Assembly: GCF_000194605.1 (NCBI RefSeq)
Contig: NC_015321.1
Location: 1,488,001-1,552,000, forward strand
Direction of reading: 5' to 3'
Source: Fluviicola taffensis DSM 16823
GTDB lineage: Bacteria; Bacteroidota; Bacteroidia; Flavobacteriales_D; Crocinitomicaceae
Length of the DNA: 64,000 bases
A program made the position numbers and the translations under genes. Below, piece by piece: positions 1-64,000 of the stretch (positions are counted from its first letter, which is position 1; every line of letters starts with the position of its first letter). A model generated the notes under the pieces. It saw only the letters and a program-made list of their open reading frames with translations, had not been told where the DNA came from and searched no databases.

Positions 1-303
1 TCTTGCTCCCAAAGCAAGGGGTTCTGGAGTTCTTGTAACATCTACATCCGAGTCTGTAGCAGTTGTGTTTTCCAAATTATCTTTCGAAACAATCCATTTT
101 TCTTCTGCTTGAAGACGGAGTGCATTTAAAAGTTGCCCCACTTCCTTTTTTTCTTCATTCGGGACATTTTTCAATTCACCAAAAAGATTTTTCAGTTCTC
201 CTTTTGAACCTAAAAAGTGAATGCGGAATGCCTCAACAGCATTCATATCTGTTACCGCATAATTTTCTATTGCTTCCTTCGCTGCAGCGATTTGCTCTTT
301 CAT
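1..303 (-). CDS. pheS: Phenylalanine--tRNA ligase alpha subunit (partial, N-terminal part)
   Basis: This is the first 101 codons of PheS, cut by the window edge. PheS is the catalytic subunit of the cytoplasmic alpha2beta2 enzyme that charges tRNA-Phe. The visible part is the N-terminal coiled-coil that binds tRNA, with the family signature FRIHFLGSKGELKNLF near residues 26-41 and the run into the catalytic domain (DVDVTRTPEPLALGAR). The ATG at 303 is the only one available, because an in-frame stop lies about 11 codons upstream. It is transcribed away from the lipoprotein genes on the other strand. Confidence 0.9.
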   Translation of the reverse strand, partial: MKEQIAAAKEAIENYAVTDMNAVEAFRIHFLGSKGELKNLFGELKNVPNEEKKEVGQLLNALRLQAEEKWIVSKDNLENTTATDSDVDVTRTPEPLALGAR

Positions 304-484
304 CTGACTAATCCAACCTTTTGAATTTTTAAACGTCTATTCAGAAAAGATTACTGGTTTTGTAACCTTTTTGGTGATTTTGATGTTTAAAAACATACTT
401 TTTAAAGCAACGAAGTTACGAAATTGTAGAGAAACAAATTATAATCGTAAAAAGATTATATTTACAACGAAAAAAAACAACACT

Positions 485-862
485 ATGAACAAAATGGTAC
501 GTAAAATTGGGTTCATGAGCGTGATCGCAGTACTTCTAGTAATGGGATCATGTAAGAAAAAAGACCCGTCTATATTGAAGGTTTTCGTTCGTTCAGCCAA
601 TAATGAATTGGTTAACAATGCTAAGGTCATTCTTATTGCGGATGTCGATTCTGAGCCAGCTACCCCTGCTTATGTTGATACCGTTCAATCAAATTCATCT
701 GGTTTCGCAACGTTCGATATGCAAGAATTTTTTGACCTTTTAGGAAAAAAAGAAACTACTGGATACTTTGACGTATTGGTAAAGAAAGATACATCTGAAG
801 GTTCTGGCTACATTCGTTGTAGAGCGCATATCACAAATGTTATAACAATAAATCTTAATTAA
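485..862 (+). CDS. Small lipoprotein, member 1 of a tandem family
   Basis: A 125-residue predicted lipoprotein. It has a basic start, a hydrophobic stretch and a lipobox ending VMGSC, followed by KKKD, so the mature protein should be anchored in a membrane by its N-terminal cysteine. The rest resembles a small beta-sandwich (carboxypeptidase-regulatory/transthyretin-like), with VFVRSANNELVNNAKVILIAD as a typical first pair of strands. The ATG at 485 is chosen over one 38 codons upstream because the signal peptide starts there. It lies 17 bp before a related lipoprotein gene and is probably cotranscribed with it. Function unknown; the fold is inferred from pattern only. Confidence 0.75.
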   Translation: MNKMVRKIGFMSVIAVLLVMGSCKKKDPSILKVFVRSANNELVNNAKVILIADVDSEPATPAYVDTVQSNSSGFATFDMQEFFDLLGKKETTGYFDVLVKKDTSEGSGYIRCRAHITNVITINLN

Positions 863-879
863 CCCATAATATTAAACTC

Positions 880-1263
880 ATGAATACAGCAATAAAATCC
901 GCCTTTTACGGAGTCTTGATAGTTGGAATGGGGGTTCTTTTTTCATCTACGGGTTGTAGAAAGAAAAAGGACACAACTGCTATAATCTATGTGATAGATG
1001 CTCAAAACGATCGCGTAGCAGGTGCGCAAGTTGTTATTAAAGGAGAATCAACGACTACTCCTCCTCAAGCAGTTATCCTTTTCGACACAACTGAAACTGA
1101 TGGCTCTGGAGCAGCTTATTTCAACTTCAATGAAGTTTATCAATTAGGACAAGCTGGTGTAGCCGTTCTAAACATTGAAGCAAGAAAAGATGTTCTTTCT
1201 GGACAAGGAATCATTAAAATTGAACAAGAAAAAGAAAGCGAAGAGTCTGTATTTATACAGTAA
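880..1263 (+). CDS. Small lipoprotein, member 2 of a tandem family
   Basis: A 127-residue predicted lipoprotein with a signal peptide and lipobox SSTGC, followed by RKKKD. The body has the same layout as its two neighbours: a strand pair (IIYVIDAQNDRVAGAQVVIKG), a linker with polar repeats, then GAAYFNFNEVYQLGQAGVAVLNIEA and a C-terminal GIIKIEQEKESEESVF. It shares the YQLGQxGVAV and GIIKxEQxKxxEExVF segments with the gene at 1422, which shows recent common ancestry. It is followed by a strong terminator, so genes 1 and 2 probably form one transcript. Function unknown; possibly an envelope-associated Ig-like protein. Confidence 0.75.
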   Translation: MNTAIKSAFYGVLIVGMGVLFSSTGCRKKKDTTAIIYVIDAQNDRVAGAQVVIKGESTTTPPQAVILFDTTETDGSGAAYFNFNEVYQLGQAGVAVLNIEARKDVLSGQGIIKIEQEKESEESVFIQ

Positions 1264-1283
1264 ATTCAATATAACCTATTTTT

Positions 1284-1320
1284 AAACCCTGACTCCAGAT
1301 ACTGGAAGTCGGGGTTTTTT
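1284..1320 (+). terminator. Rho-independent terminator
   Basis: An imperfect stem (CCCTGACTcC pairing with GGAAGTCGGG, loop AGATACT) is followed by TTTTTT. It lies 21 bp after the second lipoprotein gene and should end that transcript. Confidence 0.8.
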
Positions 1321-1421
1321 ATTCACTGAAAATTCCAAAAAGAACATTTAAATCACTTGTATATTCATTTAGGCAAAATGTAATCAAGTAATTGGTCGAG
1401 ATTTGAGTAACAAAATTGATT

Positions 1422-1799
1422 ATGAGTTATTTATCACACGTCATTTTAGCAACCGCAATTGGGTCAATTAGCTTGACTGCTGATTCTTGCGTGAAAAAGA
1501 AAGATACAATCGCAAAGGTAACTGTTCTGGATCAAGATAATAACCGTGTTTCTGGAGCAACCGTTCAATTAATCGGAGAACCTTCCACGGGAACAACTGG
1601 TCATGGAGCGGTAAACGATCCCAAAGTAACAACGACCAATGATCAAGGTGAGGCCACATTCAATTACAACGATATCTATCAGTTGGGGCAATGTGGTGTC
1701 GCCGTATTTACAATAAAAGCGAGCTTAGGTGGTGCCGTTGGTAACGGCATCATCAAAGTGGAGCAACAAAAGACAAATGAAGAACGCGTGTTTTTGTAA
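1422..1799 (+). CDS. Small lipoprotein-like protein, member 3 of a tandem family
   Basis: A 125-residue paralogue of the preceding gene. Both contain strand pairs of the form xVxDxxNxRVxGAxV, a conserved YQLGQxGVAV block and the tail GIIKVEQQKTNEERVF. The N-terminus is hydrophobic and ends TADSC-VKKKD. The cysteine and the KKKD context match its siblings, but D before S-C is a poor lipobox, so lipidation is less certain. The ATG at 1422 is preferred to a TTG two codons upstream. A terminator sits before it and another after it, so it seems to be transcribed alone. Function unknown. Confidence 0.7.
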   Translation: MSYLSHVILATAIGSISLTADSCVKKKDTIAKVTVLDQDNNRVSGATVQLIGEPSTGTTGHGAVNDPKVTTTNDQGEATFNYNDIYQLGQCGVAVFTIKASLGGAVGNGIIKVEQQKTNEERVFL

Positions 1800-1811
1800 C
1801 CAATAAACCAT

Positions 1812-1846
1812 AAAAATCCCTCTGCTGTGGCGGAGGGATTTTTTTA
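1812..1846. terminator. Bidirectional terminator between convergent genes
   Basis: A stem ATCCCTC...GAGGGAT flanked by an A-run and a T-run lies between the third lipoprotein gene and the 3' end of the S9 peptidase gene on the other strand. It can serve both directions. Confidence 0.8.
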
Positions 1847-4651
1847 TTCAGTCAATTCATATTTATATTTCTTTCCTTTATCCAGGGCTGGAATTCCCTC
1901 TTTCAACCACAAAGGTTCCGACTTATTCAATAAATAATAATCGAAAAATTGGCGCATTCGGATACTCAAATCCATTCTATTTGCGGGTTTCATTAAATTG
2001 TGATCGTCTCCATTGTAATTCAGCAACCAAACAGGTTTTTGAAGTCGGCGCAAACCGGTATACAATTCAATGCCTTGATACCATGGAACTGCACCATCTT
2101 CATCATTATGCATCATAAGCAATGGTGTTTTCACTTTTGGCAAACCAAACAATGGGCTATTCTCTACATAAAGTTCTGGAGCTTCCCAAATCGTTTTACC
2201 AATTCTACTTTGTGAATGCTCATATTGAAATTGACGACTGTAACCTGATCCCCAACGAATTCCACCATAAGCAGAGAACATATTTCCTACTGGAGCTCCT
2301 GCCATTGCTGCTGCAAAACGATCGGTCATAGTAATCAATTGCGCCGTTTGATATCCTCCCCAACTCTGACCTTGTAAACCCATTCTTTTTGGATCAATAT
2401 TGGAATAAGCCTTCAAAACAGCATCCGTTCCACTTAAAATACAATCATAAGCACTATTTGCAGGATGTCCCGCTACGTAGCGAATGTTCGGAATAAAAAC
2501 AATGTATCCTGCTGAAGCATATTCTGTTGGGAAAACAATAGAAGCTGTTGGTCTAGGGGCATAGTGATTGTGAATATCATCCGAGTACATTTCGTAGTAG
2601 TAAATCAACAGTGGATATTCTTGATTTACATCAAAATTTTCGGGCTTATAAATCAATCCTTCTAAAGGAATTCCAGAATAACTCGTCCATTTTATCAACT
2701 CCACTGTTGACCAATTGTATTGGCTTTGTTGTGGATTCGCATGAGAAATTTGGGCAATCTCTGCACCTGGTTTTGTGGTTGAAAATAAATCTGGATAATC
2801 TGAATTTGAAGAACGGTTAAACAGAATTCTAGTTCCTTTTTTTGCCTTCGTAAAATTGAAATAGTTATGGTTCGATCCAGAAATTAATTCAAAATTCGCC
2901 GTATTAAATTGGCCTTTCATGCGATAAACATCCATCATTTTACTTGTTTTATCAAAACGAGTAAGAATGGTGCTTTCTGGATAATAACGCACTGAATCTG
3001 AATTTAAATTAATCAACACATAATTATAATTCGTGTCAATTTCAGTCTTCTGAAGAATGTTTGCAATAGCCCGAAAAGACTTTGATTGAATATCATAAGA
3101 CAAAATATCTTTATCTGATTGAATCAACACATTTTTATCATCTGGGCCCCAACCAATAATCCCTTGTGGTAGGTTATCGTAAATCATTCCATTCTTATCT
3201 TCAAATAAATTACCTTTCCAACCACAAGTAATGCAATGTTCTTCGTGAGAATCCACATTCATTAAATAATAGTTTTCAGCAACATCATTCCAAAAAACAA
3301 ATTGCTTTCCATTTTGGGAAAGAGAAGGGCGTGAAGACAACATATCTCTCAAAGGAACTATTTTCCCGTCCTTCACATGCACCAAGTAGTAATTCTCTGG
3401 GTTGGGATAGTTCCAGGTTTCAAAGCGGTATTGATCATCACAACTTGCCAACATTACTTCTTGATTGAGTTTGCTTGAAAAAACCAAATTCAACGAATCA
3501 TTGCCTAATGAAATTGCTTCTCCTGTGTTCAAATGATAAACTGCAAGATTTGTGCGAGTCTGGTCGCGTTTCAACTCAGTCAATTGCTGTGGTTGCATGC
3601 GGTCATCTTTCCAATGCCACAAATCCACTTTCGATTTTTCACTTTCTAACAAACTATCCTTAAATGGTTTATCGGGTTTATCGGCAAGTCCAAAAAACAC
3701 ATCCGAATCATTATTATTCAAATAAGGTTTGAAATTGTTTGATAAAACCTCATTATTTACAAATAGCTTGGAAGTATCTATCAATTGCTTGAATTCTTTC
3801 GTAGCAGGGTTGATCATAAACAAAGACCAACGCTTGTTTGTAGCTGTATCAACAGTTGCCATCCCTAATAATTGGACACTCTTACCGGAGAAATTGAATC
3901 CAGCATACTCAACAACTCTTTTCTTGTCTGTCCAAAGTTCCTTTTTCGAAAAATCATAGATATTCAAACGCAAGGAATCCTTTTTAAACTTCTCTTGCTG
4001 AACAAAAGAAACGTAATTTCCATCCTTGCTCAACTCAAACTGAGTGACATTTTTAAAGTGTTTTTTGTGTTTCGAAATCGGATCTAAAATGGTTAACAGC
4101 TTCCCGTCCGTTTTCATTTTTCCCTTTTTCGCTTCCAATTTCTTCTCTTTCTTTTCCTCTTTCTTCGATAAATAAGCCTTTGGCCATTCATTTTTAGTAG
4201 ACAAGTAGGCGAATACGCTTCCATTTTCAGCGAGTTTGAATTCTTTTAAATCAGCAAACTTCATCAAGGAATCCTTTTCAAAAATCCAAACTCCCAAAGA
4301 ATCTTTCGGCCATTTTTCTTTGTTTACCTTGTTCAATTCTACCTGACGTAAAGTGTCAAATCCGGGATGAATTTTAAAGAGTAAAAATGCACTTGTACCA
4401 TCAAACTTCGGTTCATATCCTCTTGAAATGGAATCCTTTTTTCCAGTTTCCAAATTCATCACAAATAAAACGCCATCTCCCCGATACGGTTTAATAGAAT
4501 AAGCGGCATACTTGCCATCTTGAGAGAGTTGAACATCTCCAATTCTATTCCAGGAATTATAGACATCAGGACCCAAAATTTTCTTTTGTCCGAATGCATT
4601 TATTCCTAAAAACAGAGCAACTAAAACACTAAATCCAATGGAAGCTTTCAT
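1844..4651 (-). CDS. S9 family (prolyl oligopeptidase-type) serine peptidase, secreted
   Basis: A 935-residue exported peptidase with a signal peptide ending AFGQ. The long middle part carries WD/beta-propeller-like repeats (about residues 30-640), the cap that limits substrates to peptides. The C-terminal alpha/beta-hydrolase domain holds the triad: Ser in GQSWGGY (about 762), Asp in HNDEDGAVPW (about 850) and His in GDDHNLM (about 882). The family cleaves short peptides, often dipeptidyl or acylaminoacyl units, probably in the periplasm here. It is divergent from the TPR/phosphatase gene and shares a short spacer with it. The exact specificity cannot be told from sequence. Confidence 0.9.
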   Translation of the reverse strand: MKASIGFSVLVALFLGINAFGQKKILGPDVYNSWNRIGDVQLSQDGKYAAYSIKPYRGDGVLFVMNLETGKKDSISRGYEPKFDGTSAFLLFKIHPGFDTLRQVELNKVNKEKWPKDSLGVWIFEKDSLMKFADLKEFKLAENGSVFAYLSTKNEWPKAYLSKKEEKKEKKLEAKKGKMKTDGKLLTILDPISKHKKHFKNVTQFELSKDGNYVSFVQQEKFKKDSLRLNIYDFSKKELWTDKKRVVEYAGFNFSGKSVQLLGMATVDTATNKRWSLFMINPATKEFKQLIDTSKLFVNNEVLSNNFKPYLNNNDSDVFFGLADKPDKPFKDSLLESEKSKVDLWHWKDDRMQPQQLTELKRDQTRTNLAVYHLNTGEAISLGNDSLNLVFSSKLNQEVMLASCDDQYRFETWNYPNPENYYLVHVKDGKIVPLRDMLSSRPSLSQNGKQFVFWNDVAENYYLMNVDSHEEHCITCGWKGNLFEDKNGMIYDNLPQGIIGWGPDDKNVLIQSDKDILSYDIQSKSFRAIANILQKTEIDTNYNYVLINLNSDSVRYYPESTILTRFDKTSKMMDVYRMKGQFNTANFELISGSNHNYFNFTKAKKGTRILFNRSSNSDYPDLFSTTKPGAEIAQISHANPQQSQYNWSTVELIKWTSYSGIPLEGLIYKPENFDVNQEYPLLIYYYEMYSDDIHNHYAPRPTASIVFPTEYASAGYIVFIPNIRYVAGHPANSAYDCILSGTDAVLKAYSNIDPKRMGLQGQSWGGYQTAQLITMTDRFAAAMAGAPVGNMFSAYGGIRWGSGYSRQFQYEHSQSRIGKTIWEAPELYVENSPLFGLPKVKTPLLMMHNDEDGAVPWYQGIELYTGLRRLQKPVWLLNYNGDDHNLMKPANRMDLSIRMRQFFDYYLLNKSEPLWLKEGIPALDKGKKYKYELTE

Positions 4652-4719
4652 GAAAACCGTTTTTTTAAACTAAAGGTTAAATATAAATACTTAATTTGTG
4701 ACTCAAATAATTAAAACGC

Positions 4720-6807
4720 ATGATCCTTCGAAAAGGAATTTTACTACTTATTGTAATACTTTGGGGATTTTCAAATTCTTCATTTGCCATTGAAATTCCT
4801 AAATATGTTAGTGAAAAAAACATTACTTGTCCTAGACCAAGCTCTGTCATTGAGATTTTCAACATTCTAGATCTACCTGAAAACAAGGAAAATTCAGCAG
4901 AATCAACTGAAAAAACACCAATAAACCCTGAAAAGAAATCAACAACTACGGATAGTATTTCTGTGATAAAGCTTCTGAATGAAGCAAAACCAATTGTACA
5001 TTCTGACTATAAGAAAGCATTCAAATTAACGAATAAAGCACTTGAAATAGCAGAAGCAAGTAAAGATGAAGAACTTATCGGAAAAGTCCAAAATTCTATC
5101 GGAAATCTCTATTGGTTCTCTGGAGATTACAATCATGCGTCGGAATTTTATATCAATGCGCTAAAGAACTATCAAAAAACGAATAATCAGGGACAAATTG
5201 CAGAGTGCTACCGAAATATCGGGTGGATTTATTTAGGGCAAGGTAAATATGAATTGTCGGAAGAATATTTACTCAAATCACTTCAATTAAACACCAAACT
5301 CAAAAATCAGGAACGAATTATTATCAACTACGATGATATCGGAAACTTGTATTTAACCTCTAAACAATACGAAAAAGGGCTTGAATCTTGTGAAAAGTCG
5401 CTGCAACTTGCCAAAAAATTCAATCTTACGAGTGCTATTGGAACCATTCACATTACCAAAGCTCAATTGCATTATAAATTGGATCATTTATCGGATGCAG
5501 AAGAAGAATATAAAGAAGGAATAACGATTTTAAACACGATTCCAAATCAGTCTTACAACCTTACTTTAGGTTATTTGGGTTTGGGAAAGGTGAAGAAGGA
5601 TCAAAACAAATTGAATGAATCACTACCGCTTTTTGAGAAAGCGATCAAACTTAGCAAAGCTAATAACTACACGCCCGAACTTTCCGAAGGATATCTTTTA
5701 GCATCGAAAATTTACTCGGTTCAAAACAACATCGGAAAGGCATATAATTATATGGAAATGTATGCAGAAACCAAAGATTCTGTAAATGCTCGAAATAACC
5801 GAAATTACATCCAAGAAATGGGTGCGAAATTAGAGTACGAACAAAATAAACTTCAAATTAAAAATCTGGAGCAAGAGCAAAAACTTTCAGAAGCCAGTTT
5901 AGATCGAGAGCGCAATTTCAAAATTTTCCTGATCGTCGTTATCTTATTCTTGTTTGTCTTTGGATTGTTTGTTTACCGTTCATTCTTGCGCAAAAAGAAG
6001 GACAACCAGTTAATCGCAAAAGCCTATTTGGAAATTGAAATAAAAAACAAAGACATTTCAGACAGTATTGAATACGCACTCCAAATTCAACAAGCACGAT
6101 TGCCACATATTGATTCCATTCAATCTTGTTTTCCCGGCTTTTTCGTCATGTACCTTCCAAGAGATATCGTGAGTGGCGATTTTTACTGGTTTACCGAGAC
6201 AGAAACTGGTAAGAAAATTTTCGCAGTCGCTGATTGCACAGGACATGGTATTCCTGGCGCTTTTATGAGTATGATGGGAATTGACGGATTGAATTACGCC
6301 ATTTTAGAAAAACGAATCGAAAGTTCTTCTCACATTCTAAATCATGTCAATAAGTTCATTATTGAATCCTTGAAACAAGATTTGGACACCGTTAAAAGCA
6401 AAGACGGAATGGATACAGCGATTTGTATCTTTGAAAAAGATCTGAGCAGTGTCAAATATTCAGGTGCAAACAGACCTCTCTGGATTATCCGCAACAATGA
6501 GTTGCTTTCCTTCAGCCCTGATAAAATGTCCATCGGCGGAAATAATTATGCGAATTATAATTTCAATGAAGTCGATATTCCACTTCAAAAAGGAGATTCA
6601 CTTTACTTATTCTCAGATGGATATCCGGATCAATTTGGTGGCGAAAAGAACAAAAAATTCATGACCAAAAACTTGAAACAACTGTTGTTAGATATCAATC
6701 AATTACCAGCACAGGAACAAGAAACAATTTTGCATCAAAAATTGAATGAATGGAAAGGTGATTTCTCGCAAATCGACGATATTATCATTGTTGGAATAAA
6801 AATCTAA
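4720..6807 (+). CDS. TPR-repeat membrane protein with SpoIIE-type PP2C phosphatase domain
   Basis: A 695-residue signalling protein with an N-terminal signal peptide or anchor, then tetratricopeptide repeats (about 85-350), a coiled coil, one membrane helix (about 401-422, rich in L, V, I and F), and a cytoplasmic SpoIIE/RsbU-like phosphatase. The phosphatase has VSGDFYWF (about 484), the metal-binding GHGIPGAFMSMMG (about 507) and DGMDTAICIF. This family dephosphorylates serine or threonine on regulators such as anti-anti-sigma factors. The periplasmic TPR part is the likely sensor. No partner kinase or STAS gene is adjacent, so the target is unknown. The next gene starts 4 bp later. Confidence 0.9.
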   Translation: MILRKGILLLIVILWGFSNSSFAIEIPKYVSEKNITCPRPSSVIEIFNILDLPENKENSAESTEKTPINPEKKSTTTDSISVIKLLNEAKPIVHSDYKKAFKLTNKALEIAEASKDEELIGKVQNSIGNLYWFSGDYNHASEFYINALKNYQKTNNQGQIAECYRNIGWIYLGQGKYELSEEYLLKSLQLNTKLKNQERIIINYDDIGNLYLTSKQYEKGLESCEKSLQLAKKFNLTSAIGTIHITKAQLHYKLDHLSDAEEEYKEGITILNTIPNQSYNLTLGYLGLGKVKKDQNKLNESLPLFEKAIKLSKANNYTPELSEGYLLASKIYSVQNNIGKAYNYMEMYAETKDSVNARNNRNYIQEMGAKLEYEQNKLQIKNLEQEQKLSEASLDRERNFKIFLIVVILFLFVFGLFVYRSFLRKKKDNQLIAKAYLEIEIKNKDISDSIEYALQIQQARLPHIDSIQSCFPGFFVMYLPRDIVSGDFYWFTETETGKKIFAVADCTGHGIPGAFMSMMGIDGLNYAILEKRIESSSHILNHVNKFIIESLKQDLDTVKSKDGMDTAICIFEKDLSSVKYSGANRPLWIIRNNELLSFSPDKMSIGGNNYANYNFNEVDIPLQKGDSLYLFSDGYPDQFGGEKNKKFMTKNLKQLLLDINQLPAQEQETILHQKLNEWKGDFSQIDDIIIVGIKI

Positions 6808-6811
6808 AAAA

Positions 6812-9112
6812 ATGAAATTCTTTTTTGTACTTATCCTGATTGTTTCAGCAAGTCAGTTAGCCGCCCAACACAGCTCTATTTTTCCACAGCCTACAAATGT
6901 GGAATATACCACAGAGCAATTTGTTTTCAATGGCCAATTAGCTCTAGATAGTACAAAGGTTCCAAAAAAATTGTTTGAATACATCCAGAAATCCTTTGGA
7001 CGGATTCACGCTATTCACTTAGAAGCTAGTTCCGCCAAAAATGCAAACATTCAGCTCCAACAAGTCAATACCTTAGTTTATACAGAAGGGTATCAATTAA
7101 GCGTTACAAATTCAGGGATCGAAATCCAATACAGCAGTTATCAAAGTTTGTGCAATGCTTTTCAAAGCTTGAATCAGTTGTTTCAAAATCAAACCAAATT
7201 GGCTGGAATTCGAATTTCAGATCAACCAGCCTTTGCCTATCGGGGAGTTCACTTGGATTGCAGCAGACACTTTTTTACAATTGCAGAACTAGAAGGTTTT
7301 ATTGATCAAATTGCTCGGTTGAAGTTCAATAAATTCCACTGGCATTTAACAGATGATCAAGGTTGGCGAATCGAAATCAAGAAATATCCCAAACTAACAA
7401 CTATTGGGGCTTGGCGAGACAGCACATTGATTGGACATTTCAGCAAACAACCCATTGAATACGAACACCAAAAATACGGTGGATTTTACACCCAAGAAGA
7501 AGCAAAAGAATTGATAGAATATGCGCGCATTCGCGGAATTGAAATTATTCCTGAAATTGAAATGCCTGGACACGCAAGAGCCGCATTGGCTGCTTATCCG
7601 GAATTGAGCTGTACAGAAAAACAACTTCCCGTAGTTGGAACTTGGGGTGTTTTTGACGATGTGTTTTGCAGTCAAGAAAAAACCCGCACGTTTCTAAAAG
7701 ATGTTTTAGATGAAGTAATTGCCATTTTCCCTTCACAAGTCATCCATATTGGAGGGGATGAAAGTCCGAAAGTCAGATGGGAAGCTTGTCCGAAATGTAA
7801 AGCGGTAATGAACGAAAATCAACTGCATTCTACTCACGAACTTCAAAGCTTTTTCATCCGAGATATTGAAAAACATGTAAATTCAAAAGGACGAACCATC
7901 ATTGGGTGGGACGAAATATTGGAAGGTGGTTTGGCTCCCAACGCACAAGTCATGTCGTGGCAGGGAATGGAAGGCGGAATCGCCGCGGCAAAGCAAAAAC
8001 ATCAAGTAGTAATGACTCCAACTTCGTACTGTTATTTAGATTACTATCAAAGTGGACATCCTTCAGAACCCTTAGCAATTGGCGGTTATCTTCCTTTGGA
8101 AAAAGTATATCAATTCGACCCTACAAAAGGAATTGAGAATGAATACAAACGCTATATTTTAGGCGGACAAGCCAATTTGTGGACAGAATACTTGCCAACA
8201 ATGAGCGCTGTGCAATACAATCTTTTTCCGAGACTACTTGCCATGTCTGAAGTTCTATGGACCAAGGAAGATCAACGAAAATCGTATCCGGAATTTGTTC
8301 AGGGACTCATTAAATATCAGTTTCCCTATTATGATTCTATGAATATCAACTTCTCAACAGCTTGTTTGGAACCGAAGTTGTTGTTTAGCAAATCTGAAAA
8401 GGGATTAATGCTTGAAGCAGTTTCGAACATAGAACATACAAAAGCATCCATAGAGCTAATATTTGAAAATCCAGCGCTCATTTGCGAGTTACCATTAATC
8501 AAGGCTGAAACATTTTCAATAGGTGACTATCCTGATACTTCTAATCATTCCAAACTCCTTCTATATCCTCTTCCAATTTCCGCAAGCTTTGATTTAGAAG
8601 TAAAAGTGACAAAAAAAGGGGATCTATTGAGGGTCAACAAGTATGAAATAACCACACATCTTGCATTGGGAAAACCCATCACATTTGATACTCCCCCCAA
8701 TGAAAAATACAATGCAAATGGAGATTTGGGATTAACCGATGGAATAGTTGGAAAGAAACCATGGAAAGGAAATCAATGGCTGGGATTTACTGAAGATACG
8801 GTTCGTTTTCGATTGGATTTGGGTAAAAAAATCAAATTTGGTCATGTTAAGCTTGGTTATTTGAATGATCCAGGAAGCTGGATTTATGCTCCAGAAAAAT
8901 GTGTGATTGAGGTCAGTAAAAATGGACGGAAATGGAAAAAAACAACTGTTCCTGATAACGATACTCTCTCGGAAAACTTCTACCTGCATGAAAAACTGAA
9001 GGCCCGACACCTGAGAATTACGGTTATTAACAAAGAGAAAATTCCAGAAGGAATGACAGGAGCAGGTTTCACACCTTGGACCTTTTTAAATGAATTAATC
9101 ATCACCAGATGA
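6812..9112 (+). CDS. Beta-N-acetylhexosaminidase (GH20) with C-terminal discoidin-like domain
   Basis: A 766-residue exported glycosidase with a signal peptide ending LAAQ. It has a GH20b N-terminal domain, then the GH20 barrel with HWHLTDDQGWRIE (about 176) and the catalytic Asp-Glu pair in HIGGDESPK (about 316). The enzyme removes terminal GlcNAc or GalNAc from glycans by substrate-assisted catalysis. The last 120 residues (GLTDG...KGNQWLGF...VRFRLDLG) look like an F5/8 type C carbohydrate-binding domain. It overlaps cutC by 4 bp (ATGA), which implies translational coupling, and lies near a GH92 mannosidase and two peptidases, fitting N-glycoprotein breakdown. Confidence 0.93.
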   Translation: MKFFFVLILIVSASQLAAQHSSIFPQPTNVEYTTEQFVFNGQLALDSTKVPKKLFEYIQKSFGRIHAIHLEASSAKNANIQLQQVNTLVYTEGYQLSVTNSGIEIQYSSYQSLCNAFQSLNQLFQNQTKLAGIRISDQPAFAYRGVHLDCSRHFFTIAELEGFIDQIARLKFNKFHWHLTDDQGWRIEIKKYPKLTTIGAWRDSTLIGHFSKQPIEYEHQKYGGFYTQEEAKELIEYARIRGIEIIPEIEMPGHARAALAAYPELSCTEKQLPVVGTWGVFDDVFCSQEKTRTFLKDVLDEVIAIFPSQVIHIGGDESPKVRWEACPKCKAVMNENQLHSTHELQSFFIRDIEKHVNSKGRTIIGWDEILEGGLAPNAQVMSWQGMEGGIAAAKQKHQVVMTPTSYCYLDYYQSGHPSEPLAIGGYLPLEKVYQFDPTKGIENEYKRYILGGQANLWTEYLPTMSAVQYNLFPRLLAMSEVLWTKEDQRKSYPEFVQGLIKYQFPYYDSMNINFSTACLEPKLLFSKSEKGLMLEAVSNIEHTKASIELIFENPALICELPLIKAETFSIGDYPDTSNHSKLLLYPLPISASFDLEVKVTKKGDLLRVNKYEITTHLALGKPITFDTPPNEKYNANGDLGLTDGIVGKKPWKGNQWLGFTEDTVRFRLDLGKKIKFGHVKLGYLNDPGSWIYAPEKCVIEVSKNGRKWKKTTVPDNDTLSENFYLHEKLKARHLRITVINKEKIPEGMTGAGFTPWTFLNELIITR

Positions 9113-9807
9113 AAGTAGAAATTTGTGTCGGCACATTGGAAGCCGCAAGAATCGTTAGTAAACTTCCAATTGATCGTATTGAAACATGCATTGCTTTGGA
9201 ACAAGGCGGTTTAACTCCTTCAAAAGCAATGGTTTCTTGGATTCAAAACACTTTTGATTTGGAACAACATGCGCTTATCCGTGTGAGAGCAGGTGGTTTT
9301 GTTTACAACTACGATGAAATTGTGGTGATGCGGGATCAAATTTTGGAATTGAAAGATGCGGGAATTAAAGGATTGATTGTTGGAGCGCTGACCAAAGATT
9401 TTAAACTCAATTTAGAGGCATTAGAAACTTGGAAACGAACGGCACCAAACGTAGATTTTACTTTTCACCGTGCTTTTGATTCGATTGATGATTGGAAGAC
9501 TGCCATGGATCAACTCATTAAAATGGGTTTTAAACGCATTTTAACCAGCGGATCAGACCAAAGTGTAGCTCATGGAATAAAACGATTAAAGGAACTTGTT
9601 ACATACGCAAATGGTCGCATTGAAATCATGGCGGGTGGAGGAGTAAAGGAAGAACTCATTCCTGAACTAAAAGCAACAGGTATCCATGCCATCCATTTTT
9701 CAGGAACTTCGAAAGTGACTGTGGAATCTGAGACCGCTTTTCAGGAAACTTTGTTGCTTCCTGATGAAAACAAATTGACTACCATTCTTGTAGCGATTCA
9801 GGGATAA
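9109..9807 (+). CDS. cutC: CutC family protein
   Basis: A 232-residue TIM-barrel protein of the CutC family, with the family motifs VEICVG at the start, FHRAFD near residue 124, MAGGGV near 176 and HFSG near 199. It was named for copper homeostasis in E. coli, but a metal role is not well established for the whole family. Its start overlaps the end of the hexosaminidase gene, so the two are made together. That pairing hints at a sugar-related role here (inference). No signal peptide, so cytoplasmic. Confidence 0.92.
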   Translation: MKVEICVGTLEAARIVSKLPIDRIETCIALEQGGLTPSKAMVSWIQNTFDLEQHALIRVRAGGFVYNYDEIVVMRDQILELKDAGIKGLIVGALTKDFKLNLEALETWKRTAPNVDFTFHRAFDSIDDWKTAMDQLIKMGFKRILTSGSDQSVAHGIKRLKELVTYANGRIEIMAGGGVKEELIPELKATGIHAIHFSGTSKVTVESETAFQETLLLPDENKLTTILVAIQG

Positions 9808-9868
9808 CTTTATAATATCATGAATTCGTTATATCACGAAATGATGATATCATGTTTTCATTACACTA

Positions 9869-9901
9869 AAAAGCCCCGAAAAATAGTATCGGGGCTTCTT
9901 T
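9869..9901. terminator. Terminator after cutC
   Basis: A perfect 9-bp stem AAGCCCCGA/TCGGGGCTT with a short loop is followed by CTTTTATAA. It probably ends the phosphatase-hexosaminidase-cutC transcript and may also stop the opposing protease transcript. Confidence 0.8.
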
Positions 9902-9966
9902 TATAATTTTAGAACCTAAGCCCTCAAGACTCGAGTCTAATCCTAATATCTTGATGTCTTAACATC

Positions 9967-12672
9967 CTAGTTCTTAATCAACTTGAATGACTGAACAGCA
10001 CCACCCACTTCTATATTCAAGAAGTAAACTCCTTGCGCTTCAGAAGAGATGTCGAAAGTAATTCCATCGGTTGTTTGTGGTTTTTCTTCTCGAATCAATC
10101 TTCCAGTTACATCACGAATCACAAAAGATTTCAAGTTTACTTCCTTGTTGAAAGAAACCGTGATTTTTCCAGTAGATGGATTAGGATAAACAGAAACATC
10201 GTCGAAATTCAAATCATCAATTCCAAGATTTGCAATGTTTACACAAGAACTGGTAACAGAACAAGATCCAACTGTCACAGTAACCGCATACAATCCATTT
10301 GCACTTGGAGTAAATGATTGAGAAGTTGCTCCTGAAATTGGGCTATTTCCTGTTGAACAATTCAACCATTGGTATTGCGCACCGCTTTGAGCGGAAGTGA
10401 TTGTAATTCCGTTTACAGAAGTTGCCGTATTTACTGGAGTTTGTGTAATTGTAATTGACTGACAAGCTCCACCCGAAACACAACCTCCTTGTCCACGAAC
10501 AAAATAAGTTCCTGGCGCAGATAAAACCATCGATGTTCCGTTTCCAACATTCGTTCCACCACAAGAGTTAGAAGTCCAGTTCCAAGCAGTTGCATCATTT
10601 AATGTACCAGCCGATACTGTAATTGTTGTACTTCCACCTGGGCAAATCACCGTATTTCCAGAAAGGGTTGGCAATGTAGGATTATTACAAGGAGGTCCTC
10701 CTACTGTAATTGTAAATCGATTATTAGACACATCGAAGAACGTTCCGTTTTGAGAAATAACCATGATGATTGCATTCGTTGTTGCAGTATTTGGTACCGT
10801 AACAATCTGAGAACCATCATTCGGGACATCATTTGCTAAAACAGTAAAAGTTACCCCCGCATCTAAAGAAATCATTACATCCACATTTGCACAAGATACA
10901 GGTGCAACATCCGTATTTGCTACAGACCAAGTTACTGTTTGTGTTGTATTTCCTGCCCATATAATTCCTGTTGCCGTAGGATAAGTGACAACAAACGGTC
11001 CTGCAGAAGCCGTTGTTGTAATTACAAGATCTTCATTGTCATTACATCCTCCACCCGCTTCATTATCACGAACAGTACAGCGGAAATTCATTGTTCGGCT
11101 AACAGTTGGAAGAACTTCCCAAGTGAATGGGCCATTTGTCAACAAACTTGCAATAGAAGGAAAGTAACGTGTACCACTGGTAGAAGGGGGTCTTGAACGG
11201 AAATTGGGTCCGTTAGTTGAAGTTCCTACAGGTGGTTGCGTCGAATTTTGATTATTCATCTGCTCCCAACAATACGATAAAACATCGCCATCTGGATCTG
11301 TCGCAGTTGCTGTTAAAGCAAAAGGAGTTCCTGCAGGAATAGTTACATTTCCTACTGTACCTGTAATAGTTGGTGAAGATTGATTTGGAATTGCCGTTGA
11401 AACAGCACACCCATTTCCACCTGCACCTAGGAAAATGTGCATTTCATTCATATTTACGCCATGAAAATGATCATCCGAATTTGGCTGTACGTTATGAGGT
11501 GAACAAATTCCTGCATACGCCATGATTGAACTTCCAGAGCCTGGTTCCATTGCAGTTGCATTATTACCATTGCCACTACAAGAGCCTTGATTACTTCTGA
11601 AGCTGTGGTTCCCCGAAAATTGGTGACCCATCTCATGAGCAACATAATCAATATCGAAAGGATCACCTACTGGTGCACCTGATCCAGTCACTCCCTGAGC
11701 TTTCAATGAAGAACTACAAACAGATCCCAACATCGCAACACCTCCAGAATTTGTTCCGAAAACGTGGCCGATGTCGTAATTTCCACCTCCAATAACAGAT
11801 GTTACATTCGATTGATTCTGACCAAGCATTGTTCCAGCATTTCCGTTGGAATAAGGATCGGATCCACCTGCCGTATATATCAGCAAGTTGTTGTTTGGAA
11901 TGATGGTCATTGTTACTGCTAAATCACGCATGTAAACACCATTTACACGATTCATTGTTGTAACCTGAGCTGCTTGAGCTAAAGCAACTGTTCCACCTTG
12001 GAAAACAGTGTATTCTCCAGTTGCTGCTAAAGCTAAGCGATAGGTACGTTTGGTACAATTTCCAAAACTTTTAACAATATTATCATTCGCTCCTTCGATT
12101 TCAGCACCAATTCCTTCTTCCAAATGACAAGCAAATACTTTGTCTGCAGTAAAATCTGCTTTTGAGTAAACGACATAGTTTTCGATATCACCACCTCTGA
12201 ATGAGTATGGATCGATAAACAATGTTGGTTTTCCAGGAACCAATGTCATTGCATGAAAACCTTGAGGAGTTAAATCAAATTTCACAACCTCACCAGAATT
12301 ATCCATGGCGATTCCATCATAAGATCTAATTTCTGGGAACTGAGCTACTAAACCCAAAGACATGGTTTCATTTTCATGAACCTGATAGTGCCCGAAAGTT
12401 CCATCTGGTCTTGGAAGTTGTATAAAAACAGGAATGTAACTTGGGTCATCTATGCGTTTAACAAGCGCTAAAACCTGACGCATTTTTTCCACATCCAAAT
12501 CAAAGGTTACATATTTTGTGGGTTTAATGTAGCGAATTCCACTTTCTGGAATTTCATTTTCTGCTATCTTTTTCCAAGTATCTTTTTGCAGGGTTGTAGT
12601 TTGAGAAAAACTAACAGAGCATACAGATACACTTAGGAAAAATACGCTGGAGAGAAGTATTTTTCTTTTCAT
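9967..12672 (-). CDS. Secreted M12B-like (reprolysin-type) metalloprotease with T9SS sorting domain
   Basis: A 901-residue secreted protease. It has a signal peptide (about 1-24), a propeptide-like region, and a metzincin catalytic domain with HEMGHQFSGNH (about 345-355), whose three His bind zinc and whose Glu is the catalytic base. Position 8 of the HExxHxxGxxH motif is Ser with Gly at 9, a small change from the family form. Ig-like/PKD-like beta domains follow. The last 75 residues (VYPNPSTGKITVSFN ... GVYFLNIEV ... FKLIKN) are a type A C-terminal domain for type IX secretion. It should be released or anchored at the cell surface and digest protein. Confidence 0.92.
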   Translation of the reverse strand: MKRKILLSSVFFLSVSVCSVSFSQTTTLQKDTWKKIAENEIPESGIRYIKPTKYVTFDLDVEKMRQVLALVKRIDDPSYIPVFIQLPRPDGTFGHYQVHENETMSLGLVAQFPEIRSYDGIAMDNSGEVVKFDLTPQGFHAMTLVPGKPTLFIDPYSFRGGDIENYVVYSKADFTADKVFACHLEEGIGAEIEGANDNIVKSFGNCTKRTYRLALAATGEYTVFQGGTVALAQAAQVTTMNRVNGVYMRDLAVTMTIIPNNNLLIYTAGGSDPYSNGNAGTMLGQNQSNVTSVIGGGNYDIGHVFGTNSGGVAMLGSVCSSSLKAQGVTGSGAPVGDPFDIDYVAHEMGHQFSGNHSFRSNQGSCSGNGNNATAMEPGSGSSIMAYAGICSPHNVQPNSDDHFHGVNMNEMHIFLGAGGNGCAVSTAIPNQSSPTITGTVGNVTIPAGTPFALTATATDPDGDVLSYCWEQMNNQNSTQPPVGTSTNGPNFRSRPPSTSGTRYFPSIASLLTNGPFTWEVLPTVSRTMNFRCTVRDNEAGGGCNDNEDLVITTTASAGPFVVTYPTATGIIWAGNTTQTVTWSVANTDVAPVSCANVDVMISLDAGVTFTVLANDVPNDGSQIVTVPNTATTNAIIMVISQNGTFFDVSNNRFTITVGGPPCNNPTLPTLSGNTVICPGGSTTITVSAGTLNDATAWNWTSNSCGGTNVGNGTSMVLSAPGTYFVRGQGGCVSGGACQSITITQTPVNTATSVNGITITSAQSGAQYQWLNCSTGNSPISGATSQSFTPSANGLYAVTVTVGSCSVTSSCVNIANLGIDDLNFDDVSVYPNPSTGKITVSFNKEVNLKSFVIRDVTGRLIREEKPQTTDGITFDISSEAQGVYFLNIEVGGAVQSFKLIKN

Positions 12673-12748
12673 AAGAGTGTAATTTGAGCTCTGAATTTAG
12701 CATTTAAATTATTACCTAGGTTATCTTTTATGTGTTAAGATTGAATTC

Positions 12749-15046
12749 TTAAAATGTTTTTGAAGGCTTATCAGTCATCTCAAAGACCAGTTTTGCGCCG
12801 TTTTTAATACTCTGATAACTCAATATAAAGTCCTTCATTTTAACATTATTGAGATAAACTGCTTTTACATAAATATTCTTTTCACTTTGATTCTTGGTTG
12901 AAATCTCAATGATTTTTCCATTCTCCAGGTTAATTTTTGCGGATTGAACTAATGGACTTCCCAAAACATAGTCATCAGAGCCTGGACAAACTGGATAAAA
13001 CCCGAGGGAACTGAAAATATACCAAGCACTCATTTGTCCGCAATCATCGTTTCCACTTAGTCCATCAATTTTTGGAAGATACTTTGTTTTCAATACTTGA
13101 CGAATGTACTTCTGAGTTAAATCTGATCGGCCAACCCAATCAAACAAATAAATCACATGATGCGAAGGCTCATTCCCATGTACGTAAGAACCCATAATTC
13201 CTTCTCGGGTAATGTCTTCTGTGTGTTCAAAATATTTATCCGCCAACTGCATGGTAAACAAAGAATCCAAATGAGACGCAAACCGTTTTTTCCCACCCAT
13301 CAATTCAATCATCGAATCTACCTGATGAGGGACATACAAACTATAATTCCAGGCATTCCCTTCAATGTAACCAGCTTGGTGTGTTTCCAAAGGGTCAAAC
13401 TTTTCAATAAATTTTCCAGAGCTCATTCGTGCACGCATAAATCCCGAACTCGAATCAAACACGTGTTTATAATTTTCACTTCGCTTAGAAAATTCTTCGT
13501 AAATATCCATTCGCTTCAAACCAAGAGCCATCTGAGCAATACACCAATCATCGTACCCATATTCCAACGTTTTAGAGACCGAACTCCCATTTTTATCTTC
13601 AGCAACATACCCCAAGTCAATGTACGAACCAATTCCCTCAAAATAGCGGGTTCGTGCTGTCTGGATACAAGCATCCAAAGCTTGATTGTAATCAATTCCT
13701 TGCAATTCTTTATTGTATGCATCCGAAATAACAGAAACGGCATGATATCCAATCATACACCAATTTTCATTCCCATGATGTGACCAAATCGGCAACATTT
13801 TTTCAGCACTTTGCTTTTGATGAGCAATCATTGAATTGACCATATCCGCATTTCGCTTTCGCTGAACCAAATTAAACAGTGGATGCAAAGCCCGATAGGT
13901 ATCCCAGAGTGAAAACGTTGTATAATTAACCAGTGATCTATCTTTATTGTACCAATTGGAAAAATCCAAGCCACGATATTGACCGTCGTGATCTTGGTAA
14001 ACTGTTGGACTTAGGCACGTGTGATAAACTGCCGTATAAAAATTGGTTAAATCTCCTTCGTTGAGCATTTGCACATCAAACTTATTCAATTCTTTTTCCC
14101 ACAAAGATTCCCCTGCTTTCCTGTACTGATCAAAATTCCAATCAGGGGTCTCGTATTTCATGTTTTCCACAGCTCCTTCCATACTTACACTTGATAAAGA
14201 AACCTTGAGAAGTAATTCTTTCGAAGAATCTAAATCAAAATCAAAGAAAGCGCGTAATTGATTCGCTGACATTTCTGGAAAGTTGTCTTTCAAATTGAAT
14301 TTTCGCCAAAAACCCTGATAGACTTTTTTGGATTGAAAATCATCGTATCCATACGATTTGATCGGTCTAGAAAATTCGATTGCAAAATAGACCGTTCGAT
14401 TCTTTGCCCAACCAGAAGTTTGTCTGAAACCAATGATGTGATATTCATCTACAACACGAACGTAAGTATTTACGTTCTTCCCCTCGTAATTATAAATCCC
14501 AGAAATGAGATCCAAAATAATGTGGGAAGAATCTTGTTTTGAAAATGTGTATTTGTGGATTCCAACTCGAGTTGTAGTCGTTAATTCCGCTTTTATTTTG
14601 TGATCATCCAATAAGACCGAATAATAATTGGGTTTCGCAATTTCATTTTGATGACTATAGGCAGAACGGAAACCACTTTTCGGATTGAAAGCAACTCCTG
14701 GATTCAACTGTAACTTTCCAGAAGTTGGCGCAATGAGAATATCTCCCAAATCAGAATGTCCTGTTCCACTAAAATGTGTATGACTAAATCCTACAATTGT
14801 CGGGTCTTCGTATTGATAACCCGCACAATATTTATAAATCTCTGGATTGTATTTTCCGCCAATTGCATAGGAAAGAGTATCTGTATCAGGACTCAATTGA
14901 ACCATTCCGAATGGCACCGTTGCACCAGGAAAAGTATGCCCCATCTTAGAAGTTCCAATGAGTGGATTGACATATTTCAATTTGCTTTGGGCTGAAACAG
15001 AAACCACAAAAAGGGTAATTCCAACAATTAGAAGAGAGAAACGCAT
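12749..15046 (-). CDS. GH92 family alpha-mannosidase (exported)
   Basis: A 765-residue exported enzyme with a signal peptide ending SVSAQ. It starts with the GH92 hallmark YVNPLIGTSKMGHTFPGATVPFGMVQLSPDT. The catalytic barrel follows, with YGYDDWCIAQMALGL near residue 500 and GNDDCGQMSAWYIFSSLGFYPVCPG near 680, where the conserved acidic residues bind calcium and activate water. GH92 enzymes are calcium-dependent exo-alpha-mannosidases that trim N-glycans. The length is normal for the family. It lies close to the GH20 hexosaminidase and two exported peptidases. Linkage specificity cannot be read from the sequence. Confidence 0.93.
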   Translation of the reverse strand: MRFSLLIVGITLFVVSVSAQSKLKYVNPLIGTSKMGHTFPGATVPFGMVQLSPDTDTLSYAIGGKYNPEIYKYCAGYQYEDPTIVGFSHTHFSGTGHSDLGDILIAPTSGKLQLNPGVAFNPKSGFRSAYSHQNEIAKPNYYSVLLDDHKIKAELTTTTRVGIHKYTFSKQDSSHIILDLISGIYNYEGKNVNTYVRVVDEYHIIGFRQTSGWAKNRTVYFAIEFSRPIKSYGYDDFQSKKVYQGFWRKFNLKDNFPEMSANQLRAFFDFDLDSSKELLLKVSLSSVSMEGAVENMKYETPDWNFDQYRKAGESLWEKELNKFDVQMLNEGDLTNFYTAVYHTCLSPTVYQDHDGQYRGLDFSNWYNKDRSLVNYTTFSLWDTYRALHPLFNLVQRKRNADMVNSMIAHQKQSAEKMLPIWSHHGNENWCMIGYHAVSVISDAYNKELQGIDYNQALDACIQTARTRYFEGIGSYIDLGYVAEDKNGSSVSKTLEYGYDDWCIAQMALGLKRMDIYEEFSKRSENYKHVFDSSSGFMRARMSSGKFIEKFDPLETHQAGYIEGNAWNYSLYVPHQVDSMIELMGGKKRFASHLDSLFTMQLADKYFEHTEDITREGIMGSYVHGNEPSHHVIYLFDWVGRSDLTQKYIRQVLKTKYLPKIDGLSGNDDCGQMSAWYIFSSLGFYPVCPGSDDYVLGSPLVQSAKINLENGKIIEISTKNQSEKNIYVKAVYLNNVKMKDFILSYQSIKNGAKLVFEMTDKPSKTF

Positions 15047-15079
15047 GGACTTCGATTTTCACGAATATACCCAATTGTT

Positions 15080-15178
15080 CCCACAGAGGAGCGCAGAAGT
15101 ACGCAGATTTTTACCACTCAGAGTACAAAGCTCACAAGGAATATTAAAACAACAAGTCCTTTGCTTACGCAAAGGGAC
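15080..15178. repeat. Degenerate intergenic repeat with hairpin
   Basis: The spacer between the GH92 and AMP nucleosidase genes holds the pattern CACAGAGGAGCGCAGAAGTACGCAG, reminiscent of degenerate CACAGAG/GCAGA repeats found in many bacterial intergenic spaces, and a hairpin at 15156-15178 (GTCCTTTGC ttac GCAAAGGGAC). No gene is visible here. Confidence 0.4.
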
Positions 15179-15244
15179 GCTAACATGTTTGAACAGCAAT
15201 TTTCAATACAGTGGAAAAATAACCTAGTGGTCTTCGTGATTAAT

Positions 15245-16015
15245 CTAGAAACGCAAATGTTTCACAGTATGTCCGTCATAGATGAGTTGTTTCAAAGAGT
15301 CAATTCCAATCATCAAATGTTTATCTACAAATCCGGCAGTAACTTTTGAATCACTTTCGCTTGTTTTCACTCCTTCAGGCGTCATCGGCTGATCACTTAC
15401 TAACAGCAAAGCTCCAGTAGGAATTTTGTTTGCAAAACCAACCATAAATATTGTAGCCGTTTCCATATCGATTGCCATTGCACGAATGCTGCTCAAATAT
15501 TCTTTAAACTTCTCATCGTGTTCCCAAACTCTGCGGTTAGTTGTATAACATGTTCCTGTCCAATAATCAAATCCAGCATCACGAATCGTTGTAGAAATTG
15601 CTTTTTGAAGTGCGAAGGCCGGCAATGCGGGAACTTCCGAAGGAAAATAATCGTTGCTTGTACCTTCACCGCGAATTGCAGCGATTGGCAAAATCAAATC
15701 TCCTACTTCACTTTTACTTTTCAAACCGCCACATTTCCCCAGAAACAAAACTGCCTTTGGTTTAATAGAAGACAAGAGGTCCATGATGGTCGCGGCAGAA
15801 GCACTTCCCATTCCGAAATTGATAATGGTAATTCCGTTCGCTGTAGCACATTGCATCGGTTTATTTTTACCAATGACTTCCACTTCATACATATCTGCAA
15901 ACTTTTCAACGTAATTGAGAAAGTTGCAAATAAGAATGTATTCTCCGAAATTCTTCAATTCTTCACCTGTGTAACGCGGCAACCAATTTTCAACTATTTC
16001 TGATTTTGTCTTCAT
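15245..16015 (-). CDS. amn: AMP nucleosidase (phosphorylase superfamily)
   Basis: A 256-residue cytoplasmic enzyme of the nucleoside phosphorylase/nucleosidase fold. It probably splits AMP into adenine and ribose 5-phosphate. Visible signatures are INFGMGSASAATIMDLL, LFLGKCGGLK, the purine/ribose-binding AIDMETATIF and LLVSDQPMTPEGVKT. It matches the short Bacteroidetes form rather than the 480-residue E. coli enzyme, which has an extra N-terminal domain. The ATG at 16015 is chosen because the family N-terminus (MKTKSEIVENWLPRYTG) begins there; the 40 upstream codons do not look like protein. Confidence 0.87.
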   Translation of the reverse strand: MKTKSEIVENWLPRYTGEELKNFGEYILICNFLNYVEKFADMYEVEVIGKNKPMQCATANGITIINFGMGSASAATIMDLLSSIKPKAVLFLGKCGGLKSKSEVGDLILPIAAIRGEGTSNDYFPSEVPALPAFALQKAISTTIRDAGFDYWTGTCYTTNRRVWEHDEKFKEYLSSIRAMAIDMETATIFMVGFANKIPTGALLLVSDQPMTPEGVKTSESDSKVTAGFVDKHLMIGIDSLKQLIYDGHTVKHLRF

Positions 16016-16143
16016 ACTGTGATTTGAGAGTTTTGTGAAAATAGGGAGGATTTTTGAGAATCGAATGTTATTTTTTGGTGAAATTGAGGCTAAAACGATA
16101 TTGCTAAGGTCAATTTGGAGTTTCGCTTCGCTCACTAATTTTT

Positions 16144-16242
16144 AACCACATAGAAACATAGCACACATAGCTTTATTTGTGGTCTCCACAGATAATTACT
16201 TTTCTACTTTTAGTCTATATATTCTATGTGACCTATATGGTT
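16144..16242. repeat. Imperfect inverted repeat element
   Basis: The left arm AACCACATAGAAACATAG (16144-16161) pairs imperfectly with the right arm CTATGTGACCTATATGGTT (16224-16242). The arms bracket about 60 bp without a gene. It lies between the ends of the AMP nucleosidase and ATPase genes and looks like a dispersed intergenic palindrome rather than a terminator, as no T-run follows. Confidence 0.5.
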
Positions 16243-16244
16243 CA

Positions 16245-17372
16245 TTATTTTCGAAGGAACGTCCAAAAGGTTTTTTTACTGATTCCAGTCACTTTTACTT
16301 GCGGATACAATTCACCAAACGAAGTTGGAATTTTGATTTTCTTTGAATCATCCCAACTCATTTTTACTCCAAAAGCTTCTCCATTATTCAATTCCAAATA
16401 ATCTACTTCTTGTTTTGTATGTGTTAACCAAAAGAATACTTCAGGTGTTTTACCTGCATATTGATTGGCTTTATAACGTTCGCTAATCACAAAATTTCGC
16501 CACAATTCTTCCACATCGTTCCTAAATTCCAACGGTTGAAAAGCACGAATCAGGGCATTACGAATTCCATTGTCTAAGAAATAAACAACATGACTTTTTT
16601 TCAATTCGTAACGATGTCCGTTGTTGTAAGACGAAATCAGAACCAACAAATTTGCCTTTGCGAACAACTTCACATAACGCTCCACAGTTTCATTGTCCAA
16701 ACCGCACTTTCTACCCAAATCATTGAAACTGATAACTTTCCCTATGTTAAAGGCCAAGTGTCTCAACAATTTAATCAGATTTTCCTTTTTATTGATTCTT
16801 TCCGAGGCTCCTAACTGAGTGAAAATACTCGATTCAATAATTTCTGAAACGATTCGCTCTGATTCATCTTGATTCATAATAACTTCTGGATAATAGCCAT
16901 AAATCAATCGCTGTTCTAATTCTTTATCCTCTTGAACTAAGCCGTAAAACTTAGCACTTTCTGAATAGGAAAGCGGAAAAAGATTGAGTTCCAAACCTTG
17001 TTCGCGCAATGCTTCCCACAAATCTTCGTGTAATTCTGGTTCGAATGAACAGATTAAAACTACATTCTCCAATACCTCGTTTTCAATCGCAAAATCAATG
17101 TAGTCTTGAAGGGATTCTAATAATTGTGCATCGCGAATAATAATCACTTTTTTTCCTTCACTGAACGTTTTCAAAGAATCCAACCCACCCTTGCGGAATA
17201 TTTGCAGTTCTTTTTTATTGGAGCAATCGATAAGACCAATACTGGAATTTTCCAAATTAAAGACACGAGAAACAAGGGTTAATCGACCAGTTCTTCGCGC
17301 ACCTTTTAGTACAACAATTTTACTTTCTTGGCATTTTTGGCGGAATATTGGCTCCAAAGTTCTTTCGATCAT
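16245..17372 (-). CDS. DUF4143-type AAA ATPase homologue with degenerate nucleotide motifs
   Basis: A 375-residue protein with the layout of the AAA_14/DUF4143 family: an N-terminal P-loop ATPase, then a winged-helix-like segment (VISFNDLGRKCGLDNETVERYVKLFAKANLLVLI) and a C-terminal restriction-fold-like domain. The usual Walker A GPRQVGKTTL is replaced by GARRTGRLTL (about 24-33), losing the catalytic Lys and the magnesium-binding Ser/Thr. The Walker B region reads VIIIRDAQLL instead of the usual D-E pair. It may therefore no longer hydrolyse ATP. No partner gene is adjacent. Function unknown. Confidence 0.75.
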   Translation of the reverse strand: MIERTLEPIFRQKCQESKIVVLKGARRTGRLTLVSRVFNLENSSIGLIDCSNKKELQIFRKGGLDSLKTFSEGKKVIIIRDAQLLESLQDYIDFAIENEVLENVVLICSFEPELHEDLWEALREQGLELNLFPLSYSESAKFYGLVQEDKELEQRLIYGYYPEVIMNQDESERIVSEIIESSIFTQLGASERINKKENLIKLLRHLAFNIGKVISFNDLGRKCGLDNETVERYVKLFAKANLLVLISSYNNGHRYELKKSHVVYFLDNGIRNALIRAFQPLEFRNDVEELWRNFVISERYKANQYAGKTPEVFFWLTHTKQEVDYLELNNGEAFGVKMSWDDSKKIKIPTSFGELYPQVKVTGISKKTFWTFLRK

Positions 17373-17458
17373 GATTCATCAATTAGTGAACCGAAATTAC
17401 CCTTATTCGATAAATTCATTTGAAGATTGCGAAAAATGAATAAACAACCAACTGTTGG

Positions 17459-18682
17459 TTACTCCTTTTCTGTCAGTATTTCAAACTTTTGAAAGAATGA
17501 AGTGGAGCGATTTGAATGCATGAATTTATTTCCTCCGTAACAGATTAACTCATAACAAACGTCACCAAATTGAATAAATCGTTTCCATTGATATCCTTTA
17601 ATTGGATCAAGAACTAGTCCTTCAATGGCTTTTGCACCATCATCTAAGGTAAAATCACGTGTTTTAGCCAATTCATTTTCAACAAAGTTGTAGCGATTAT
17701 CATCCAAATAATCTGCTGAGCAGTGAATGAGTAATTCAAACGTATTTCCTTGACCCAATTCCTGATAGAGATAATGCTTCTTGTTATCATCTGAAATCTC
17801 AATGGGCTTCCCACCAAAAGTCATTCGAAAGGAATTTTCTTCATCTGTAATGGAATAACTTTTCCAAGATTGAATTAATTTCTTACTCGCCAAAGTCGTA
17901 TTATCATACGTTGCTTTCACAGCTCGAACTTGAAATCCTTTTTGTCTTAATAGCTGTAAAACACCATCGCTTCCATACAAATGACCAGAACCAATTGCAC
18001 AGAAAACAGTTCTCTTACGAATCAAGGTATCTAATCCTTTTGCCATAATTTGATTTCTCTTCGTAATTAATTCATCGTATGCATCTGGAGTACTTTTAAA
18101 TTGCGATTTCAACATGTTTGTCAGAGAGGCAATATCACCATTAATGTACGTTTGAATAAAAGCTTCTTTGGTAAAAAACAACCCGTTGATAGCCGTTCTG
18201 GTATTAAATAATTCCGGATTTTCGGCTAATTTTAATTGATCTTCGACTGTTTCTAGCTGATAAAACCCTTTTCCTCCGCAATAACCTGCTTGTTGAAAAT
18301 AAGCATCTAAAAATTGTGGGCGGCCATCCTCCGAACCGTAAACTGTTTGAGTCGCTTTTTTAGAGCTTGCGAAGGAGCGTTTTTTATCAAATAACTCGAA
18401 ATTAAAGAGATTCAAACGAACATCGTATTCATCGTAGATTTGAGTTACGTCCGTTTCTAAAACGACCGCATCAACACTTGCAAAAGCAGAGTAAAGTGAA
18501 TCTGGAAAATTAAACAACCGTGGATCATTTGAGTGCATACTTCCAAATACATAGCTGATTTTCTTGGAACGTGGAGCTTTAATTTCCCACAATAATTGGT
18601 ACTCTTTTCCAGTTTCCTGAGCAAAAAGCGTAGAGCAATTCAAAAGCAACAGAAGAAAACCAATTTTGTACATATCTACCAA
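17459..18682 (-). CDS. TraB/GumN family protein, exported
   Basis: A 407-residue protein with an N-terminal signal peptide (ending CSTLFAQ) and the TraB/GumN fold. It shows the first signature YVFGSMHSNDPRL and VVLETDV and the late signature CAIGSGHLYGSDGVLQLLRQKGFQVRAV, which carry the conserved GxxH pairs thought to bind metal. Members resemble Tiki-type metalloproteases, but bacterial activity is mostly untested. About 120 extra residues after the domain have no clear relatives. A start three codons later (MYKIG) is equally plausible. Probably periplasmic or outer-membrane associated. Confidence 0.8.
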   Translation of the reverse strand: MVDMYKIGFLLLLLNCSTLFAQETGKEYQLLWEIKAPRSKKISYVFGSMHSNDPRLFNFPDSLYSAFASVDAVVLETDVTQIYDEYDVRLNLFNFELFDKKRSFASSKKATQTVYGSEDGRPQFLDAYFQQAGYCGGKGFYQLETVEDQLKLAENPELFNTRTAINGLFFTKEAFIQTYINGDIASLTNMLKSQFKSTPDAYDELITKRNQIMAKGLDTLIRKRTVFCAIGSGHLYGSDGVLQLLRQKGFQVRAVKATYDNTTLASKKLIQSWKSYSITDEENSFRMTFGGKPIEISDDNKKHYLYQELGQGNTFELLIHCSADYLDDNRYNFVENELAKTRDFTLDDGAKAIEGLVLDPIKGYQWKRFIQFGDVCYELICYGGNKFMHSNRSTSFFQKFEILTEKE

Positions 18683-18738
18683 GACGCTAAAAACAGTGAA
18701 TTGTTTTATTTCAGTAAGTTAAACAAATCTAAAAGTAA

Positions 18739-19971
18739 CTAAAAAACCAGTCTATCGACATGATTTTCTCCAAAAGCGTATGGAATATATGCCAGTGAAT
18801 CAATTGGTTTAGTTAAAATGATTGGTGTTGACTTTCCAAGTGAAATCGTTCCATGTGTTTCAGATAATCCCATTGCGTATGCAGCATTGATAGTTAGCGC
18901 ATTCAATGCTTCTTCTGGAGTAAGGCGCATTTTCACACAAGCCAAGGAAAAAATTTGCTGCATATTGTCACAAGGAGTCGTTCCCGGATTGTAATCTGTA
19001 GCCAAAGCAACAGGAAGTCCTTCCTGAATAAATTTGCGGGCATTTCCATAAGGAATATTGATGAAGTGAGAACAACCTGGCAAGAATGTCGGCATACATT
19101 TACTTCCTTTCAACACTTCAATATCTTCATCATTCGATTCTTCGAGGTGATCTACAGAAAGCGCTCCCAATTCCACAGCGGCTTTTACTCCGCCCATAAT
19201 CGAAAATTGATTCACATGCACTTTTGGAATCAGTCCCACTTTTTTTCCTTCTAAAAGAATGTATTGCATTTCTTCGACGGAGAAATAATTTCGTTCGCAA
19301 AACACATCGATATAATCTGCCAATCCTTCTTTAGCAATTAAAGGAAGCATTTCATTGACAATTAAATCGATGTATGCTTGGTGATTTTCTTTGAATTCCT
19401 TCGGGAAAGCATGGGCACCCAAGAAAGTAGCTTTGATTGCAATCCCCGATTCTTGTTTTAAGCGTTTGATTACACGGAGGATTTTCAATTCAGCTTCAAC
19501 AGAAAGTCCGTAACCAGACTTAATCTCCACAGCACCTGTTCCATTGGCTTTCATATTGTTTACACGCTTCATGGCTTCCTGAAACAACTCTTCTTCTGAA
19601 AGCTCACCCAATCTGCGAGCAGAATTGAGAATTCCACCACCTTTCAAGGCAATTTCTTCGTAAGTCAGCCCATTGATTCGATCCACAAATTCTTCTTCAC
19701 GTGTTCGAGCAAAAACGGTGTGCGTATGCGGATCACAAAAAGCAGGTAATACACTTTGGCCTTCAGCATCAATCACTTCTACTCCTCGCCAATCAGTAAT
19801 TCCTTCCCAATCTTCCATGGAACCATAAGCCATGATTACTCCATCTTCCAATGCCAAAAACGCATTTTTAATGGTTGGAACATGCTTCATTGCTTCACCA
19901 CAAATCATTTCTGGAAAGTCTTCTCCTACTTGATACAGGGTGTGGATATTTTTAATCAGAATTTTAGACAT
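18739..19971 (-). CDS. hutI: Imidazolonepropionase
   Basis: A 410-residue amidohydrolase that opens imidazolone-5-propionate to N-formimino-L-glutamate, the third step of histidine breakdown. It shows the metal ligands in DPHTHTVFARTREEEF, the substrate-binding GTGAVEIKSGYGLS, HVNQF, DHLEE and ATDYNPGT. Length is normal. The other hut genes (hutH, hutU, hutG) are not nearby, so the pathway must be dispersed. Upstream on the minus strand there is a TACCTTTG box (19992-19999) resembling a Bacteroidetes -7 element. Confidence 0.95.
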   Translation of the reverse strand: MSKILIKNIHTLYQVGEDFPEMICGEAMKHVPTIKNAFLALEDGVIMAYGSMEDWEGITDWRGVEVIDAEGQSVLPAFCDPHTHTVFARTREEEFVDRINGLTYEEIALKGGGILNSARRLGELSEEELFQEAMKRVNNMKANGTGAVEIKSGYGLSVEAELKILRVIKRLKQESGIAIKATFLGAHAFPKEFKENHQAYIDLIVNEMLPLIAKEGLADYIDVFCERNYFSVEEMQYILLEGKKVGLIPKVHVNQFSIMGGVKAAVELGALSVDHLEESNDEDIEVLKGSKCMPTFLPGCSHFINIPYGNARKFIQEGLPVALATDYNPGTTPCDNMQQIFSLACVKMRLTPEEALNALTINAAYAMGLSETHGTISLGKSTPIILTKPIDSLAYIPYAFGENHVDRLVF

Positions 19972-20131
19972 TACTCGTGTATTTCAGGCTTCAAAGGTAA
20001 TACAATAAACCCTTCCATCTGCGTTCATGCGCTCAAGCTACACGCAATAACGATGAATTTTCAAGCTGTTGCAAATTAGGTACATTTCCATAGATTTGTT
20101 AGTTAATACTTTTCAAAAAGTCTAATTTGCA

Positions 20132-20485
20132 TCACGTCGAAAAAGCATCTTCGATATGTTCCAATTTGGTGCGGAATTGATTGTGGACAATGGAAATAAT
20201 ATCGAAACGCGTATCATTACTAATCCCTTTGGATTGTACATAGTGATCGGCACAGATGATAATTTGCCGTTGTTTTTTCTTGGTAACGGCCATCCAAGGT
20301 TCACCAATTTCAGCTGTTTGGCGGGTTTTTACTTCTACAACAACAATTTTTTCGTCTTTCTCAGCGATGATATCTACTTCAAACTTCAAATAGCGGTAAT
20401 TTACTGTGCGAATAATATAGCCAGTTTTCAGCAAGTGTTTTTGAGCCATTTGTTCTCCAAAAATACCTAATTCTTGATCTGTCAT
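20132..20485 (-). CDS. YraN/UPF0102 family putative nuclease
   Basis: A 117-residue protein of the UPF0102 (YraN) family, with the restriction-endonuclease-like core: GEQMAQKHLLKTGY, then EVDIIAEKDEKIVVVEVKTR, which holds the D-ExK catalytic motif, and the C-terminal RFDIISI. The biological role is not firmly known; DNA repair or uptake has been proposed for relatives. The start at 20485 (MTDQELGIFGEQMA) is chosen because the family begins there; 12 upstream codons are not conserved in style. It lies downstream of the TTTGAACA octamer array. Confidence 0.85.
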   Translation of the reverse strand: MTDQELGIFGEQMAQKHLLKTGYIIRTVNYRYLKFEVDIIAEKDEKIVVVEVKTRQTAEIGEPWMAVTKKKQRQIIICADHYVQSKGISNDTRFDIISIVHNQFRTKLEHIEDAFST

Positions 20486-20532
20486 GAGCCTTTTCTTACT
20501 TAAGATAAGAAAAAAGGACATTTATTACAAGG

Positions 20533-20588
20533 AATGTTCAAATGTTCAAATGTTCAAATGTTCAAATGTTCAAATGTTCAAATGTTCA
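20533..20588 (-). repeat. Tandem octamer array, 7 perfect units
   Basis: Seven perfect head-to-tail copies of AATGTTCA (TTTGAACA on the minus strand) fill the gap between the MORN-repeat gene and yraN, both on the minus strand. The same octamer occurs in the same orientation relative to transcription at 59034-59073. Confidence 0.95.
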
Positions 20589-20621
20589 AAATAAATTTCC
20601 TTAAACACCTTTGAACCACTT

Positions 20622-22328
20622 TTACCTGGTTCTAAACTCAATACTATTTCCTCCGCTTCCTTTAATGACTTGCTGTCCTTCTTTGAATTCAAGTTCTTTA
20701 ATCACTTTCCCTCTTTTATCGAATAGTTTCATTTTTCCATCCTTCAAACCATCTTTATAGTCAGTTTCAGAAATCACATTTCCTCTGCGGTCCATTTCGG
20801 TGCTTTTACCGTCCAATTTTCCATCTTTGTATGTGGTAGTATTACTCGGAATTTTTCCGCCTGGCCAGTAAGTGTACCAAACTCCATGTTTTTGACCATT
20901 TTTATAGCTCCCTTCCTCTGTTTTTTTGAAATCTTTTTGAGAAAATGAAACTGCAGGACCATCTTTAATACTTTCCTTCACATCGAAATCTTTCAAAGGG
21001 CCATATTCAATTTTGGATTTTTTGGTAATTACTTTGTAGTTGAATAAATCTTTTGGTTTTCCATTTTCAAAGTAATTAATCCATTCACCCGTTTTTTCAC
21101 CCTCTTTGTAATTTCCAGTTACATTCAACTTTCCAGTAGGATAGTAAGAAATCCATTTACCTTGAAGTTTTCCTTTCTTGAAGGAAGCAACGTTTTTTTC
21201 TATACCATCTTCCCAATAGTTTGTCCAAAGGCCTTCTTCCTTTCCAATTTCATAAACTCCCGACATTAAAAGGATTCCGTTTTCATACCAAGTTTCCCAT
21301 CTGCCGTTCTTTTCATCGTTTGCGAAGTCTCCCTTTTTGAACTTACTTCCGTTTTTATAAAAGTATTCCCAAGTTCCAGTTCGCTTATCATGGTCGAATT
21401 TCCCTGTATTTCTTAGTTCTCCAGTTTCATACCAAAAACTCCACTTTCCGTCTTGTTGGCCTTTGTCAAAATAACCTTCCTGATCTTTGGTTCCTTTTTT
21501 GGTGTACCAAGTCCAAAGACCGGATTTCTCCCCATTTTTGTAACTCCCTTCTACATTTACTTGTTCATTATCATAGAAATACTTGTATTCACCGTCGAGT
21601 TTCCCATTCAGATAATTACTAATTTTCTCTCTTTTCCCCGTGTAGTAATAGAAATTCCAAGTACTATCTTTTTCTCCGTTTTTAAAATTTCCATTGATGA
21701 GTAAGTAACCATAAATGGAAAATTCTTCAAAAGGTCCATTTTTTATACCGTTTTTGTAATTGTACCATTCTCTTTCCATTCCCGTGTCATAGAAAGTAAG
21801 GTATTCACCCGTTCCATCAAAGATTTTTTGAGTATGCAAGCTATCTGGCATCCAAAATTGACGCATGTAACGAATCGTATCAATAAATTCCTCTACTTGC
21901 TTTTTTTGACCTGTCAAATAGTAAGATTCCCAAATACCAATTTCCTTTCCGTTTTTATACGATCCTTCCACGCTCAATTTTCCGATTTCATTCCACTCTC
22001 TGAAAACACTATCTTGTTCGCCTAATTTAAAATATCCCTCCTGCTTTTTTTTACCATTTGCATAGTTTGAAAGCACTCTTCCATGCAATTTTCCACGGTA
22101 ATAGTTTCGTTCTTCCACTTGAACGCCAAAACGATCGTAATACAACCATTTACCGTGTTTGTCTGTCGATTCACCTAATAAGTCCTTGTAATAGGAACCA
22201 GTAGACTCTAGCTTAGTTCTCTCAAAATCATAAAAATTTCTGAGTTTCGGAGTCAGGTTTTCTTTTTGAACAACCTGAGCAGTTAAAGAGAAGGAAAGAA
22301 AAGAAAAGAGGATACAAACAAATTTCAT
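20622..22328 (-). CDS. Exported MORN/YwqK-repeat protein
   Basis: A 568-residue protein with a signal peptide (ending SLTAQ), then more than 15 repeats of about 23 residues of the form G-x-W-x-x-Y-x-x-x-G-x-x-x-x-x-G-x-Y-K-N-G-E-x-x-G. These are MORN-type repeats, like those of proteins often labelled YwqK-family antitoxin, although no toxin gene is adjacent and the label carries no functional weight. The repeats form an extended beta-hairpin sheet and usually serve in binding. The start at 22328 is chosen because the signal peptide begins there. Function unknown; envelope location inferred. Confidence 0.8.
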   Translation of the reverse strand: MKFVCILFSFLSFSLTAQVVQKENLTPKLRNFYDFERTKLESTGSYYKDLLGESTDKHGKWLYYDRFGVQVEERNYYRGKLHGRVLSNYANGKKKQEGYFKLGEQDSVFREWNEIGKLSVEGSYKNGKEIGIWESYYLTGQKKQVEEFIDTIRYMRQFWMPDSLHTQKIFDGTGEYLTFYDTGMEREWYNYKNGIKNGPFEEFSIYGYLLINGNFKNGEKDSTWNFYYYTGKREKISNYLNGKLDGEYKYFYDNEQVNVEGSYKNGEKSGLWTWYTKKGTKDQEGYFDKGQQDGKWSFWYETGELRNTGKFDHDKRTGTWEYFYKNGSKFKKGDFANDEKNGRWETWYENGILLMSGVYEIGKEEGLWTNYWEDGIEKNVASFKKGKLQGKWISYYPTGKLNVTGNYKEGEKTGEWINYFENGKPKDLFNYKVITKKSKIEYGPLKDFDVKESIKDGPAVSFSQKDFKKTEEGSYKNGQKHGVWYTYWPGGKIPSNTTTYKDGKLDGKSTEMDRRGNVISETDYKDGLKDGKMKLFDKRGKVIKELEFKEGQQVIKGSGGNSIEFRTR

Positions 22329-22386
22329 GGAATTGGAATGATAGTTTTGACTTAATAATAGAAATTTCAATGAAATGTTACAAGGA

Positions 22387-23037
22387 TTATTTAGCTAAAA
22401 ATCCTTTGATGATTAACAAGATACCCGTACCAATTATTACCAATGCAACAAATCTATTGAGACTAACAAGTACTTTTTCTGTGATGAATGGCCGAAGTTT
22501 CTTAGCGCCAATAATTTTCAATAAATCAACAGCGAAGAAGGTAAGAATGATTACTAAAATATACCAATAAGTACTCTCATTGATTGCATTAGAGGCGCTT
22601 TTTTTACCGTCAGCACCTAGCGCAATAACCGTAATCCAATAGAAAATAACACCTGGATTGGCAAAATTGAGTAAGAATCCCTTCAACCCAAGTAAAATGA
22701 AATCTTTGGTTTGACTGTTTACTTGTTTTTCCGCTTCCCCTTTGTTTTCCTTAGGTTTTTTCAAAAAACTAACTAGTCCAAAACCAATTAACACAATTCC
22801 TCCAACAATTTGAATAATATGGGCATATTCTCCAGAGGTTATTTTACTGACTTCTGAATAAAAGATTAGTGCTATAATGATATAAATGAGATCAGAAAGC
22901 AAAACCCCTAAATCAAAAGCAATTGCTGCGCGAACACCTTTGCGAATACTTGTTTCTAAAAGAAGGAAAAATACAGGTCCAATCATTATACTAAGTATAA
23001 ATCCGGTAACAATTCCTTTTAAAAGTATATCAAGCAA
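22387..23037 (-). CDS. LysE family translocator (amino-acid exporter)
   Basis: A 216-residue inner-membrane protein with six predicted helices, including the conserved first helix and loop (GIVTGFILSIMIGPVFFLLL followed by ETSIRKGVRAA) and a second half with NFANPGVIFYW. LysE/RhtB proteins export amino acids or related small molecules; the substrate here is unknown. The start is taken as TTG at 23037. The open frame runs 49 codons further upstream to an ATG, but that part is not membrane-like, and a TATATTTG -7 box lies inside it, so it would not be transcribed from that promoter. Confidence 0.75.
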   Translation of the reverse strand: MLDILLKGIVTGFILSIMIGPVFFLLLETSIRKGVRAAIAFDLGVLLSDLIYIIIALIFYSEVSKITSGEYAHIIQIVGGIVLIGFGLVSFLKKPKENKGEAEKQVNSQTKDFILLGLKGFLLNFANPGVIFYWITVIALGADGKKSASNAINESTYWYILVIILTFFAVDLLKIIGAKKLRPFITEKVLVSLNRFVALVIIGTGILLIIKGFLAK

Positions 23038-23059
23038 AAGATTGGTTTTTCGATTTATA

Positions 23060-23067
23060 CAAATATA
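23060..23067 (-). promoter_or_regulatory. Putative -7 box for the LysE gene
   Basis: TATATTTG on the minus strand matches the Bacteroidetes -7 consensus TAnnTTTG. It lies 22 bp upstream of the TTG start proposed for the LysE gene. No clear -33 TTTG was found. Confidence 0.45.
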
Positions 23068-23192
23068 ATCATTCGTTTTTCTTGGAGGATGATAATCTAA
23101 AAGAAAGCATCTGCTTAAAAGTGGATTGCTTAAAAAATGAGATTTTTTGTAAAAAAACAGCACTGATGTTATTTTTCCTGCCAATAAGTCAT

Positions 23193-23200
23193 TACATTTG
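23193..23200 (+). promoter_or_regulatory. Putative -7 box for the 23253 gene
   Basis: TACATTTG matches TAnnTTTG and sits 52 bp before the ATG at 23253. The promoter faces away from the LysE promoter. Confidence 0.5.
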
Positions 23201-23252
23201 CACGTCTTGAAAGCTGTTTAGAAACAGTTACAACATTGAAAATAAGAGGAGT

Positions 23253-23612
23253 ATGAGAACGGCCATTGCCAACAAAAAATTAGAAACAATTATTTCCCAA
23301 GTGGAAAAAGAAGGAATTGCTTATAAAGCTCTTGTTGATGATTTGAAAGAATTGCGTGAACAAGCGTTGAAAGAGCAAGATCCATTGGTGGTAAAAGTTT
23401 TGCGTTTATCATACGAGTTCTTGCTAGATAGAAACGGGTTTGATGTTCAGGCACAGTACGAAGAAGATGAAGAGGGCAATGAGTATCCGTTGGAGATTGA
23501 AGGTCAAGAAAACTTTTTGTACTTGATGAATTTGTTGAAAAATGCGGAGCACAAAATCAACAGAGAAGAAATTAAAGATTACCGTACTGCTTTAAAATTA
23601 GAGTTGTACTAA
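23253..23612 (+). CDS. Small acidic hypothetical protein
   Basis: A 119-residue cytoplasmic protein with no signal peptide or membrane helix. It is mostly helical by composition (EKEGIAYKALVDDLKELREQ) with a central acidic run (YEEDEEGNEYPLE) and a helical C-terminus. No family can be named. The leader contains a rare good ribosome-binding site, AAGAGGAG, 3 bp before the ATG, and a TAnnTTTG promoter box. The strong expression signals and a clean terminator afterwards suggest a real, well-expressed single-gene unit. Function unknown. Confidence 0.75.
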   Translation: MRTAIANKKLETIISQVEKEGIAYKALVDDLKELREQALKEQDPLVVKVLRLSYEFLLDRNGFDVQAQYEEDEEGNEYPLEIEGQENFLYLMNLLKNAEHKINREEIKDYRTALKLELY

Positions 23613-23631
23613 AATTATAAATAATACGTTT

Positions 23632-23668
23632 AAAGCCTCGATCCCGTGAACTCGGAATCGAGGCTTTG
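23632..23668. terminator. Terminator after the 23253 gene
   Basis: A strong stem AAAGCCTCGAT...AATCGAGGCTTT with a loop near GTGAACTC is followed by a short T-rich tail (GTCTTTT). Confidence 0.8.
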
Positions 23669-23702
23669 TCTTTTAGGAAAGGTTGAAAATTTTCAGTAAT
23701 TA

Positions 23703-24677
23703 ATGAACACGTTCGAACAGGAAACAAAACAGTTGGGCCACATTGAAGCCTTACGGGCACTTGCTGCATTAATGGTTCTTGTTTTTCATTTGCTGTCTTT
23801 TAACAGAGGTGATGAATTTTTAATTGAAAATGCATGGATTCGAGAATGTTCCAAATTTGGAGCACAGGGTGTAGAACTGTTTTACCTCATTTCAGGATTT
23901 GTCATCTTTTACTCACTAACCAATACTGATCCAAAAAAATACAACTACTTTCGATACCTTCAGAAGCGATTTTTACGTATTTCCCCTCCTTTCTGGGGCA
24001 TATTATTTCTTATTTGTTTACTCGCATTCGTTTGGAAGGGAGATTACCCCTATTCAATGAAACAGATTTTGGAAAATGCAACGCTTACAGTTGATTTGTT
24101 TCATCATTCAAACTGGATGAATCCCATTTTTATAACATTGAAAGTGGAATTTTTATTTTATGGTATTATTGGATTTTTAATCCTAATTATGCGAAAGAAT
24201 AAGTGGGTTTATACTTTTGTTTTAAGTCTTTCACTTTGTTCTGTTTTCTTTTTTCATCAGATTGATATCATTCACAATATTCCATTTTTTGTAGCAGGAA
24301 TTGCCTGTTCTGAAATTTACAAATCAAAGAACTTATTGATTAATTATCTGCTAATCATCAGTGTTTTGGTTCTATTAGGAAGTATTTTCTCACTGGAAGA
24401 TTTTGTGATTGTCTGTATTGGCATTGTGCTCATCCTTTGGATAAAGCTTAAAGGTTTTTGGATAGAATGGCTTGGCAAATTTTCATACTCTCTTTATTTA
24501 ACACATGGTTTTTCAGGAGGTTTATTTCTCTTCATCTTCAAAAATGAAAACTACTTGAATTTGCCTAGTTGGTTATCGATTGTATTAGCAGTTGTAGTAG
24601 CTATTGCATTTGCATATTGCTATTACCAAATCATCGAAAAGAAGGCAATTCGTTGGTCGAAGAAGATTCATTATTAA
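23703..24677 (+). CDS. Acyltransferase 3 family membrane protein (OafA/YrhL-like)
   Basis: A 324-residue inner-membrane protein with about ten helices. The start LGHIEALRALAALMVLVFHLLSF contains the family R and H (the catalytic-type His in VFH), and LQKRFLRISPPFWG is the second signature. These proteins move acetyl or other acyl groups onto cell-surface sugars such as O-antigen, capsule or peptidoglycan. It is convergent with a glycosyltransferase gene, so a link to surface glycan synthesis is reasonable but not proven. Confidence 0.88.
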   Translation: MNTFEQETKQLGHIEALRALAALMVLVFHLLSFNRGDEFLIENAWIRECSKFGAQGVELFYLISGFVIFYSLTNTDPKKYNYFRYLQKRFLRISPPFWGILFLICLLAFVWKGDYPYSMKQILENATLTVDLFHHSNWMNPIFITLKVEFLFYGIIGFLILIMRKNKWVYTFVLSLSLCSVFFFHQIDIIHNIPFFVAGIACSEIYKSKNLLINYLLIISVLVLLGSIFSLEDFVIVCIGIVLILWIKLKGFWIEWLGKFSYSLYLTHGFSGGLFLFIFKNENYLNLPSWLSIVLAVVVAIAFAYCYYQIIEKKAIRWSKKIHY

Positions 24678-24691
24678 GCTATCCAAAAGAG

Positions 24692-25414
24692 TTAATCCAT
24701 AAACCGATACTTGATAATACAGTAAATAGCTCTAAAGCCGTCTTTCCAACCTATTTTCTTTCCTTCTTCGTACGTTCTTCCGTAGTAAGAAATACCTACT
24801 TCATAAATACGAAGTCCCTTTCTTTTTCCTAGTTTGGCTGTAATTTCGGGTTCGATCCCAAAACGATTTTCTTTGATTTTAAGTTCTTTGGCAATAGATG
24901 ATCGAATCAATTTATAACATGTTTCCATGTCGGTTAAATTCAGGTTGGTCATCATGTTTGAAAGTCCAGTTAAGAATTTATTTCCTTTTGAATGCCAATA
25001 AAATAGAATTCGGTGAGGCTGATGCCCCATGAAACGAGAACCATAAACAACATCCGCATTATCCATGTAAACAGGCTTCAACATCAGATTATATTCCTCT
25101 GGATCGTACTCCAAATCTGCATCTTGAATAAGAATGTATTCACCTGTAGATTCTTGTATTGCGCGATTAATTGCGGCTCCTTTTCCTTGATTATGGGATT
25201 GTGAAAACAACCGAATATCCATTTTTGGATTGGCTATTATATAGCCTTCGATGCGAGAAACAGTATCATCTGTAGAGCAATCATTTACAATGATAATCTC
25301 TTTTTCTACCTCGTTTTCAAGCTCAACTTTTTGAATCTTATCTAGAATTAAATGAATGGTTGGCCCTTCATTATAAGCTGGAATTAGAATAGAAAGTTTT
25401 TGTATCATATACAA
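24692..25414 (-). CDS. Family 2 glycosyltransferase (DPM1/DPG synthase-like)
   Basis: A 240-residue GT-A fold transferase: LSILIPAYNEGPTIHLILDKI at the start, IIIVNDCSTDDT for the nucleotide site, HNQGKGAAINRAI, and the metal-binding IQDADLEYDP. It resembles polyprenyl-phosphate mannosyl/glucosyl transferases, which attach one sugar to a lipid carrier for use by GT-C enzymes. There is no C-terminal membrane pair, so it is likely peripheral. A start two codons later (MIQKLS) is possible. The GT-C-like membrane protein two genes upstream could use its product (inference). Confidence 0.85.
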   Translation of the reverse strand: MYMIQKLSILIPAYNEGPTIHLILDKIQKVELENEVEKEIIIVNDCSTDDTVSRIEGYIIANPKMDIRLFSQSHNQGKGAAINRAIQESTGEYILIQDADLEYDPEEYNLMLKPVYMDNADVVYGSRFMGHQPHRILFYWHSKGNKFLTGLSNMMTNLNLTDMETCYKLIRSSIAKELKIKENRFGIEPEITAKLGKRKGLRIYEVGISYYGRTYEEGKKIGWKDGFRAIYCIIKYRFMD

Positions 25415-25439
25415 TAATAACGAATGAACTGAAATAATA

Positions 25440-26096
25440 TTAGATACTCATTTCAGGAACAAAATCTGGAACAACTAAATCTCCTTCTGTTTTTGAAATG
25501 ATTTCCTCTACACTCACTCCTGGTGCACGTTCGATCAAATGAAATTTGTTATCCTTAATTTCTAGAACAGCTAATTCAGTAACTACTTTTTTCACACATC
25601 CAACTCCTGTTAAAGGAAGAGTACATGTTTTCAAAATTTTTGACTCTCCTGCCTTATTGGAGTGCATCATGGCAACGATAATGTTTTCTGCAGAAGCAAC
25701 TAGATCCATTGCCCCACCCATTCCTTTCACCATTTTACCTGGAATTTTCCAGTTGGCAATATCCCCATTTTGAGACACTTCCATTGCTCCCAAAACAGTT
25801 AATTGAACATGTTGTCCTCTGATCATTGCAAATGACATCGCAGAATCAAAAAATGCTGCTCCATTGCGAGCGGTGATTGTTTGTTTTCCGGCATTGATTA
25901 GATCTGGATCTTCTTCTCCTTCAAAAGGAAAAGGACCCATGCCTAAGATTCCATTTTCAGATTGAAATTCAACCTCAATTCCTTCTGGAATATAATTTGC
26001 CACAAGCGTTGGAATACCAATTCCTAAATTCACATACCAACCGTCTCTTAATTCTTGTGCAATTCGTTTTGCAATTCCGATTTTATCTAGTGCCAT
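25440..26096 (-). CDS. scoB: 3-oxoacid CoA-transferase subunit B
   Basis: A 218-residue beta subunit of a succinyl-CoA:3-ketoacid (acetoacetate) CoA-transferase. Visible are GWYVNLGIGIPTLV, the catalytic Glu in FQSENGILGMGP, DSAMSFAMIRGQHVQLTVLGAMEV and the C-terminal TGVGCVKKVVTELAV. It works with subunit A, encoded at 28020 on the same strand, to move CoA between succinate and acetoacetate. A membrane-protein gene lies between the two subunit genes, with a terminator after scoA, so scoB is probably cotranscribed with that gene, 7 bp upstream. Confidence 0.95.
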   Translation of the reverse strand: MALDKIGIAKRIAQELRDGWYVNLGIGIPTLVANYIPEGIEVEFQSENGILGMGPFPFEGEEDPDLINAGKQTITARNGAAFFDSAMSFAMIRGQHVQLTVLGAMEVSQNGDIANWKIPGKMVKGMGGAMDLVASAENIIVAMMHSNKAGESKILKTCTLPLTGVGCVKKVVTELAVLEIKDNKFHLIERAPGVSVEEIISKTEGDLVVPDFVPEMSI

Positions 26097-26103
26097 ATAT
26101 GCC

Positions 26104-27897
26104 TTATTTTAATTCAATAATTTCAATGGATGGATTCGTAAGCTTGAAATGCTTTCTTTCCGGATTCCAAATATATATAATCAATTGGGATTCTTCGTTC
26201 TTAAAATTCCTAGCAGCATACGGATAATTCAATTTAAATTGTTGAACATTCTCCCCAACATACCAACGAATATTTTGATAATCATACCTTAAATTTTGTT
26301 CTGTAGAATCATTGGTAGCAACTACCATATTGAAATCATTCAATTCCTTATCGGTTTTCAAATGACCTTTCAAATTAATTTGAATCTGTTTATTTCTCCA
26401 TTCTGGACGTATTGGTCCGCCATAGAATGAAATGTATTCATCATCCGATTCCCTCGTTTTTCCAATTGAATCAAACAATTGAACTTGTTGAAAGGGCTTT
26501 TTTCTTCTTAGAGCAATGTAAGTACTAGCAGGATCTTCTGCTACAACATCATACATGCTGATATCGTCTTTTGAAAATAAATAAGTGGTTTTGGTCAAAA
26601 TTAAATCGCTACTCGGAAGAAAATCTTTTTGCACGGTTCCGATGTGTTTCTCAACGTGATTCGGATTTGTTCGCTCAAAAAGAGAATAAGTTAACTGCAT
26701 AATTGGATAGATGCTAACTGTTTGATTGGGCTTCAAATCTTTCATAGCAGTTGTATAGAATTCTTCACTCATTCGGTCGTCTGGTGAAAAAATAGAAGTG
26801 TTCAGATTCAATTTCACCAAGAAACTCACAGGAAATAAGACTAAAACGACTAGAAAATATTTGGAAATCTTGCTTTGAGCAAAAAGAGTCGTCAAGGCTA
26901 GTATGCTCAGAGGAACAAGATACATTGCAGCACGATCTTCTGGGTAATTTACCTTCATGATTTTTGCCAAGATGAGGATGGCTAGAATGTTCCCGCCAAT
27001 CAGCATCGATACCCAAAAAGAGGTGCTGGATAGGAATTGCACCCACGATTCTTTTTTCCATTGGATAAATAGAATAATTGCCCCAATCAGCCCAATTAAA
27101 CAATAGGCTATTCGAAGCCAATTTGCATCGTAAAATAAAATATACTTGGAAAGTGTTTTTCCAGTGACCCACCAAAGTCCATCTAAACTTCCATAATACA
27201 GAGCTCCTGCTTCTTTTAGTGCAAAACTAAATTCAATGAGGGGAAGAATGGAAAAGCAGAAAACGAGCAGTAAAAAACCATGAAAAACAAGTGCTTTTAC
27301 ACCTATTTTTTTGGCGTGAAGAAGAGTCATGAATGCGATATAACCAATGACCATTAAACTCGTGATGAGATAGGTCAGATTGGAAAGAACCGCCAAATAG
27401 AAGAAAAAGAGTACGAGAATTAAATGTCCTGTATGTTTTTCTTTTAACCACATTGATAATTGAAACAAACCAGCCATGAAGAATCCAATCCCAAGTCCAT
27501 AACCCCTCGTGTAACTGAAATAATCAAAAATCCATGGAATCGTATTCAATGCTACAAAGCATAATTCTCCCCAAAGGCCTAAATTCAGGTTACTGGTGAG
27601 TTTTCTACTGGACCAAAAGTAAAGGCAAAAGCAAAGAATCGAAGGAAAACGAAAAAGGAAAAAATGTTCTCCAAATAAACGATATGAAAAATTTCCCAGC
27701 CAACTGTTCAATAAGTGATTATTAGCATCCATCAATGAACGACCGCCTTTAATTTCTCCCGTTTCTATGTAATGAAAATAGGTAGCTACTTCATCATGAA
27801 TAGGTTCTACAAACCATGCTCTCAATATGGCATAAATCAAAAGAGCTAAGAAAAATGCCCAAGTAGCTATTTTAGAAGAGGTATTTGTTTGATTCAA
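26104..27897 (-). CDS. Large multi-spanning membrane protein, GT-C glycosyltransferase-like
   Basis: A 597-residue inner-membrane protein with about 10-11 helices in the first 400 residues and a soluble C-terminal domain of about 190 residues. The first periplasmic loop has HDEVATYFHYIETGEI and DANNHLLNSWL, in the position where GT-C transferases (ArnT/PMT-like) keep their acidic catalytic residues and metal ligands. It could move a sugar from a lipid carrier to protein or lipid, but the family is not certain from sequence alone. It sits between scoA and scoB, with 122 bp and a terminator before it and 7 bp after it. Confidence 0.7.
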   Translation of the reverse strand: MNQTNTSSKIATWAFFLALLIYAILRAWFVEPIHDEVATYFHYIETGEIKGGRSLMDANNHLLNSWLGNFSYRLFGEHFFLFRFPSILCFCLYFWSSRKLTSNLNLGLWGELCFVALNTIPWIFDYFSYTRGYGLGIGFFMAGLFQLSMWLKEKHTGHLILVLFFFYLAVLSNLTYLITSLMVIGYIAFMTLLHAKKIGVKALVFHGFLLLVFCFSILPLIEFSFALKEAGALYYGSLDGLWWVTGKTLSKYILFYDANWLRIAYCLIGLIGAIILFIQWKKESWVQFLSSTSFWVSMLIGGNILAILILAKIMKVNYPEDRAAMYLVPLSILALTTLFAQSKISKYFLVVLVLFPVSFLVKLNLNTSIFSPDDRMSEEFYTTAMKDLKPNQTVSIYPIMQLTYSLFERTNPNHVEKHIGTVQKDFLPSSDLILTKTTYLFSKDDISMYDVVAEDPASTYIALRRKKPFQQVQLFDSIGKTRESDDEYISFYGGPIRPEWRNKQIQINLKGHLKTDKELNDFNMVVATNDSTEQNLRYDYQNIRWYVGENVQQFKLNYPYAARNFKNEESQLIIYIWNPERKHFKLTNPSIEIIELK

Positions 27898-27974
27898 AAC
27901 GCTTTAATTAGGGATGAATTACTAAATTATCTAAAGTTTTCGGTTCCTTCAATTTTTTCAAAACAGTTCAAAAA

Positions 27975-28000
27975 GAAAAAGTGGCCAATGAGCCACTTAT
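27975..28000 (-). terminator. Terminator after scoA
   Basis: On the minus strand a 7-bp stem AAGTGGC tcattg GCCACTT is followed by TTTCTTTTT. It lies just past the scoA stop and separates scoA from the membrane-protein/scoB pair. Confidence 0.65.
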
Positions 28001-28019
28001 TTTCTAATTACACGATTAT

Positions 28020-28715
28020 TTATTTTGTGCGAACTGTTCGCTGTTCAATGCGCTTTTCAAATTTTTCACCTTGAAAAATGCGTTGAACAAAAATTCCGGG
28101 AGTGTGTATGAAATTCGGATCCAATTCTCCAGCAGGAACCAATTCTTCCACTTCAGCTACTGTAATTTTTCCTGCCATTGCCATCATCGGATTGAAATTG
28201 CGAGCAGTGGCTTTAAAAATTAAATTTCCTTCCGTATCACCTTTCCAAGCTTTTACAATAGCAAAATCAGCAGTTAATGCGCTTTCGAGAATATGCGGCT
28301 TTCCGTCAAAAACACGCACTTCTTTTCCTTCAGCCACTTCTGTTCCATAACCTGCAGGTGTAAAAAACATAGGGATTCCAGCTCCTCCAGCTCTGCATCG
28401 TTCAGCTAAAGATCCTTGAGGAATTAAATCAACTTCCAATTCACCAGAAAGCATTTGACGTTCAAACTCCTCATTTTCTCCAACGTAAGAAGATATCATT
28501 TTTTTAACTTGCTTGTTTTGCAACAATAAACCCAAACCAAAATCATCAACACCTGCATTATTGGAAATACAAGTCAATCCTTTTGTACCCATTTTCACCA
28601 ATTGTCCAATAGAGTTTTCCGGAATACCACATAGTCCAAATCCACCAACCATCAAGGTCATGTTATCTTCTATACCAACAAGGGCTTCTTCAACGTTTTT
28701 TACAACTTTATTCAT
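28020..28715 (-). CDS. scoA: 3-oxoacid CoA-transferase subunit A
   Basis: A 231-residue alpha subunit of the acetoacetate/succinyl CoA-transferase. Signatures are [16 protein letters not shown] near residue 22, [52 protein letters not shown] and the KATARNFNP block. It catalyses CoA transfer with subunit B (25440), in ketone-body or short-chain acid use. It starts 2 bp after the PBP1A stop, which suggests one transcript with the cell-wall gene. Confidence 0.95.
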
Positions 28716-28717
28716 AG

Positions 28718-31243
28718 TTAAAAAGATATTTCAGGGGGAATGATACCTAAAGAATCTGATTCCTGTATTTCAATAATTTCACCTGTTAAATTAAACACCG
28801 AATTATCAAAATTCTTCGGAGCTTCAAAGTCCGTGGTTGAAATAGCAATCTTCGGATCTTTGTAAATTTTATTCATGTAATATCCATAAATTGGAAGGGC
28901 CGTTCGAGCACCCTGACCTTGATCTGTACTTCTAAATCGAACACCTCGATCTTCTGCTCCAACCCAAACACCTGTTGCTAAATCTGGTGTCAAACCAACG
29001 AACCAACCATCTGAGTTATTTTGGGTAGTTCCTGTTTTTGCTGCAGTTGGATAAGGAATATTTCCATAATCTGATCCACCACGTAATCGACTTGCGGTAC
29101 CACCTTGCACAACACCTTTCATCATTTTAAGAATTGTGTAGGCAACATTCTCGTTCATGGCTTCTTTTGTAATGCTTTTTGCACTGTAAATGACATGCCC
29201 TGATCTGTCTTCGATGCGCAAAATACTTGTTGGCTTATTGAAGATTCCTTTATTAACAAATGTAGATTGAGCGCCTACCAATTCGTACAGCGATAAATCC
29301 ATCGATCCTAAACACATCGCCGGAACCACATCTAAATCACGTAATTCAATGTCCATATCACGCATGAGTTTTGCTACTGTTTTTGGTCCAGCCAGTGCCC
29401 CCATTTGCTTCATGACATATACTGCAACTCTGTTGTTAGACATCGATAACCCTTTTTGAATGGAAATTGTTCCTCCAGCTTTACTTCCGTCTGAATTCCG
29501 AGGACACCATTGTCCATCTGGATTTCCACTTGGGTCATATAAATCAACACAGTAAGAAATATTAGGAATCACCAAACCTGGTTTTATTACGTTCATAGTA
29601 ACACCAGCAGCGTAAACAAATGGTTTAATAGTCGATCCAACTTGTCGTTTCCCTAATCTTACATGGTCATATGCAAAATGGTCAATGTTTGCACCGCCAA
29701 CCCATGCTTTCACAAAACCAGTACTTGGTTCAATAGAAATTAATCCTGCTTGTAAGAATGATTTATAGTATCTCATGGAATCCATCGGACTCATTAAGGT
29801 ATCTTTTTCACCGTCCCAACTAAAAACGCGCATTTGAACGGGCTCATTAAAAACAAGCTTAATTTCATCGTCAGATAATCCTGAACTTGACAAGTTTCTA
29901 TAACGATCCGACCGACGCATGGAAGAGTTTAAGATACTTTTCACTTCGTCATCCGATAAAGAATTAGAGAACGGCCAGTTTTTAGCAGATTTATTGTTTT
30001 TGTCGAATTGTGGCTGAAGTGTTTCTTTTAAATGTCTTTCCATTGCATATTCTGCATGTGCTTGCATGTCTGCATTCAGAGTAGTATAAATTCGCAAACC
30101 GTCTCTGTAAATATCATAAGGAAGACCATCTTCACGCTTGTACATTAAAGACCCATCTGGGTTTTTCGAGCTCAATAAATTTGTTACTTCATTTCGGAGT
30201 GATTCTCTGAAATATGGAGCAATCCCGCGTTTATGATCTACAATTTGATAGTTTGTAATCAGTGGTTTCTTACTGAGAATATCGTATTCTTCTTGGGTCA
30301 ATTTTTGGCGCAATGCTTCATTCCCTTCATCCGAATTTTTCAACCATTGCTTCAATACTTGATTACGACGAGTCAATGCTCGAAGACTATCGCTTGCTCT
30401 GGCATCTGCAATTTCGGCTTCCGTTATAGATTCTGGGCTCACTTCTTTGTTTCGCGCCAATGAAAGGCGGTAATTCTTGATTTTGAAGGTATAAGGATTG
30501 TAAAGTGCTGGATTTTTACACATTCCAACCAACATAGCAGCTTCTTCTTTCTTTAGTTGGATTGGTTTTTTGTTGAAATATACTTTAGAAGCATTTGAAA
30601 TTCCGACAGCATTGTATAAAAAATCAAACTGATTCAAATACATAGTGATGATTTCTTCTTTTGTAAAACGAGCCTCTAAACGAGTAGCGATAATGTTTTC
30701 ACGTACTTTTTCATTCAATCGTCCCCACATTCGACCAATTCTACCAGGAGCTTCCTCCACATTTTCGCTATTGAGTCTTGCTAGTTCTTGACGTTCGCGC
30801 AGCTGAAGTGTATACAATTGTTTTGCAAGCTGTTGGGTGATTGTAGAAGCTCCACCAGCTCCACCAACATTGATAATTGCACGTCCAACTGCTCTGAAAT
30901 CAACTCCCGAATGCTCATGAAAACGTTCATCTTCGGTTGCAATCAATGCGTCTGTTACATTCGGACTAATCTTGCGGTATTCCACAGAAGTTCTATTGAT
31001 TTTCCAATATCTTCCCAATTCTGTTTCACCATCATCAGCAATGATTACAGAAGCCAATAATTCTGGTGGATTATCCAACATGGCAACAGGTGGTAAATTA
31101 TCCTCTGATTGAAATAAAAGCAATGCCCCAACAAAGTAAAGTGGGAAAGTAGCACAAAGCCAATAGAAAATTGTTGCTCTTTTGTGTTGTTTTGGTGAAA
31201 AAGACTCCGTTTGTCCTTTACTTTTCTGTGCCATACGACTCAT
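28718..31243 (-). CDS. Penicillin-binding protein 1A (bifunctional transglycosylase/transpeptidase)
   Basis: A class A PBP of about 841 residues from the start chosen here. It has one N-terminal membrane helix ([19 protein letters not shown]), a GT51 domain with [16 protein letters not shown] and [13 protein letters not shown], and a transpeptidase domain with the active-site GSTIKPF (SxxK), SNN and KTGTT. It polymerises glycan strands and cross-links peptides in the periplasm. The ATG at 31243 ([10 protein letters not shown]) is preferred because the 23 codons before it look unlike protein; 31234 is also possible. No C-terminal extra domain is visible. Confidence 0.93.
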
Positions 31244-31377
31244 TTGAATGGTAAAAATAGCGAAATTCGATTCGCCTAGCAAATATCGATAATCAGAAGC
31301 AATAGTGAACACTATTTTAAGATACTTTCTAACAAAGAAATGCTAAAAAGAATGTTGGATTGATCGGGGTTAAATGA

Positions 31378-31405
31378 GTAGGGTTGCGATGTATCGCAAC
31401 CCTAC
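31378..31405. repeat. Perfect 13-bp palindrome with 2-nt spacer
   Basis: GTAGGGTTGCGAT gt ATCGCAACCCTAC is a perfect hairpin without a T-run, so it is probably not a terminator. A related palindrome (GTGGGGGACGCGA...TCGTGTCCCCCAC) follows the catalase gene at 46520. The shared GCGA-TCGC core suggests a dispersed palindromic element family. Confidence 0.8.
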
Positions 31406-31436
31406 GTAAATATTTGTTATTTGAAGAATTAATCCT

Positions 31437-31690
31437 CTTTGTTGAACTGCACTACCGCTTGATCATTTTTCAAAAGTTTCACTTCTATAAAACGGAGAGA
31501 TTCCCTTTGTTGAACTGCACTAACGTTTGTTCAGTTATCAGAAGTTTCACTTCTATAAAACGGAGAGATTCCCTTTGTTGAACTGCACTAACGTTTGTTC
31601 AGTTATCAAAAGTTTCACTTCTATAAAACGGAGAGATTCCCTTTGTTGAACTGCACTAACGTTTGTTCAGTTATCAGAAGTTTCACTTCT
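31437..31690. repeat. 68-bp tandem repeat array, 3.7 units
   Basis: Units begin at 31437, 31505, 31573 and 31641, spaced exactly 68 bp apart. Units 2 to 4 are almost identical; unit 1 has diverged in its middle. The last, partial unit runs into the 3' end of hemD, whose stop codon (31683-31685) lies inside the repeat. On the minus strand each unit holds two small hairpins: AGAAGT gaa ACTTCT and AACTGaAC...GTgCAGTT. The array occupies the hemD-PBP1A spacer. Confidence 0.95.
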
Positions 31691-32432
31691 TCTTATTATG
31701 ATCTTTTATAAAATTCTCAATAGCAGCGGTCATACTTGGTGCGTTTGGCATTGGGGCATGAACATCTAATCTCAAATTATTTTTCACCACGGCATTTGCC
31801 GTAGTTGGACCAAATGCAGCAATTAATGTTTTATTTTGTTTGAAATCAGGGAAATTTTTGAATAAACTTTCAATTCCTCCAGGACTAAAGAAAACCAACA
31901 TATCATAGTAAACATCTTCCAAATCACTTAAATCCGAAGCTACTGTTCTGTATAACATTGCTTTAGTAAACGGAATTTTAGCATCTTCTAATGTTAATGG
32001 AATTTTATCTTGTAAAATATCGGTACACGGAAGCAAAAACTTTTCGCCTTTGTGTTTTTTGATTGGATCTACTAATTCTTCAATCGTTTGTTTTCCAAAG
32101 AAAATTTTACGCTTGCGATAAGTTACATACTTCTGTAAGTAAAGTGCTACAGCCTCAGAAATACAGAAATACTTCATTGTATCAGGAACTTCGAAACGTG
32201 TTTCTTCTGAAATACGAAAAAAATGATCTACCGCGGTTTTTGAAGTAAGAATGACAGCAGTATGTTCTTTTAGGTCTATTTTATGTGTTCGGAATTCCTG
32301 AACGGAAACACCTTCTACATGAATAAACGGCCTGAAATCTATTTTCAACTTATACTTTTCGGCCAAATCAAAATACGGTGATTTCTCGCCTTCCGGCTTT
32401 GGTTGAGAAACCAAAATTGTTTTAATACTCAA
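31683..32432 (-). CDS. hemD: Uroporphyrinogen-III synthase
   Basis: A 249-residue enzyme that closes and inverts ring D of hydroxymethylbilane to give uroporphyrinogen III for heme. HemD is poorly conserved, but the two-domain pattern is clear: ILVSQPKPEG at the start, AVILTSKTAVDHFF, FLLPCTDILQDKIP, then VFFSPGGIESLF and IAAFGPTTANAV, the usual substrate-binding stretches. It is followed by the 68-bp array and preceded 29 bp upstream by a DUF4271 gene, which is a common Bacteroidetes pairing. Confidence 0.88.
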   Translation of the reverse strand: MSIKTILVSQPKPEGEKSPYFDLAEKYKLKIDFRPFIHVEGVSVQEFRTHKIDLKEHTAVILTSKTAVDHFFRISEETRFEVPDTMKYFCISEAVALYLQKYVTYRKRKIFFGKQTIEELVDPIKKHKGEKFLLPCTDILQDKIPLTLEDAKIPFTKAMLYRTVASDLSDLEDVYYDMLVFFSPGGIESLFKNFPDFKQNKTLIAAFGPTTANAVVKNNLRLDVHAPMPNAPSMTAAIENFIKDHNKKK

Positions 32433-32461
32433 GGTTTATTTTGTTTTAGCGTTGAACATTA

Positions 32462-33226
32462 TTACCATAACCAACTTGAAATTTCATCATTGAATACCAG
32501 TTTTATGACAATCAAAAGAGGTAAAATTTCGAGCGTCCAAAGGTACAAAATTATATAATACCATGACACACCCAATTGGAAGGCGTGATAAAATCCACGA
32601 ATAATTCGCAAAACCAAGAAAAACAGAAAGGTTCCACCGATGATTAGTTTTGATTCTAACACAAATTGTGGCTGAAAATAAATGAAAATAAATTCAATGA
32701 GTATCACTATACCAGCACTTTGTGCTAAAGTAAAGGTGAGTTGATTCATTTCCTGAATAATTTCTTTAAATCCTGTAATTGTACCCGTTAATGATATGAT
32801 AATAAATTGATAAAGAAAGAGTATAACCGGAAAGGCTATGAGAATCGATGTTTGATACGTACTGAAATCCGCCAAAGAAAAATGGTTGTACCAATAAATG
32901 CAAATCGCGCAAATTATGAAGTATTGAAGAATCAGAAACAAGGAAGTCATCGGGTTTTCACGGATGCCATTTTTGTATCTTTCAGTAATGCTCTGAAAAA
33001 AAAAGGTGCTTTGACCCAAAATCAAGAATACTTCACGCTGACGTAAGCGAGCAACAGAAATTAATAACAAACAAACACCCAATGCAGCAATAATTGCGAC
33101 AGAATTGTGCGCGCTACGCTCAGTGAGCTGCATCACCTCATCTGTCGTGGAACCTCTGAATAACTGTCCGCTTAATTGCATGAATAAAATATGATTCGTT
33201 TGTAAAAGTACTATTTTGTAATTCAT
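32462..33226 (-). CDS. DUF4271 family membrane protein
   Basis: A 254-residue inner-membrane protein with six or seven predicted helices, including AALGVCLLLISVARL, LFLILQYFIICAICIYWY and LIVIKLVF. The pattern, with the LR-R-x-F motif after the first helix, matches the Bacteroidetes DUF4271 family, whose function is unknown. These genes often precede hemD, as here, so a role near heme synthesis is possible but unproven. A start 15 codons downstream (MQLSGQLFRG, 33181) is a real alternative. Confidence 0.75.
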   Translation of the reverse strand: MNYKIVLLQTNHILFMQLSGQLFRGSTTDEVMQLTERSAHNSVAIIAALGVCLLLISVARLRQREVFLILGQSTFFFQSITERYKNGIRENPMTSLFLILQYFIICAICIYWYNHFSLADFSTYQTSILIAFPVILFLYQFIIISLTGTITGFKEIIQEMNQLTFTLAQSAGIVILIEFIFIYFQPQFVLESKLIIGGTFLFFLVLRIIRGFYHAFQLGVSWYYIILYLWTLEILPLLIVIKLVFNDEISSWLW

Positions 33227-33257
33227 AGTTCAATTTTTATTCATTCATTGATTTGAT

Positions 33258-33265
33258 TACATTTG
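33258..33265 (+). promoter_or_regulatory. Putative -7 box for the acyl-CoA dehydrogenase gene
   Basis: TACATTTG matches TAnnTTTG and lies 26 bp before the ATG at 33292. It falls within the open frame upstream of that ATG, which argues that translation does not begin earlier. Confidence 0.5.
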
Positions 33266-33291
33266 CAACGATTAATAGAAAAAAAATTCGA

Positions 33292-34482
33292 ATGAAATCT
33301 GATTTATATTCACATCCCGATTATTTATTGATGGATGAATTGCTTACAGATGAGCAAAAACTGGTACGTGATGCTGCTCGTGCGTGGGTAAAGAAAGAGG
33401 TTTCCCCAATCATTGACGAACATTACGAGAAGGCAACTTTTCCAATGCACTTGTTAAAAGGATTGGGTGAAATTGGTGCTTTTGGACCTTATATTCCAGA
33501 AGAATATGGTGGCCCAGGTTTGGATCAGATTTCTTATGGTTTGATTATGCAAGAATTAGAGCGTTGTGATTCTGGTTTGCGTTCAACTGCTTCGGTTCAA
33601 AGTTCTTTGGTGATGTACCCAATTTGGAAATACGGTACGGAAGAGCAAAAACAAAAATATTTGCCAAAATTAGCTACTGGTGAAATGATGGGTTGTTTCG
33701 GATTAACCGAGCCTGACCATGGTTCAGATCCAGGAAGTATGATTACGAACTTCAAAGATATGGGTGATCATTACCTATTGAATGGAGCTAAAATGTGGAT
33801 TTCAAATGCACCTTTTGCAGATATCGCTGTGGTTTGGGCAAAAGATGAGACTGGTCGTATTCATGGATTAGTTGTTGAACGTGGAATGGAAGGTTTTTCA
33901 ACTCCTGAAATGCATGGAAAATTATCCCTTCGTGCTTCTTCAACAGGTGAATTGATTTTTGTGAATGTAAAAGTTCCAAAAGAAAACTTGCTTCCAGGTC
34001 GTTCTGGATTAGGAGCTCCTTTAAGTTGTTTGGATTCCGCTCGTTTTGGAATCGCTTGGGGTGCTTTGGGTGCGGCAATGGATTGCTACGATCAAGCTTT
34101 GAGATACTCAAAAGAACGTACGCAATTTGGAGTTCCAATTGGCGCTTTCCAATTAACTCAAAAGAAATTGGCTGAAATGATTACTGAAATCACAAAAGCT
34201 CAATTCATTACTTTGCGCGTTGGAGAATTGAGAAATGAAGGAAGAGCAACATCTTCCATGATTTCAATGATTAAGAGAAATAACGTAGAGATTGCTCTAA
34301 ATATAGCTCGTGAAGCACGCCAAATACATGGTGGAATGGGAATTACAAGTGAATATTCGATGATGCGCCACATGGCAAATTTAGAATCTGTTGTTACTTA
34401 TGAAGGAACACATGATATTCACTTATTGATTACTGGAATGGATGTTACAGGTATCCCTGCTTTTACAAGAGAGAAACCGTAA
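33292..34482 (+). CDS. gcdH: Glutaryl-CoA dehydrogenase-like acyl-CoA dehydrogenase
   Basis: A 396-residue FAD enzyme. It closely follows the glutaryl-CoA dehydrogenase pattern: LERCDSGLRSTASVQSSLVM, CFGLTEPDHGSDPGSM, KLSLRASSTGELIF, CLDSARFGIAWGALGAA and the catalytic Glu in TYEGTHDIH near the end. It should oxidise and decarboxylate glutaryl-CoA to crotonyl-CoA in lysine/tryptophan breakdown, passing electrons to ETF. The start at 33292 is chosen because a -7 box lies upstream and the family begins there. No other pathway gene is adjacent. Confidence 0.9.
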   Translation: MKSDLYSHPDYLLMDELLTDEQKLVRDAARAWVKKEVSPIIDEHYEKATFPMHLLKGLGEIGAFGPYIPEEYGGPGLDQISYGLIMQELERCDSGLRSTASVQSSLVMYPIWKYGTEEQKQKYLPKLATGEMMGCFGLTEPDHGSDPGSMITNFKDMGDHYLLNGAKMWISNAPFADIAVVWAKDETGRIHGLVVERGMEGFSTPEMHGKLSLRASSTGELIFVNVKVPKENLLPGRSGLGAPLSCLDSARFGIAWGALGAAMDCYDQALRYSKERTQFGVPIGAFQLTQKKLAEMITEITKAQFITLRVGELRNEGRATSSMISMIKRNNVEIALNIAREARQIHGGMGITSEYSMMRHMANLESVVTYEGTHDIHLLITGMDVTGIPAFTREKP

Positions 34483-34546
34483 AAATATAGTTGAAAAAGT
34501 TAAAAGGTTCAATAGTTTAAACTCTTTGAACACTTTGAACCACAAA

Positions 34547-34578
34547 AAAACCCGTTAGCTCAGGCCGACGGGTTTTTT
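34547..34578. terminator. Bidirectional terminator
   Basis: A stem AAAACCCGT...ACGGGTTTT flanked by A-run and T-run lies between the convergent gcdH-like gene and the 34604 gene. Confidence 0.8.
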
Positions 34579-34603
34579 GTTGGGTAATGTTTTTGAATGA
34601 TCT

Positions 34604-34954
34604 CTAGTTCCAATGTATAATCTGACCAGCTATCATGGAGTCATTGTACGAATCGCGTAATCGACTTAATTTTTTTGCCGCATGTTCATCTCCTAAATTT
34701 GCCTTCGCTTTCAGTTTGTAATACAAGTCCAAAGAATGTCCGTAAACATCTTGGTCGAGTACTTGTTTAATTTCAGAAATTCGACCATTTACACCAATTA
34801 GGAAGTGTTCAAGCTCACCTAATTCGTGTAATTCATCTTCTGTTAAATCTTTGCGATTCAGCAATTTAGAATAACGCGGCAACAAAATTCCCAACAAATC
34901 GATAAAACGATCTAGCTCTCGTTGAATGGCTGCCTGTTGTTCTTTAAATCCCAT
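34604..34954 (-). CDS. Hypothetical helical protein
   Basis: A 116-residue cytoplasmic protein, mostly alpha-helical with heptad-like spacing (IQRELDRFIDLLGILLPRYSKLL; LTEDELHELGELEHFLIGVNGRISEIKQVL). No family recognised, no signal peptide and no membrane helix. It stands alone between two convergent/divergent neighbours. Possibly a small coiled-coil protein conserved in the group; function unknown. Confidence 0.65.
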   Translation of the reverse strand: MGFKEQQAAIQRELDRFIDLLGILLPRYSKLLNRKDLTEDELHELGELEHFLIGVNGRISEIKQVLDQDVYGHSLDLYYKLKAKANLGDEHAAKKLSRLRDSYNDSMIAGQIIHWN

Positions 34955-35072
34955 ATTTGAAAAGTATATCTTTTTATTTAACCGTAAAAATTTAAAGTGT
35001 TTTTTAACATTTTAGAAAAATTCAATCTGCTTTGCTTGTTTGCGCCTTTGGATTAATCTGTAATTTTGTTTG

Positions 35073-36203
35073 ATGGCTGGCTGTTATATTCATATTCCCT
35101 TTTGTGCTCAAAAATGCAGCTATTGCGATTTTCATTTCTCTACCAATCATTCATACAAACAGGAAATGGTTGATGCTCTTTGTTCGGAACTAGAAATGCG
35201 TGCTAAAGATTGGAAAGCAGAATCTTTCGAAACTATTTATTTCGGTGGTGGAACTCCGAGTATTTTGACGAATGAGCAGTTGAATCAATTAATTCAGCAA
35301 GTGAAAAAAACCTACTCTGTTTCTGCCGATGTAGAAATCTCCTTAGAATGTAACCCAGATGATTGTAGTTTGGAACAATTAGAAGGATGGAAGAAATTGG
35401 GCGTAAATAGATTGAGCATGGGAATCCAATCGTTTGATGAGCAACAATTGAAATGGATGAATCGCAGCCATACAGCTTCTGAAAGTTTAAATGCCGTTTT
35501 GAATGCCAAACAAGTTGGGTTCGATGAATTGAGTTTGGATCTGATTTATGGCTTACCAAATATGAGTTTGGAGTCGTGGGCAGCTCAACTGGATCAAATT
35601 ATCGCTCTAAATCCGGAACACATTTCGGCTTATTGTCTTACCGTTGAAGAGAAAACAGCTTTATCTAGTTGGGTGAAAGAAGGGAAAATAATCGTTTCAA
35701 CAATCGATCAACAATCAGAACAATTTGAATTATTGGTTGCTAAATTGAAAACTGCTGGATTTGAGCAATACGAAATCTCCAATTTTGCCCGAAACGCGCA
35801 TTATTCCAAGCACAACACCTCTTACTGGAAAGGAACGAATTATATAGGAATTGGTCCTTCCGCTCATGGATATAACCAAAAAGAACGGTATTGGAATCAG
35901 GCAAATAATAAAGCCTATTTACTCGAAATACAAAAAGGAAAATTGCCTGAAACAATTGAAACACTTTCCCATTTTGATCAGTTCAATGAATTATTACTAA
36001 TCGGTTTGCGCACAAAATGGGGTGTTTCTAAGGAGAAATTATTCCAATTGATTCAACCAAATTCGAAGTGGACAAAGATCGTAATTGATTACGAAGAACA
36101 AAAAATGTTGATTCAAACGGATGAAATCATTGTTTTAACACAAGAAGGAAGACTCTTAGCTGATGCAATTGCGGCTGATCTTTTTTTAATTGCGAATTCG
36201 TAA
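35073..36203 (+). CDS. hemW: HemW-type radical SAM protein
   Basis: A 376-residue radical SAM protein related to oxygen-independent coproporphyrinogen oxidase. The cluster motif CAQKCSYCDF (about 11-20) binds the 4Fe-4S cluster; FGGGTPSIL and DLIYGLP follow, as does the HemW C-terminal domain. The spacing CxxxCxxC without extra N-terminal residues fits HemW, which acts as a heme chaperone, rather than HemN. An ATG at 35073 is chosen over the TTG one codon upstream. Its stop touches the convergent glycosyltransferase stop. Confidence 0.88.
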   Translation: MAGCYIHIPFCAQKCSYCDFHFSTNHSYKQEMVDALCSELEMRAKDWKAESFETIYFGGGTPSILTNEQLNQLIQQVKKTYSVSADVEISLECNPDDCSLEQLEGWKKLGVNRLSMGIQSFDEQQLKWMNRSHTASESLNAVLNAKQVGFDELSLDLIYGLPNMSLESWAAQLDQIIALNPEHISAYCLTVEEKTALSSWVKEGKIIVSTIDQQSEQFELLVAKLKTAGFEQYEISNFARNAHYSKHNTSYWKGTNYIGIGPSAHGYNQKERYWNQANNKAYLLEIQKGKLPETIETLSHFDQFNELLLIGLRTKWGVSKEKLFQLIQPNSKWTKIVIDYEEQKMLIQTDEIIVLTQEGRLLADAIAADLFLIANS

Positions 36204-37007
36204 TTAATTTTCCAAGGTTTCTAATCCGAACTGACAACGGAAATCTTTCCGACTTTTCTTTTCCAAGAATTGATTCTTACTGATGATTACAAAATCTTCA
36301 CGGTCAGGTCGCTCGTGAAATAAATGATATTGAATCGTTCGAAAGCGTGTTGAAAAGGGTTTGATTCCTGCTTTTATTGCTCGGTATTCAATGTCCGTAT
36401 CTTCTCCAAAGCCTGGATTCGTATATGTTTCATCGAAGCCATTGAGCAAAATCAAATCGTCTTTGTGCCAACCCATGTTACAACCCAATAAATGTGGATT
36501 TTTTTTACGCATGAAACCAGGTAAAAAGAAACCTTCTTCGATTCGAGTACTTTTATTTTTAAATAACTGTGTGATAGTTGGAGTAATCATTTTTCCTTTC
36601 CGAATACTTTGTGCGGTTTTGGCATCCAAATCAACTCTTCGACCAATACATATTCTACCTTTTTGAATCAATTGAATGTGCTGCTGAACAAAGCGTGGAT
36701 GTAACACACAATCCCCGTCAATAAAAATCAATTGATCACTCTCAGAAGCACGAATTGCCTTGTTGAGCATTTTATTCTTCAAGAATCCATTATCTGGTTG
36801 TTGTAGGTGTTTGATCCTTAGTTTCTGACTGTATTTTTCAATTAACTCATCAAAACAAGCATCTTCACAGTCTTGAGAAACGATTACTTCAAACTGGTTT
36901 TCAAGTTGAATTTCTACAGATCTCAAAACGGCTTCAAGTGCCTCTACATCTTTATAAACCGAAATAATAAGGGTTGCTTTCACGCTGTAAAGATAGAAAA
37001 TTAACAT
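36204..37007 (-). CDS. Family 2 glycosyltransferase with C-terminal galactosyltransferase-like region
   Basis: A 267-residue GT-A transferase: ATLIISVYKDVEALEAVLRSV, then NGFLKNKMLNKAI, the metal-binding FIDGDCVLHP and the late GCNMGWHKDDLILLNGFDETYTNPGFGEDTDIEYRAIKAG, a Glyco_transf_7C-type block. The acceptor is unknown; surface polysaccharide is likely. A GTG at 36983 (VKATLIIS) could be the true start, since the seven residues before it are hydrophobic and unlike the family. Confidence 0.82.
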   Translation of the reverse strand: MLIFYLYSVKATLIISVYKDVEALEAVLRSVEIQLENQFEVIVSQDCEDACFDELIEKYSQKLRIKHLQQPDNGFLKNKMLNKAIRASESDQLIFIDGDCVLHPRFVQQHIQLIQKGRICIGRRVDLDAKTAQSIRKGKMITPTITQLFKNKSTRIEEGFFLPGFMRKKNPHLLGCNMGWHKDDLILLNGFDETYTNPGFGEDTDIEYRAIKAGIKPFSTRFRTIQYHLFHERPDREDFVIISKNQFLEKKSRKDFRCQFGLETLEN

Positions 37008-37071
37008 TGTTTATTTAGTAACCTTTTTGAGATCCCATCAAGTGAACTCAAGAGAACTCTAAATTTGCAAT

Positions 37072-37998
37072 ATGCGGTTAGTTTTCACTTGTTTGGTTTT
37101 TATCTGTTTATCGATTATTTCCTTCGGTCAGGGAATTACTATTCTCATTGATCCAGGTCATGGTGGTTCAGATCCTGGACACGAAGCGGTGGATAAGAAT
37201 CTATTGCCTGAAAAAGACTTAACGCTAAAAATTTCACTCAAATTCGGGGCATATTTAACAGAACGTTTGAGCAATGTTACAGTTCTTTATACACGTACAG
37301 ACGATCGCTACCCAACTTTAGATGAACGCGTCAACATGGCGAATTCCAAAAACGTTGATTATTTTATTTCGGTTCATGTCAATGGAAGCCCCAATACGAA
37401 TATCAAAGGAACGGAATCACATGTTCATTCCATGAATTCAAAACCTTCGGTGAAACTTGCACGTGCTTTTGAAGAAGAATTTAAGGGAAAAGCAGGTAGA
37501 AAATCGCGCGGAGTGAAAGATTCTGATGATCGGGAGCATTCCTTGCAAGTATTAAAATTTACTCAAATGACGAGCGTTTTGGTAGAATGTGGCTTCATGA
37601 CCAATGTTTCAGAAGCAAATTATTTGAATACAACAGATGGGCAAGATATTATTGCATCGGCTTTGTTTCGAGGAATGCGAACTTACCTGCAGGAAAATCA
37701 TCCAACCATTTCATTTACGAAAAAATCAGGATCCGATTCCAAAAATACGCAAACAACTAACTCCGCCGAAAAAAGCTACAGTGTTCAAATCATGAGTTCA
37801 AAAGAGTGGCTAGATACTGAAAAAGGTGGATTCAAAAATCTGAAACACACTGTAAGCCGCACACAAATCTCCCAAACAGGATACCGCTACAAGTATTTTT
37901 CGGGGAGTTTCAACTCAAAAAGTGAGGCAGAAGCATATTGTGCTGAAGTAAAGAAAAAGGGTTTCCCTGATTCAATTGTCGTTGAGCGAAAGAATTAG
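37072..37998 (+). CDS. N-acetylmuramoyl-L-alanine amidase with C-terminal SPOR-like region
   Basis: A 308-residue exported peptidoglycan hydrolase with a signal peptide ending ISFGQ. The Amidase_3 domain shows the zinc ligands in IDPGHGGSDPG, the Glu of EKDLTL, and SVHVN, plus the catalytic Glu in LVECGFMTN. It cuts the amide between MurNAc and L-Ala in daughter-cell separation or remodelling. After a Ser/Thr linker (about 215-235) the last 75 residues (SYSVQIMSSKEWL ... RYKYFSGSFNSKSEAEAYCAEVKKKGFPDSIVV) look like a SPOR domain, which binds septal glycan. Confidence 0.9.
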   Translation: MRLVFTCLVFICLSIISFGQGITILIDPGHGGSDPGHEAVDKNLLPEKDLTLKISLKFGAYLTERLSNVTVLYTRTDDRYPTLDERVNMANSKNVDYFISVHVNGSPNTNIKGTESHVHSMNSKPSVKLARAFEEEFKGKAGRKSRGVKDSDDREHSLQVLKFTQMTSVLVECGFMTNVSEANYLNTTDGQDIIASALFRGMRTYLQENHPTISFTKKSGSDSKNTQTTNSAEKSYSVQIMSSKEWLDTEKGGFKNLKHTVSRTQISQTGYRYKYFSGSFNSKSEAEAYCAEVKKKGFPDSIVVERKN

Positions 37999-38062
37999 CT
38001 CGAAATGTATTACTTTTGTTGAGAAACACACTTGAAACACATTAATTTACCAACAAAAGGAT

Positions 38063-38515
38063 ATGGCAACTGTTTTTGAAACACGCTTGATTGGAAATAT
38101 TGGAAAAGATGCCGTCGTGAAACAAATGGAGCGCGGTGTTATTGCAGTAAATTTTCCAGTTGCGCACAATAAAAACTGGCGTGATAAGCGTACAGGAGAA
38201 GCAAGAACCAAGACAACTTGGGTAAATTGTACCATTTGGAAGAAGGAAGGTGCGAATATGCGCATTCTAGACTTTTTGAAAAAAGGTGCATTGGTGGAAC
38301 TCGTAGGAACCCCTTTCGCGAAATCTTTTTCCCAAGAAGATGGTTCTTCCAGATCTGAAATCCGTTTGAATGTTTCAAGAACGAATATTTTGAGACCAGC
38401 AAAATGCGAGGAAGATCTTCCGTTTGATATGGTAGATGATAACGAATCACCTTGCGAAGATGAAGGTTGTGACGCAAGTTTGGATGATTTCACATTGACT
38501 GAAGACGATTTTTAG
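38063..38515 (+). CDS. ssb: Single-stranded DNA-binding protein
   Basis: A 150-residue protein with an N-terminal OB fold: ATVFETRLIGNIGKDAVVKQ, VNFPVAHN, TTWVNCTIWKKEGANMRILDFLKKGALVELVGTP, as in SSB. The C-terminal tail is acidic and ends LTEDDF, close to the DDxPF tip that recruits repair and replication proteins. It protects ssDNA during replication and recombination. The tail is also rich in Cys (CEDEGCDAS), which is unusual. A second ssb gene is common in this group, so this may not be the only copy. Confidence 0.9.
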   Translation: MATVFETRLIGNIGKDAVVKQMERGVIAVNFPVAHNKNWRDKRTGEARTKTTWVNCTIWKKEGANMRILDFLKKGALVELVGTPFAKSFSQEDGSSRSEIRLNVSRTNILRPAKCEEDLPFDMVDDNESPCEDEGCDASLDDFTLTEDDF

Positions 38516-38576
38516 TCCTGAAACTCAGTCTACTACTCGATTGCATTAAAAATATTTTCATTTTTTTTCGCAGAAT

Positions 38577-38608
38577 TTGTGTTAAAAACAAATCTTTAGC
38601 TATATTTG
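38577..38608 (+). promoter_or_regulatory. Putative tRNA-Asn promoter
   Basis: A TTTG at 38576-38579 and TATATTTG at 38601-38608 match the Bacteroidetes -33 and -7 elements, with a spacer of 21 bp. Transcription would start close to the tRNA 5' end at 38625. Confidence 0.55.
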
Positions 38609-38624
38609 CACCGCGAAACCAGAT

Positions 38625-38698
38625 TCCTTCTTAGCTCAGCTGGTTAGAGCATCTGACTGTTAATCAGAGGGTCGCTGGTTCGAGTCCAGCAGAGGGAG
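38625..38698 (+). tRNA. tRNA-Asn (GTT)
   Basis: A full cloverleaf: acceptor TCCTTCT pairing with AGAGGGA (one G-T pair), D arm with AGCTCAG, anticodon stem TCTGA/TCAGA around loop CTGTTAA (anticodon GTT), and T arm CTGGTTCGAGTCCAG. The discriminator is G and the full CCA is not encoded. A terminator follows at 38707. Confidence 0.97.
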
Positions 38699-38706
38699 CA
38701 AAAATG

Positions 38707-38742
38707 AAAAAGAGTGTGAGTAATCACACTCTTTTTTTTTGT
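38707..38742 (+). terminator. Terminator after tRNA-Asn
   Basis: A perfect 13-bp stem AAAAAGAGTGTGA gtaa TCACACTCTTTTT with a run of nine T ends the tRNA transcript. Confidence 0.9.
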
Positions 38743-38839
38743 GAGAAAAACAAATCAGCACATCTTTCTGTGGACATTCAAAGAAATCACATGAAAAACG
38801 GATCAAGACCAAATTCGGATCAAGACCAAATTCTGGGGA

Positions 38840-39832
38840 CTAAGCATAAATTTGCGTTAATCGGAATAAAAAATATTGGATATCCCTAACACCTCTAAAT
38901 TGAGATCTAAATGCTTTTATTTTGGCATTAAATGCTTCAGCGGAAGCATTTGTACTTCGGTTATCAAAGTAATTGAGGATTGTTTTGTAATGATTTTGGA
39001 TTGTTCTAGATATGGAGTTGAAAGATTTAAAACCAGCTTTAGTTACTTTTTCATGCCATTTGGCCAATTTGGTGTAAGCGTAAATTTTGTCTTTGGTTTG
39101 TTCAAAAATCCCTTTCAGTTGTTGTGCTAGTTGATAAGCTATTTGGATATCTGGATAAAGATAAAATAGGATTTCCGCTCGTTGTTTTTGATTGAAGGTC
39201 CATTTAGAAGGTTTTTTATAAAGTACGTATCTGCTTCTTGCTAATAATTGCCTGATGGTATCTCCGTTTTCAAGGATAACAGGATGGTATGCTTTCTTTT
39301 GATTCTTTGCTTTTTCAATGGCTTCATTTTCTGCATCGAGCGCTTCCCATCGATGCTTTACGCGAAGCTCCTGAACGGCTTCCAAAGCTAGTTTTTCGAC
39401 ATGGAAACGATCTGTAACAAGCACAGCATCTGGAAAGTTTCTTTTTGCAATCAAATTCATGCTTCCAGCCATATCCAGAGTTATTTCTACTACCTTTTTA
39501 CGAAGCTTTAGTGGAATTTTTTGAAGTATTGTTGTAATGTATTCGGAGTTGGTTCCTGTTATAATTGCGACAATGGATCCTTGTTTTCCTTTGGCTGCTT
39601 TGTTGGTGATGATGGTGTAAAGCTCACCCTGAGATAGAGAGGTTTCATCCAGGGATAAATGAGTTCCAATATTATCGGTAAAAAGTAAATACTCTTTGGC
39701 ATGAGCAAGCTGTTCCCAGTTCCTAAAATCACTTAACCAATCCTTATGCTGTCGTTGTAGTTTCTTACCCTTGACACCATAAAATGAACCAATAGTATGA
39801 CAGCTGAACGGTTTAGAAGCGACTGATTTGTT
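38840..39832 (-). CDS. ISL3/ISAon1-like transposase, DDE part (orfB)
   Basis: An open frame of 330 codons holding the catalytic part of the transposase. Visible are LSLDETSLSQGELYTIITNKAAKGKQGSIVAII, the block EITLDMAGSMNLIAKRNFPDAVLVTDRFHVEKLA (catalytic Asp and the DxFHV motif), and the C-terminal NASAEAFNAKIKAFRSQFRGVRD, which holds the final Glu. No ATG exists in the first 115 codons, which are nevertheless well-formed protein. The frame overlaps orfA in the +1 register, so a full transposase is probably made by frameshifting. The element has intact ends and may be active. Confidence 0.85.
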   Translation of the reverse strand, partial: NKSVASKPFSCHTIGSFYGVKGKKLQRQHKDWLSDFRNWEQLAHAKEYLLFTDNIGTHLSLDETSLSQGELYTIITNKAAKGKQGSIVAIITGTNSEYITTILQKIPLKLRKKVVEITLDMAGSMNLIAKRNFPDAVLVTDRFHVEKLALEAVQELRVKHRWEALDAENEAIEKAKNQKKAYHPVILENGDTIRQLLARSRYVLYKKPSKWTFNQKQRAEILFYLYPDIQIAYQLAQQLKGIFEQTKDKIYAYTKLAKWHEKVTKAGFKSFNSISRTIQNHYKTILNYFDNRSTNASAEAFNAKIKAFRSQFRGVRDIQYFLFRLTQIYA

Positions 39833-40166
39833 TTAAAAAAGAGGCAAACTCATCGGTCATGCGAGTACCTTTAGCAACGATATTCCAATCTCTTTGAACA
39901 ATCTCCTTGGTGTTCTTATCAGTCCATCTTCTGCGCTTTACATGCAGAAAAACATGTTTACCTCTGAGTGGAAAATCCTGAATCGTAATTTCATCATGGA
40001 ATCCTTTAGAGATTAATTCTTTATGAAGATGCTCTGTTGGTGGTTTATTTAATTCTTCAAAGTAAAGATGCAACGTTTCATTTTGCTTTTCAACTTTCAT
40101 GAAGTCAAAGAAATCAACCAATAACTCTGGAAGTACCAGTTTCAATAGTTCAATTTGTGGATCCAA
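39813..40166 (-). CDS. ISL3/ISAon1-like transposase N-terminal part (orfA)
   Basis: A 117-residue protein that forms the N-terminal, DNA-end-binding part of the transposase (MDPQIELLKLVLPELLVDFFDF ... PLRGKHVFLHVKRRRWTDKNTKEIVQRDWNIVAKGTRMTDEFASFLKQISRF). The stop TAA at 39815 follows TTC; slipping +1 there (TTC TAA to TCT AAA) or on the AAAA run just before would enter the transposase frame. The start lies 63 bp inside the right end of the element. Confidence 0.85.
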   Translation of the reverse strand: MDPQIELLKLVLPELLVDFFDFMKVEKQNETLHLYFEELNKPPTEHLHKELISKGFHDEITIQDFPLRGKHVFLHVKRRRWTDKNTKEIVQRDWNIVAKGTRMTDEFASFLKQISRF

Positions 40167-40222
40167 TCGCTTTTTTTTCCAAAGTTCTAAATTCTATTCA
40201 AATTCCTCCCCAACTTTTGTGA

Positions 40223-40792
40223 TTGATCCTGAAAAACACTTTTTACATCCTTTTCTTCTTCGTTTTACTGCAGTTTCCAGCTTCGCTCTTTGGACAGGTA
40301 AACAGAACGGTTGAGAAATTGAGGTATTATCCAGGAATAAGCATCGAAAAGAATTTTGTGGATCTCAAATCTTTTGAATTAGGAGCCAATGTATTTGCAA
40401 CCCGAGGCCGACTCACAAATAATGTAATCAACTATTATGGGCTAGAAGCTTCCTACAAATGGATTACATTGATGGATCAAAACTGCAACGGCTTTTCTCT
40501 TCGAGCAATTTATCAGAATGTAACTTATCCCATTGGTTTCAATGTACAAAGCTCTGTTTTGATTGCTAAAAAGTCTAATTTCTTTCTCCCTGAAATTGGT
40601 TTGAGCTTATTTGGAGTCCTATCCTTGAATTATGGGTATTATTTCCGAATGGATTCCCCTCAGCGCTATCATTCATCACTTCACAGCCTTAGTTTAAAAC
40701 TGAGTATCAACATCTGTTATGGCGAATACTTGAATATAGTAGGCAAAAGTGAAAAATGGCGGTTCAAAAAAAGAAATTCGACGAACAACTAG
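40223..40792 (+). CDS. Exported hypothetical protein whose start codon was cut by the insertion sequence
   Basis: A 189-residue protein with a signal peptide (FYILFFFVLLQFPASLFGQ) and a body with alternating strands ending NICYGEYLNIV, like a small outer-membrane beta-barrel. Function unknown. The native start was ATGAAAAACACT: the A remains at 38791 and the TGAAAAAC was duplicated by the insertion sequence. What is left here reads CTG AAA AAC ACT, and the only nearby alternative start, TTG at 40223, comes from the end of the element. The gene has also lost its original promoter, so it may be silent or run from the element. Confidence 0.7.
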   Translation: MILKNTFYILFFFVLLQFPASLFGQVNRTVEKLRYYPGISIEKNFVDLKSFELGANVFATRGRLTNNVINYYGLEASYKWITLMDQNCNGFSLRAIYQNVTYPIGFNVQSSVLIAKKSNFFLPEIGLSLFGVLSLNYGYYFRMDSPQRYHSSLHSLSLKLSINICYGEYLNIVGKSEKWRFKKRNSTNN

Positions 40793-40904
40793 CCCTCGTT
40801 TGCAGAAATCCATAAAAAACTTACATCTTTTACAGGTCTGTGCTTAAATCTTTGGAAGTTAAAACCAAAAGACCTACATTCTATTCGATTAGAAAGAGTG
40901 TATT

Positions 40905-41831
40905 ATGCCAAGAACAAAAAAGAAAACATTTTTCAGAAGTCTTTGGACAATTACAAAAAACACGGCCAAGGATTGGATAGCAGCTGATCCATTCAGGCAA
41001 AGTGCAGTGGTGGGATATTATGCTGTTTTTTCGATTCCTGCACTTTTAGTGATCATCATTGCTGTAGCTGGATTGGTATTTGGTGAAGAGGCGGTTCAAG
41101 GACAAATTTCTGGTCAAATCAAATCAGCATTGGGTACAGAGACCGCTGAGTCCATCGAGAGTATTATTGCAAAAGTTTCTGAAGAGAAAACATCCATTAT
41201 TGCCGCTATTATTGGTTTTGTAACCTTGATTGTAGGTTCAACGGGAGTATTTACGGAATTACAGACTTCTTTGAATCAAATATGGGAAGTGCAGGTAGTT
41301 GCCAAGAAAAAATGGTTGAAAACCATTAAAACACGCTTGTTTTCTCTTGGGCTAGTTTTGTCACTGGGGTTTTTGATGCTCATTTCCTTATTGCTTACTA
41401 CAGGGTTAGAAGCATTTAGCGAGATGATTAAAACGCATCTTCCTGACTTTATGCCATTTGTACTTAAGACTGCAAATTTCATACTCTCTTTTGCTGTGAT
41501 TACTGTACTTTTCGCACTAATTTTTAAAATATTGCCCGATGCTAAAATCCAATTTCGGGATGTTTGGATTGGTGCAATGGTCACAACCCTTCTTTTTATA
41601 CTGGGCAAATTTGGCCTGGGAATTTATTTTGCAAAAGCAAATCCAGCATCGGCTTACGGAGCAGCAGGATCGGTGGTGTTAATTATGCTTTGGGTATCTT
41701 ATTCGTGTATGATTTTGTTTTTTGGAGCAGAATTTACCAAACAATATGCAACCTTTCACGGTCATGAAATACAACCTACAAGTGATTCAAAAAAGATTGT
41801 GAAGGCAAATCGATTGCCTTTACCAACTTAA
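40905..41831 (+). CDS. YihY/virulence factor BrkB family membrane protein
   Basis: A 308-residue inner-membrane protein with about six helices. Family signatures are AVVGYYAVFSIPALLVIIIAVAGLVFGEEAV, the STGVFTELQTSLNQIWEV segment, FKILPDAKIQFRDVWIGAMVTTLLF and the C-terminal AYGAAGSVVLIMLWVSYSCMILFFGAEFT. The family was once proposed to be ribonuclease BN, but that has been dropped; its function is not settled, possibly transport or envelope stability. It is followed 15 bp later by a small exported protein gene. Confidence 0.92.
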   Translation: MPRTKKKTFFRSLWTITKNTAKDWIAADPFRQSAVVGYYAVFSIPALLVIIIAVAGLVFGEEAVQGQISGQIKSALGTETAESIESIIAKVSEEKTSIIAAIIGFVTLIVGSTGVFTELQTSLNQIWEVQVVAKKKWLKTIKTRLFSLGLVLSLGFLMLISLLLTTGLEAFSEMIKTHLPDFMPFVLKTANFILSFAVITVLFALIFKILPDAKIQFRDVWIGAMVTTLLFILGKFGLGIYFAKANPASAYGAAGSVVLIMLWVSYSCMILFFGAEFTKQYATFHGHEIQPTSDSKKIVKANRLPLPT

Positions 41832-41846
41832 ACTAATACATTTTAT

Positions 41847-42455
41847 ATGATTATTGTTAAAGCGGCTACTTTTATAATAGTGTGTCTAACGGCAACTTAC
41901 TCCTGGTCTCAAACAGAACTAGGATACTCGGGAGATTTTAAGGTCTTGGATAAAAATACGACCTATCATTTTACACTCGTCAACGGAAGTTTACTTCATC
42001 CTGTTTATACTATGATTGAAGATACCAAGTATATAAATACAATGTATCTATCTGATTCTATGCTTCTTTCAGGGGTTGATTCTATGATGATTGTGCATAA
42101 AAAAGATAGTTTATTGAAGCACTTCATTGGCAACTTCGAAGGAACGTATGTGAGATATAATAAGAAGGGTAAAATGACTGTGGCAATGCACTTAACGAAG
42201 CCGCTTAATTCGGATGTTACTTTTTATAACCGACGGGAAGATCTCCGAATGAATTTTTATCCCAATGGAAAGCCATACGCCCAGTTCTATTTGAAAAATG
42301 GATCTCCTTCACGCAACGTCATTTATTTCACTAGAGACGGAGAAATAGATCAGAAAGTAGATCTTTCACAATACCGTAAAGGCGAAGAAGTATTGATTCA
42401 AAATCCGTGGGATTTTCGGATGAAACGAAAGATGCTTAAAATCCTCATTGAATAA
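41847..42455 (+). CDS. Exported hypothetical protein with MORN-like tail
   Basis: A 202-residue protein with a signal peptide (ending SWSQ). The middle part contains repeats resembling YwqK/MORN units: GTYVRYNKKGKMTVAMHL, MNFYPNGKPYAQFYLKNGSPSRNVIYFTRDGEID. No family assigned with confidence. It lies 15 bp after the YihY gene and is probably cotranscribed with it. Envelope location inferred; function unknown. Confidence 0.65.
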   Translation: MIIVKAATFIIVCLTATYSWSQTELGYSGDFKVLDKNTTYHFTLVNGSLLHPVYTMIEDTKYINTMYLSDSMLLSGVDSMMIVHKKDSLLKHFIGNFEGTYVRYNKKGKMTVAMHLTKPLNSDVTFYNRREDLRMNFYPNGKPYAQFYLKNGSPSRNVIYFTRDGEIDQKVDLSQYRKGEEVLIQNPWDFRMKRKMLKILIE

Positions 42456-42473
42456 TTATTAAATAAAACTTAT

Positions 42474-44012
42474 TCAATGAAGCCAAGCTGCGCGCAATTT
42501 TTGTTGCTCAGTTGTAGGGTTTTCCACTTCCGTTATTTTGCCATTTTGGATTTTTAATCCTGCCTTGAGCAATAATTCTTCCAAAGGAAGTTCTTTCGTT
42601 CCTTTTATGTAATCAGCTATGAATGTTTCGAGTTCTGGAGAATCGCTTAGATTCACTATTTCCTTAAACAGTTGATTGTCTTCAAAGGGCTTTCCTCTGT
42701 AATGTTTGATTAAGTCCAATACCAAATCTTTTGTGCCATATTCCCCCCCCGATAATTCGCGCAATTGGATATCCAAACACAAATTGATTAAAGCTCCTCT
42801 CAGATAGACGTTGTAATAATCCTCTTGGTGTTCCATCGGATGTAGACTCAAATCACTTATTGCAAGATTCGGATCGAATTGCTTCATGGCTGCCATTTTT
42901 TCTTCTACAATCTTGAAAAACTCTTTTTCGGTTCGTAATCCAGTTTTTACAGGCATGTGCATGGTGAAATATTCCGTCATTCCTTCGTATAACCACAAAT
43001 GTTTCGAAAATTTCGGGTCGTTGTAATCGTAGTTTTCAATTTCATAAGAATGTAAGCCAAGCGGCATTAAAGTATGGAAAAACTCATGACTCGCTATCCC
43101 GTAAATATTCTGCCGGATTGTTTCAATATCCAAAGGCATGTACAACAAAATCAATGTTGAATTGGAGTGTTCCAAACCGTCTCCAATCAAATGAGTGCGA
43201 TTAGATGCCAAACTGTGATAAATAAGAAAGGTATAGTGATCTACGGGCAATTTATTGTTCAAGTATTTTGCCTGATTGATTAAAAGCGGTCGAATATACT
43301 CCGCAATGTCTTTGGAAATGGGTTTCCCCGATGTGGAATGACAAGCTACTTCCACCGAAATTCCTGGTAAGTGAATCATCGTAGTATCTGGCAAAGCATA
43401 TAGAATTGGATTATCAACTAGTTGGTGGTAGTTATCAGCGTCAAAAAAATCTTGATTTGGTTTCACGGTTTTCCTCAAACTGGTTGCGGGATACAAATTG
43501 ATTCCTTTTTGAATCGTTAACTCAATTGGATGATTAACATGTCCTCGAAAATAACCGAAAAGACTATTGGGAGTGATTACAAATGAACTATCGCTGAATG
43601 AACTTGCTGCAGATCGGTAAAAGCCATTCTTCATGTTCTCATCGAAAGCTTCCCAAGCATCATCTACCAAATAGGAAACACGGGATATTCGTTTGGCGTC
43701 ATAAATCTTCCACGAATTCAAGTCTGTTTTTTCGGTTTTTAATTTGTTGCCTTTTTTGTCAAAGACTTCGAAAGCTGAAATGTATTGCCCGAAATTCATG
43801 GCGCCATAAATTCCTGGAATAATCTTCGGAAAACAATACGTAAGTGTATCTTCTGAAAAGCCCGTGATTTTTAAACGAACAGCCAATTTATCATCTGAAA
43901 GCTTTTTAAGACTGGTTTCGTAACTGTATTTGATTGGTTTTGTCTGACCATAAGTGGATTGTGTTATTCCGAAAAAAGCAAGAATCGAAATAAGAAGAGT
44001 AGTTATTTTCAT
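42474..44012 (-). CDS. M61 family peptidase (glycyl aminopeptidase-like)
   Basis: A 512-residue exported metallopeptidase with a signal peptide ending STYGQ. The N-terminal beta domain (about 30-200) is followed by the catalytic domain with HEFFH (about 307, zinc ligands and base) and the downstream Glu in LYEGMTEYF (about 345). M61 enzymes resemble thermolysin and act as aminopeptidases with a preference for Gly or Ala. No PDZ domain is obvious at the C-terminus, which is shorter than in many members. The native substrate is unknown. Confidence 0.87.
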   Translation of the reverse strand: MKITTLLISILAFFGITQSTYGQTKPIKYSYETSLKKLSDDKLAVRLKITGFSEDTLTYCFPKIIPGIYGAMNFGQYISAFEVFDKKGNKLKTEKTDLNSWKIYDAKRISRVSYLVDDAWEAFDENMKNGFYRSAASSFSDSSFVITPNSLFGYFRGHVNHPIELTIQKGINLYPATSLRKTVKPNQDFFDADNYHQLVDNPILYALPDTTMIHLPGISVEVACHSTSGKPISKDIAEYIRPLLINQAKYLNNKLPVDHYTFLIYHSLASNRTHLIGDGLEHSNSTLILLYMPLDIETIRQNIYGIASHEFFHTLMPLGLHSYEIENYDYNDPKFSKHLWLYEGMTEYFTMHMPVKTGLRTEKEFFKIVEEKMAAMKQFDPNLAISDLSLHPMEHQEDYYNVYLRGALINLCLDIQLRELSGGEYGTKDLVLDLIKHYRGKPFEDNQLFKEIVNLSDSPELETFIADYIKGTKELPLEELLLKAGLKIQNGKITEVENPTTEQQKLRAAWLH

Positions 44013-44144
44013 GTGTTTTGAAATTGTACTTCTAAGACGTTTATGGGGATTAGAAGTTACAGTTTATTTCTATATAGATTCCACTAATTGGTATACCTAT
44101 CTTCTTCGATTATATCAAAGGCTATATTACAAACTAATGTTAGT

Positions 44145-44708
44145 TCAGTAGTCAAATAATCTAATTCCATTCAAAACATAATTTGATTGCTCTTCTTCAA
44201 TATAATCTTTATAAGTTTTAAATTTTCCTTTTTCATTAAGTTCTATTTGGCTGTATTCATTCACAAAATCAAACGTCACATTACTTTTTAAACATTTGAT
44301 TACATTTTCGTTACTGCCACTATATGAAGGAACTATCTCAAAAGAGATTTTTTCTAGGTTTAACAGTTCTACAACTTCTCCGAAGGTTTTATTCTTGTTA
44401 TCCTGCAAGAACCACTTGTCGATAGTCCATAATTCATTTTTAAAATTTATCATTTCTTTATGATTACTACAATCTGCTTGCAAATGGTCGTTTTGAATAC
44501 CATTTATCTTTAAGTTGTTCTGCCAATAGAAAAACTCATACCTTGCAAACATCATTCCTCCTGAGCCAGTCCCATAATCGTTATCTGAGTCAGGCTGTCC
44601 TAGAACTTTAATAACTTCATCTTTTGTCATACCTATTTTAACAAGGCCAAAATGTCCTGTTTTTATAAAGTCTTTGAGTGATATGAGTGTTGTTTTATTC
44701 TGTGTCAT
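44145..44708 (-). CDS. Hypothetical protein with SmpA/OmlA-like motif
   Basis: A 187-residue protein without a signal peptide. Residues 22-40 (LVKIGMTKDEVIKVLGQPD) match the short helix-turn pattern found in BamE/SmpA-like small domains and in many immunity-type proteins. The rest is unassigned. No partner gene identifies a role. The two neighbouring genes are unrelated to it. It could be a self-protection protein from a lost toxin system (speculative). Confidence 0.6.
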   Translation of the reverse strand: MTQNKTTLISLKDFIKTGHFGLVKIGMTKDEVIKVLGQPDSDNDYGTGSGGMMFARYEFFYWQNNLKINGIQNDHLQADCSNHKEMINFKNELWTIDKWFLQDNKNKTFGEVVELLNLEKISFEIVPSYSGSNENVIKCLKSNVTFDFVNEYSQIELNEKGKFKTYKDYIEEEQSNYVLNGIRLFDY

Positions 44709-44999
44709 TCATGGTGTATTTCATCAGATTTTTAGACATTATGTAGTGACTATTGGGGTTTTGCATTCGTTTGTCTTATTTAAACAAAATCAAACCATTC
44801 TCCTTCTCAAATTTAAACCAATTTTCTAAAGATCATCAGAGACTCTTTTTAAAGATATCAGTACTTTAAATAATACCTTATGTTTCCATGTTTCTTTAAT
44901 TCATGAAATTCTGCCTTTGATTTTTCCATCTTAATTCGTACCTTTTTCCATCAAAAATAACAGATAGCATTTACGATCGATAACGAAACAACCAAGTTT

Positions 45000-46499
45000 A
45001 TGGAAGAAAATAAAAAAAGACTAACGACTGCTTCCGGAAAGCCTTATGTGGAGGACGAGAATTCAATGAGCATTGGAGCTCGCGGACCACTTTTACTGCA
45101 AGATTTTATTCTGCATGAGAAAATGGCGCATTTCAATAGGGAACGAATCCCTGAAAGAGTAGTCCATGCCAAAGGTTCTGGTGCATTTGGAACATTTACG
45201 GTAACACATGATATTTCCAAGTACACAAAAGCCAAAATTTTCAATAAAATTGGGAAGGAAACAAAGATGTTTGCTCGCTTTTCTACCGTAGGTGGAGAAA
45301 AGGGAAGCGCTGACACAGAGCGCGACCCGCGTGGGTTTGCACTGAAGTTCTACACCGAAGACGGAAATTGGGATTTGGTTGGAAATAATACACCCGTTTT
45401 CTTTATCAAAGACCCGAAGAAGTTTTCAGATTTTATTCATACCCAAAAACGCGATCCAAGAACGAATTGTAAAAGTCCGACGATGATGTGGGATTTTTGG
45501 AGTTTAAATCCGGAGAGTTTGCACCAAGTGATGATTTTGATGAGTGATCGTGGAACTCCTCACGGATTCAGACACATGCATGGATTTGGATCACATACAT
45601 TCAGTATGATTAACGCAAAAAATGAACGCGTTTGGGTAAAATTCCATTTCGAAACACAGCAAGGGATCAAAAACTTTACTGGAGATGATGCTGGAGAAAT
45701 GAAAGGGAAAGATCCGGATTTTGCTCAGCGCGATTTGGTGGATGCAATTGATCGAAAGGATTTTCCAAAATGGGACTTGAAAATTCAAGTAATGACGGAT
45801 GAACAGGCAAAACAATTCCCCTTCAATCCGTTTGACCTAACGAAAGTTTGGCCGCATGGAGATTTTCCGTTAATCGATGTTGGAGTGATGGAGCTGAATC
45901 AAATTCCAAAGAACTACTTTGCAGATGTGGAACAAAGTGCGTTTGCACCAGCTCACGTAGTGGACGGAATAGGATATTCCCACGATAAAATGCTTCAAGG
46001 AAGATTGTTATCTTATCCAGATGCACATCGTTACCGTTTGGGTGTAAATTTTGAGCAAATTCCAGTAAATCAATGCCCGTATATGGTCGCTAATTACGAA
46101 CGTGATGGCTTGATGGCTGTAAATGGAAACGGAGAAGATGCTCCAAATTACAATCCTAACAGCTTTGATGATATTGAAATCGATCAGGCATACAAAGAGC
46201 CGCCGATTCAATTGGATAGTACATTAGCTGATTGGTATGACCGCAATGGAGAAAATGACAACGATCATTATACCCAACCTGGTTTATTATTTACCAAAGC
46301 CATGAATGATTACGACCGTCACAACTTGGTTTCAAATATTGTGGATGCAATGAGTGGAATAACTGGTCCAAAGAAAGACCTCATTATCAATCGCCAATTG
46401 TGTCACTTTTTCCGTGCAAACCCAAATTTAGGAACTGCCGTAGCAAAAGGCTTGAATGTCGATTTGGACGAGGTGATGAAGGCAATGAAGCATGAATAA
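45000..46499 (+). CDS. katA: Catalase (small-subunit, heme, monofunctional)
   Basis: A 499-residue heme catalase that turns hydrogen peroxide into water and oxygen. Signatures: the distal His in RVVHAKGSGAFG (near residue 56), RFSTVGGEKGSADTERDPRGFALKFYTEDG, DLVGNNTPVFFIKDP, and the proximal Tyr in LLSYPDAHRYRLG. It corresponds to the clade 3 small-subunit type and lacks the flavodoxin-like C-terminal domain of large catalases. A strong terminator follows. No regulator such as OxyR is adjacent. Confidence 0.96.
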   Translation: MEENKKRLTTASGKPYVEDENSMSIGARGPLLLQDFILHEKMAHFNRERIPERVVHAKGSGAFGTFTVTHDISKYTKAKIFNKIGKETKMFARFSTVGGEKGSADTERDPRGFALKFYTEDGNWDLVGNNTPVFFIKDPKKFSDFIHTQKRDPRTNCKSPTMMWDFWSLNPESLHQVMILMSDRGTPHGFRHMHGFGSHTFSMINAKNERVWVKFHFETQQGIKNFTGDDAGEMKGKDPDFAQRDLVDAIDRKDFPKWDLKIQVMTDEQAKQFPFNPFDLTKVWPHGDFPLIDVGVMELNQIPKNYFADVEQSAFAPAHVVDGIGYSHDKMLQGRLLSYPDAHRYRLGVNFEQIPVNQCPYMVANYERDGLMAVNGNGEDAPNYNPNSFDDIEIDQAYKEPPIQLDSTLADWYDRNGENDNDHYTQPGLLFTKAMNDYDRHNLVSNIVDAMSGITGPKKDLIINRQLCHFFRANPNLGTAVAKGLNVDLDEVMKAMKHE

Positions 46500-46519
46500 T
46501 ATATTAAAAGGTAAATATT

Positions 46520-46555
46520 GTGGGGGACGCGAAGTATCGTGTCCCCCACTTTTTT
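46520..46555 (+). terminator. Terminator after the catalase gene, palindrome family member
   Basis: GTGGGGGACGCGA agta TCGTGTCCCCCAC is a 13-bp stem with one mismatch, followed by TTTTTT. It resembles the palindrome at 31378, which has no T-run. Confidence 0.85.
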
Positions 46556-47034
46556 GTTCTAGAAAAATTTTCCATAAAATACAAACCCCCAGCAAATTTC
46601 TTCACTGGGGGCGTAGCTACCACACGTACTTCACTATCAACCTTGTACATGTATTACCTCTAAATTAAACCTAAACTGAAACCTAAACTAACCTAATTGT
46701 TACCTAACTTATAGCGTTATGATTGATAGTACACTCTTTAATAATTTTTCTTCATAATAAGATTCAATGTCACAATAGCTGTCTTAGGAATTTTGTAATT
46801 CAAACCCAAAAACCATAATTCCTAAGTCGAGACTATTGTAAGACCTTTTTGGTTGTATTTTCGATTTGGCGGTTTGGCCCCCAAAAGAGACCGTTTTACC
46901 ACACGAACGGAAATACTTCCTATATAACTCAAATTTTCATTTCAAATGTGTAATCACTGTGTTTGAAAACGTTTTTTCAAAGTAATTTCTTGCATAGTCT
47001 ATTCTAAAGAACGTGCCAAAGCCATAAAAACAAA
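46556..47034. other. Gene-free interval with several inverted repeats (possible structured RNA)
   Basis: There is no convincing gene in this stretch between the catalase and regulator genes, which converge. It holds a hairpin CCCCCAG...CTGGGGG (46586-46611), which on the minus strand precedes TTTGTATTTT and so looks like a minus-strand terminator; four ACCTAA motifs spaced 10-12 bp apart (46669-46707); and a long-armed inverted repeat, CAATAG...CTTAGGAATT (46773-46792) against AATTCCTAAG...CTATTG (46817-46838). A minus-strand RNA gene is possible but not shown. Confidence 0.4.
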
Positions 47035-47063
47035 AAAACCGTTGATAATCAACGGTTTTAACT
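47035..47063. terminator. Terminator after the response regulator gene
   Basis: A perfect stem AAAACCGTTGAT/ATCAACGGTTTT lies downstream of the regulator gene (minus strand), separated from it by the 20-bp duplicated motif at 47081-47120. Confidence 0.75.
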
Positions 47064-47080
47064 TTGTCATAATTTCAGAA

Positions 47081-47120
47081 TATTTTCAAAATGAAAAAAA
47101 TATTTTCAAAATGAAAAAAC
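47081..47120. repeat. 20-bp direct repeat containing a TTTTCA-TGAAAA palindrome
   Basis: The 20-bp unit TATTTTCAAAATGAAAAAA(A/C) occurs twice in tandem. Each unit carries TTTTCAaaaTGAAAA, an inverted repeat. Similar palindromes occur at 50967-50984 (ATTTTCAATTTGAAAAAT) and 51008-51020 near the histidine kinase start. Confidence 0.85.
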
Positions 47121-47121
47121 A

Positions 47122-48480
47122 TCAATCCTCATCTTCTTCTTTTAACATCCGATAAATGGTGGTTTGACCAATATCCAATTTATCTGCAACCAACTTTGTA
47201 TTGTTGTTGTATTTGTCCAAGAACAACTGAACAATTCTCCGATTGTAAGCACGCAAACTCATTTCTTCCGCAATAATTCCTGAAAGAACATCCGCACTCG
47301 CTACCACGATATCATCTGCATCAATCACATCGTTCATCGACATCACAGATGCAAGTTCAATGACCGATTTCAATTCACGGACATTTCCTGGCCAAGGATA
47401 AGCTAAAAGCTTGTTCTGAGCCGCTGGGCTAATTTTCTTTACAGACATTCCGTTTTCTTTGCAGAAGCGTTCCACAAAGCTCTTACTCATCAGTAAAGTA
47501 TCTTTTTCACGTTCGCGAAGTGGTGGTAATTCAATCGGAAGACCGAACAAGCGATAGTACAAATCTTCTCGAAAACTTCCAGATTTTACTTCTTGTAGTA
47601 AATTTTTATGGGTTGCAACAATGATTCGACAATTGAATTTGTAGATTTTATTTCCTCCAACACGTGTAATTTCACGTTCTTGCAATGCACGCAGTAGTTT
47701 TGCTTGAAATACAGGATCCAATTCCGCTATTTCATCTAGAAACAAGGTTCCTCCGTCTGCTTCTTCAAATTTCCCAATGCGGGTTTGATTTGCTCCTGTA
47801 AAAGACCCTTTTTCATGGCCAAATAATTCGCTTTCAAATAATTCTTTGGGAATTGCAGCAACGTTAATGGCAACAAAAGGCTTGTCTTTGTATATGGAAT
47901 TGTAGTGAATGGCTTTTGCTATGACTTCTTTCCCTGTTCCCGTTTCGCCAGTAATCGAAACAGTAATATTGTTGGAAACTGCTTTTTGAAGCAACATGAA
48001 AATATGTTGCATCTTGCTACTTTGACCAATAATTGTATCGCTGAAATTGTATTTTGTTTGAACCTCTTGCTCCAACTTCTCGATTTTCTTCAAGAGTTTG
48101 GTCTGATTTTGAGCATTTGCAAGTGTATTCAACAACCGATTTCGAATATCTGTTCCTTTTACGATGTAATCATAAGCCCCCAATTTCAATAAACTAACTG
48201 CAGTTTCAATTTCCTCCTGTTCTGAAATGACAATGACTTGCGTTCCAGGACAAGTTGCCTTGATTTTTTCCAATAGTTCTTCACCTGAAATGTCGGGCAA
48301 ACGATAATCCATCGTAATTAAGTCTGGAACATCGCTGTTTAGACGAACGAGTAACTCCTTCCCTGTTGAAAACGATTCAACTTCGTAATCGGGATTCAAT
48401 GAGACGGTATGGACTAATAATTTTTGATACCAATCATTGTCTTCCACAATAAAAATGCGTTGTGCGATACCGGTTTCCAT
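47122..48480 (-). CDS. Sigma-54-dependent response regulator (NtrC family)
   Basis: A 452-residue transcription activator. It has a receiver domain with the phosphoacceptor in TMDYRLPDISGEELL (about 57), an AAA+ domain (about 150-385) with Walker A GETGTGKE (near 177), FGHEKGSFTGA (near 225; the sigma-54 loop reads GSFTGA instead of GAFTGA), and Walker B FLDEIAEL, and a Fis-type helix-turn-helix (about 415-450). It is coupled to the hybrid kinase gene, 10 bp upstream on the same strand, and should drive sigma-54 promoters when phosphorylated. Confidence 0.94.
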   Translation of the reverse strand: METGIAQRIFIVEDNDWYQKLLVHTVSLNPDYEVESFSTGKELLVRLNSDVPDLITMDYRLPDISGEELLEKIKATCPGTQVIVISEQEEIETAVSLLKLGAYDYIVKGTDIRNRLLNTLANAQNQTKLLKKIEKLEQEVQTKYNFSDTIIGQSSKMQHIFMLLQKAVSNNITVSITGETGTGKEVIAKAIHYNSIYKDKPFVAINVAAIPKELFESELFGHEKGSFTGANQTRIGKFEEADGGTLFLDEIAELDPVFQAKLLRALQEREITRVGGNKIYKFNCRIIVATHKNLLQEVKSGSFREDLYYRLFGLPIELPPLREREKDTLLMSKSFVERFCKENGMSVKKISPAAQNKLLAYPWPGNVRELKSVIELASVMSMNDVIDADDIVVASADVLSGIIAEEMSLRAYNRRIVQLFLDKYNNNTKLVADKLDIGQTTIYRMLKEEDED

Positions 48481-48490
48481 AACTCTATTC

Positions 48491-50956
48491 TTAATTTAAT
48501 TTTTCTTTTACTTGATCAATCATGTGTTGTGCTTGGTCCTCAAAAGCTTCCATGAGGTCTTGCATTTCATGAACAATTACGGTTTCTTTTCCCATACGTT
48601 CAATTTCTTTCAACGTTGTATAGCAATTATTTGCTCCAAAATGCTTGAAAGGCGCTGCTAATTGATGGGCCAATTCCGAAGTTTCGCTCCAGTTTTGTGC
48701 TTCGGCCAATTCTTTCATTTTGATTAACCCCTTTTCAGTCGAACTCACAAAAGTTTGAAGCAATTCTTTGTAGAAAGGCTCATTGTTATTGGTCAATTTT
48801 TGCAGACTTTTGAAGTCTGCTTCGTCTAATTCCGTTCCCATGTTGTGATCTTTATAAATGTGATACAATATCCCTCTTAATTCCTCTGGATTTACTGGTT
48901 TTGTTAGAACTTCTGCCCAACCAGATTCAAGCATTCGTTTTCTTTTTTCAGAATCCAGAGTCGCCGTCAAGCCAACTACTGGAATTTGATTCAAGGTTTC
49001 CATTTCTCCCATTTTCTGACGGAGTTCGTGACCATTCATTTCAGGCATTCGGATATCCAATAAGATAATGTCCACATCGTTGTTTTTCAACTGTTCCAAA
49101 GCTTCTAATCCGTTAGATGCTTCGAGTAAGGTTAAATTTATTCCATGAAACAGACTTCGTAGCAGTGTCCGATTAAATGGTTCATCATCTACAATCAATA
49201 CGCTCTTATCTTTTAGGAAAGAGAAATCGGTGCGAGATGGCTCTCGTGGCACATCAATCTTATCTTCGGTTATTTCAAACGGTATTTCAATGAAGAAAGT
49301 AGTTCCAATTCCTTCTTTACTATTCACCCGAATGGAGCCATTTTGCTTGTCGATGATTTGTTTGGTGATACTTAAACCTAAACCTGTCCCTCCATATTTT
49401 CGTGTAACCGTCAAATCAGCTTGCTCGAAAGGCTCAAAGATTCGTTCTTTCTGTCCTGTAGACATTCCAATTCCTTGATCTTGCACTTCAATCAAACAGC
49501 GAATTTGTTTATCATCTACCTTTTCAAACTTTAAGAGAATGGTAATCAATCCGTCTTTCGAAAATTTATTAGCGTTGCTGATTAGGTTAATAATGATTTG
49601 ACGAAAACGCAATGGATCTCCCAATACATTTGGAAAAGGAGCCTGATCTAATTCAACCACCAACTGATTGTTTCGTTCTTGTACCTGTAATTCATATTGT
49701 TCCTGGAGCATTGCAATTTCATTGGCAGGATTGAAGGCAATTTTTTCCAATTGAATATGGTCTTTTTCCAGTTTTGAAAGATCCAAAATTTCATTGGTGA
49801 TTTGAGAAAGATGTTTCACAGAATTGCGAATAATCTTCACTTTTTTAGCAGCACTTGCATTCAAGGGTTCGAAAAACAATTGCTCCGTAAAACCAGAAAT
49901 CGCATTCAAGGGAGTTCTAATTTCGTGACTCATTGTAGCCAAAAAGCGTGATTTTGCTTCTGTCAATTGATCACTTTTATCTTTTGCCAGTTCTAGTTGA
50001 AAATTCGTTTCTTTCGATTTTTTGAAAAGAGTAATGATTAAAAGAACAATCATTACAATCAGAAGAATAGAAATAATACTAAACAATAAGATGATTTGAT
50101 TGGTTTCGGCGGCAACTTGCTTCGCATGTTTGGTTTCTTTCAATAGTTCTTTCTTATCCGACAACTCAATAGCTTGGAAAATTTGACTGATATGCTTACT
50201 CAACAGGTTATTTTCGCGTTCCAAATTCAACTTGTAGAGATTCAATTGGGATTCTTTGGAAACAGCCACATTCTTAACTGATTTTATCTTTTTGGCAATT
50301 TCATTGGTGCTTTCTTGTGCAATATCTGAGGCTTTTAACTTTACTCCTGGGGCAGCTACAACTTTAGTAGGCTCAGATTGTTTATTTTTTCGTTGAAACC
50401 ATTTCTTTTTTGTTGGCTCTTCTTGTTGCGGAACTGGAACAACTTGAAGTGCATTGACCTCATCCCGAATTTCCATTTTTATTTTCGCGATTTGGCCGGC
50501 ATTCTCTAGCTCATTTTCAACGATAGCCATGGTCTCGTTCACCCGGTTTTCATTCTTAATACTCATCAAGGTATCTAAATTGAAAAACCGCGCATTCACC
50601 AAATTTCCGAGTTTCTTGATCTGATTTTGGTAGTTTGAATCAGCAGGACTATAAGATTTAAGAAGCTCTATTTTGCGGTTTGTTTGAGATTCTAAAATTT
50701 CAAAATCCAAAAGTGCGTTGGGGTTGTTTTGATACAGATAAGAGTAGGTTAAATTATCCGACTTCAAAACATTGTTGTTCAAATCTCGGACAAGAAAGCG
50801 GCGTGTTTCCTTTAAATCTGTAGGGAGTGGGCTCTCGGAAACTTGTCCCAAATGATCATAAACCCAGTATCCAGTTGTGCAAACGAAGATTAAAAGCAAC
50901 CCAATAATGACAAAGAGAATGCGTTCAAAAAGAATATTTCCCCAACTTTTTTTCAT
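48491..50956 (-). CDS. Hybrid sensor histidine kinase with receiver and HPt domains
   Basis: An 821-residue membrane kinase. It has an N-terminal membrane helix (about 12-35), a large extracytoplasmic region with long coiled coils, a second helix (about 290-312), the HisKA dimerisation region with MSHEIRTPLNAISGF (His near 342), the HATPase domain with DQGIGMS and GTGLGLSI, a receiver domain (Asp near 634 in DIILLDIRMP) and a C-terminal HPt domain with HQLAAPFKHFGA (His near 764). It probably passes phosphate to the adjacent NtrC-type regulator. The sensed signal is unknown. The ATG at 50956 is preferred because the signal-anchor begins there. Confidence 0.92.
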   Translation of the reverse strand: MKKSWGNILFERILFVIIGLLLIFVCTTGYWVYDHLGQVSESPLPTDLKETRRFLVRDLNNNVLKSDNLTYSYLYQNNPNALLDFEILESQTNRKIELLKSYSPADSNYQNQIKKLGNLVNARFFNLDTLMSIKNENRVNETMAIVENELENAGQIAKIKMEIRDEVNALQVVPVPQQEEPTKKKWFQRKNKQSEPTKVVAAPGVKLKASDIAQESTNEIAKKIKSVKNVAVSKESQLNLYKLNLERENNLLSKHISQIFQAIELSDKKELLKETKHAKQVAAETNQIILLFSIISILLIVMIVLLIITLFKKSKETNFQLELAKDKSDQLTEAKSRFLATMSHEIRTPLNAISGFTEQLFFEPLNASAAKKVKIIRNSVKHLSQITNEILDLSKLEKDHIQLEKIAFNPANEIAMLQEQYELQVQERNNQLVVELDQAPFPNVLGDPLRFRQIIINLISNANKFSKDGLITILLKFEKVDDKQIRCLIEVQDQGIGMSTGQKERIFEPFEQADLTVTRKYGGTGLGLSITKQIIDKQNGSIRVNSKEGIGTTFFIEIPFEITEDKIDVPREPSRTDFSFLKDKSVLIVDDEPFNRTLLRSLFHGINLTLLEASNGLEALEQLKNNDVDIILLDIRMPEMNGHELRQKMGEMETLNQIPVVGLTATLDSEKRKRMLESGWAEVLTKPVNPEELRGILYHIYKDHNMGTELDEADFKSLQKLTNNNEPFYKELLQTFVSSTEKGLIKMKELAEAQNWSETSELAHQLAAPFKHFGANNCYTTLKEIERMGKETVIVHEMQDLMEAFEDQAQHMIDQVKEKLN

Positions 50957-51004
50957 ATTGACACAAATTTTCAATTTGAAAAATACGATAATTTTTTTGA
51001 TCAA

Positions 51005-51329
51005 CTCTTTTCAAAATGAATTTTAACGCTTATTTAGATTGTTTTATTTTTAATTAACGGGGTTGTGAAAAATTCCTCTTTAATAAAATAGGACAATTGC
51101 ATTATTGTGTGAAGCGACTCAAAAACAAAATTCGCATAAATATCTAATAACTCAACTATGAAGTTGAGGAGCTTTGGTAGTCACAAATTGAAAAGTTTCT
51201 AAAAACGAAAAGAAATCGAACTTTTTGAAGGATATAACTGCAAGCTTCATTCTCGTTCTGTTTCTCATTCTCAAAAATAACGGCAGAAGAAAGAGTGAGA
51301 TTGAGAACGAAAATGAAGACAAAAATTAG
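51005..51329. other. Gene-free interval before hipA
   Basis: There is no gene here. It holds a 7-bp palindrome CTCAACT atga AGTTGAG (51151-51168), a 17-bp tRNA T-arm-like segment AAAGAAATCGAACTTTT (51209-51225) that is repeated at 53743-53759, and a long imperfect inverted repeat (51245-51272 against about 51293-51318, arms beginning CTTCATTCTCGTTCT), probably the hipA 3' hairpin. Confidence 0.6.
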
Positions 51330-52619
51330 CTATAAAATTAAATGTGTAATTCCGATTGAATCACGTAGTTCGGTATCTACTTTTACATCATCTGCATAAT
51401 CTTTCCAGTTCGATACTACGTTCGATACTTTATCAATTATCTCTTCAGCATTTTTAATATTCATGCTCTTACTAACCGCAAGTAGGTCTTGTCGTGTAAT
51501 GTTTTTTCTTTTGCCGTTTATACTTAGCGCATGTTGACTTACCCAATCGCTTCCTGGTCTATATGCGTGACAAACATCATAGGCAGGTGATAACTTCCAA
51601 TCTCCAGATTTATCCATTACAAAGGCAAAGTTTTTTGTATGGTCATCACAGTTTCTTGATATAACATTAAAAACCATTCTGCGGAAAAGTTCTTGTGCAC
51701 TCGGATAACTTAATCCGAGCATTCGCATGGTTTCAAAAAGCTCTTCATAACTATATAAGTTAACCTCATTAAAATCGTAGTGTCTCATAGCACAGAATGT
51801 TTGAACATGAATTTTTCCCCTTCCATGTTCCCTGTCAAAACGCTTAGTCATGAAGTGTGCTCGTTCATTCTCTTCTAGTAATCTACATTCCATCATTTGT
51901 ATCCCAGAATCCTTGGCCATTTTGTAGTATGCCATTTCCACTCGACCATATCCTTTAGATACACCAAATTGAGAATCAGACACACCATCGAACTTGATTA
52001 GCCAGTGTTCAAATCCTTTTGGTACGCTTGCTTGACCACTTCTAACTTCTCCACTATTTTCATTATACGCAATAAGAGCCTTTGCCCTTGCCCCACCTGC
52101 AGAAGAGCCAATTTTTAGAATTTCAAAAAGCGCTTTTTCCTCGTCCTCTGTTAGGTTTGTTGTGAAATCCTTCCTGCCTGTAAGTATTTCTTCTGCAATT
52201 TCAATTAGACTACCTAGTTCAATTTTAGTTGATGTATTCTTTGGTTTTGGTTGAACGGGTTCGAATTCTAGTGCTCCCATACCCCTTTCTCCAATGAAAC
52301 ATAAAGTCTCAACTGGATTTAAACTATTTGTTGGTCGTCCTTGCCTTGCCAACCATGTATTAATTAGAGCATTTCCATATTTATCAGGAAGAATATCTGC
52401 TAATAATCCAGGTAATCCTTTAAAAGTTGAGTTTTCTCTGTTTTCTGTGAACTGACACAAGTTTTCTCCTTGACTTATAGGCATTAGTATCGGTGATAAA
52501 TCAAGGCCTGTTTTTAAAAATGTCGAATCGTACTGAAAAGTACCTAAACCTGTTTCTGGATCCCAAGCTATCGCTCCAACTCTTTTGTTCCAGATATTTA
52601 CAAAGGCATTATTTATCAT
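51330..52619 (-). CDS. hipA: HipA-like serine/threonine kinase toxin
   Basis: A 429-residue HipA family kinase. Visible are the N-terminal Couple_hipA region (about 1-110), GSSAGGARAKALIAY (about 170-184, the phosphate-binding loop that can be autophosphorylated on Ser), HWLIKFDG, MTKRFDRE, the catalytic NVISRNCDDHTKNFAF (Asp near 323) and LSPAYDVCHA (metal-binding Asp). HipA phosphorylates glutamyl-tRNA synthetase in E. coli, causing growth arrest. All key residues are present. Its start overlaps the antitoxin stop by 1 bp, the usual arrangement. Confidence 0.92.
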   Translation of the reverse strand: MINNAFVNIWNKRVGAIAWDPETGLGTFQYDSTFLKTGLDLSPILMPISQGENLCQFTENRENSTFKGLPGLLADILPDKYGNALINTWLARQGRPTNSLNPVETLCFIGERGMGALEFEPVQPKPKNTSTKIELGSLIEIAEEILTGRKDFTTNLTEDEEKALFEILKIGSSAGGARAKALIAYNENSGEVRSGQASVPKGFEHWLIKFDGVSDSQFGVSKGYGRVEMAYYKMAKDSGIQMMECRLLEENERAHFMTKRFDREHGRGKIHVQTFCAMRHYDFNEVNLYSYEELFETMRMLGLSYPSAQELFRRMVFNVISRNCDDHTKNFAFVMDKSGDWKLSPAYDVCHAYRPGSDWVSQHALSINGKRKNITRQDLLAVSKSMNIKNAEEIIDKVSNVVSNWKDYADDVKVDTELRDSIGITHLIL

Positions 52620-52969
52620 TACCAGTCTGATTTTTTACTTGTTGAGTCTTTTTTTTGACCAGAAGCTTTTTGTCGTTTCTTCATTTCCATTTCTGCCAAC
52701 AGAATTGGGCTGATTTGGCTCTTCACCTCAAACGATTCGAAGACATGTAGTTTGTTGAGTATTCTTAGTACTTGAATCAATGTTATTAATTGACATCTTT
52801 TTCCCATTTCCAAATCCGAAAGAGTGGTTCTATTTATTCCCGCTCTTTCTGCTAGGTCCTTTTGTTTGATGTTCTGTTGTAAACGATGATGTTTAACAAA
52901 ATCGCCTATTGTATGAATGATTGCATCATCACTCATCCTGTATATATTCATGATGCTTTTAACCGTCAT
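52619..52969 (-). CDS. hipB: HipB-like XRE-family antitoxin/repressor
   Basis: A 116-residue DNA-binding protein with an XRE helix-turn-helix (IGDFVKHHRLQQNIKQKDLAERAGINRTTLSDLEMGKRCQLITLIQVLRILNKL, about 21-74), then a charged Lys-rich tail. It should neutralise HipA and repress its own operon. Its end overlaps the hipA start by 1 bp. Four copies of a TGATG-N8-CATCA-like box surround its start and promoter. The ATG at 52969 lies within the first box; an internal ATG at 52936 (MSDDAI) is an alternative. Confidence 0.88.
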   Translation of the reverse strand: MTVKSIMNIYRMSDDAIIHTIGDFVKHHRLQQNIKQKDLAERAGINRTTLSDLEMGKRCQLITLIQVLRILNKLHVFESFEVKSQISPILLAEMEMKKRQKASGQKKDSTSKKSDW

Positions 52970-53103
52970 AAAATTGAATTTTTAAGCTTTGTGATGTTTT
53001 TATACGACAAATATAGTTATTTTTTTGTTTAAAAAATCATTGTGTGATGGATAAAAGCATCATAAATAGCAATATTCGAATACTATGATGGATACATCCA
53101 TCT
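52951..53103. promoter_or_regulatory. Operator array for hipBA (four boxes)
   Basis: Four inverted-repeat boxes of TGATG-N8-CATCA type occur upstream of hipB: 52951-52968 (TGATGcttttaacCGTCA), 52992-53009 (TGATGtttttataCGACA), 53045-53062 (TGATGgataaaagCATCA) and 53086-53103 (TGATGgatacatcCATCT). All keep the same 8-bp spacer. The second overlaps a TATATTTG -7 box on the minus strand (53008-53015). This fits autorepression by HipB. Confidence 0.7.
53008..53015 (-). promoter_or_regulatory. Putative -7 box of the hipBA promoter
   Basis: TATATTTG on the minus strand matches TAnnTTTG and lies 39 bp before the hipB ATG, within the second operator box. No clear -33 TTTG was found. Confidence 0.6.
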
Positions 53104-53493
53104 TAATGGTTGTTAATTATACAGGGGGAAATCCTGGCCTTCCAATTCCTTTGACACCTGAAAACTCTATATGCTTGTAGCTACCCTTAAGTGTTTGCTC
53201 AGGGCTTTTGTTATCCAATATTATTATTTGTCTATTACCACCAATCATGGAAAGGTCATTAAAGAAAGAATTGACTATATCTGCTGAATAAAATCGTTTT
53301 CAAACTCCAGCAAACGAGCTTCAATTTTATTAATCTCATCCTCAAGAACATGTTTCTTAGCTAAATTTCTTTCGCCTTCAACAATTTTAAATAATCTCGA
53401 TTTGATAAAATTTGCTTTTGGACTCAGCTCTTCATCAATTTTTAATTGAAGAATACTTTTCCTTCGTTAAATGCAAATCTTTTGACTGATCAT
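53104..53493 (-). pseudogene. Decayed coding fragments of unknown origin
   Basis: Two minus-strand fragments read as protein although neither has a start. One (about 53467-53275) gives LQLKIDEELSPKANFIKSRL, then KIVEGERNLAKKHVLEDEIN and EARLLEFENDFIQQI before a stop. The other, in a different frame (about 53300-53122), gives RFYSADIVNSFFNDLSMIGG, then NRQIIILDNKSPEQTLKGS and GVKGIGRPGFPPV before a stop. They abut with a frame change and may be one broken gene. The family is not recognised; the second piece ends like the C-terminus of an ATPase-type protein (weak). Confidence 0.5.
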
Positions 53494-53632
53494 TTATAAA
53501 GGCTTCAGCGGAAGCCTTTAATGCCAAAATAAAAGCATTTAGATCTCAATTTAGAGGTGTTAGGGATATCCAATATTTTTTATTCCGATTAACGCAAATT
53601 TATGCTTAGTCCCCAGAATTTGGTCTTGATCC
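53494..53632 (+). mobile_element. 3' remnant of an ISL3/ISAon1-like insertion sequence
   Basis: From 53517 on, about 115 bp are identical to the transposase 3' end of the element at 38800 (opposite strand). They encode ASAEAFNAKIKAFRSQFRGV, then RDIQYF and QIYA before the stop at 53607-53609, and end GGTCTTGATCCG, the element's terminal repeat. Upstream the match decays. The 5' part of this copy is gone. Confidence 0.9.
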
Positions 53633-53665
53633 GAAAAAAAGCTGATGAAGACAAATGATAAGAGC

Positions 53666-53736
53666 GAGCAACAGTGTGAGAGAAGAGGGCAATAAAAAAG
53701 CCGATGAAAATCATCAGCTTTTTTATTGGTACCTCG
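53666..53736. repeat. Duplicate of the tRNA-Leu 3' end and its terminator (att-like copy A)
   Basis: These 71 bp match 54541-54613 (73 bp) except for a 2-bp indel. They end with TGGTACCTCG, the reverse complement of the 3' end of tRNA-Leu including CCA, and contain the stem-loop terminator. Just beyond lies a T-arm-like GAAATCGAAC. The pair flanks the gene at 53806. Confidence 0.85.
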
Positions 53737-53805
53737 AAGCGGAAAGAAATCGAACTTTTGTGGAGAAGATATTACGTCAATAGTTCAACTTTATTTTCAA
53801 AGAAG

Positions 53806-54339
53806 TTATAAGCCCTCTCTCAAAAGAACTGATATAAACCAAATGATGGGTGAACAAACTAATATACCTGTAATGCTTCCTAAAACAATTGTCTGATTTC
53901 GATTAATTTTTATTGAATCAAATTTTCGTCTCCAAAAAAAGCTTGTAATAAGAAACATCAGAACCATAAAGAAACTTAGAATATAACCAACTTCGGTTCT
54001 TGGAGCAATTGGTCCATAAATGGCATAAGGATTAGAGAAAAGCAAAACAGCCAAAAATTTAATTGAAAAAAAAGTCCAAATCATAATATTGGTTATTCGA
54101 AGAATAGTCCTGTTGAAAGTAAATGCTGCAACTGCCACACAAGTGAAACAGTAAAAATGGGTTAAAACGCTCAACGTTTCAAATCCATAGACCACTCTTT
54201 CAACAATCCCGTTTTCCGTTTCATTGAATTCAAAATAAGTACATACAGGAAGAAAAATGGTTAAGGAAATTAATATTCCGGTTATTGAAGCAACAACCGC
54301 CATTTGCTGTTTAAGATCCCATTTATTCAGGAGTTTCAT
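53806..54339 (-). CDS. Hypothetical membrane protein between tRNA-end repeats
   Basis: A 177-residue protein with four or five predicted helices (MAVVASITGILISLTIFLPV; FYCFTCVAVAAFTFNRTILR; VGYILSFFMVLMFLITSFFW; TIVLGSITGILVCSPIIWFI). No family recognised. It is the only gene inside the segment flanked by copies of the tRNA-Leu 3' end and could be cargo of a small integrated or decayed element. Function unknown. Confidence 0.65.
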   Translation of the reverse strand: MKLLNKWDLKQQMAVVASITGILISLTIFLPVCTYFEFNETENGIVERVVYGFETLSVLTHFYCFTCVAVAAFTFNRTILRITNIMIWTFFSIKFLAVLLFSNPYAIYGPIAPRTEVGYILSFFMVLMFLITSFFWRRKFDSIKINRNQTIVLGSITGILVCSPIIWFISVLLREGL

Positions 54340-54540
54340 GCCCTTAGATATTATCGGTGGATTAATTGATTCTAAAAATAAAGAATAAATTCTGACAGAA
54401 CTTCAATATAAACCTCATTTCTTTTCTTGCACTAAAAAATAACAGCTATGAACATCAATTTTTCGATTTAGCGCAATCTCACACTCGGTTCTCACACTCA
54501 CACTGTAAAAAAGCTGATGGATAGAGCAATCGAGAAGAGT

Positions 54541-54613
54541 GAGCAACAGTGTGAGAGAAGAGGGCAATAAAAAAGCCGATGAAAAAATCATCAGCTTTTT
54601 TATTGGTACCTCG
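54541..54613. repeat. tRNA-Leu 3' end and terminator (att-like copy B)
   Basis: This is the genuine tRNA-Leu 3' flank. It contains the terminator stem AAAAAGCCGATGA...TCATCAGCTTTTT (54568-54602, minus-strand reading) and the tRNA end. It is duplicated at 53666-53736. Confidence 0.85.
54568..54602 (-). terminator. Terminator of the tRNA-Leu transcript
   Basis: A stem AAAAAGC(C)GATGA/TCATCAGCTTTTT with flanking A- and T-runs lies directly after the tRNA-Leu 3' end on the minus strand. Confidence 0.8.
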
Positions 54614-54688
54614 GGCCGGAATCGAACCGGCACACCCGAAAGTACAGGATTTTGAATCCAGCGCGTCTACCAGTTCCGCCACCGAGGC
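54604..54688 (-). tRNA. tRNA-Leu (CAA)
   Basis: An 85-nt tRNA with acceptor GCCTCGG/CCGAGGT, a long variable arm of the leucine class, anticodon loop TTCAAAA (anticodon CAA), T arm CCGGTTCGATTCCGG, discriminator A and an encoded CCA. Its 3' end is duplicated 877 bp downstream. Confidence 0.97.
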
Positions 54689-54790
54689 ATTTATATTCTT
54701 GCTGTCCGACTGACAGCTACTTACCGATGTAAGCGGGTGCAAAAATAAGGAATTATTTCAAATCAGCAAGTGCATCTGAAAAAATCCGAA

Positions 54791-56860
54791 TTATTTAATA
54801 ATTTTCAAGACTGCTCGCTGATCTCCTTTTGTAATCTCAATGAAGTAAACCCCGTTTGCCAATTCGTGTAAATCAGTTATTGTTAACGATTTATCGGTTG
54901 TCGATTCCATTGTTATTTCGTGTGTTTTAATCATTCTTCCAGAACCGTCTCGGATAGTTAATTGTGCCCCAACTAAATCTGTTTGACTCCATTCTACTGT
55001 AATAATAGATGAAAAAGGATTCGGATAAGCAGTAATTTTATGAGTATTTACCAAATCCTGAATTCCAAGCATACTACAGCTATTCAATGTTCCTGGCATG
55101 TTTATATCTAACCATTCCAACCTTCTTTGAAACCAAGATTTCAAGCGCTGAACTTCTTCTGCGTATGTTTGACTTGGCGCTTGGACTTCTGGCGTTCCGG
55201 TTGCACTGCCCAAATGTCCCCAAGTTTGATAATGCCAAACCTGACTTTCATTCACAGCTTGGGCTACCGAATCAATTTTTGCATAGATGTAGGATTCTTT
55301 CAAAATGCTTCTCCTCATATCGTCATAACGACAACGTAGTTCATTGGCGAACAAAGTGTCTTCCAACAAACGAATGTACCATCCAGGAGCATTCACATCC
55401 TGATCGCATGCTCCATACATGAATTGAGAGCCGTCTTCAGAGCCGCTCCACATGTCTTTTTCAGCCCAATCGAAATCCCAAACCGGACCAGCTTTCATTT
55501 TTTTCACCGTTCCATCTACTTTATCTTTGTCTTTGGAGAAAAAACGACTTTTCTTAAAGCCATCTCCGTTTCTGCAAACTTCATTTACAATAAAATAATC
55601 AATGAAAGAAGGAACATCGATAAACGCGCGGTAGCCCAAACTTGGATGTGCGAAATTTGATCCGTACAAAGCATCTTCGTAATCATCGATGAAGTTTTGG
55701 ATATAAGTCGTTTGCTGTGGCATCAGATCTTCTGGTTTTGGATACACGTAAACCATGTGAACATCCAATCCTGGGAATCCAATCGGACTGTGATTTAACA
55801 GCCACGAATCGTTGTTATTCCAATAATCGATTTTCAAAATATAACCCCCAGTAAGATCTACGCCAGCAATTTCGGTTGGGTCCAGTTTATTCACATCTAC
55901 GCGATTATTGTCGCGTTTGATTTTTTCTCCTAGTAAATAAATTCCCTGATATTCTCCGTTCATGACCACGTCCACCAAACGCATTCTCGTTGCATAATGA
56001 TCCATGGAATCAAATAGGTGGAAGGGAAGAATATTTCGAGCAAAAGATTTGTCGTTGTAATTTGCTAATAGCACCCAATCACTTTCAGCGGGCATTCCAA
56101 GTAAGGAAGAATCAATTGCATTCCCGTTGATATCCCATGTTTCAAGTGCGTAAGGCTTTTGTGGAAGCGATAAAGAATAGTTCCCACGGTATTCGATGCC
56201 AATTTTTCCATTGTATTCATTCGGAGAATCGCTCATGTAATTTCGAATTCCTTGTCCATTGAACCGAATTTTCATGTCTGCCATTACCTTTGGGTCATTC
56301 TGAATCACATTTCCATTCGTATTGATTTCAACAATGGGCAAAAGGGAAGAAGAGAATGCAAAATAACCAGCTGGGTTATTTCCAAACGCAATCGAAAAAG
56401 AAAGAACATTTCCTTGATCTCCACCATAATTATCATTCACCCGTAATTTCCACGTTCCATTCGGATTTTGACCGTTGTTGATCAATCCAATCTGTCCGAC
56501 TGGTTTGAATGTTCCTGTATAAGGTGCTGTTCCTGAAGCTAAAATGGCAGCTGCATTTGCATTGAAACAGGTATTCGTAAAGTTGTCATCGGCACCGCCT
56601 GTATTGGAAAATAGCAAAACGGTCGTTCCATCGGGAGCAACAATCCAAACTGTTAAATCAGCATCGTACGTATGTGTCAAATTGATACAAACAGTTTCCA
56701 AACCAAAATTTGAGGTATCAACTGCATTTGGAAGTCCATTAACGGCAACAGGAATATCAATTGTTGCGTTGTCATTAATTGATCCACTTCCGCCAGTAAA
56801 TGTTTGACAAAACACAGAATAAGAGATGCTTAGAAATAAGCAAAGAAGAGAGTTCTTCAT
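54791..56860 (-). CDS. CotH kinase-like secreted protein with P-domain and T9SS sorting domain
   Basis: A 689-residue secreted protein with a signal peptide (ending YSVFCQ), a proprotein-convertase P-domain (about 40-155: CINLTHTYDADLTVWIVAPDG ... GTWKLRVND), a CotH domain (about 175-590) with the nucleotide-binding type motifs GIYLLGEKIKRD and GPVWDFDWAEKD, and a type A C-terminal sorting domain (ITAYPNPFSSIITVEW ... GVYFIEITKGDQRAVLKIIK) for type IX secretion. CotH proteins phosphorylate secreted proteins in spores. The target here is unknown, but it should act at the cell surface or outside. Confidence 0.9.
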   Translation of the reverse strand: MKNSLLCLFLSISYSVFCQTFTGGSGSINDNATIDIPVAVNGLPNAVDTSNFGLETVCINLTHTYDADLTVWIVAPDGTTVLLFSNTGGADDNFTNTCFNANAAAILASGTAPYTGTFKPVGQIGLINNGQNPNGTWKLRVNDNYGGDQGNVLSFSIAFGNNPAGYFAFSSSLLPIVEINTNGNVIQNDPKVMADMKIRFNGQGIRNYMSDSPNEYNGKIGIEYRGNYSLSLPQKPYALETWDINGNAIDSSLLGMPAESDWVLLANYNDKSFARNILPFHLFDSMDHYATRMRLVDVVMNGEYQGIYLLGEKIKRDNNRVDVNKLDPTEIAGVDLTGGYILKIDYWNNNDSWLLNHSPIGFPGLDVHMVYVYPKPEDLMPQQTTYIQNFIDDYEDALYGSNFAHPSLGYRAFIDVPSFIDYFIVNEVCRNGDGFKKSRFFSKDKDKVDGTVKKMKAGPVWDFDWAEKDMWSGSEDGSQFMYGACDQDVNAPGWYIRLLEDTLFANELRCRYDDMRRSILKESYIYAKIDSVAQAVNESQVWHYQTWGHLGSATGTPEVQAPSQTYAEEVQRLKSWFQRRLEWLDINMPGTLNSCSMLGIQDLVNTHKITAYPNPFSSIITVEWSQTDLVGAQLTIRDGSGRMIKTHEITMESTTDKSLTITDLHELANGVYFIEITKGDQRAVLKIIK

Positions 56861-57044
56861 AATTTTTCGCAGTTCAATAACGAAAATAGTTAAAATTGAA
56901 TTAACAATTTCTTAATATTAGATTTTAGCAATGGGAAGAATTACGATTCTAAATAACTTGGAAATCTTCTCTTTGTGTTAAAACAAAAAGCATAAGTGAA
57001 ACCACTTGATTTCCAAGTTTGTATCATTTTTCAATTAAACAACG

Positions 57045-57052
57045 TATCTTTG
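57045..57052 (+). promoter_or_regulatory. Putative -7 box for the pseudouridine synthase gene
   Basis: TATCTTTG matches TAnnTTTG and lies 39 bp upstream of the ATG at 57092. A TTTG at 57018 is a possible -33 element, but its spacing (23 bp) is longer than usual. Confidence 0.5.
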
Positions 57053-57091
57053 CCGCGTCTACTGCGATAGTAAACATTAATTCTGCTCGTG

Positions 57092-58111
57092 ATGAACACA
57101 AGAAAAACAGGTACAGGGAAAGGCCGTACAACAACAGGAAGAGGTGCAAAGCCAAGTGGCTCAAAACCTGCTTCTAAATCTGGGAGACCAACTTCCAGAA
57201 CAGAAAAACCAACGTCGAGAACGGAGAAACCTGCTGTAAGAGGCGGTAAACCTGCTCCAATTTCAGATCGTACTCGGAAAGAAAATCCAGAAGCACCAAG
57301 AAGTACTTCGTCAAAACCAGAAGGCACTGAAGAAACTTCAAAACACATTTTCAAACCAAAAGTTCGCAAGGGAGATCCATTGCCAACCTTCAATGAAGAT
57401 GCGGTTCGTTTGAATAAGTATTTGTCCAACGCTGGGGTATGCTCCCGCAGAGAAGCAGATGTATTGATTCAAACAGGAGTTGTTTCAGTCAATGGGGAAG
57501 TAATTACCGAAATGGGTTATAAAATTAAGCCTGGCGACAAAATTCAGTATGACGGTGAAACAATTAATGCTGAAACAAAACGTTACGTATTATTGAATAA
57601 ACCAAAAGGATTTATCACAACGATGGATGATCCACTAGGTAGAAAAACGGTAATGGGCTTAGTAATCAAAGCATGTAAGGAGCGTATTTATCCTGTCGGG
57701 AGATTAGACCGTGACACAACAGGTTTGTTGTTGTTCACCAATGATGGAGATATGGCTAAAAAGCTGACTCACCCGCGTTACGAAGCAACAAAAATATACC
57801 ATGTTGAAGTCGATAAACCTGTTCAATCCGAACATTTGGAACAGTTGATGAGTGGAATTGAGTTGGAAGATGGTACTATTAAAGCGGATAAGGCTGAATA
57901 CGTAAAAGATGGAAAATCTTCTCGTGAAGTAGGAGTTGAAATTCACTCTGGTAAGAATAGAATCGTTCGTCGTATGTTTGAGAAATTGGGTTACGAAGTA
58001 GTAAAACTAGATCGTGTTCAATTTGCAAGCCTGACGAAAAAAGATCTTCCACGAGGATATTACAGACATTTAACCGAGAAAGAGGTACATTTTCTTAAAA
58101 TGACTAAATAA
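57092..58111 (+). CDS. rRNA pseudouridine synthase (RluB/RsuA family) with a long basic N-terminal tail
   Basis: A 339-residue enzyme that converts uridine to pseudouridine in ribosomal RNA. The first 105 residues are a low-complexity basic tail with the repeats SRTEKPTSRTEKP, probably RNA-binding. Then come an S4 domain (LNKYLSNAGVCSRREADVLIQTGVVSVNG) and the synthase core with the catalytic Asp in GRLDRDTTGLLLFTNDG, LLNKPKGFIT and the late GKNRIVRRMFEKLGYEVVKLDRV. An ATG at 57092 is preferred to the GTG one codon upstream. It precedes an outer-membrane protein gene by 6 bp. Confidence 0.92.
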   Translation: MNTRKTGTGKGRTTTGRGAKPSGSKPASKSGRPTSRTEKPTSRTEKPAVRGGKPAPISDRTRKENPEAPRSTSSKPEGTEETSKHIFKPKVRKGDPLPTFNEDAVRLNKYLSNAGVCSRREADVLIQTGVVSVNGEVITEMGYKIKPGDKIQYDGETINAETKRYVLLNKPKGFITTMDDPLGRKTVMGLVIKACKERIYPVGRLDRDTTGLLLFTNDGDMAKKLTHPRYEATKIYHVEVDKPVQSEHLEQLMSGIELEDGTIKADKAEYVKDGKSSREVGVEIHSGKNRIVRRMFEKLGYEVVKLDRVQFASLTKKDLPRGYYRHLTEKEVHFLKMTK

Positions 58112-58117
58112 TCAAAG

Positions 58118-58993
58118 ATGTTTAGAAAGCTGTTATTCCTATTCCTTTTAGCAGTTATTGCAAACCCAGCTGATGCTCAAATTCGGAAGCATCAGCGCAA
58201 AAGAAGTACCAATGCTGGGACACTTTTTTTCTATTGGGGATACAATCGTACTGCATATACACAATCCAAGATTCATTTTATTGGATCTGATTACGACTTT
58301 ACTTTAAAAGGTGTAAAAGCAACCGACAGGCAACCAAAATTTGATGCGAATCTCTATTTGAATCCAGCAAATATGACCATTCCACAATACAACTTCCGGA
58401 TTGGATATTATTTCAATCAGAAGTGGGCATTTTCACTAGGAGTGGATCATTTCAATTATGTGATCAAGCCGAATAGTGAAGTTACTTTAGACGGACATGT
58501 AAGTACGGGAGTAGATTCTCTGTGGGAAGGAAATCACGACCAAGAAGTAGCGACTCTTGACAGAAATCACTTCCATTACGAGCATTCTGGTGGATTGAAT
58601 TATTTACGCATTGAATTGATGCGTTCCTTTGATCTTTGGGAATTGGGAGACAAACGGCAATTTGCAGTTACTGGGAATGTCGGTTTAAACCTTGGTCCAA
58701 TGCTTACGACAACGAATTTCTTATTTGCAAACGAACAAAGTAATCGTTCGACAGCACTTTCAGGATATGGAGTTGGGGCAAATGCAAGCGTTCGATTGGA
58801 ATTCTTCAAACACGTATTCATTCAAGGAGAAGGTGGATTGGCTTTCGCTCATCTTCCTGGAGTTAAAACACGATCGGATGATAGAAATCAACGTGCCAAG
58901 CAAGCCTTCGGATTAGCAACCTACAATGTATCTTTGGGGTTGATGTTCTACATTAAAACCAAGAATGGCTGTGATAGCTGTCCACACTGGTAG
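58118..58993 (+). CDS. Outer-membrane beta-barrel-type protein
   Basis: A 291-residue exported protein with a signal peptide (ending NPADAQ). The body alternates hydrophobic and polar residues in about ten strands with aromatic girdles (LFFYWGYNRTAYT; YNFRIGYYFNQKWAFSLGVDHFNYVI; YGVGANASVRLEFFKHVFIQGEGGLAF; YNVSLGLMFYIK), like an OprF/OmpW-size barrel. No family named. It lies 6 bp after the synthase gene. It ends CDSCPHW, with two Cys close together. Confidence 0.75.
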   Translation: MFRKLLFLFLLAVIANPADAQIRKHQRKRSTNAGTLFFYWGYNRTAYTQSKIHFIGSDYDFTLKGVKATDRQPKFDANLYLNPANMTIPQYNFRIGYYFNQKWAFSLGVDHFNYVIKPNSEVTLDGHVSTGVDSLWEGNHDQEVATLDRNHFHYEHSGGLNYLRIELMRSFDLWELGDKRQFAVTGNVGLNLGPMLTTTNFLFANEQSNRSTALSGYGVGANASVRLEFFKHVFIQGEGGLAFAHLPGVKTRSDDRNQRAKQAFGLATYNVSLGLMFYIKTKNGCDSCPHW

Positions 58994-59033
58994 AAAACAA
59001 GATCAAAAGGTTCAAAGAGTTTAAAGGGTTCAA

Positions 59034-59073
59034 TTTGAACATTTGAACATTTGAACATTTGAACATTTGAACT
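59034..59073 (+). repeat. Tandem octamer array, 5 units
   Basis: Five head-to-tail copies of TTTGAACA (the last is TTTGAACT) lie between the beta-barrel gene and lysS. Variants GGTTCAAAG and GGGTTCAATTTG precede it. It is the same octamer, in the same orientation to transcription, as at 20533-20588. Confidence 0.9.
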
Positions 59074-59171
59074 ATTAATAAAATGAAATACTAATTAAAA
59101 ATAGACGTCGGATTTAAAGGTTATTCAAGTCCTAATATCTTAAAATCCTAGAGTCTTAATATCGAATAAAA

Positions 59172-60872
59172 ATGTCACAAGAATTATCAGAACAAGAAAT
59201 CCAGCGACGACAAACGTTGCAACATCTACGCGATGCGGGGATTGATCCTTATCCTGCAGCACTTTATCCCGTAACCGATTATTCGGCTTCAATCAAAAAT
59301 AAGTTTGAGGAAGGAAAACAAGTTTGTTTGGCTGGTCGATTGATGAGTCAGCGGGTTATGGGGAAAGCTTCTTTTGGTGAAATCCAAGATTCTGAAGGAA
59401 GAATTCAAGTATACTTTAACCGCGATGAAATTTGTCCGGGAGAAGATAAAATGTTGTACAACGATTTATTCAAAAAATGGTTGGACTTAGGTGATTTCAT
59501 TGGAGTAAAAGGAGAAGTATTCAAAACACAAGTAGGTGAGGTTTCCGTGAACGTGAAAGAATTTACCTTGTTGAGTAAATCATTGAAACCGCTTCCGACT
59601 CCTAGAACTGATGCAGATGGAAAAGTGCATGATGCATTTACAAACCCGGAATTACGTTACCGCCAACGTTATGTTGATTTGGTTGTAAATCCGCAGGTGA
59701 GAGAGGTTTTCGTGAAACGAACAAAATTATTCTCAGCGATGCGTAATTTCTTCAACGACGCGGGTTATATGGAAGTTGAAACTCCAATTCTGCAAGCAAT
59801 TCCAGGTGGAGCTGCGGCAAGACCATTCATTACACACCACAATGCGTTGGATATTCCTTTATACATGCGAATTGCCAATGAATTGTATCTGAAACGATTG
59901 ATTGTTGGTGGGTTTGATGGTGTTTACGAATTTTCTAAAAACTTCCGCAACGAAGGAATGGATAGAACACATAATCCGGAATTTACGGCAATGGAAATCT
60001 ATGTTTCGTACAAGGATTACAACTGGATGATGGATTTCACAGAGCGTTTATTGGAACATTGCGCAATTGCTGTAAACGGAACATCAGAATGTACATTCAA
60101 CGAACACAATATTAGCTTCAAAGCGCCGTACAAACGCGTTACGATGCGTCAATCAATCATTGATTTTACTGGTTTTGATATCGCTGGTAAATCGGAAGAT
60201 GAATTGAGAGCAGCAGCAAAAGGAATGGGAATTCCAGTTGATGATACAATGGGGAAAGGAAAATTGATTGATGAGATTTTTGGTGAAAAATGTGAAGGAA
60301 ATTACATTCAGCCAACATTTATTACTGATTACCCAAAAGAAATGTCGCCTTTGTGTAAAACACACCGTGATAATCCGGAATTGACTGAGCGTTTTGAATT
60401 AATGGTTTGCGGAAAAGAAATCGCGAATGCTTATTCAGAATTAAATGACCCGATCGATCAGCGCGAGCGTTTTGAAGATCAGGTTCGCTTAGCCGAAAAA
60501 GGAGATGACGAAGCTACTGGAATGATTGATCAAGATTTCTTACGCGCTTTAGAATACGGAATGCCACCAACATCTGGATTAGGAATTGGAATGGATCGTT
60601 TGATTATGTATTTAACCAATAATCCATCTATTCAAGAGGTATTGTTCTTCCCTCAAATGCGTCCTGAAAAAGTAGTTAAAGTTGTTTTGAATGAAAACGA
60701 ACAAGTGATTTTCGATATTATGCAGCGTGAGAAAACAATGGAATTGCTTACATTGAAAGACTCTGTGAACTTGAGTAATAAGGCCTGGGATACAAGTATC
60801 AAAGGACTTACAAAACATGGATTATTGAAAGTGACTAAAATAGATGAAACATTAACTGTTGATTTGGTTTAG
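59172..60872 (+). CDS. lysS: Lysine--tRNA ligase (class II)
   Basis: A 566-residue cytoplasmic enzyme that charges tRNA-Lys with lysine. It has an N-terminal OB-fold anticodon-binding domain (about 50-160), then the class II core with motif 2 NFRNEGMDRTHNPEFTAMEIY and motif 3 GLGIGMDRL near residue 475. It extends about 60 residues beyond motif 3 (VKVVLNENEQVIFDIMQREKTMELLTLKDSVNLSNKAWD), longer than E. coli LysS. A strong terminator follows. Confidence 0.96.
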   Translation: MSQELSEQEIQRRQTLQHLRDAGIDPYPAALYPVTDYSASIKNKFEEGKQVCLAGRLMSQRVMGKASFGEIQDSEGRIQVYFNRDEICPGEDKMLYNDLFKKWLDLGDFIGVKGEVFKTQVGEVSVNVKEFTLLSKSLKPLPTPRTDADGKVHDAFTNPELRYRQRYVDLVVNPQVREVFVKRTKLFSAMRNFFNDAGYMEVETPILQAIPGGAAARPFITHHNALDIPLYMRIANELYLKRLIVGGFDGVYEFSKNFRNEGMDRTHNPEFTAMEIYVSYKDYNWMMDFTERLLEHCAIAVNGTSECTFNEHNISFKAPYKRVTMRQSIIDFTGFDIAGKSEDELRAAAKGMGIPVDDTMGKGKLIDEIFGEKCEGNYIQPTFITDYPKEMSPLCKTHRDNPELTERFELMVCGKEIANAYSELNDPIDQRERFEDQVRLAEKGDDEATGMIDQDFLRALEYGMPPTSGLGIGMDRLIMYLTNNPSIQEVLFFPQMRPEKVVKVVLNENEQVIFDIMQREKTMELLTLKDSVNLSNKAWDTSIKGLTKHGLLKVTKIDETLTVDLV

Positions 60873-60890
60873 TTCGCTTTAAGATCATTT

Positions 60891-60929
60891 AAAGCCCTGG
60901 TCTGTTATGATGGATCAGGGCTTTTTTTC
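60891..60929 (+). terminator. Terminator after lysS
   Basis: A stem AAAGCCCTG...CAGGGCTTT with a long A/T-rich loop is followed by a run of T. Confidence 0.85.
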
Positions 60930-60936
60930 TTTTCAG

Positions 60937-60956
60937 GGATAAGTGCAAGCTTATCC
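60937..60956. repeat. Small palindrome GGATAAG...CTTATCC
   Basis: A perfect 7-bp stem with a 6-base loop (TGCAAG) lies just after the lysS terminator in the 230-bp gap before the cytochrome gene. No other feature was seen in that gap. Confidence 0.5.
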
Positions 60957-61163
60957 ACCACTTACCACGGTAACTAATTGTTAAAAATTTACTCTATCAT
61001 CAATAAATCAACAAAATTTTCACAAACCTATCTTTTAAAGCAACTATCCATCTCGCATAATCATCTATAGTGTTATGAAACAATTACTAAGAGAATAAAA
61101 AATTATTGAAAAATAATAGTACCTTATTCCTAATTTACGAAACTGAGTAAAATCAACTACTTT

Positions 61164-62288
61164 ATGAAGCAACAAAAAACTCGTTCAAATCACTGGTTTA
61201 TTCCTATTTGTGCCATTGCTACATTTACATGTTTGCTTTTTCTCTTTCCAGCATGTAAGAAAAAACCAACTGTTGAACCAATTGTTCCTCCTGTTGAAGA
61301 AGAAACTGGAGTTTCTGTAGATTTAACCACCGTTCCTTATTCCAAATTATCTGATTATCGTTTCTTCGAAGGTGATTTAAAAAATCAAACTCCAGCAGAA
61401 AAGGTGATTCCTTATGAGCCAGCTTCAGGGCTTTTCACTGATTATGCCCACAAAAAAAGATTCATTTGGATGCCTACAGGAACGAGTGCAAGCTATGTTA
61501 ATGATGGTGATGTGTTGAATTTACCAGTTGGCGCTGCTTTAATCAAAACGTTTTATTACGATAACGTTCAACCTGCAGGAAGTACACGCATCATTGAAAC
61601 ACGTATTATGATTCGAAAATCTAGTGGTTGGATTTTTGCCAATTATGTTTGGAATACACAACAAACTGAAGCTTATTTAGACCTGAATGGAAGCACGACC
61701 AATGTGAGTTGGATTCAAAATGGACAAACAAAAAGTACCGCTTATCGAATTCCAAATGAAACAGAGTGTAAAACATGTCATAAAATCAATGACCTGCCTA
61801 TTCCCATCGGAATTAAGCCACAAAATCTAAATATTGATTATCCATACCAAAGCGGGATCCAAAATCAACTAGAAAAATTAATCGCTGTTGGGTATTTACA
61901 GAACACCCTTCCTGGAAATATTGTTTCTACCGTAAATTACATGGATCAAACGAAAACTGTTGATGAGCGTTTCAGATCATACGTCGATATCAATTGTGCA
62001 CATTGTCATGCCGAAGGAAAACATTGTTCCTACCGACCAATGCGTTTAGCATTTTCAGAAACATCAGATCCTATTAATTTAGGTCTGTGTGTGGAACCGG
62101 ATGACGATATTGATCCCGCCTACGTATACATCATCAAGCCAAATGATAAGAACCGCTCCATGATGCATTTTCGACTGGGCTCTACTGTTCCAAGTATACG
62201 CATGCCTTTACTCGGACGAACCATTGTTCACGAAGAAGGATTGCAGCTTCTTGAGGAATGGATTACCTGGAAACAAACCTGCAACTAA
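61164..62288 (+). CDS. Diheme c-type cytochrome-like lipoprotein
   Basis: A 374-residue exported protein with a lipobox (LFLFPACKKK) and two heme c sites: ECKTCHKI (about residue 202) and INCAHCHAEGKHCSY (about 278). The layout, with about 180 residues before the first CxxCH and the block RFRSYVDINCAHCH, matches the SO2930/HNE_0200-like diheme cytochrome family, whose role is not known. It would sit in the periplasm or on the outer membrane and take part in electron transfer. It precedes an FG-GAP-repeat protein by 30 bp and they may be cotranscribed. Confidence 0.85.
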   Translation: MKQQKTRSNHWFIPICAIATFTCLLFLFPACKKKPTVEPIVPPVEEETGVSVDLTTVPYSKLSDYRFFEGDLKNQTPAEKVIPYEPASGLFTDYAHKKRFIWMPTGTSASYVNDGDVLNLPVGAALIKTFYYDNVQPAGSTRIIETRIMIRKSSGWIFANYVWNTQQTEAYLDLNGSTTNVSWIQNGQTKSTAYRIPNETECKTCHKINDLPIPIGIKPQNLNIDYPYQSGIQNQLEKLIAVGYLQNTLPGNIVSTVNYMDQTKTVDERFRSYVDINCAHCHAEGKHCSYRPMRLAFSETSDPINLGLCVEPDDDIDPAYVYIIKPNDKNRSMMHFRLGSTVPSIRMPLLGRTIVHEEGLQLLEEWITWKQTCN

Positions 62289-62318
62289 CATACTATTTAT
62301 GAACTAAAACCAAGAATT

Positions 62319-64000
62319 ATGAAAATTAACTTTACATTTTTTCTGTTACTGGGAATTCCTGTGCTTTCTCAGGCTCAAAACTCCTGCGGAATGGCTGTGC
62401 CGGTTACAGCAGGAACTTATGCAGTTACAGGAGTTGACGGAATGGCTACCACTCTTGCCTGCGCCTCAGGTGGTAACACACAAACTGCTTCTGAATGGTA
62501 CACTTACACTCCAACAGCAAATTATTCAGTAACTGTGACAACAGACCTTCCTGCCAGTGGTGGGACCGATACACGTTTCCATGTATACACGGGAGCTTGT
62601 GGTGCTGTTACTTGTTTTTCGGGAGATGATGACAGTGGTTCTGGATTAACTTCAACAGCAACTTTCAACGTAACAAATGGAACAACCTATATCATTTGTT
62701 TTGATAACAAATGGACTTCAGCTGGATTCAGTTTTATGCTGACAGAAGCTCCAATTATAGTTCAACCCACTCCACCCGTAACTTTTACGGCAAACACATT
62801 TCCATCCATTAGTGGAAATTATGGATTGGCCACCACAGATATGGACGGAGACTTTTTGGATGACATTGTTACCGTATCGTCTTCCAGCGTTCAGATCCTC
62901 TACCAGCAAATCAGCGGGGCTTACATCACGACAAACATCCCTACTCCTGCGGCTACTTTCGAGCCGTCATGGAGTATGGCAATCGGAGATCTTGATAAGA
63001 ATGGATTCAACGACATGCTTTACGGAGATGGAAATGGCGTAACATTCATGAAAGCAAATTCAACAGGAACTGGATTTACTCAGGTTGCAGGTCCTGAATA
63101 TGTATTTTGTCAGCGTACCAACTTTGTAGATATCAATAACGATGGTAATCTGGATGCCTTCTCTTGTCATGATGTTGATCCGAATGTTTACTATTTGAAT
63201 GACGGAAGTGGAAATTTGGTCTTCCATAATAGCGGATTAGGTGATCACCCGGAAGGAGGAAATTACGGTTCGATTTGGATGGATTACGACAATGATGGCG
63301 ACCAGGATTTATTCATCGCGAAATGTCGTGGTGGAGCTACGACAGCTAAAATCGACGAATTACACAGAAACGACAGCAATAACGGAAATGTTGTTTTCAC
63401 GGATGTTTCTGTAGCAGCAGGAATGGCACAACCGAGTCAATCGTGGTCTTCCGCATGGAATGATTTCGATAACGACGGATTTATGGATGCCCTGATTGGT
63501 ATCAGTTCATCAGCTGACGGCGGACATCTTTTAATGAAAAACGATGGCGACGGAACTTTTAGTGATGTAACAACAGGTTCAGGATGGGATACAAATCCTA
63601 GTACAAGCATCGAACATGTTTCATTTGATTTCGACAACGACGGTTTCACAGACGTAATGGGTGGAGATAATAAGATCCTGTTCGGAAACGGAGACATGAC
63701 TTTCTACCCAATGGTTTATGCATTTTCAAGTGGTGCTGTCGGAGATATGAACAACGATGGATTCCTGGATGTTCGAAATGGAAACACCATTTACATGAAT
63801 AATAAAAACAGTAACAATTGGATTACAATTAACCTACAAGGGATTCAAAGTAATTCAAACGGAATTGGTGCGCGTGTAGAAATTTACGGTTCTTGGGGAA
63901 AACAAATTCGTGATATCAGAAGTGGTGATGGGTTCAAATATATGAACACATTAAATGCTCACTTTGGAATTGGAACAGCAACAACGATTGACTCTCTGTT
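62319..64000 (+). CDS. Secreted FG-GAP/VCBS-repeat protein with ASPIC/UnbV domain (partial)
   Basis: 560 codons of a large secreted protein, cut at the window end. It has a signal peptide (FFLLLGIPVLSQAQ), a beta-sandwich region of about 110 residues with acidic turns (FSGDDDSGSGLTSTATFNV), then at least six FG-GAP-type calcium-binding repeats (for example TDMDGDFLDDIVTV, VDINNDGNLDAFSC, MDYDNDGDQDLFIA, NDFDNDGFMDALIG), and the start of an ASPIC/UnbV domain (GIGARVEIYGSWGKQIRDIRSGDGF ... HFGIGTATTIDSL). Such proteins are surface or secreted; a T9SS domain may follow beyond the window. Confidence 0.87.
   Translation, partial: MKINFTFFLLLGIPVLSQAQNSCGMAVPVTAGTYAVTGVDGMATTLACASGGNTQTASEWYTYTPTANYSVTVTTDLPASGGTDTRFHVYTGACGAVTCFSGDDDSGSGLTSTATFNVTNGTTYIICFDNKWTSAGFSFMLTEAPIIVQPTPPVTFTANTFPSISGNYGLATTDMDGDFLDDIVTVSSSSVQILYQQISGAYITTNIPTPAATFEPSWSMAIGDLDKNGFNDMLYGDGNGVTFMKANSTGTGFTQVAGPEYVFCQRTNFVDINNDGNLDAFSCHDVDPNVYYLNDGSGNLVFHNSGLGDHPEGGNYGSIWMDYDNDGDQDLFIAKCRGGATTAKIDELHRNDSNNGNVVFTDVSVAAGMAQPSQSWSSAWNDFDNDGFMDALIGISSSADGGHLLMKNDGDGTFSDVTTGSGWDTNPSTSIEHVSFDFDNDGFTDVMGGDNKILFGNGDMTFYPMVYAFSSGAVGDMNNDGFLDVRNGNTIYMNNKNSNNWITINLQGIQSNSNGIGARVEIYGSWGKQIRDIRSGDGFKYMNTLNAHFGIGTATTIDSL

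Follow-up and report, generated by a model that had tools for sequence, protein, structure and literature searches.

How did a hipBA pair, decayed frames and repeated tRNA ends come to lie between a histidine kinase gene and tRNA-Leu(CAA) in the 64,000-nt stretch of Fluviicola taffensis DSM 16823 analysed here (the window)? Comparison with relatives makes it likely that serine-integrase elements of a mostly-Bacteroidota clade accreted at tRNA-Leu(CAA) and have since decayed into the present island. This island probably holds the remnants of at least two mobile elements, inserted successively by an enzyme of the serine-integrase type (Table 1).

Table 1. Features of the tRNA-Leu(CAA) region, in window coordinates.
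Feature	Position	Strand	Basis or detail
Histidine kinase/response regulator, outer neighbour	48491..51004	-	profile match and relatives
Putative older, decayed distal arm (arm 0)	51198..51237	+	17-mer and comparison with G013
Third, truncated tRNA-flank copy	51247..51329		51247-51325 compared with G003 flank
hipA-type kinase toxin gene	51330..52619	-	PF07804, PF13657
hipB-type HTH antitoxin gene	52619..52969	-	HipB-like HTH
Decayed open frames	53117..53466	-	no Pfam family
ISL3-type transposase end (IS remnant)	53490..53609	+	PF01610, below cut-off
Displaced flank copy with its own terminator (53690-53728)	53636..53727		
Distal attachment arm 1 (candidate attR)	53728..53759	+	32 nt identical to G008 distal arm
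177-aa hydrophobic ORF	53806..54339	-	stop 46 nt from arm 1
tRNA-proximal flank copy ("right end"; palindrome and terminator)	54508..54603		
Present tRNA terminator	54565..54605	-	18-nt arms 54565-54582/54588-54605, 94% complementary
tRNA-Leu(CAA), integration target	54604..54688	-	ARAGORN
CotH-domain protein, inner neighbour	54791..56860	-	profile match and relatives

The tRNA-Leu(CAA) flank is duplicated. The sequence-only reading of this DNA had described the tRNA 3′ end and its terminator as repeated, and we recovered the repeat as two pairs, 53652-53710/54527-54585 (93%) and 53707-53744/54584-54621 (92%), with starts 875-877 bp apart. Its extent had been understated: global alignment of 53636-53737 with 54508-54614 gives 97 identical columns out of 107, so that some 30 bp must be added to the copy as first given. 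A 17-mer, AAAGAAATCGAACTTTT, that the same reading had placed at 53743 and again at 51209 is exact at both positions. These are its sole exact sites in the whole 4,633,577-bp genome, which has three sites at ≤1 mismatch; the chance expectation is 0.13 matches per window with ≤2 mismatches allowed. Beside the 51209 site lies a third, truncated flank copy that had escaped the sequence-only reading (51247-51325, 91% identity over 79 nt to the flank abutting tRNA-Leu in the relative G003).

The 53743 site falls within arm 1, which recurs letter for letter in the relative G008 (C11:40508), beside CotH; an intact tRNA-Leu(CAA) (C11:11900-11982), with an integrase at its end, lies 28.5 kb away. On the strength of this match, arm 1 looks like a distal attachment arm (attR). 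It reads VPRSGKKSNF in frame and shares the core GGTACCTCG, present at 53728 and at the tRNA end, with the target; it alone does so, the core of arm 0 being mutated. Arm 0, which has an exact 22-mer (51215-51236) in common with the arm of the relative G013, looks like an older, decayed distal arm. The region thus has the appearance of at least two stacked integrations from which the integrase has been lost. A family-wide search with an arm pattern (≤3 mismatches) returned 10 sites in 7 of 200 genomes, as compared to 2 matches for the reversed control pattern. Close versions, with extra nucleotides before ATCRAAC and then CTTT, occur at 9 places in 6 genomes of 2 genera, a form that the search pattern itself demanded. 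A separate regular expression was composed after examples were known, and its 10/39 is descriptive.

The genes of the region were as previously described (hipBA, decayed fragments, an IS remnant and a lone membrane-protein gene) in our profile searches, and the earlier statement that no integrase remains holds for the interval 51005 to 54603, where no large serine integrase ORF of ≥50 aa was found. The predicted HipA kinase has an N-terminal coupling domain and an HTH partner upstream, the arrangement of a HipBA pair. The ISL3-type remnant is 39 aa long (PF01610, E 2.9e-4, 21.1 bits against a cut-off of 23). The 177-aa ORF, judged hydrophobic by eye, has no credible Pfam or NCBIfam family and, among the 199 other family genomes searched, only remote matches (24-27% identity), in 7. 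HipA relatives are common in the family (65/200 genomes at E ≤ 1e-40, own genome included), and near one of them, an 87% identical protein from a different genus (G020), no arm could be recognised; hipBA was for these reasons dropped as proven cargo. Among 8 other HipA relatives with loci at hand, 6 had readable flanks after hipA and no arm by eye (L237 ends at the gene, and in L239 the script took another ORF).

Of 12 same-genus loci compared, five (L021, L022, L023, L026 and L027) have both the histidine-kinase and the CotH neighbours. The content of the interval varies among these five, with the kinase inverted in L026, and such variable content between conserved outer genes is what a genomic island at tRNA-Leu(CAA) would show. 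The sequence-only reading had proposed successive integrations at tRNA-Leu followed by decay, and had named as checks an empty site and longer versions with an integrase in relatives, and as a counter-case the same duplication with no variable content between the copies. The comparison fits its proposal. G008 is a longer version: at its tRNA end a large serine integrase (PF00239 Resolvase and PF07508 Recombinase) has a reading frame that runs antisense into the tRNA and ends inside it, and at the far end the same core is joined in frame to a tRNA-mimicking arm, GCGGAAAnnnATCGAACTTTT. The terminator type found in front of this arm, displaced in G008, still adjoins the tRNA in G010 and G012. The counter-case is found only in part, in G009, where about 155 bp and no gene separate arm and tRNA; the terminator at the arm differs in type from that at the tRNA, as it also does in G007, so this is not plain duplication. 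G013 shares the duplication but holds different content (a gene with below-cut-off matches to TIR and deoxyribosyltransferase profiles), and only ~180 bp lie between its histidine-kinase region and the distal copy, so hipBA is absent there. Integrase and arm also bound ~27.6 kb at tRNA-Leu(CAG) in G007 and ~32.6 kb at tRNA-Arg(ACG) in G013, and on G013:C18 a tRNA-flank unit lies outside the arm of the newest element, an instance of stacking.

Eight of 11 full-length integrases of the genus have an ARAGORN-detected tRNA at the 3′ end; the full-length homologue in the own genome (C1:507130, carrying PF07508) has no intact tRNA at its end. Among the best 80 of 339 related loci, a set that includes the G008 locus itself, the integrase ORF contains the 3′ end of a tRNA or tmRNA in 64, at codon 494-526 from the match start. 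By these sequence comparisons the clade is found mostly in Bacteroidota and sits at tRNA and tmRNA genes in these 64 loci. In all 64 overlapping loci a hairpin directly follows the tRNA, and the last integrase codons form this terminator-like hairpin on the opposite strand. When the codons were shuffled synonymously (300 shuffles each), the hairpin beat all shuffles in 48/64 loci, was matched by ≤3 in 56/64 and by >3 in 8/64, the 64 being related rather than independent (27 hairpin clusters at 75% identity). The mean z was −4.5, as compared to −0.16 for windows taken from other parts of these genes. The antisense end of the integrase could replace the terminator displaced from the tRNA. The 16 loci of the 80 without overlap comprise 4 contig ends, 1 early stop with the tRNA 14 nt beyond it, and 11 without an intact tRNA; in several of these the tail looks by eye like a tRNA or part of one. 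Among Recombinase-domain genes sampled more broadly, a tRNA is overlapped or abutted (≤30 nt) at only 13 of 30 loci. The generality of integrase-tRNA overlap and hairpin across the related loci, as predicted from sequence, was unexpected.

For one Flavobacteriia member (L087), searches of phage and plasmid collections found no relative at E ≤ 1e-30, and a scan of IMG/VR with the G008 integrase found nothing. A scan of IMG/VR with the alignment as query yielded 44 mostly distant loci, of which 7 were inspected: L250 keeps a hairpin but has a tail unlike a tRNA, L255 and L256 (alike) run out in tRNA-Ala sequence with no evident hairpin, L252 has a tRNA-like tail at a contig end, and L251 (cut), L254 and L258 gave nothing of use.

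The intact relatives suggest how the island may have arisen. Their integrase genes are directed toward the tRNA, with a frame that runs through the short core at the tRNA 3′ end and continues antisense into the tRNA. Recombination would take place within the core. With each integration the tRNA would stay intact and acquire the element's terminator, the former terminator would be shifted to the far end (attR) and the C-terminal tail of the integrase would be swapped. The next element would enter at the tRNA, so that earlier arms would be pushed outward. Arms 1 and 0 would then be the marks of two integration events, after which the integrases and most cargo would have been lost, leaving the IS end and hipBA in the debris.

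The enzyme responsible was most likely a large serine integrase rather than a tyrosine integrase. Tyrosine integrases are the norm at tRNA 3′ ends, and it could be argued that tyrosine-integrase islands left the repeats and that the serine integrases are coincidental neighbours. In the flavobacterium Riemerella, a tyrosine integrase is reported at tRNA-Arg (PMC6764341). In G008, however, the element that ends in the identical arm carries a serine integrase at the tRNA, with a reading frame that runs across the core, and the like pairing at tRNA-Leu(CAG) and tRNA-Arg(ACG) further makes such a coincidence improbable. Plain tandem duplication of the terminator together with the tRNA end, followed by chance insertion of genes, could by itself produce duplicated terminators and would suit the empty interval of G009. 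We regard it as very improbable, as the arm is more than a tRNA end that has decayed: it is one non-tRNA sequence, found in close versions in two genera, and one such arm ends the 28.5-kb island of G008. A chromosomal integron with attC sites is hardly credible, although the intervals hold one or a few genes each, with repeated recombination-like joints and toxin-antitoxin-like cargo. The boxes of attC follow the consensus RYYYAAC/GTTRRRY. In the tRNA-Arg array of G013 (G013:C18), one small joint, GTTAGAC, fits it, but by eye neither the window arms (GTTCGAT) nor the array's other joints (GTTTGAC) do; the target is moreover a tRNA, and the recombinases found at the joints are of the serine type. 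On this evidence these three explanations were set aside.

The small units call for separate consideration. The 877-bp tRNA-proximal unit has an ordinary tRNA flank with no integrase-coded terminator, and simple decay of a full element therefore fails to explain the right end. One quite conceivable, if not probable, account is that after one real integration incoming DNA from an empty-site strain replaced most of the element, by homologous recombination on the tRNA side and an illegitimate join at the other end; the flank duplication would then stem from repair rather than from a mobile unit. That unit agrees with this account, as do near-identical flank copies within one genome (G013 at Leu-CAA, and two flanks of the G001 Arg array at ~97%). 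Against it, arm and tRNA terminators differ in type in G009 and G007, and the arm-plus-flank layout recurs at several tRNA genes and in several genomes with different genes between. The account bears on the small units and can stand alongside accretion of serine-integrase elements as set out above. More doubtfully, tRNA genes of the genus may be entry points of cassette arrays, in which integrase-free units are captured serially in trans. A unit would consist of an arm, one or a few genes, a palindrome plus terminator and a core; the tRNA-targeting serine integrases would act in trans on the tRNA as attI, as for integron cassettes, and the carried terminator would keep the tRNA gene working after each capture.

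Accretion by serine-integrase elements shares features with several known systems. Islands and prophages with tyrosine integrases likewise target the tRNA 3′ end, leave the tRNA intact and place a partial copy at the far end; unlike these, here the serine integrase ORF crosses the core, its end could supply the tRNA terminator, and the distal arm merely mimics a T-arm. The SCC elements of staphylococci likewise have serine recombinases, accumulate at the 3′ end of a single conserved gene and leave recombinase-less remnants, but their one target is a protein gene, as compared to many tRNA genes here. Tycheposons of Prochlorococcus also bring small cargo to tRNA genes and have partial tRNA repeats, but use tyrosine recombinases. 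Streptococcal ICEs that insert at rumA by means of a single serine integrase have one direct repeat inside the integrase gene, but their target is a protein gene, and the available part of PMC4701971 mentions no terminator role. In the archaeal "suicidal" tyrosine integrases (SSV), the attachment site lies within the integrase gene, which is therefore altered on integration, with the gene split and its catalytic part separated (PMC8371274), whereas in the elements considered here the exchange would be confined to the C-terminal tail. In the portions of the literature covered by our search, no description of the arrangement set out above was found.

Most reports of serine integrases place them at protein genes, and to our knowledge integrase/attB tools are few in Bacteroidota. 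The end of each tRNA-overlapping integrase gene can apparently double as the terminator of its target, a protein-coding end and an opposite-strand RNA hairpin in one. If true, this would account for the survival of tRNA expression through repeated insertion, would make attachment sites predictable directly from the integrase gene, and would offer many integrase/attB pairs to try in Bacteroidota. Layered islands like that of the window might be read by counting and dating their distal arms. The genus also has arrays built of related flank repeats at further tRNA genes, tRNA-Leu(GAG) of the own genome among them.

A second copy of the tRNA-Leu 3′ end and terminator, including the outer flank (the palindrome plus terminator outside the tRNA), lies about 877 bp outward of the tRNA, and the two flanks are identical in 97 of 107 alignment columns. 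The 17-mer in arm 1, the tRNA-mimicking distal attachment arm, has one other exact copy in the whole 4,633,577-bp genome, within a presumably older arm whose core is mutated when aligned with other arms. This older arm has an exact 22-mer in common with an arm of G013, a relative of the same genus, and a segment beside it is 91% identical to the flank abutting tRNA-Leu in the relative G003. The contents that the sequence-only reading had placed between the repeats, namely hipBA, decayed frames, an IS remnant and a lone membrane-protein gene, are bracketed by them; the last of these, a 177-aa hydrophobic ORF, gave no credible family. The feature is quite probably a worn island built by accretion, and in this form the proposed succession of integrations with later decay at tRNA-Leu is supported. 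The island is of interest for the element class to which it points.

Features of the tRNA-Leu island (window positions)
Feature	Position	Strand	Remark
tRNA-Leu(CAA)	54604-54688	(-)	
Flank copy at the tRNA	54508-54614		
Outer flank copy	53636-53737		
Arm 1	53728-53759		
17-mer copies	51209; 53743		
22-mer of older arm	51215-51236		
Flank-like segment	51247-51325		
hipA/hipB	inside repeat-bounded interval		
ISL3-type transposase end	inside repeat-bounded interval		match below family cut-off
Decayed frames	inside repeat-bounded interval		

We fetched 12 tRNA-Leu loci of the same genus, five of which have both outer neighbours, a histidine kinase and a CotH protein, with a variable interval between them. 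In G013 the flank duplication is present with 1.5 kb of different content and no space for hipBA. One gene of this interval (L023:8789-9754) has TIR/CAP12-PCTIR and nucleoside deoxyribosyltransferase profile matches, all below cut-offs, which suggests a defence gene. The arm in G009 lies ∼155 bp from the tRNA, and the terminator at the arm differs from that at the tRNA. Relative to its neighbours, tRNA-Leu(CAA) is inverted in two relatives, G001 (L021) and G008 (L028). Arm 1 (GGTACCTCGAAGCGGAAAGAAATCGAACTTTT) has an identical copy in G008, adjoining CotH and 28.5 kb from tRNA-Leu(CAA), where a serine integrase occupies the tRNA end; this is the longer, integrase-bearing version that the sequence-only reading had proposed looking for. 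The arm pattern (≤3 mismatches) matched 10 sites, spread over 7 of the 200 family genomes searched; one of these sites, in G160, has 3 mismatches. The reversed pattern, used as a control, matched 2.

The G008 integrase (573 aa) has Resolvase and Recombinase domains and PHROG integrase similarity. Its frame ends ...KKNGTVDKNYLLSRS-VPRAGIEPAHPK..., which from VPRAG on is antisense tRNA-Leu, and the distal arm reads VPRSGKKSNFLADI in the same frame; the 3′-terminal part of the integrase gene therefore contains the shared core, and from this position integration should exchange the integrase tail, with recombination presumably inside the core. Two overlapping sets of 10 proteins, covering part of the island, were scanned, one with Pfam and the other with PHROGs. 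They include a DNA methylase and patatin-like, endolysin-like and tail-fibre-like proteins, and with these the island looks phage-derived.

Seven of 14 genus genomes yielded 11 full-length integrases. For eight of these, ARAGORN finds a tRNA where the gene ends 3′: Leu(CAA), Leu(CAG), Met, Arg(ACG) (twice), Arg(TCG), Arg(TCT) and Phe. The other three are L074 at a contig end, L066 with a tail that is tmRNA-like by eye, and the own-genome integrase (L063, G000:C1:507130-508710), whose tail is a partial tRNA-like sequence by eye with no intact tRNA. The distance from integrase to distal arm is ∼27.6 kb in G007:C3 and ∼32.6 kb in G013:C18.

Scanning database contigs with an alignment of these 11 integrases found at least 339 relatives; both search peptides fall in the N-terminal half, and thus the scan was unselective for the tail. 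Among the best 80 of the 339, which include the G008 locus itself (L083), a tRNA or tmRNA 3′ end lies within the integrase ORF in 64, at codon 494-526 from the match start. By type, these are Arg in 36 loci, Leu in 14, Met in 3, Lys, Glu and tmRNA in 2 each, and Ala, Phe, Gln, Pro and His in 1 each. Of the remaining 16, four are cut at contig ends (L104, L117, L151, L162), one (L140) has an early stop with tRNA-Arg 14 nt past it, and in 11 no intact tRNA was found at the integrase end. Several of these 11 have tRNA-like or partial-tRNA tails by eye, as would an attP or tandem junction.

All 64 overlapping loci have a hairpin directly after the tRNA, inside the integrase coding sequence, nearly always followed by a U run as judged by eye. 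When the last 16 codons were re-drawn from each gene's own synonymous codons (300 shuffles per locus), mean folding energy was −6.7 kcal/mol, as compared to −19.9 kcal/mol observed. The mean z was −4.5 (range −7.9 to −1.1), and that of windows elsewhere in the same genes −0.16. No shuffle reached the hairpin energy in 48 loci; at most 3 of 300 did so in 56, and more than 3 in 8. The 64 loci are not independent of one another; their hairpins form 27 clusters at 75% identity and are therefore not copies of one sequence. The hairpin could functionally terminate the tRNA transcript.

PF07508 genes occur in 28 of 148 genomes sampled across the phylum, and 13 of the 30 loci returned from 51 matches overlap or abut (within 30 nt) a tRNA. 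Judged from these loci, tRNA overlap is common among Bacteroidota serine recombinases and not universal; others, such as the 505-aa genes, are without it. The viral contig L256 (IMGVR_UViG_3300029705_003524) has a distant serine recombinase overlapping tRNA-Ala with no evident terminator hairpin, and tRNA targeting may thus be wider than the hairpin trait.

Among the titles and abstract openings surveyed, with subscription papers sparsely covered, none describes tRNA-targeting serine integrases of Bacteroidota or an integrase-coded tRNA terminator. In the literature compared (also PMC12884075, PMC10865867), ICEs with serine integrases insert at rumA with one repeat within the integrase gene (PMC4701971), archaeal integrases have the attachment site in their own gene (PMC8371274), 16 of 23 tyrosine systems of M. 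abscessus use tRNA/tmRNA sites and its serine-type satellite uses none of these (PMC10654092), and Riemerella has tyrosine integrases (PMC6764341, PMC9745183). The word 'tRNA' is absent from the main text of PMC10083194.

Beyond the G008 arm lies a terminator of the type still found directly beside the tRNA in G010 and G012, as expected if integration displaced the former tRNA terminator. By eye, flanks upstream of tRNA terminators (window 54479-54603; L027, L026) have the form P - T5' - P' - T5' - T3', a hairpin in which the loop is a repeat of the neighbouring terminator's 5′ half, with three terminator types (G000, G009, G003). The flank pattern AGNGNGAGAGAAGAGNGCAANA (≤2 mismatches) had 46 matches, spread over 11 of the 14 genus genomes, as compared to 4 for the reversed pattern. 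Among 39 readable matches, 13 adjoin a tRNA or tmRNA (Leu, Arg, Lys, tmRNA; 34-45 nt off in 12, 131 nt in one), 10 adjoin a tRNA-like arm by an expression composed after examples had been viewed, and 16 are beside neither, some truncated or at contig ends. Four flanks run outward from tRNA-Arg(TCG) in G001, two of them differing at ∼5/161 positions, and two lie outward of tRNA-Leu(GAG) in the own genome, with arms GTGCGCA..TTCAAAGTTCGAACC. These series, and a flank unit immediately beyond the distal arm of the 32.6-kb element in G013:C18, support growth of the arrays at the tRNA end, from which an order of insertions along the island may be read.

At the level of sequence, the identity of the arms, the continuity of the reading frame, the coding of the hairpin, the displacement of flanks and the repeated joints are all apparent. 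The small, integrase-free units of arm, gene(s) and flank end in ordinary tRNA flank, not in an integrase gene. Re-entry of an excised circle carrying arm, gene and flank would reproduce this pattern, which could equally arise if DNA with an empty site recombined at the locus.

We did not retain hipBA as demonstrated cargo, since HipA relatives occur in 65 of 200 family genomes (own genome counted) and no recognisable arm was found near the closest one. An AbiEi-type antitoxin gene (L224:10501-11571) lies beside the own-genome tRNA-Leu(GAG). Four-helix-bundle genes (TIGR02436, S23-like) lie near tRNA-like arms in four genomes, assigned by profile test for L033:6323-6670 and L034:5002-5511 and by eye for L016:980-1309 and L224:8963-9316.
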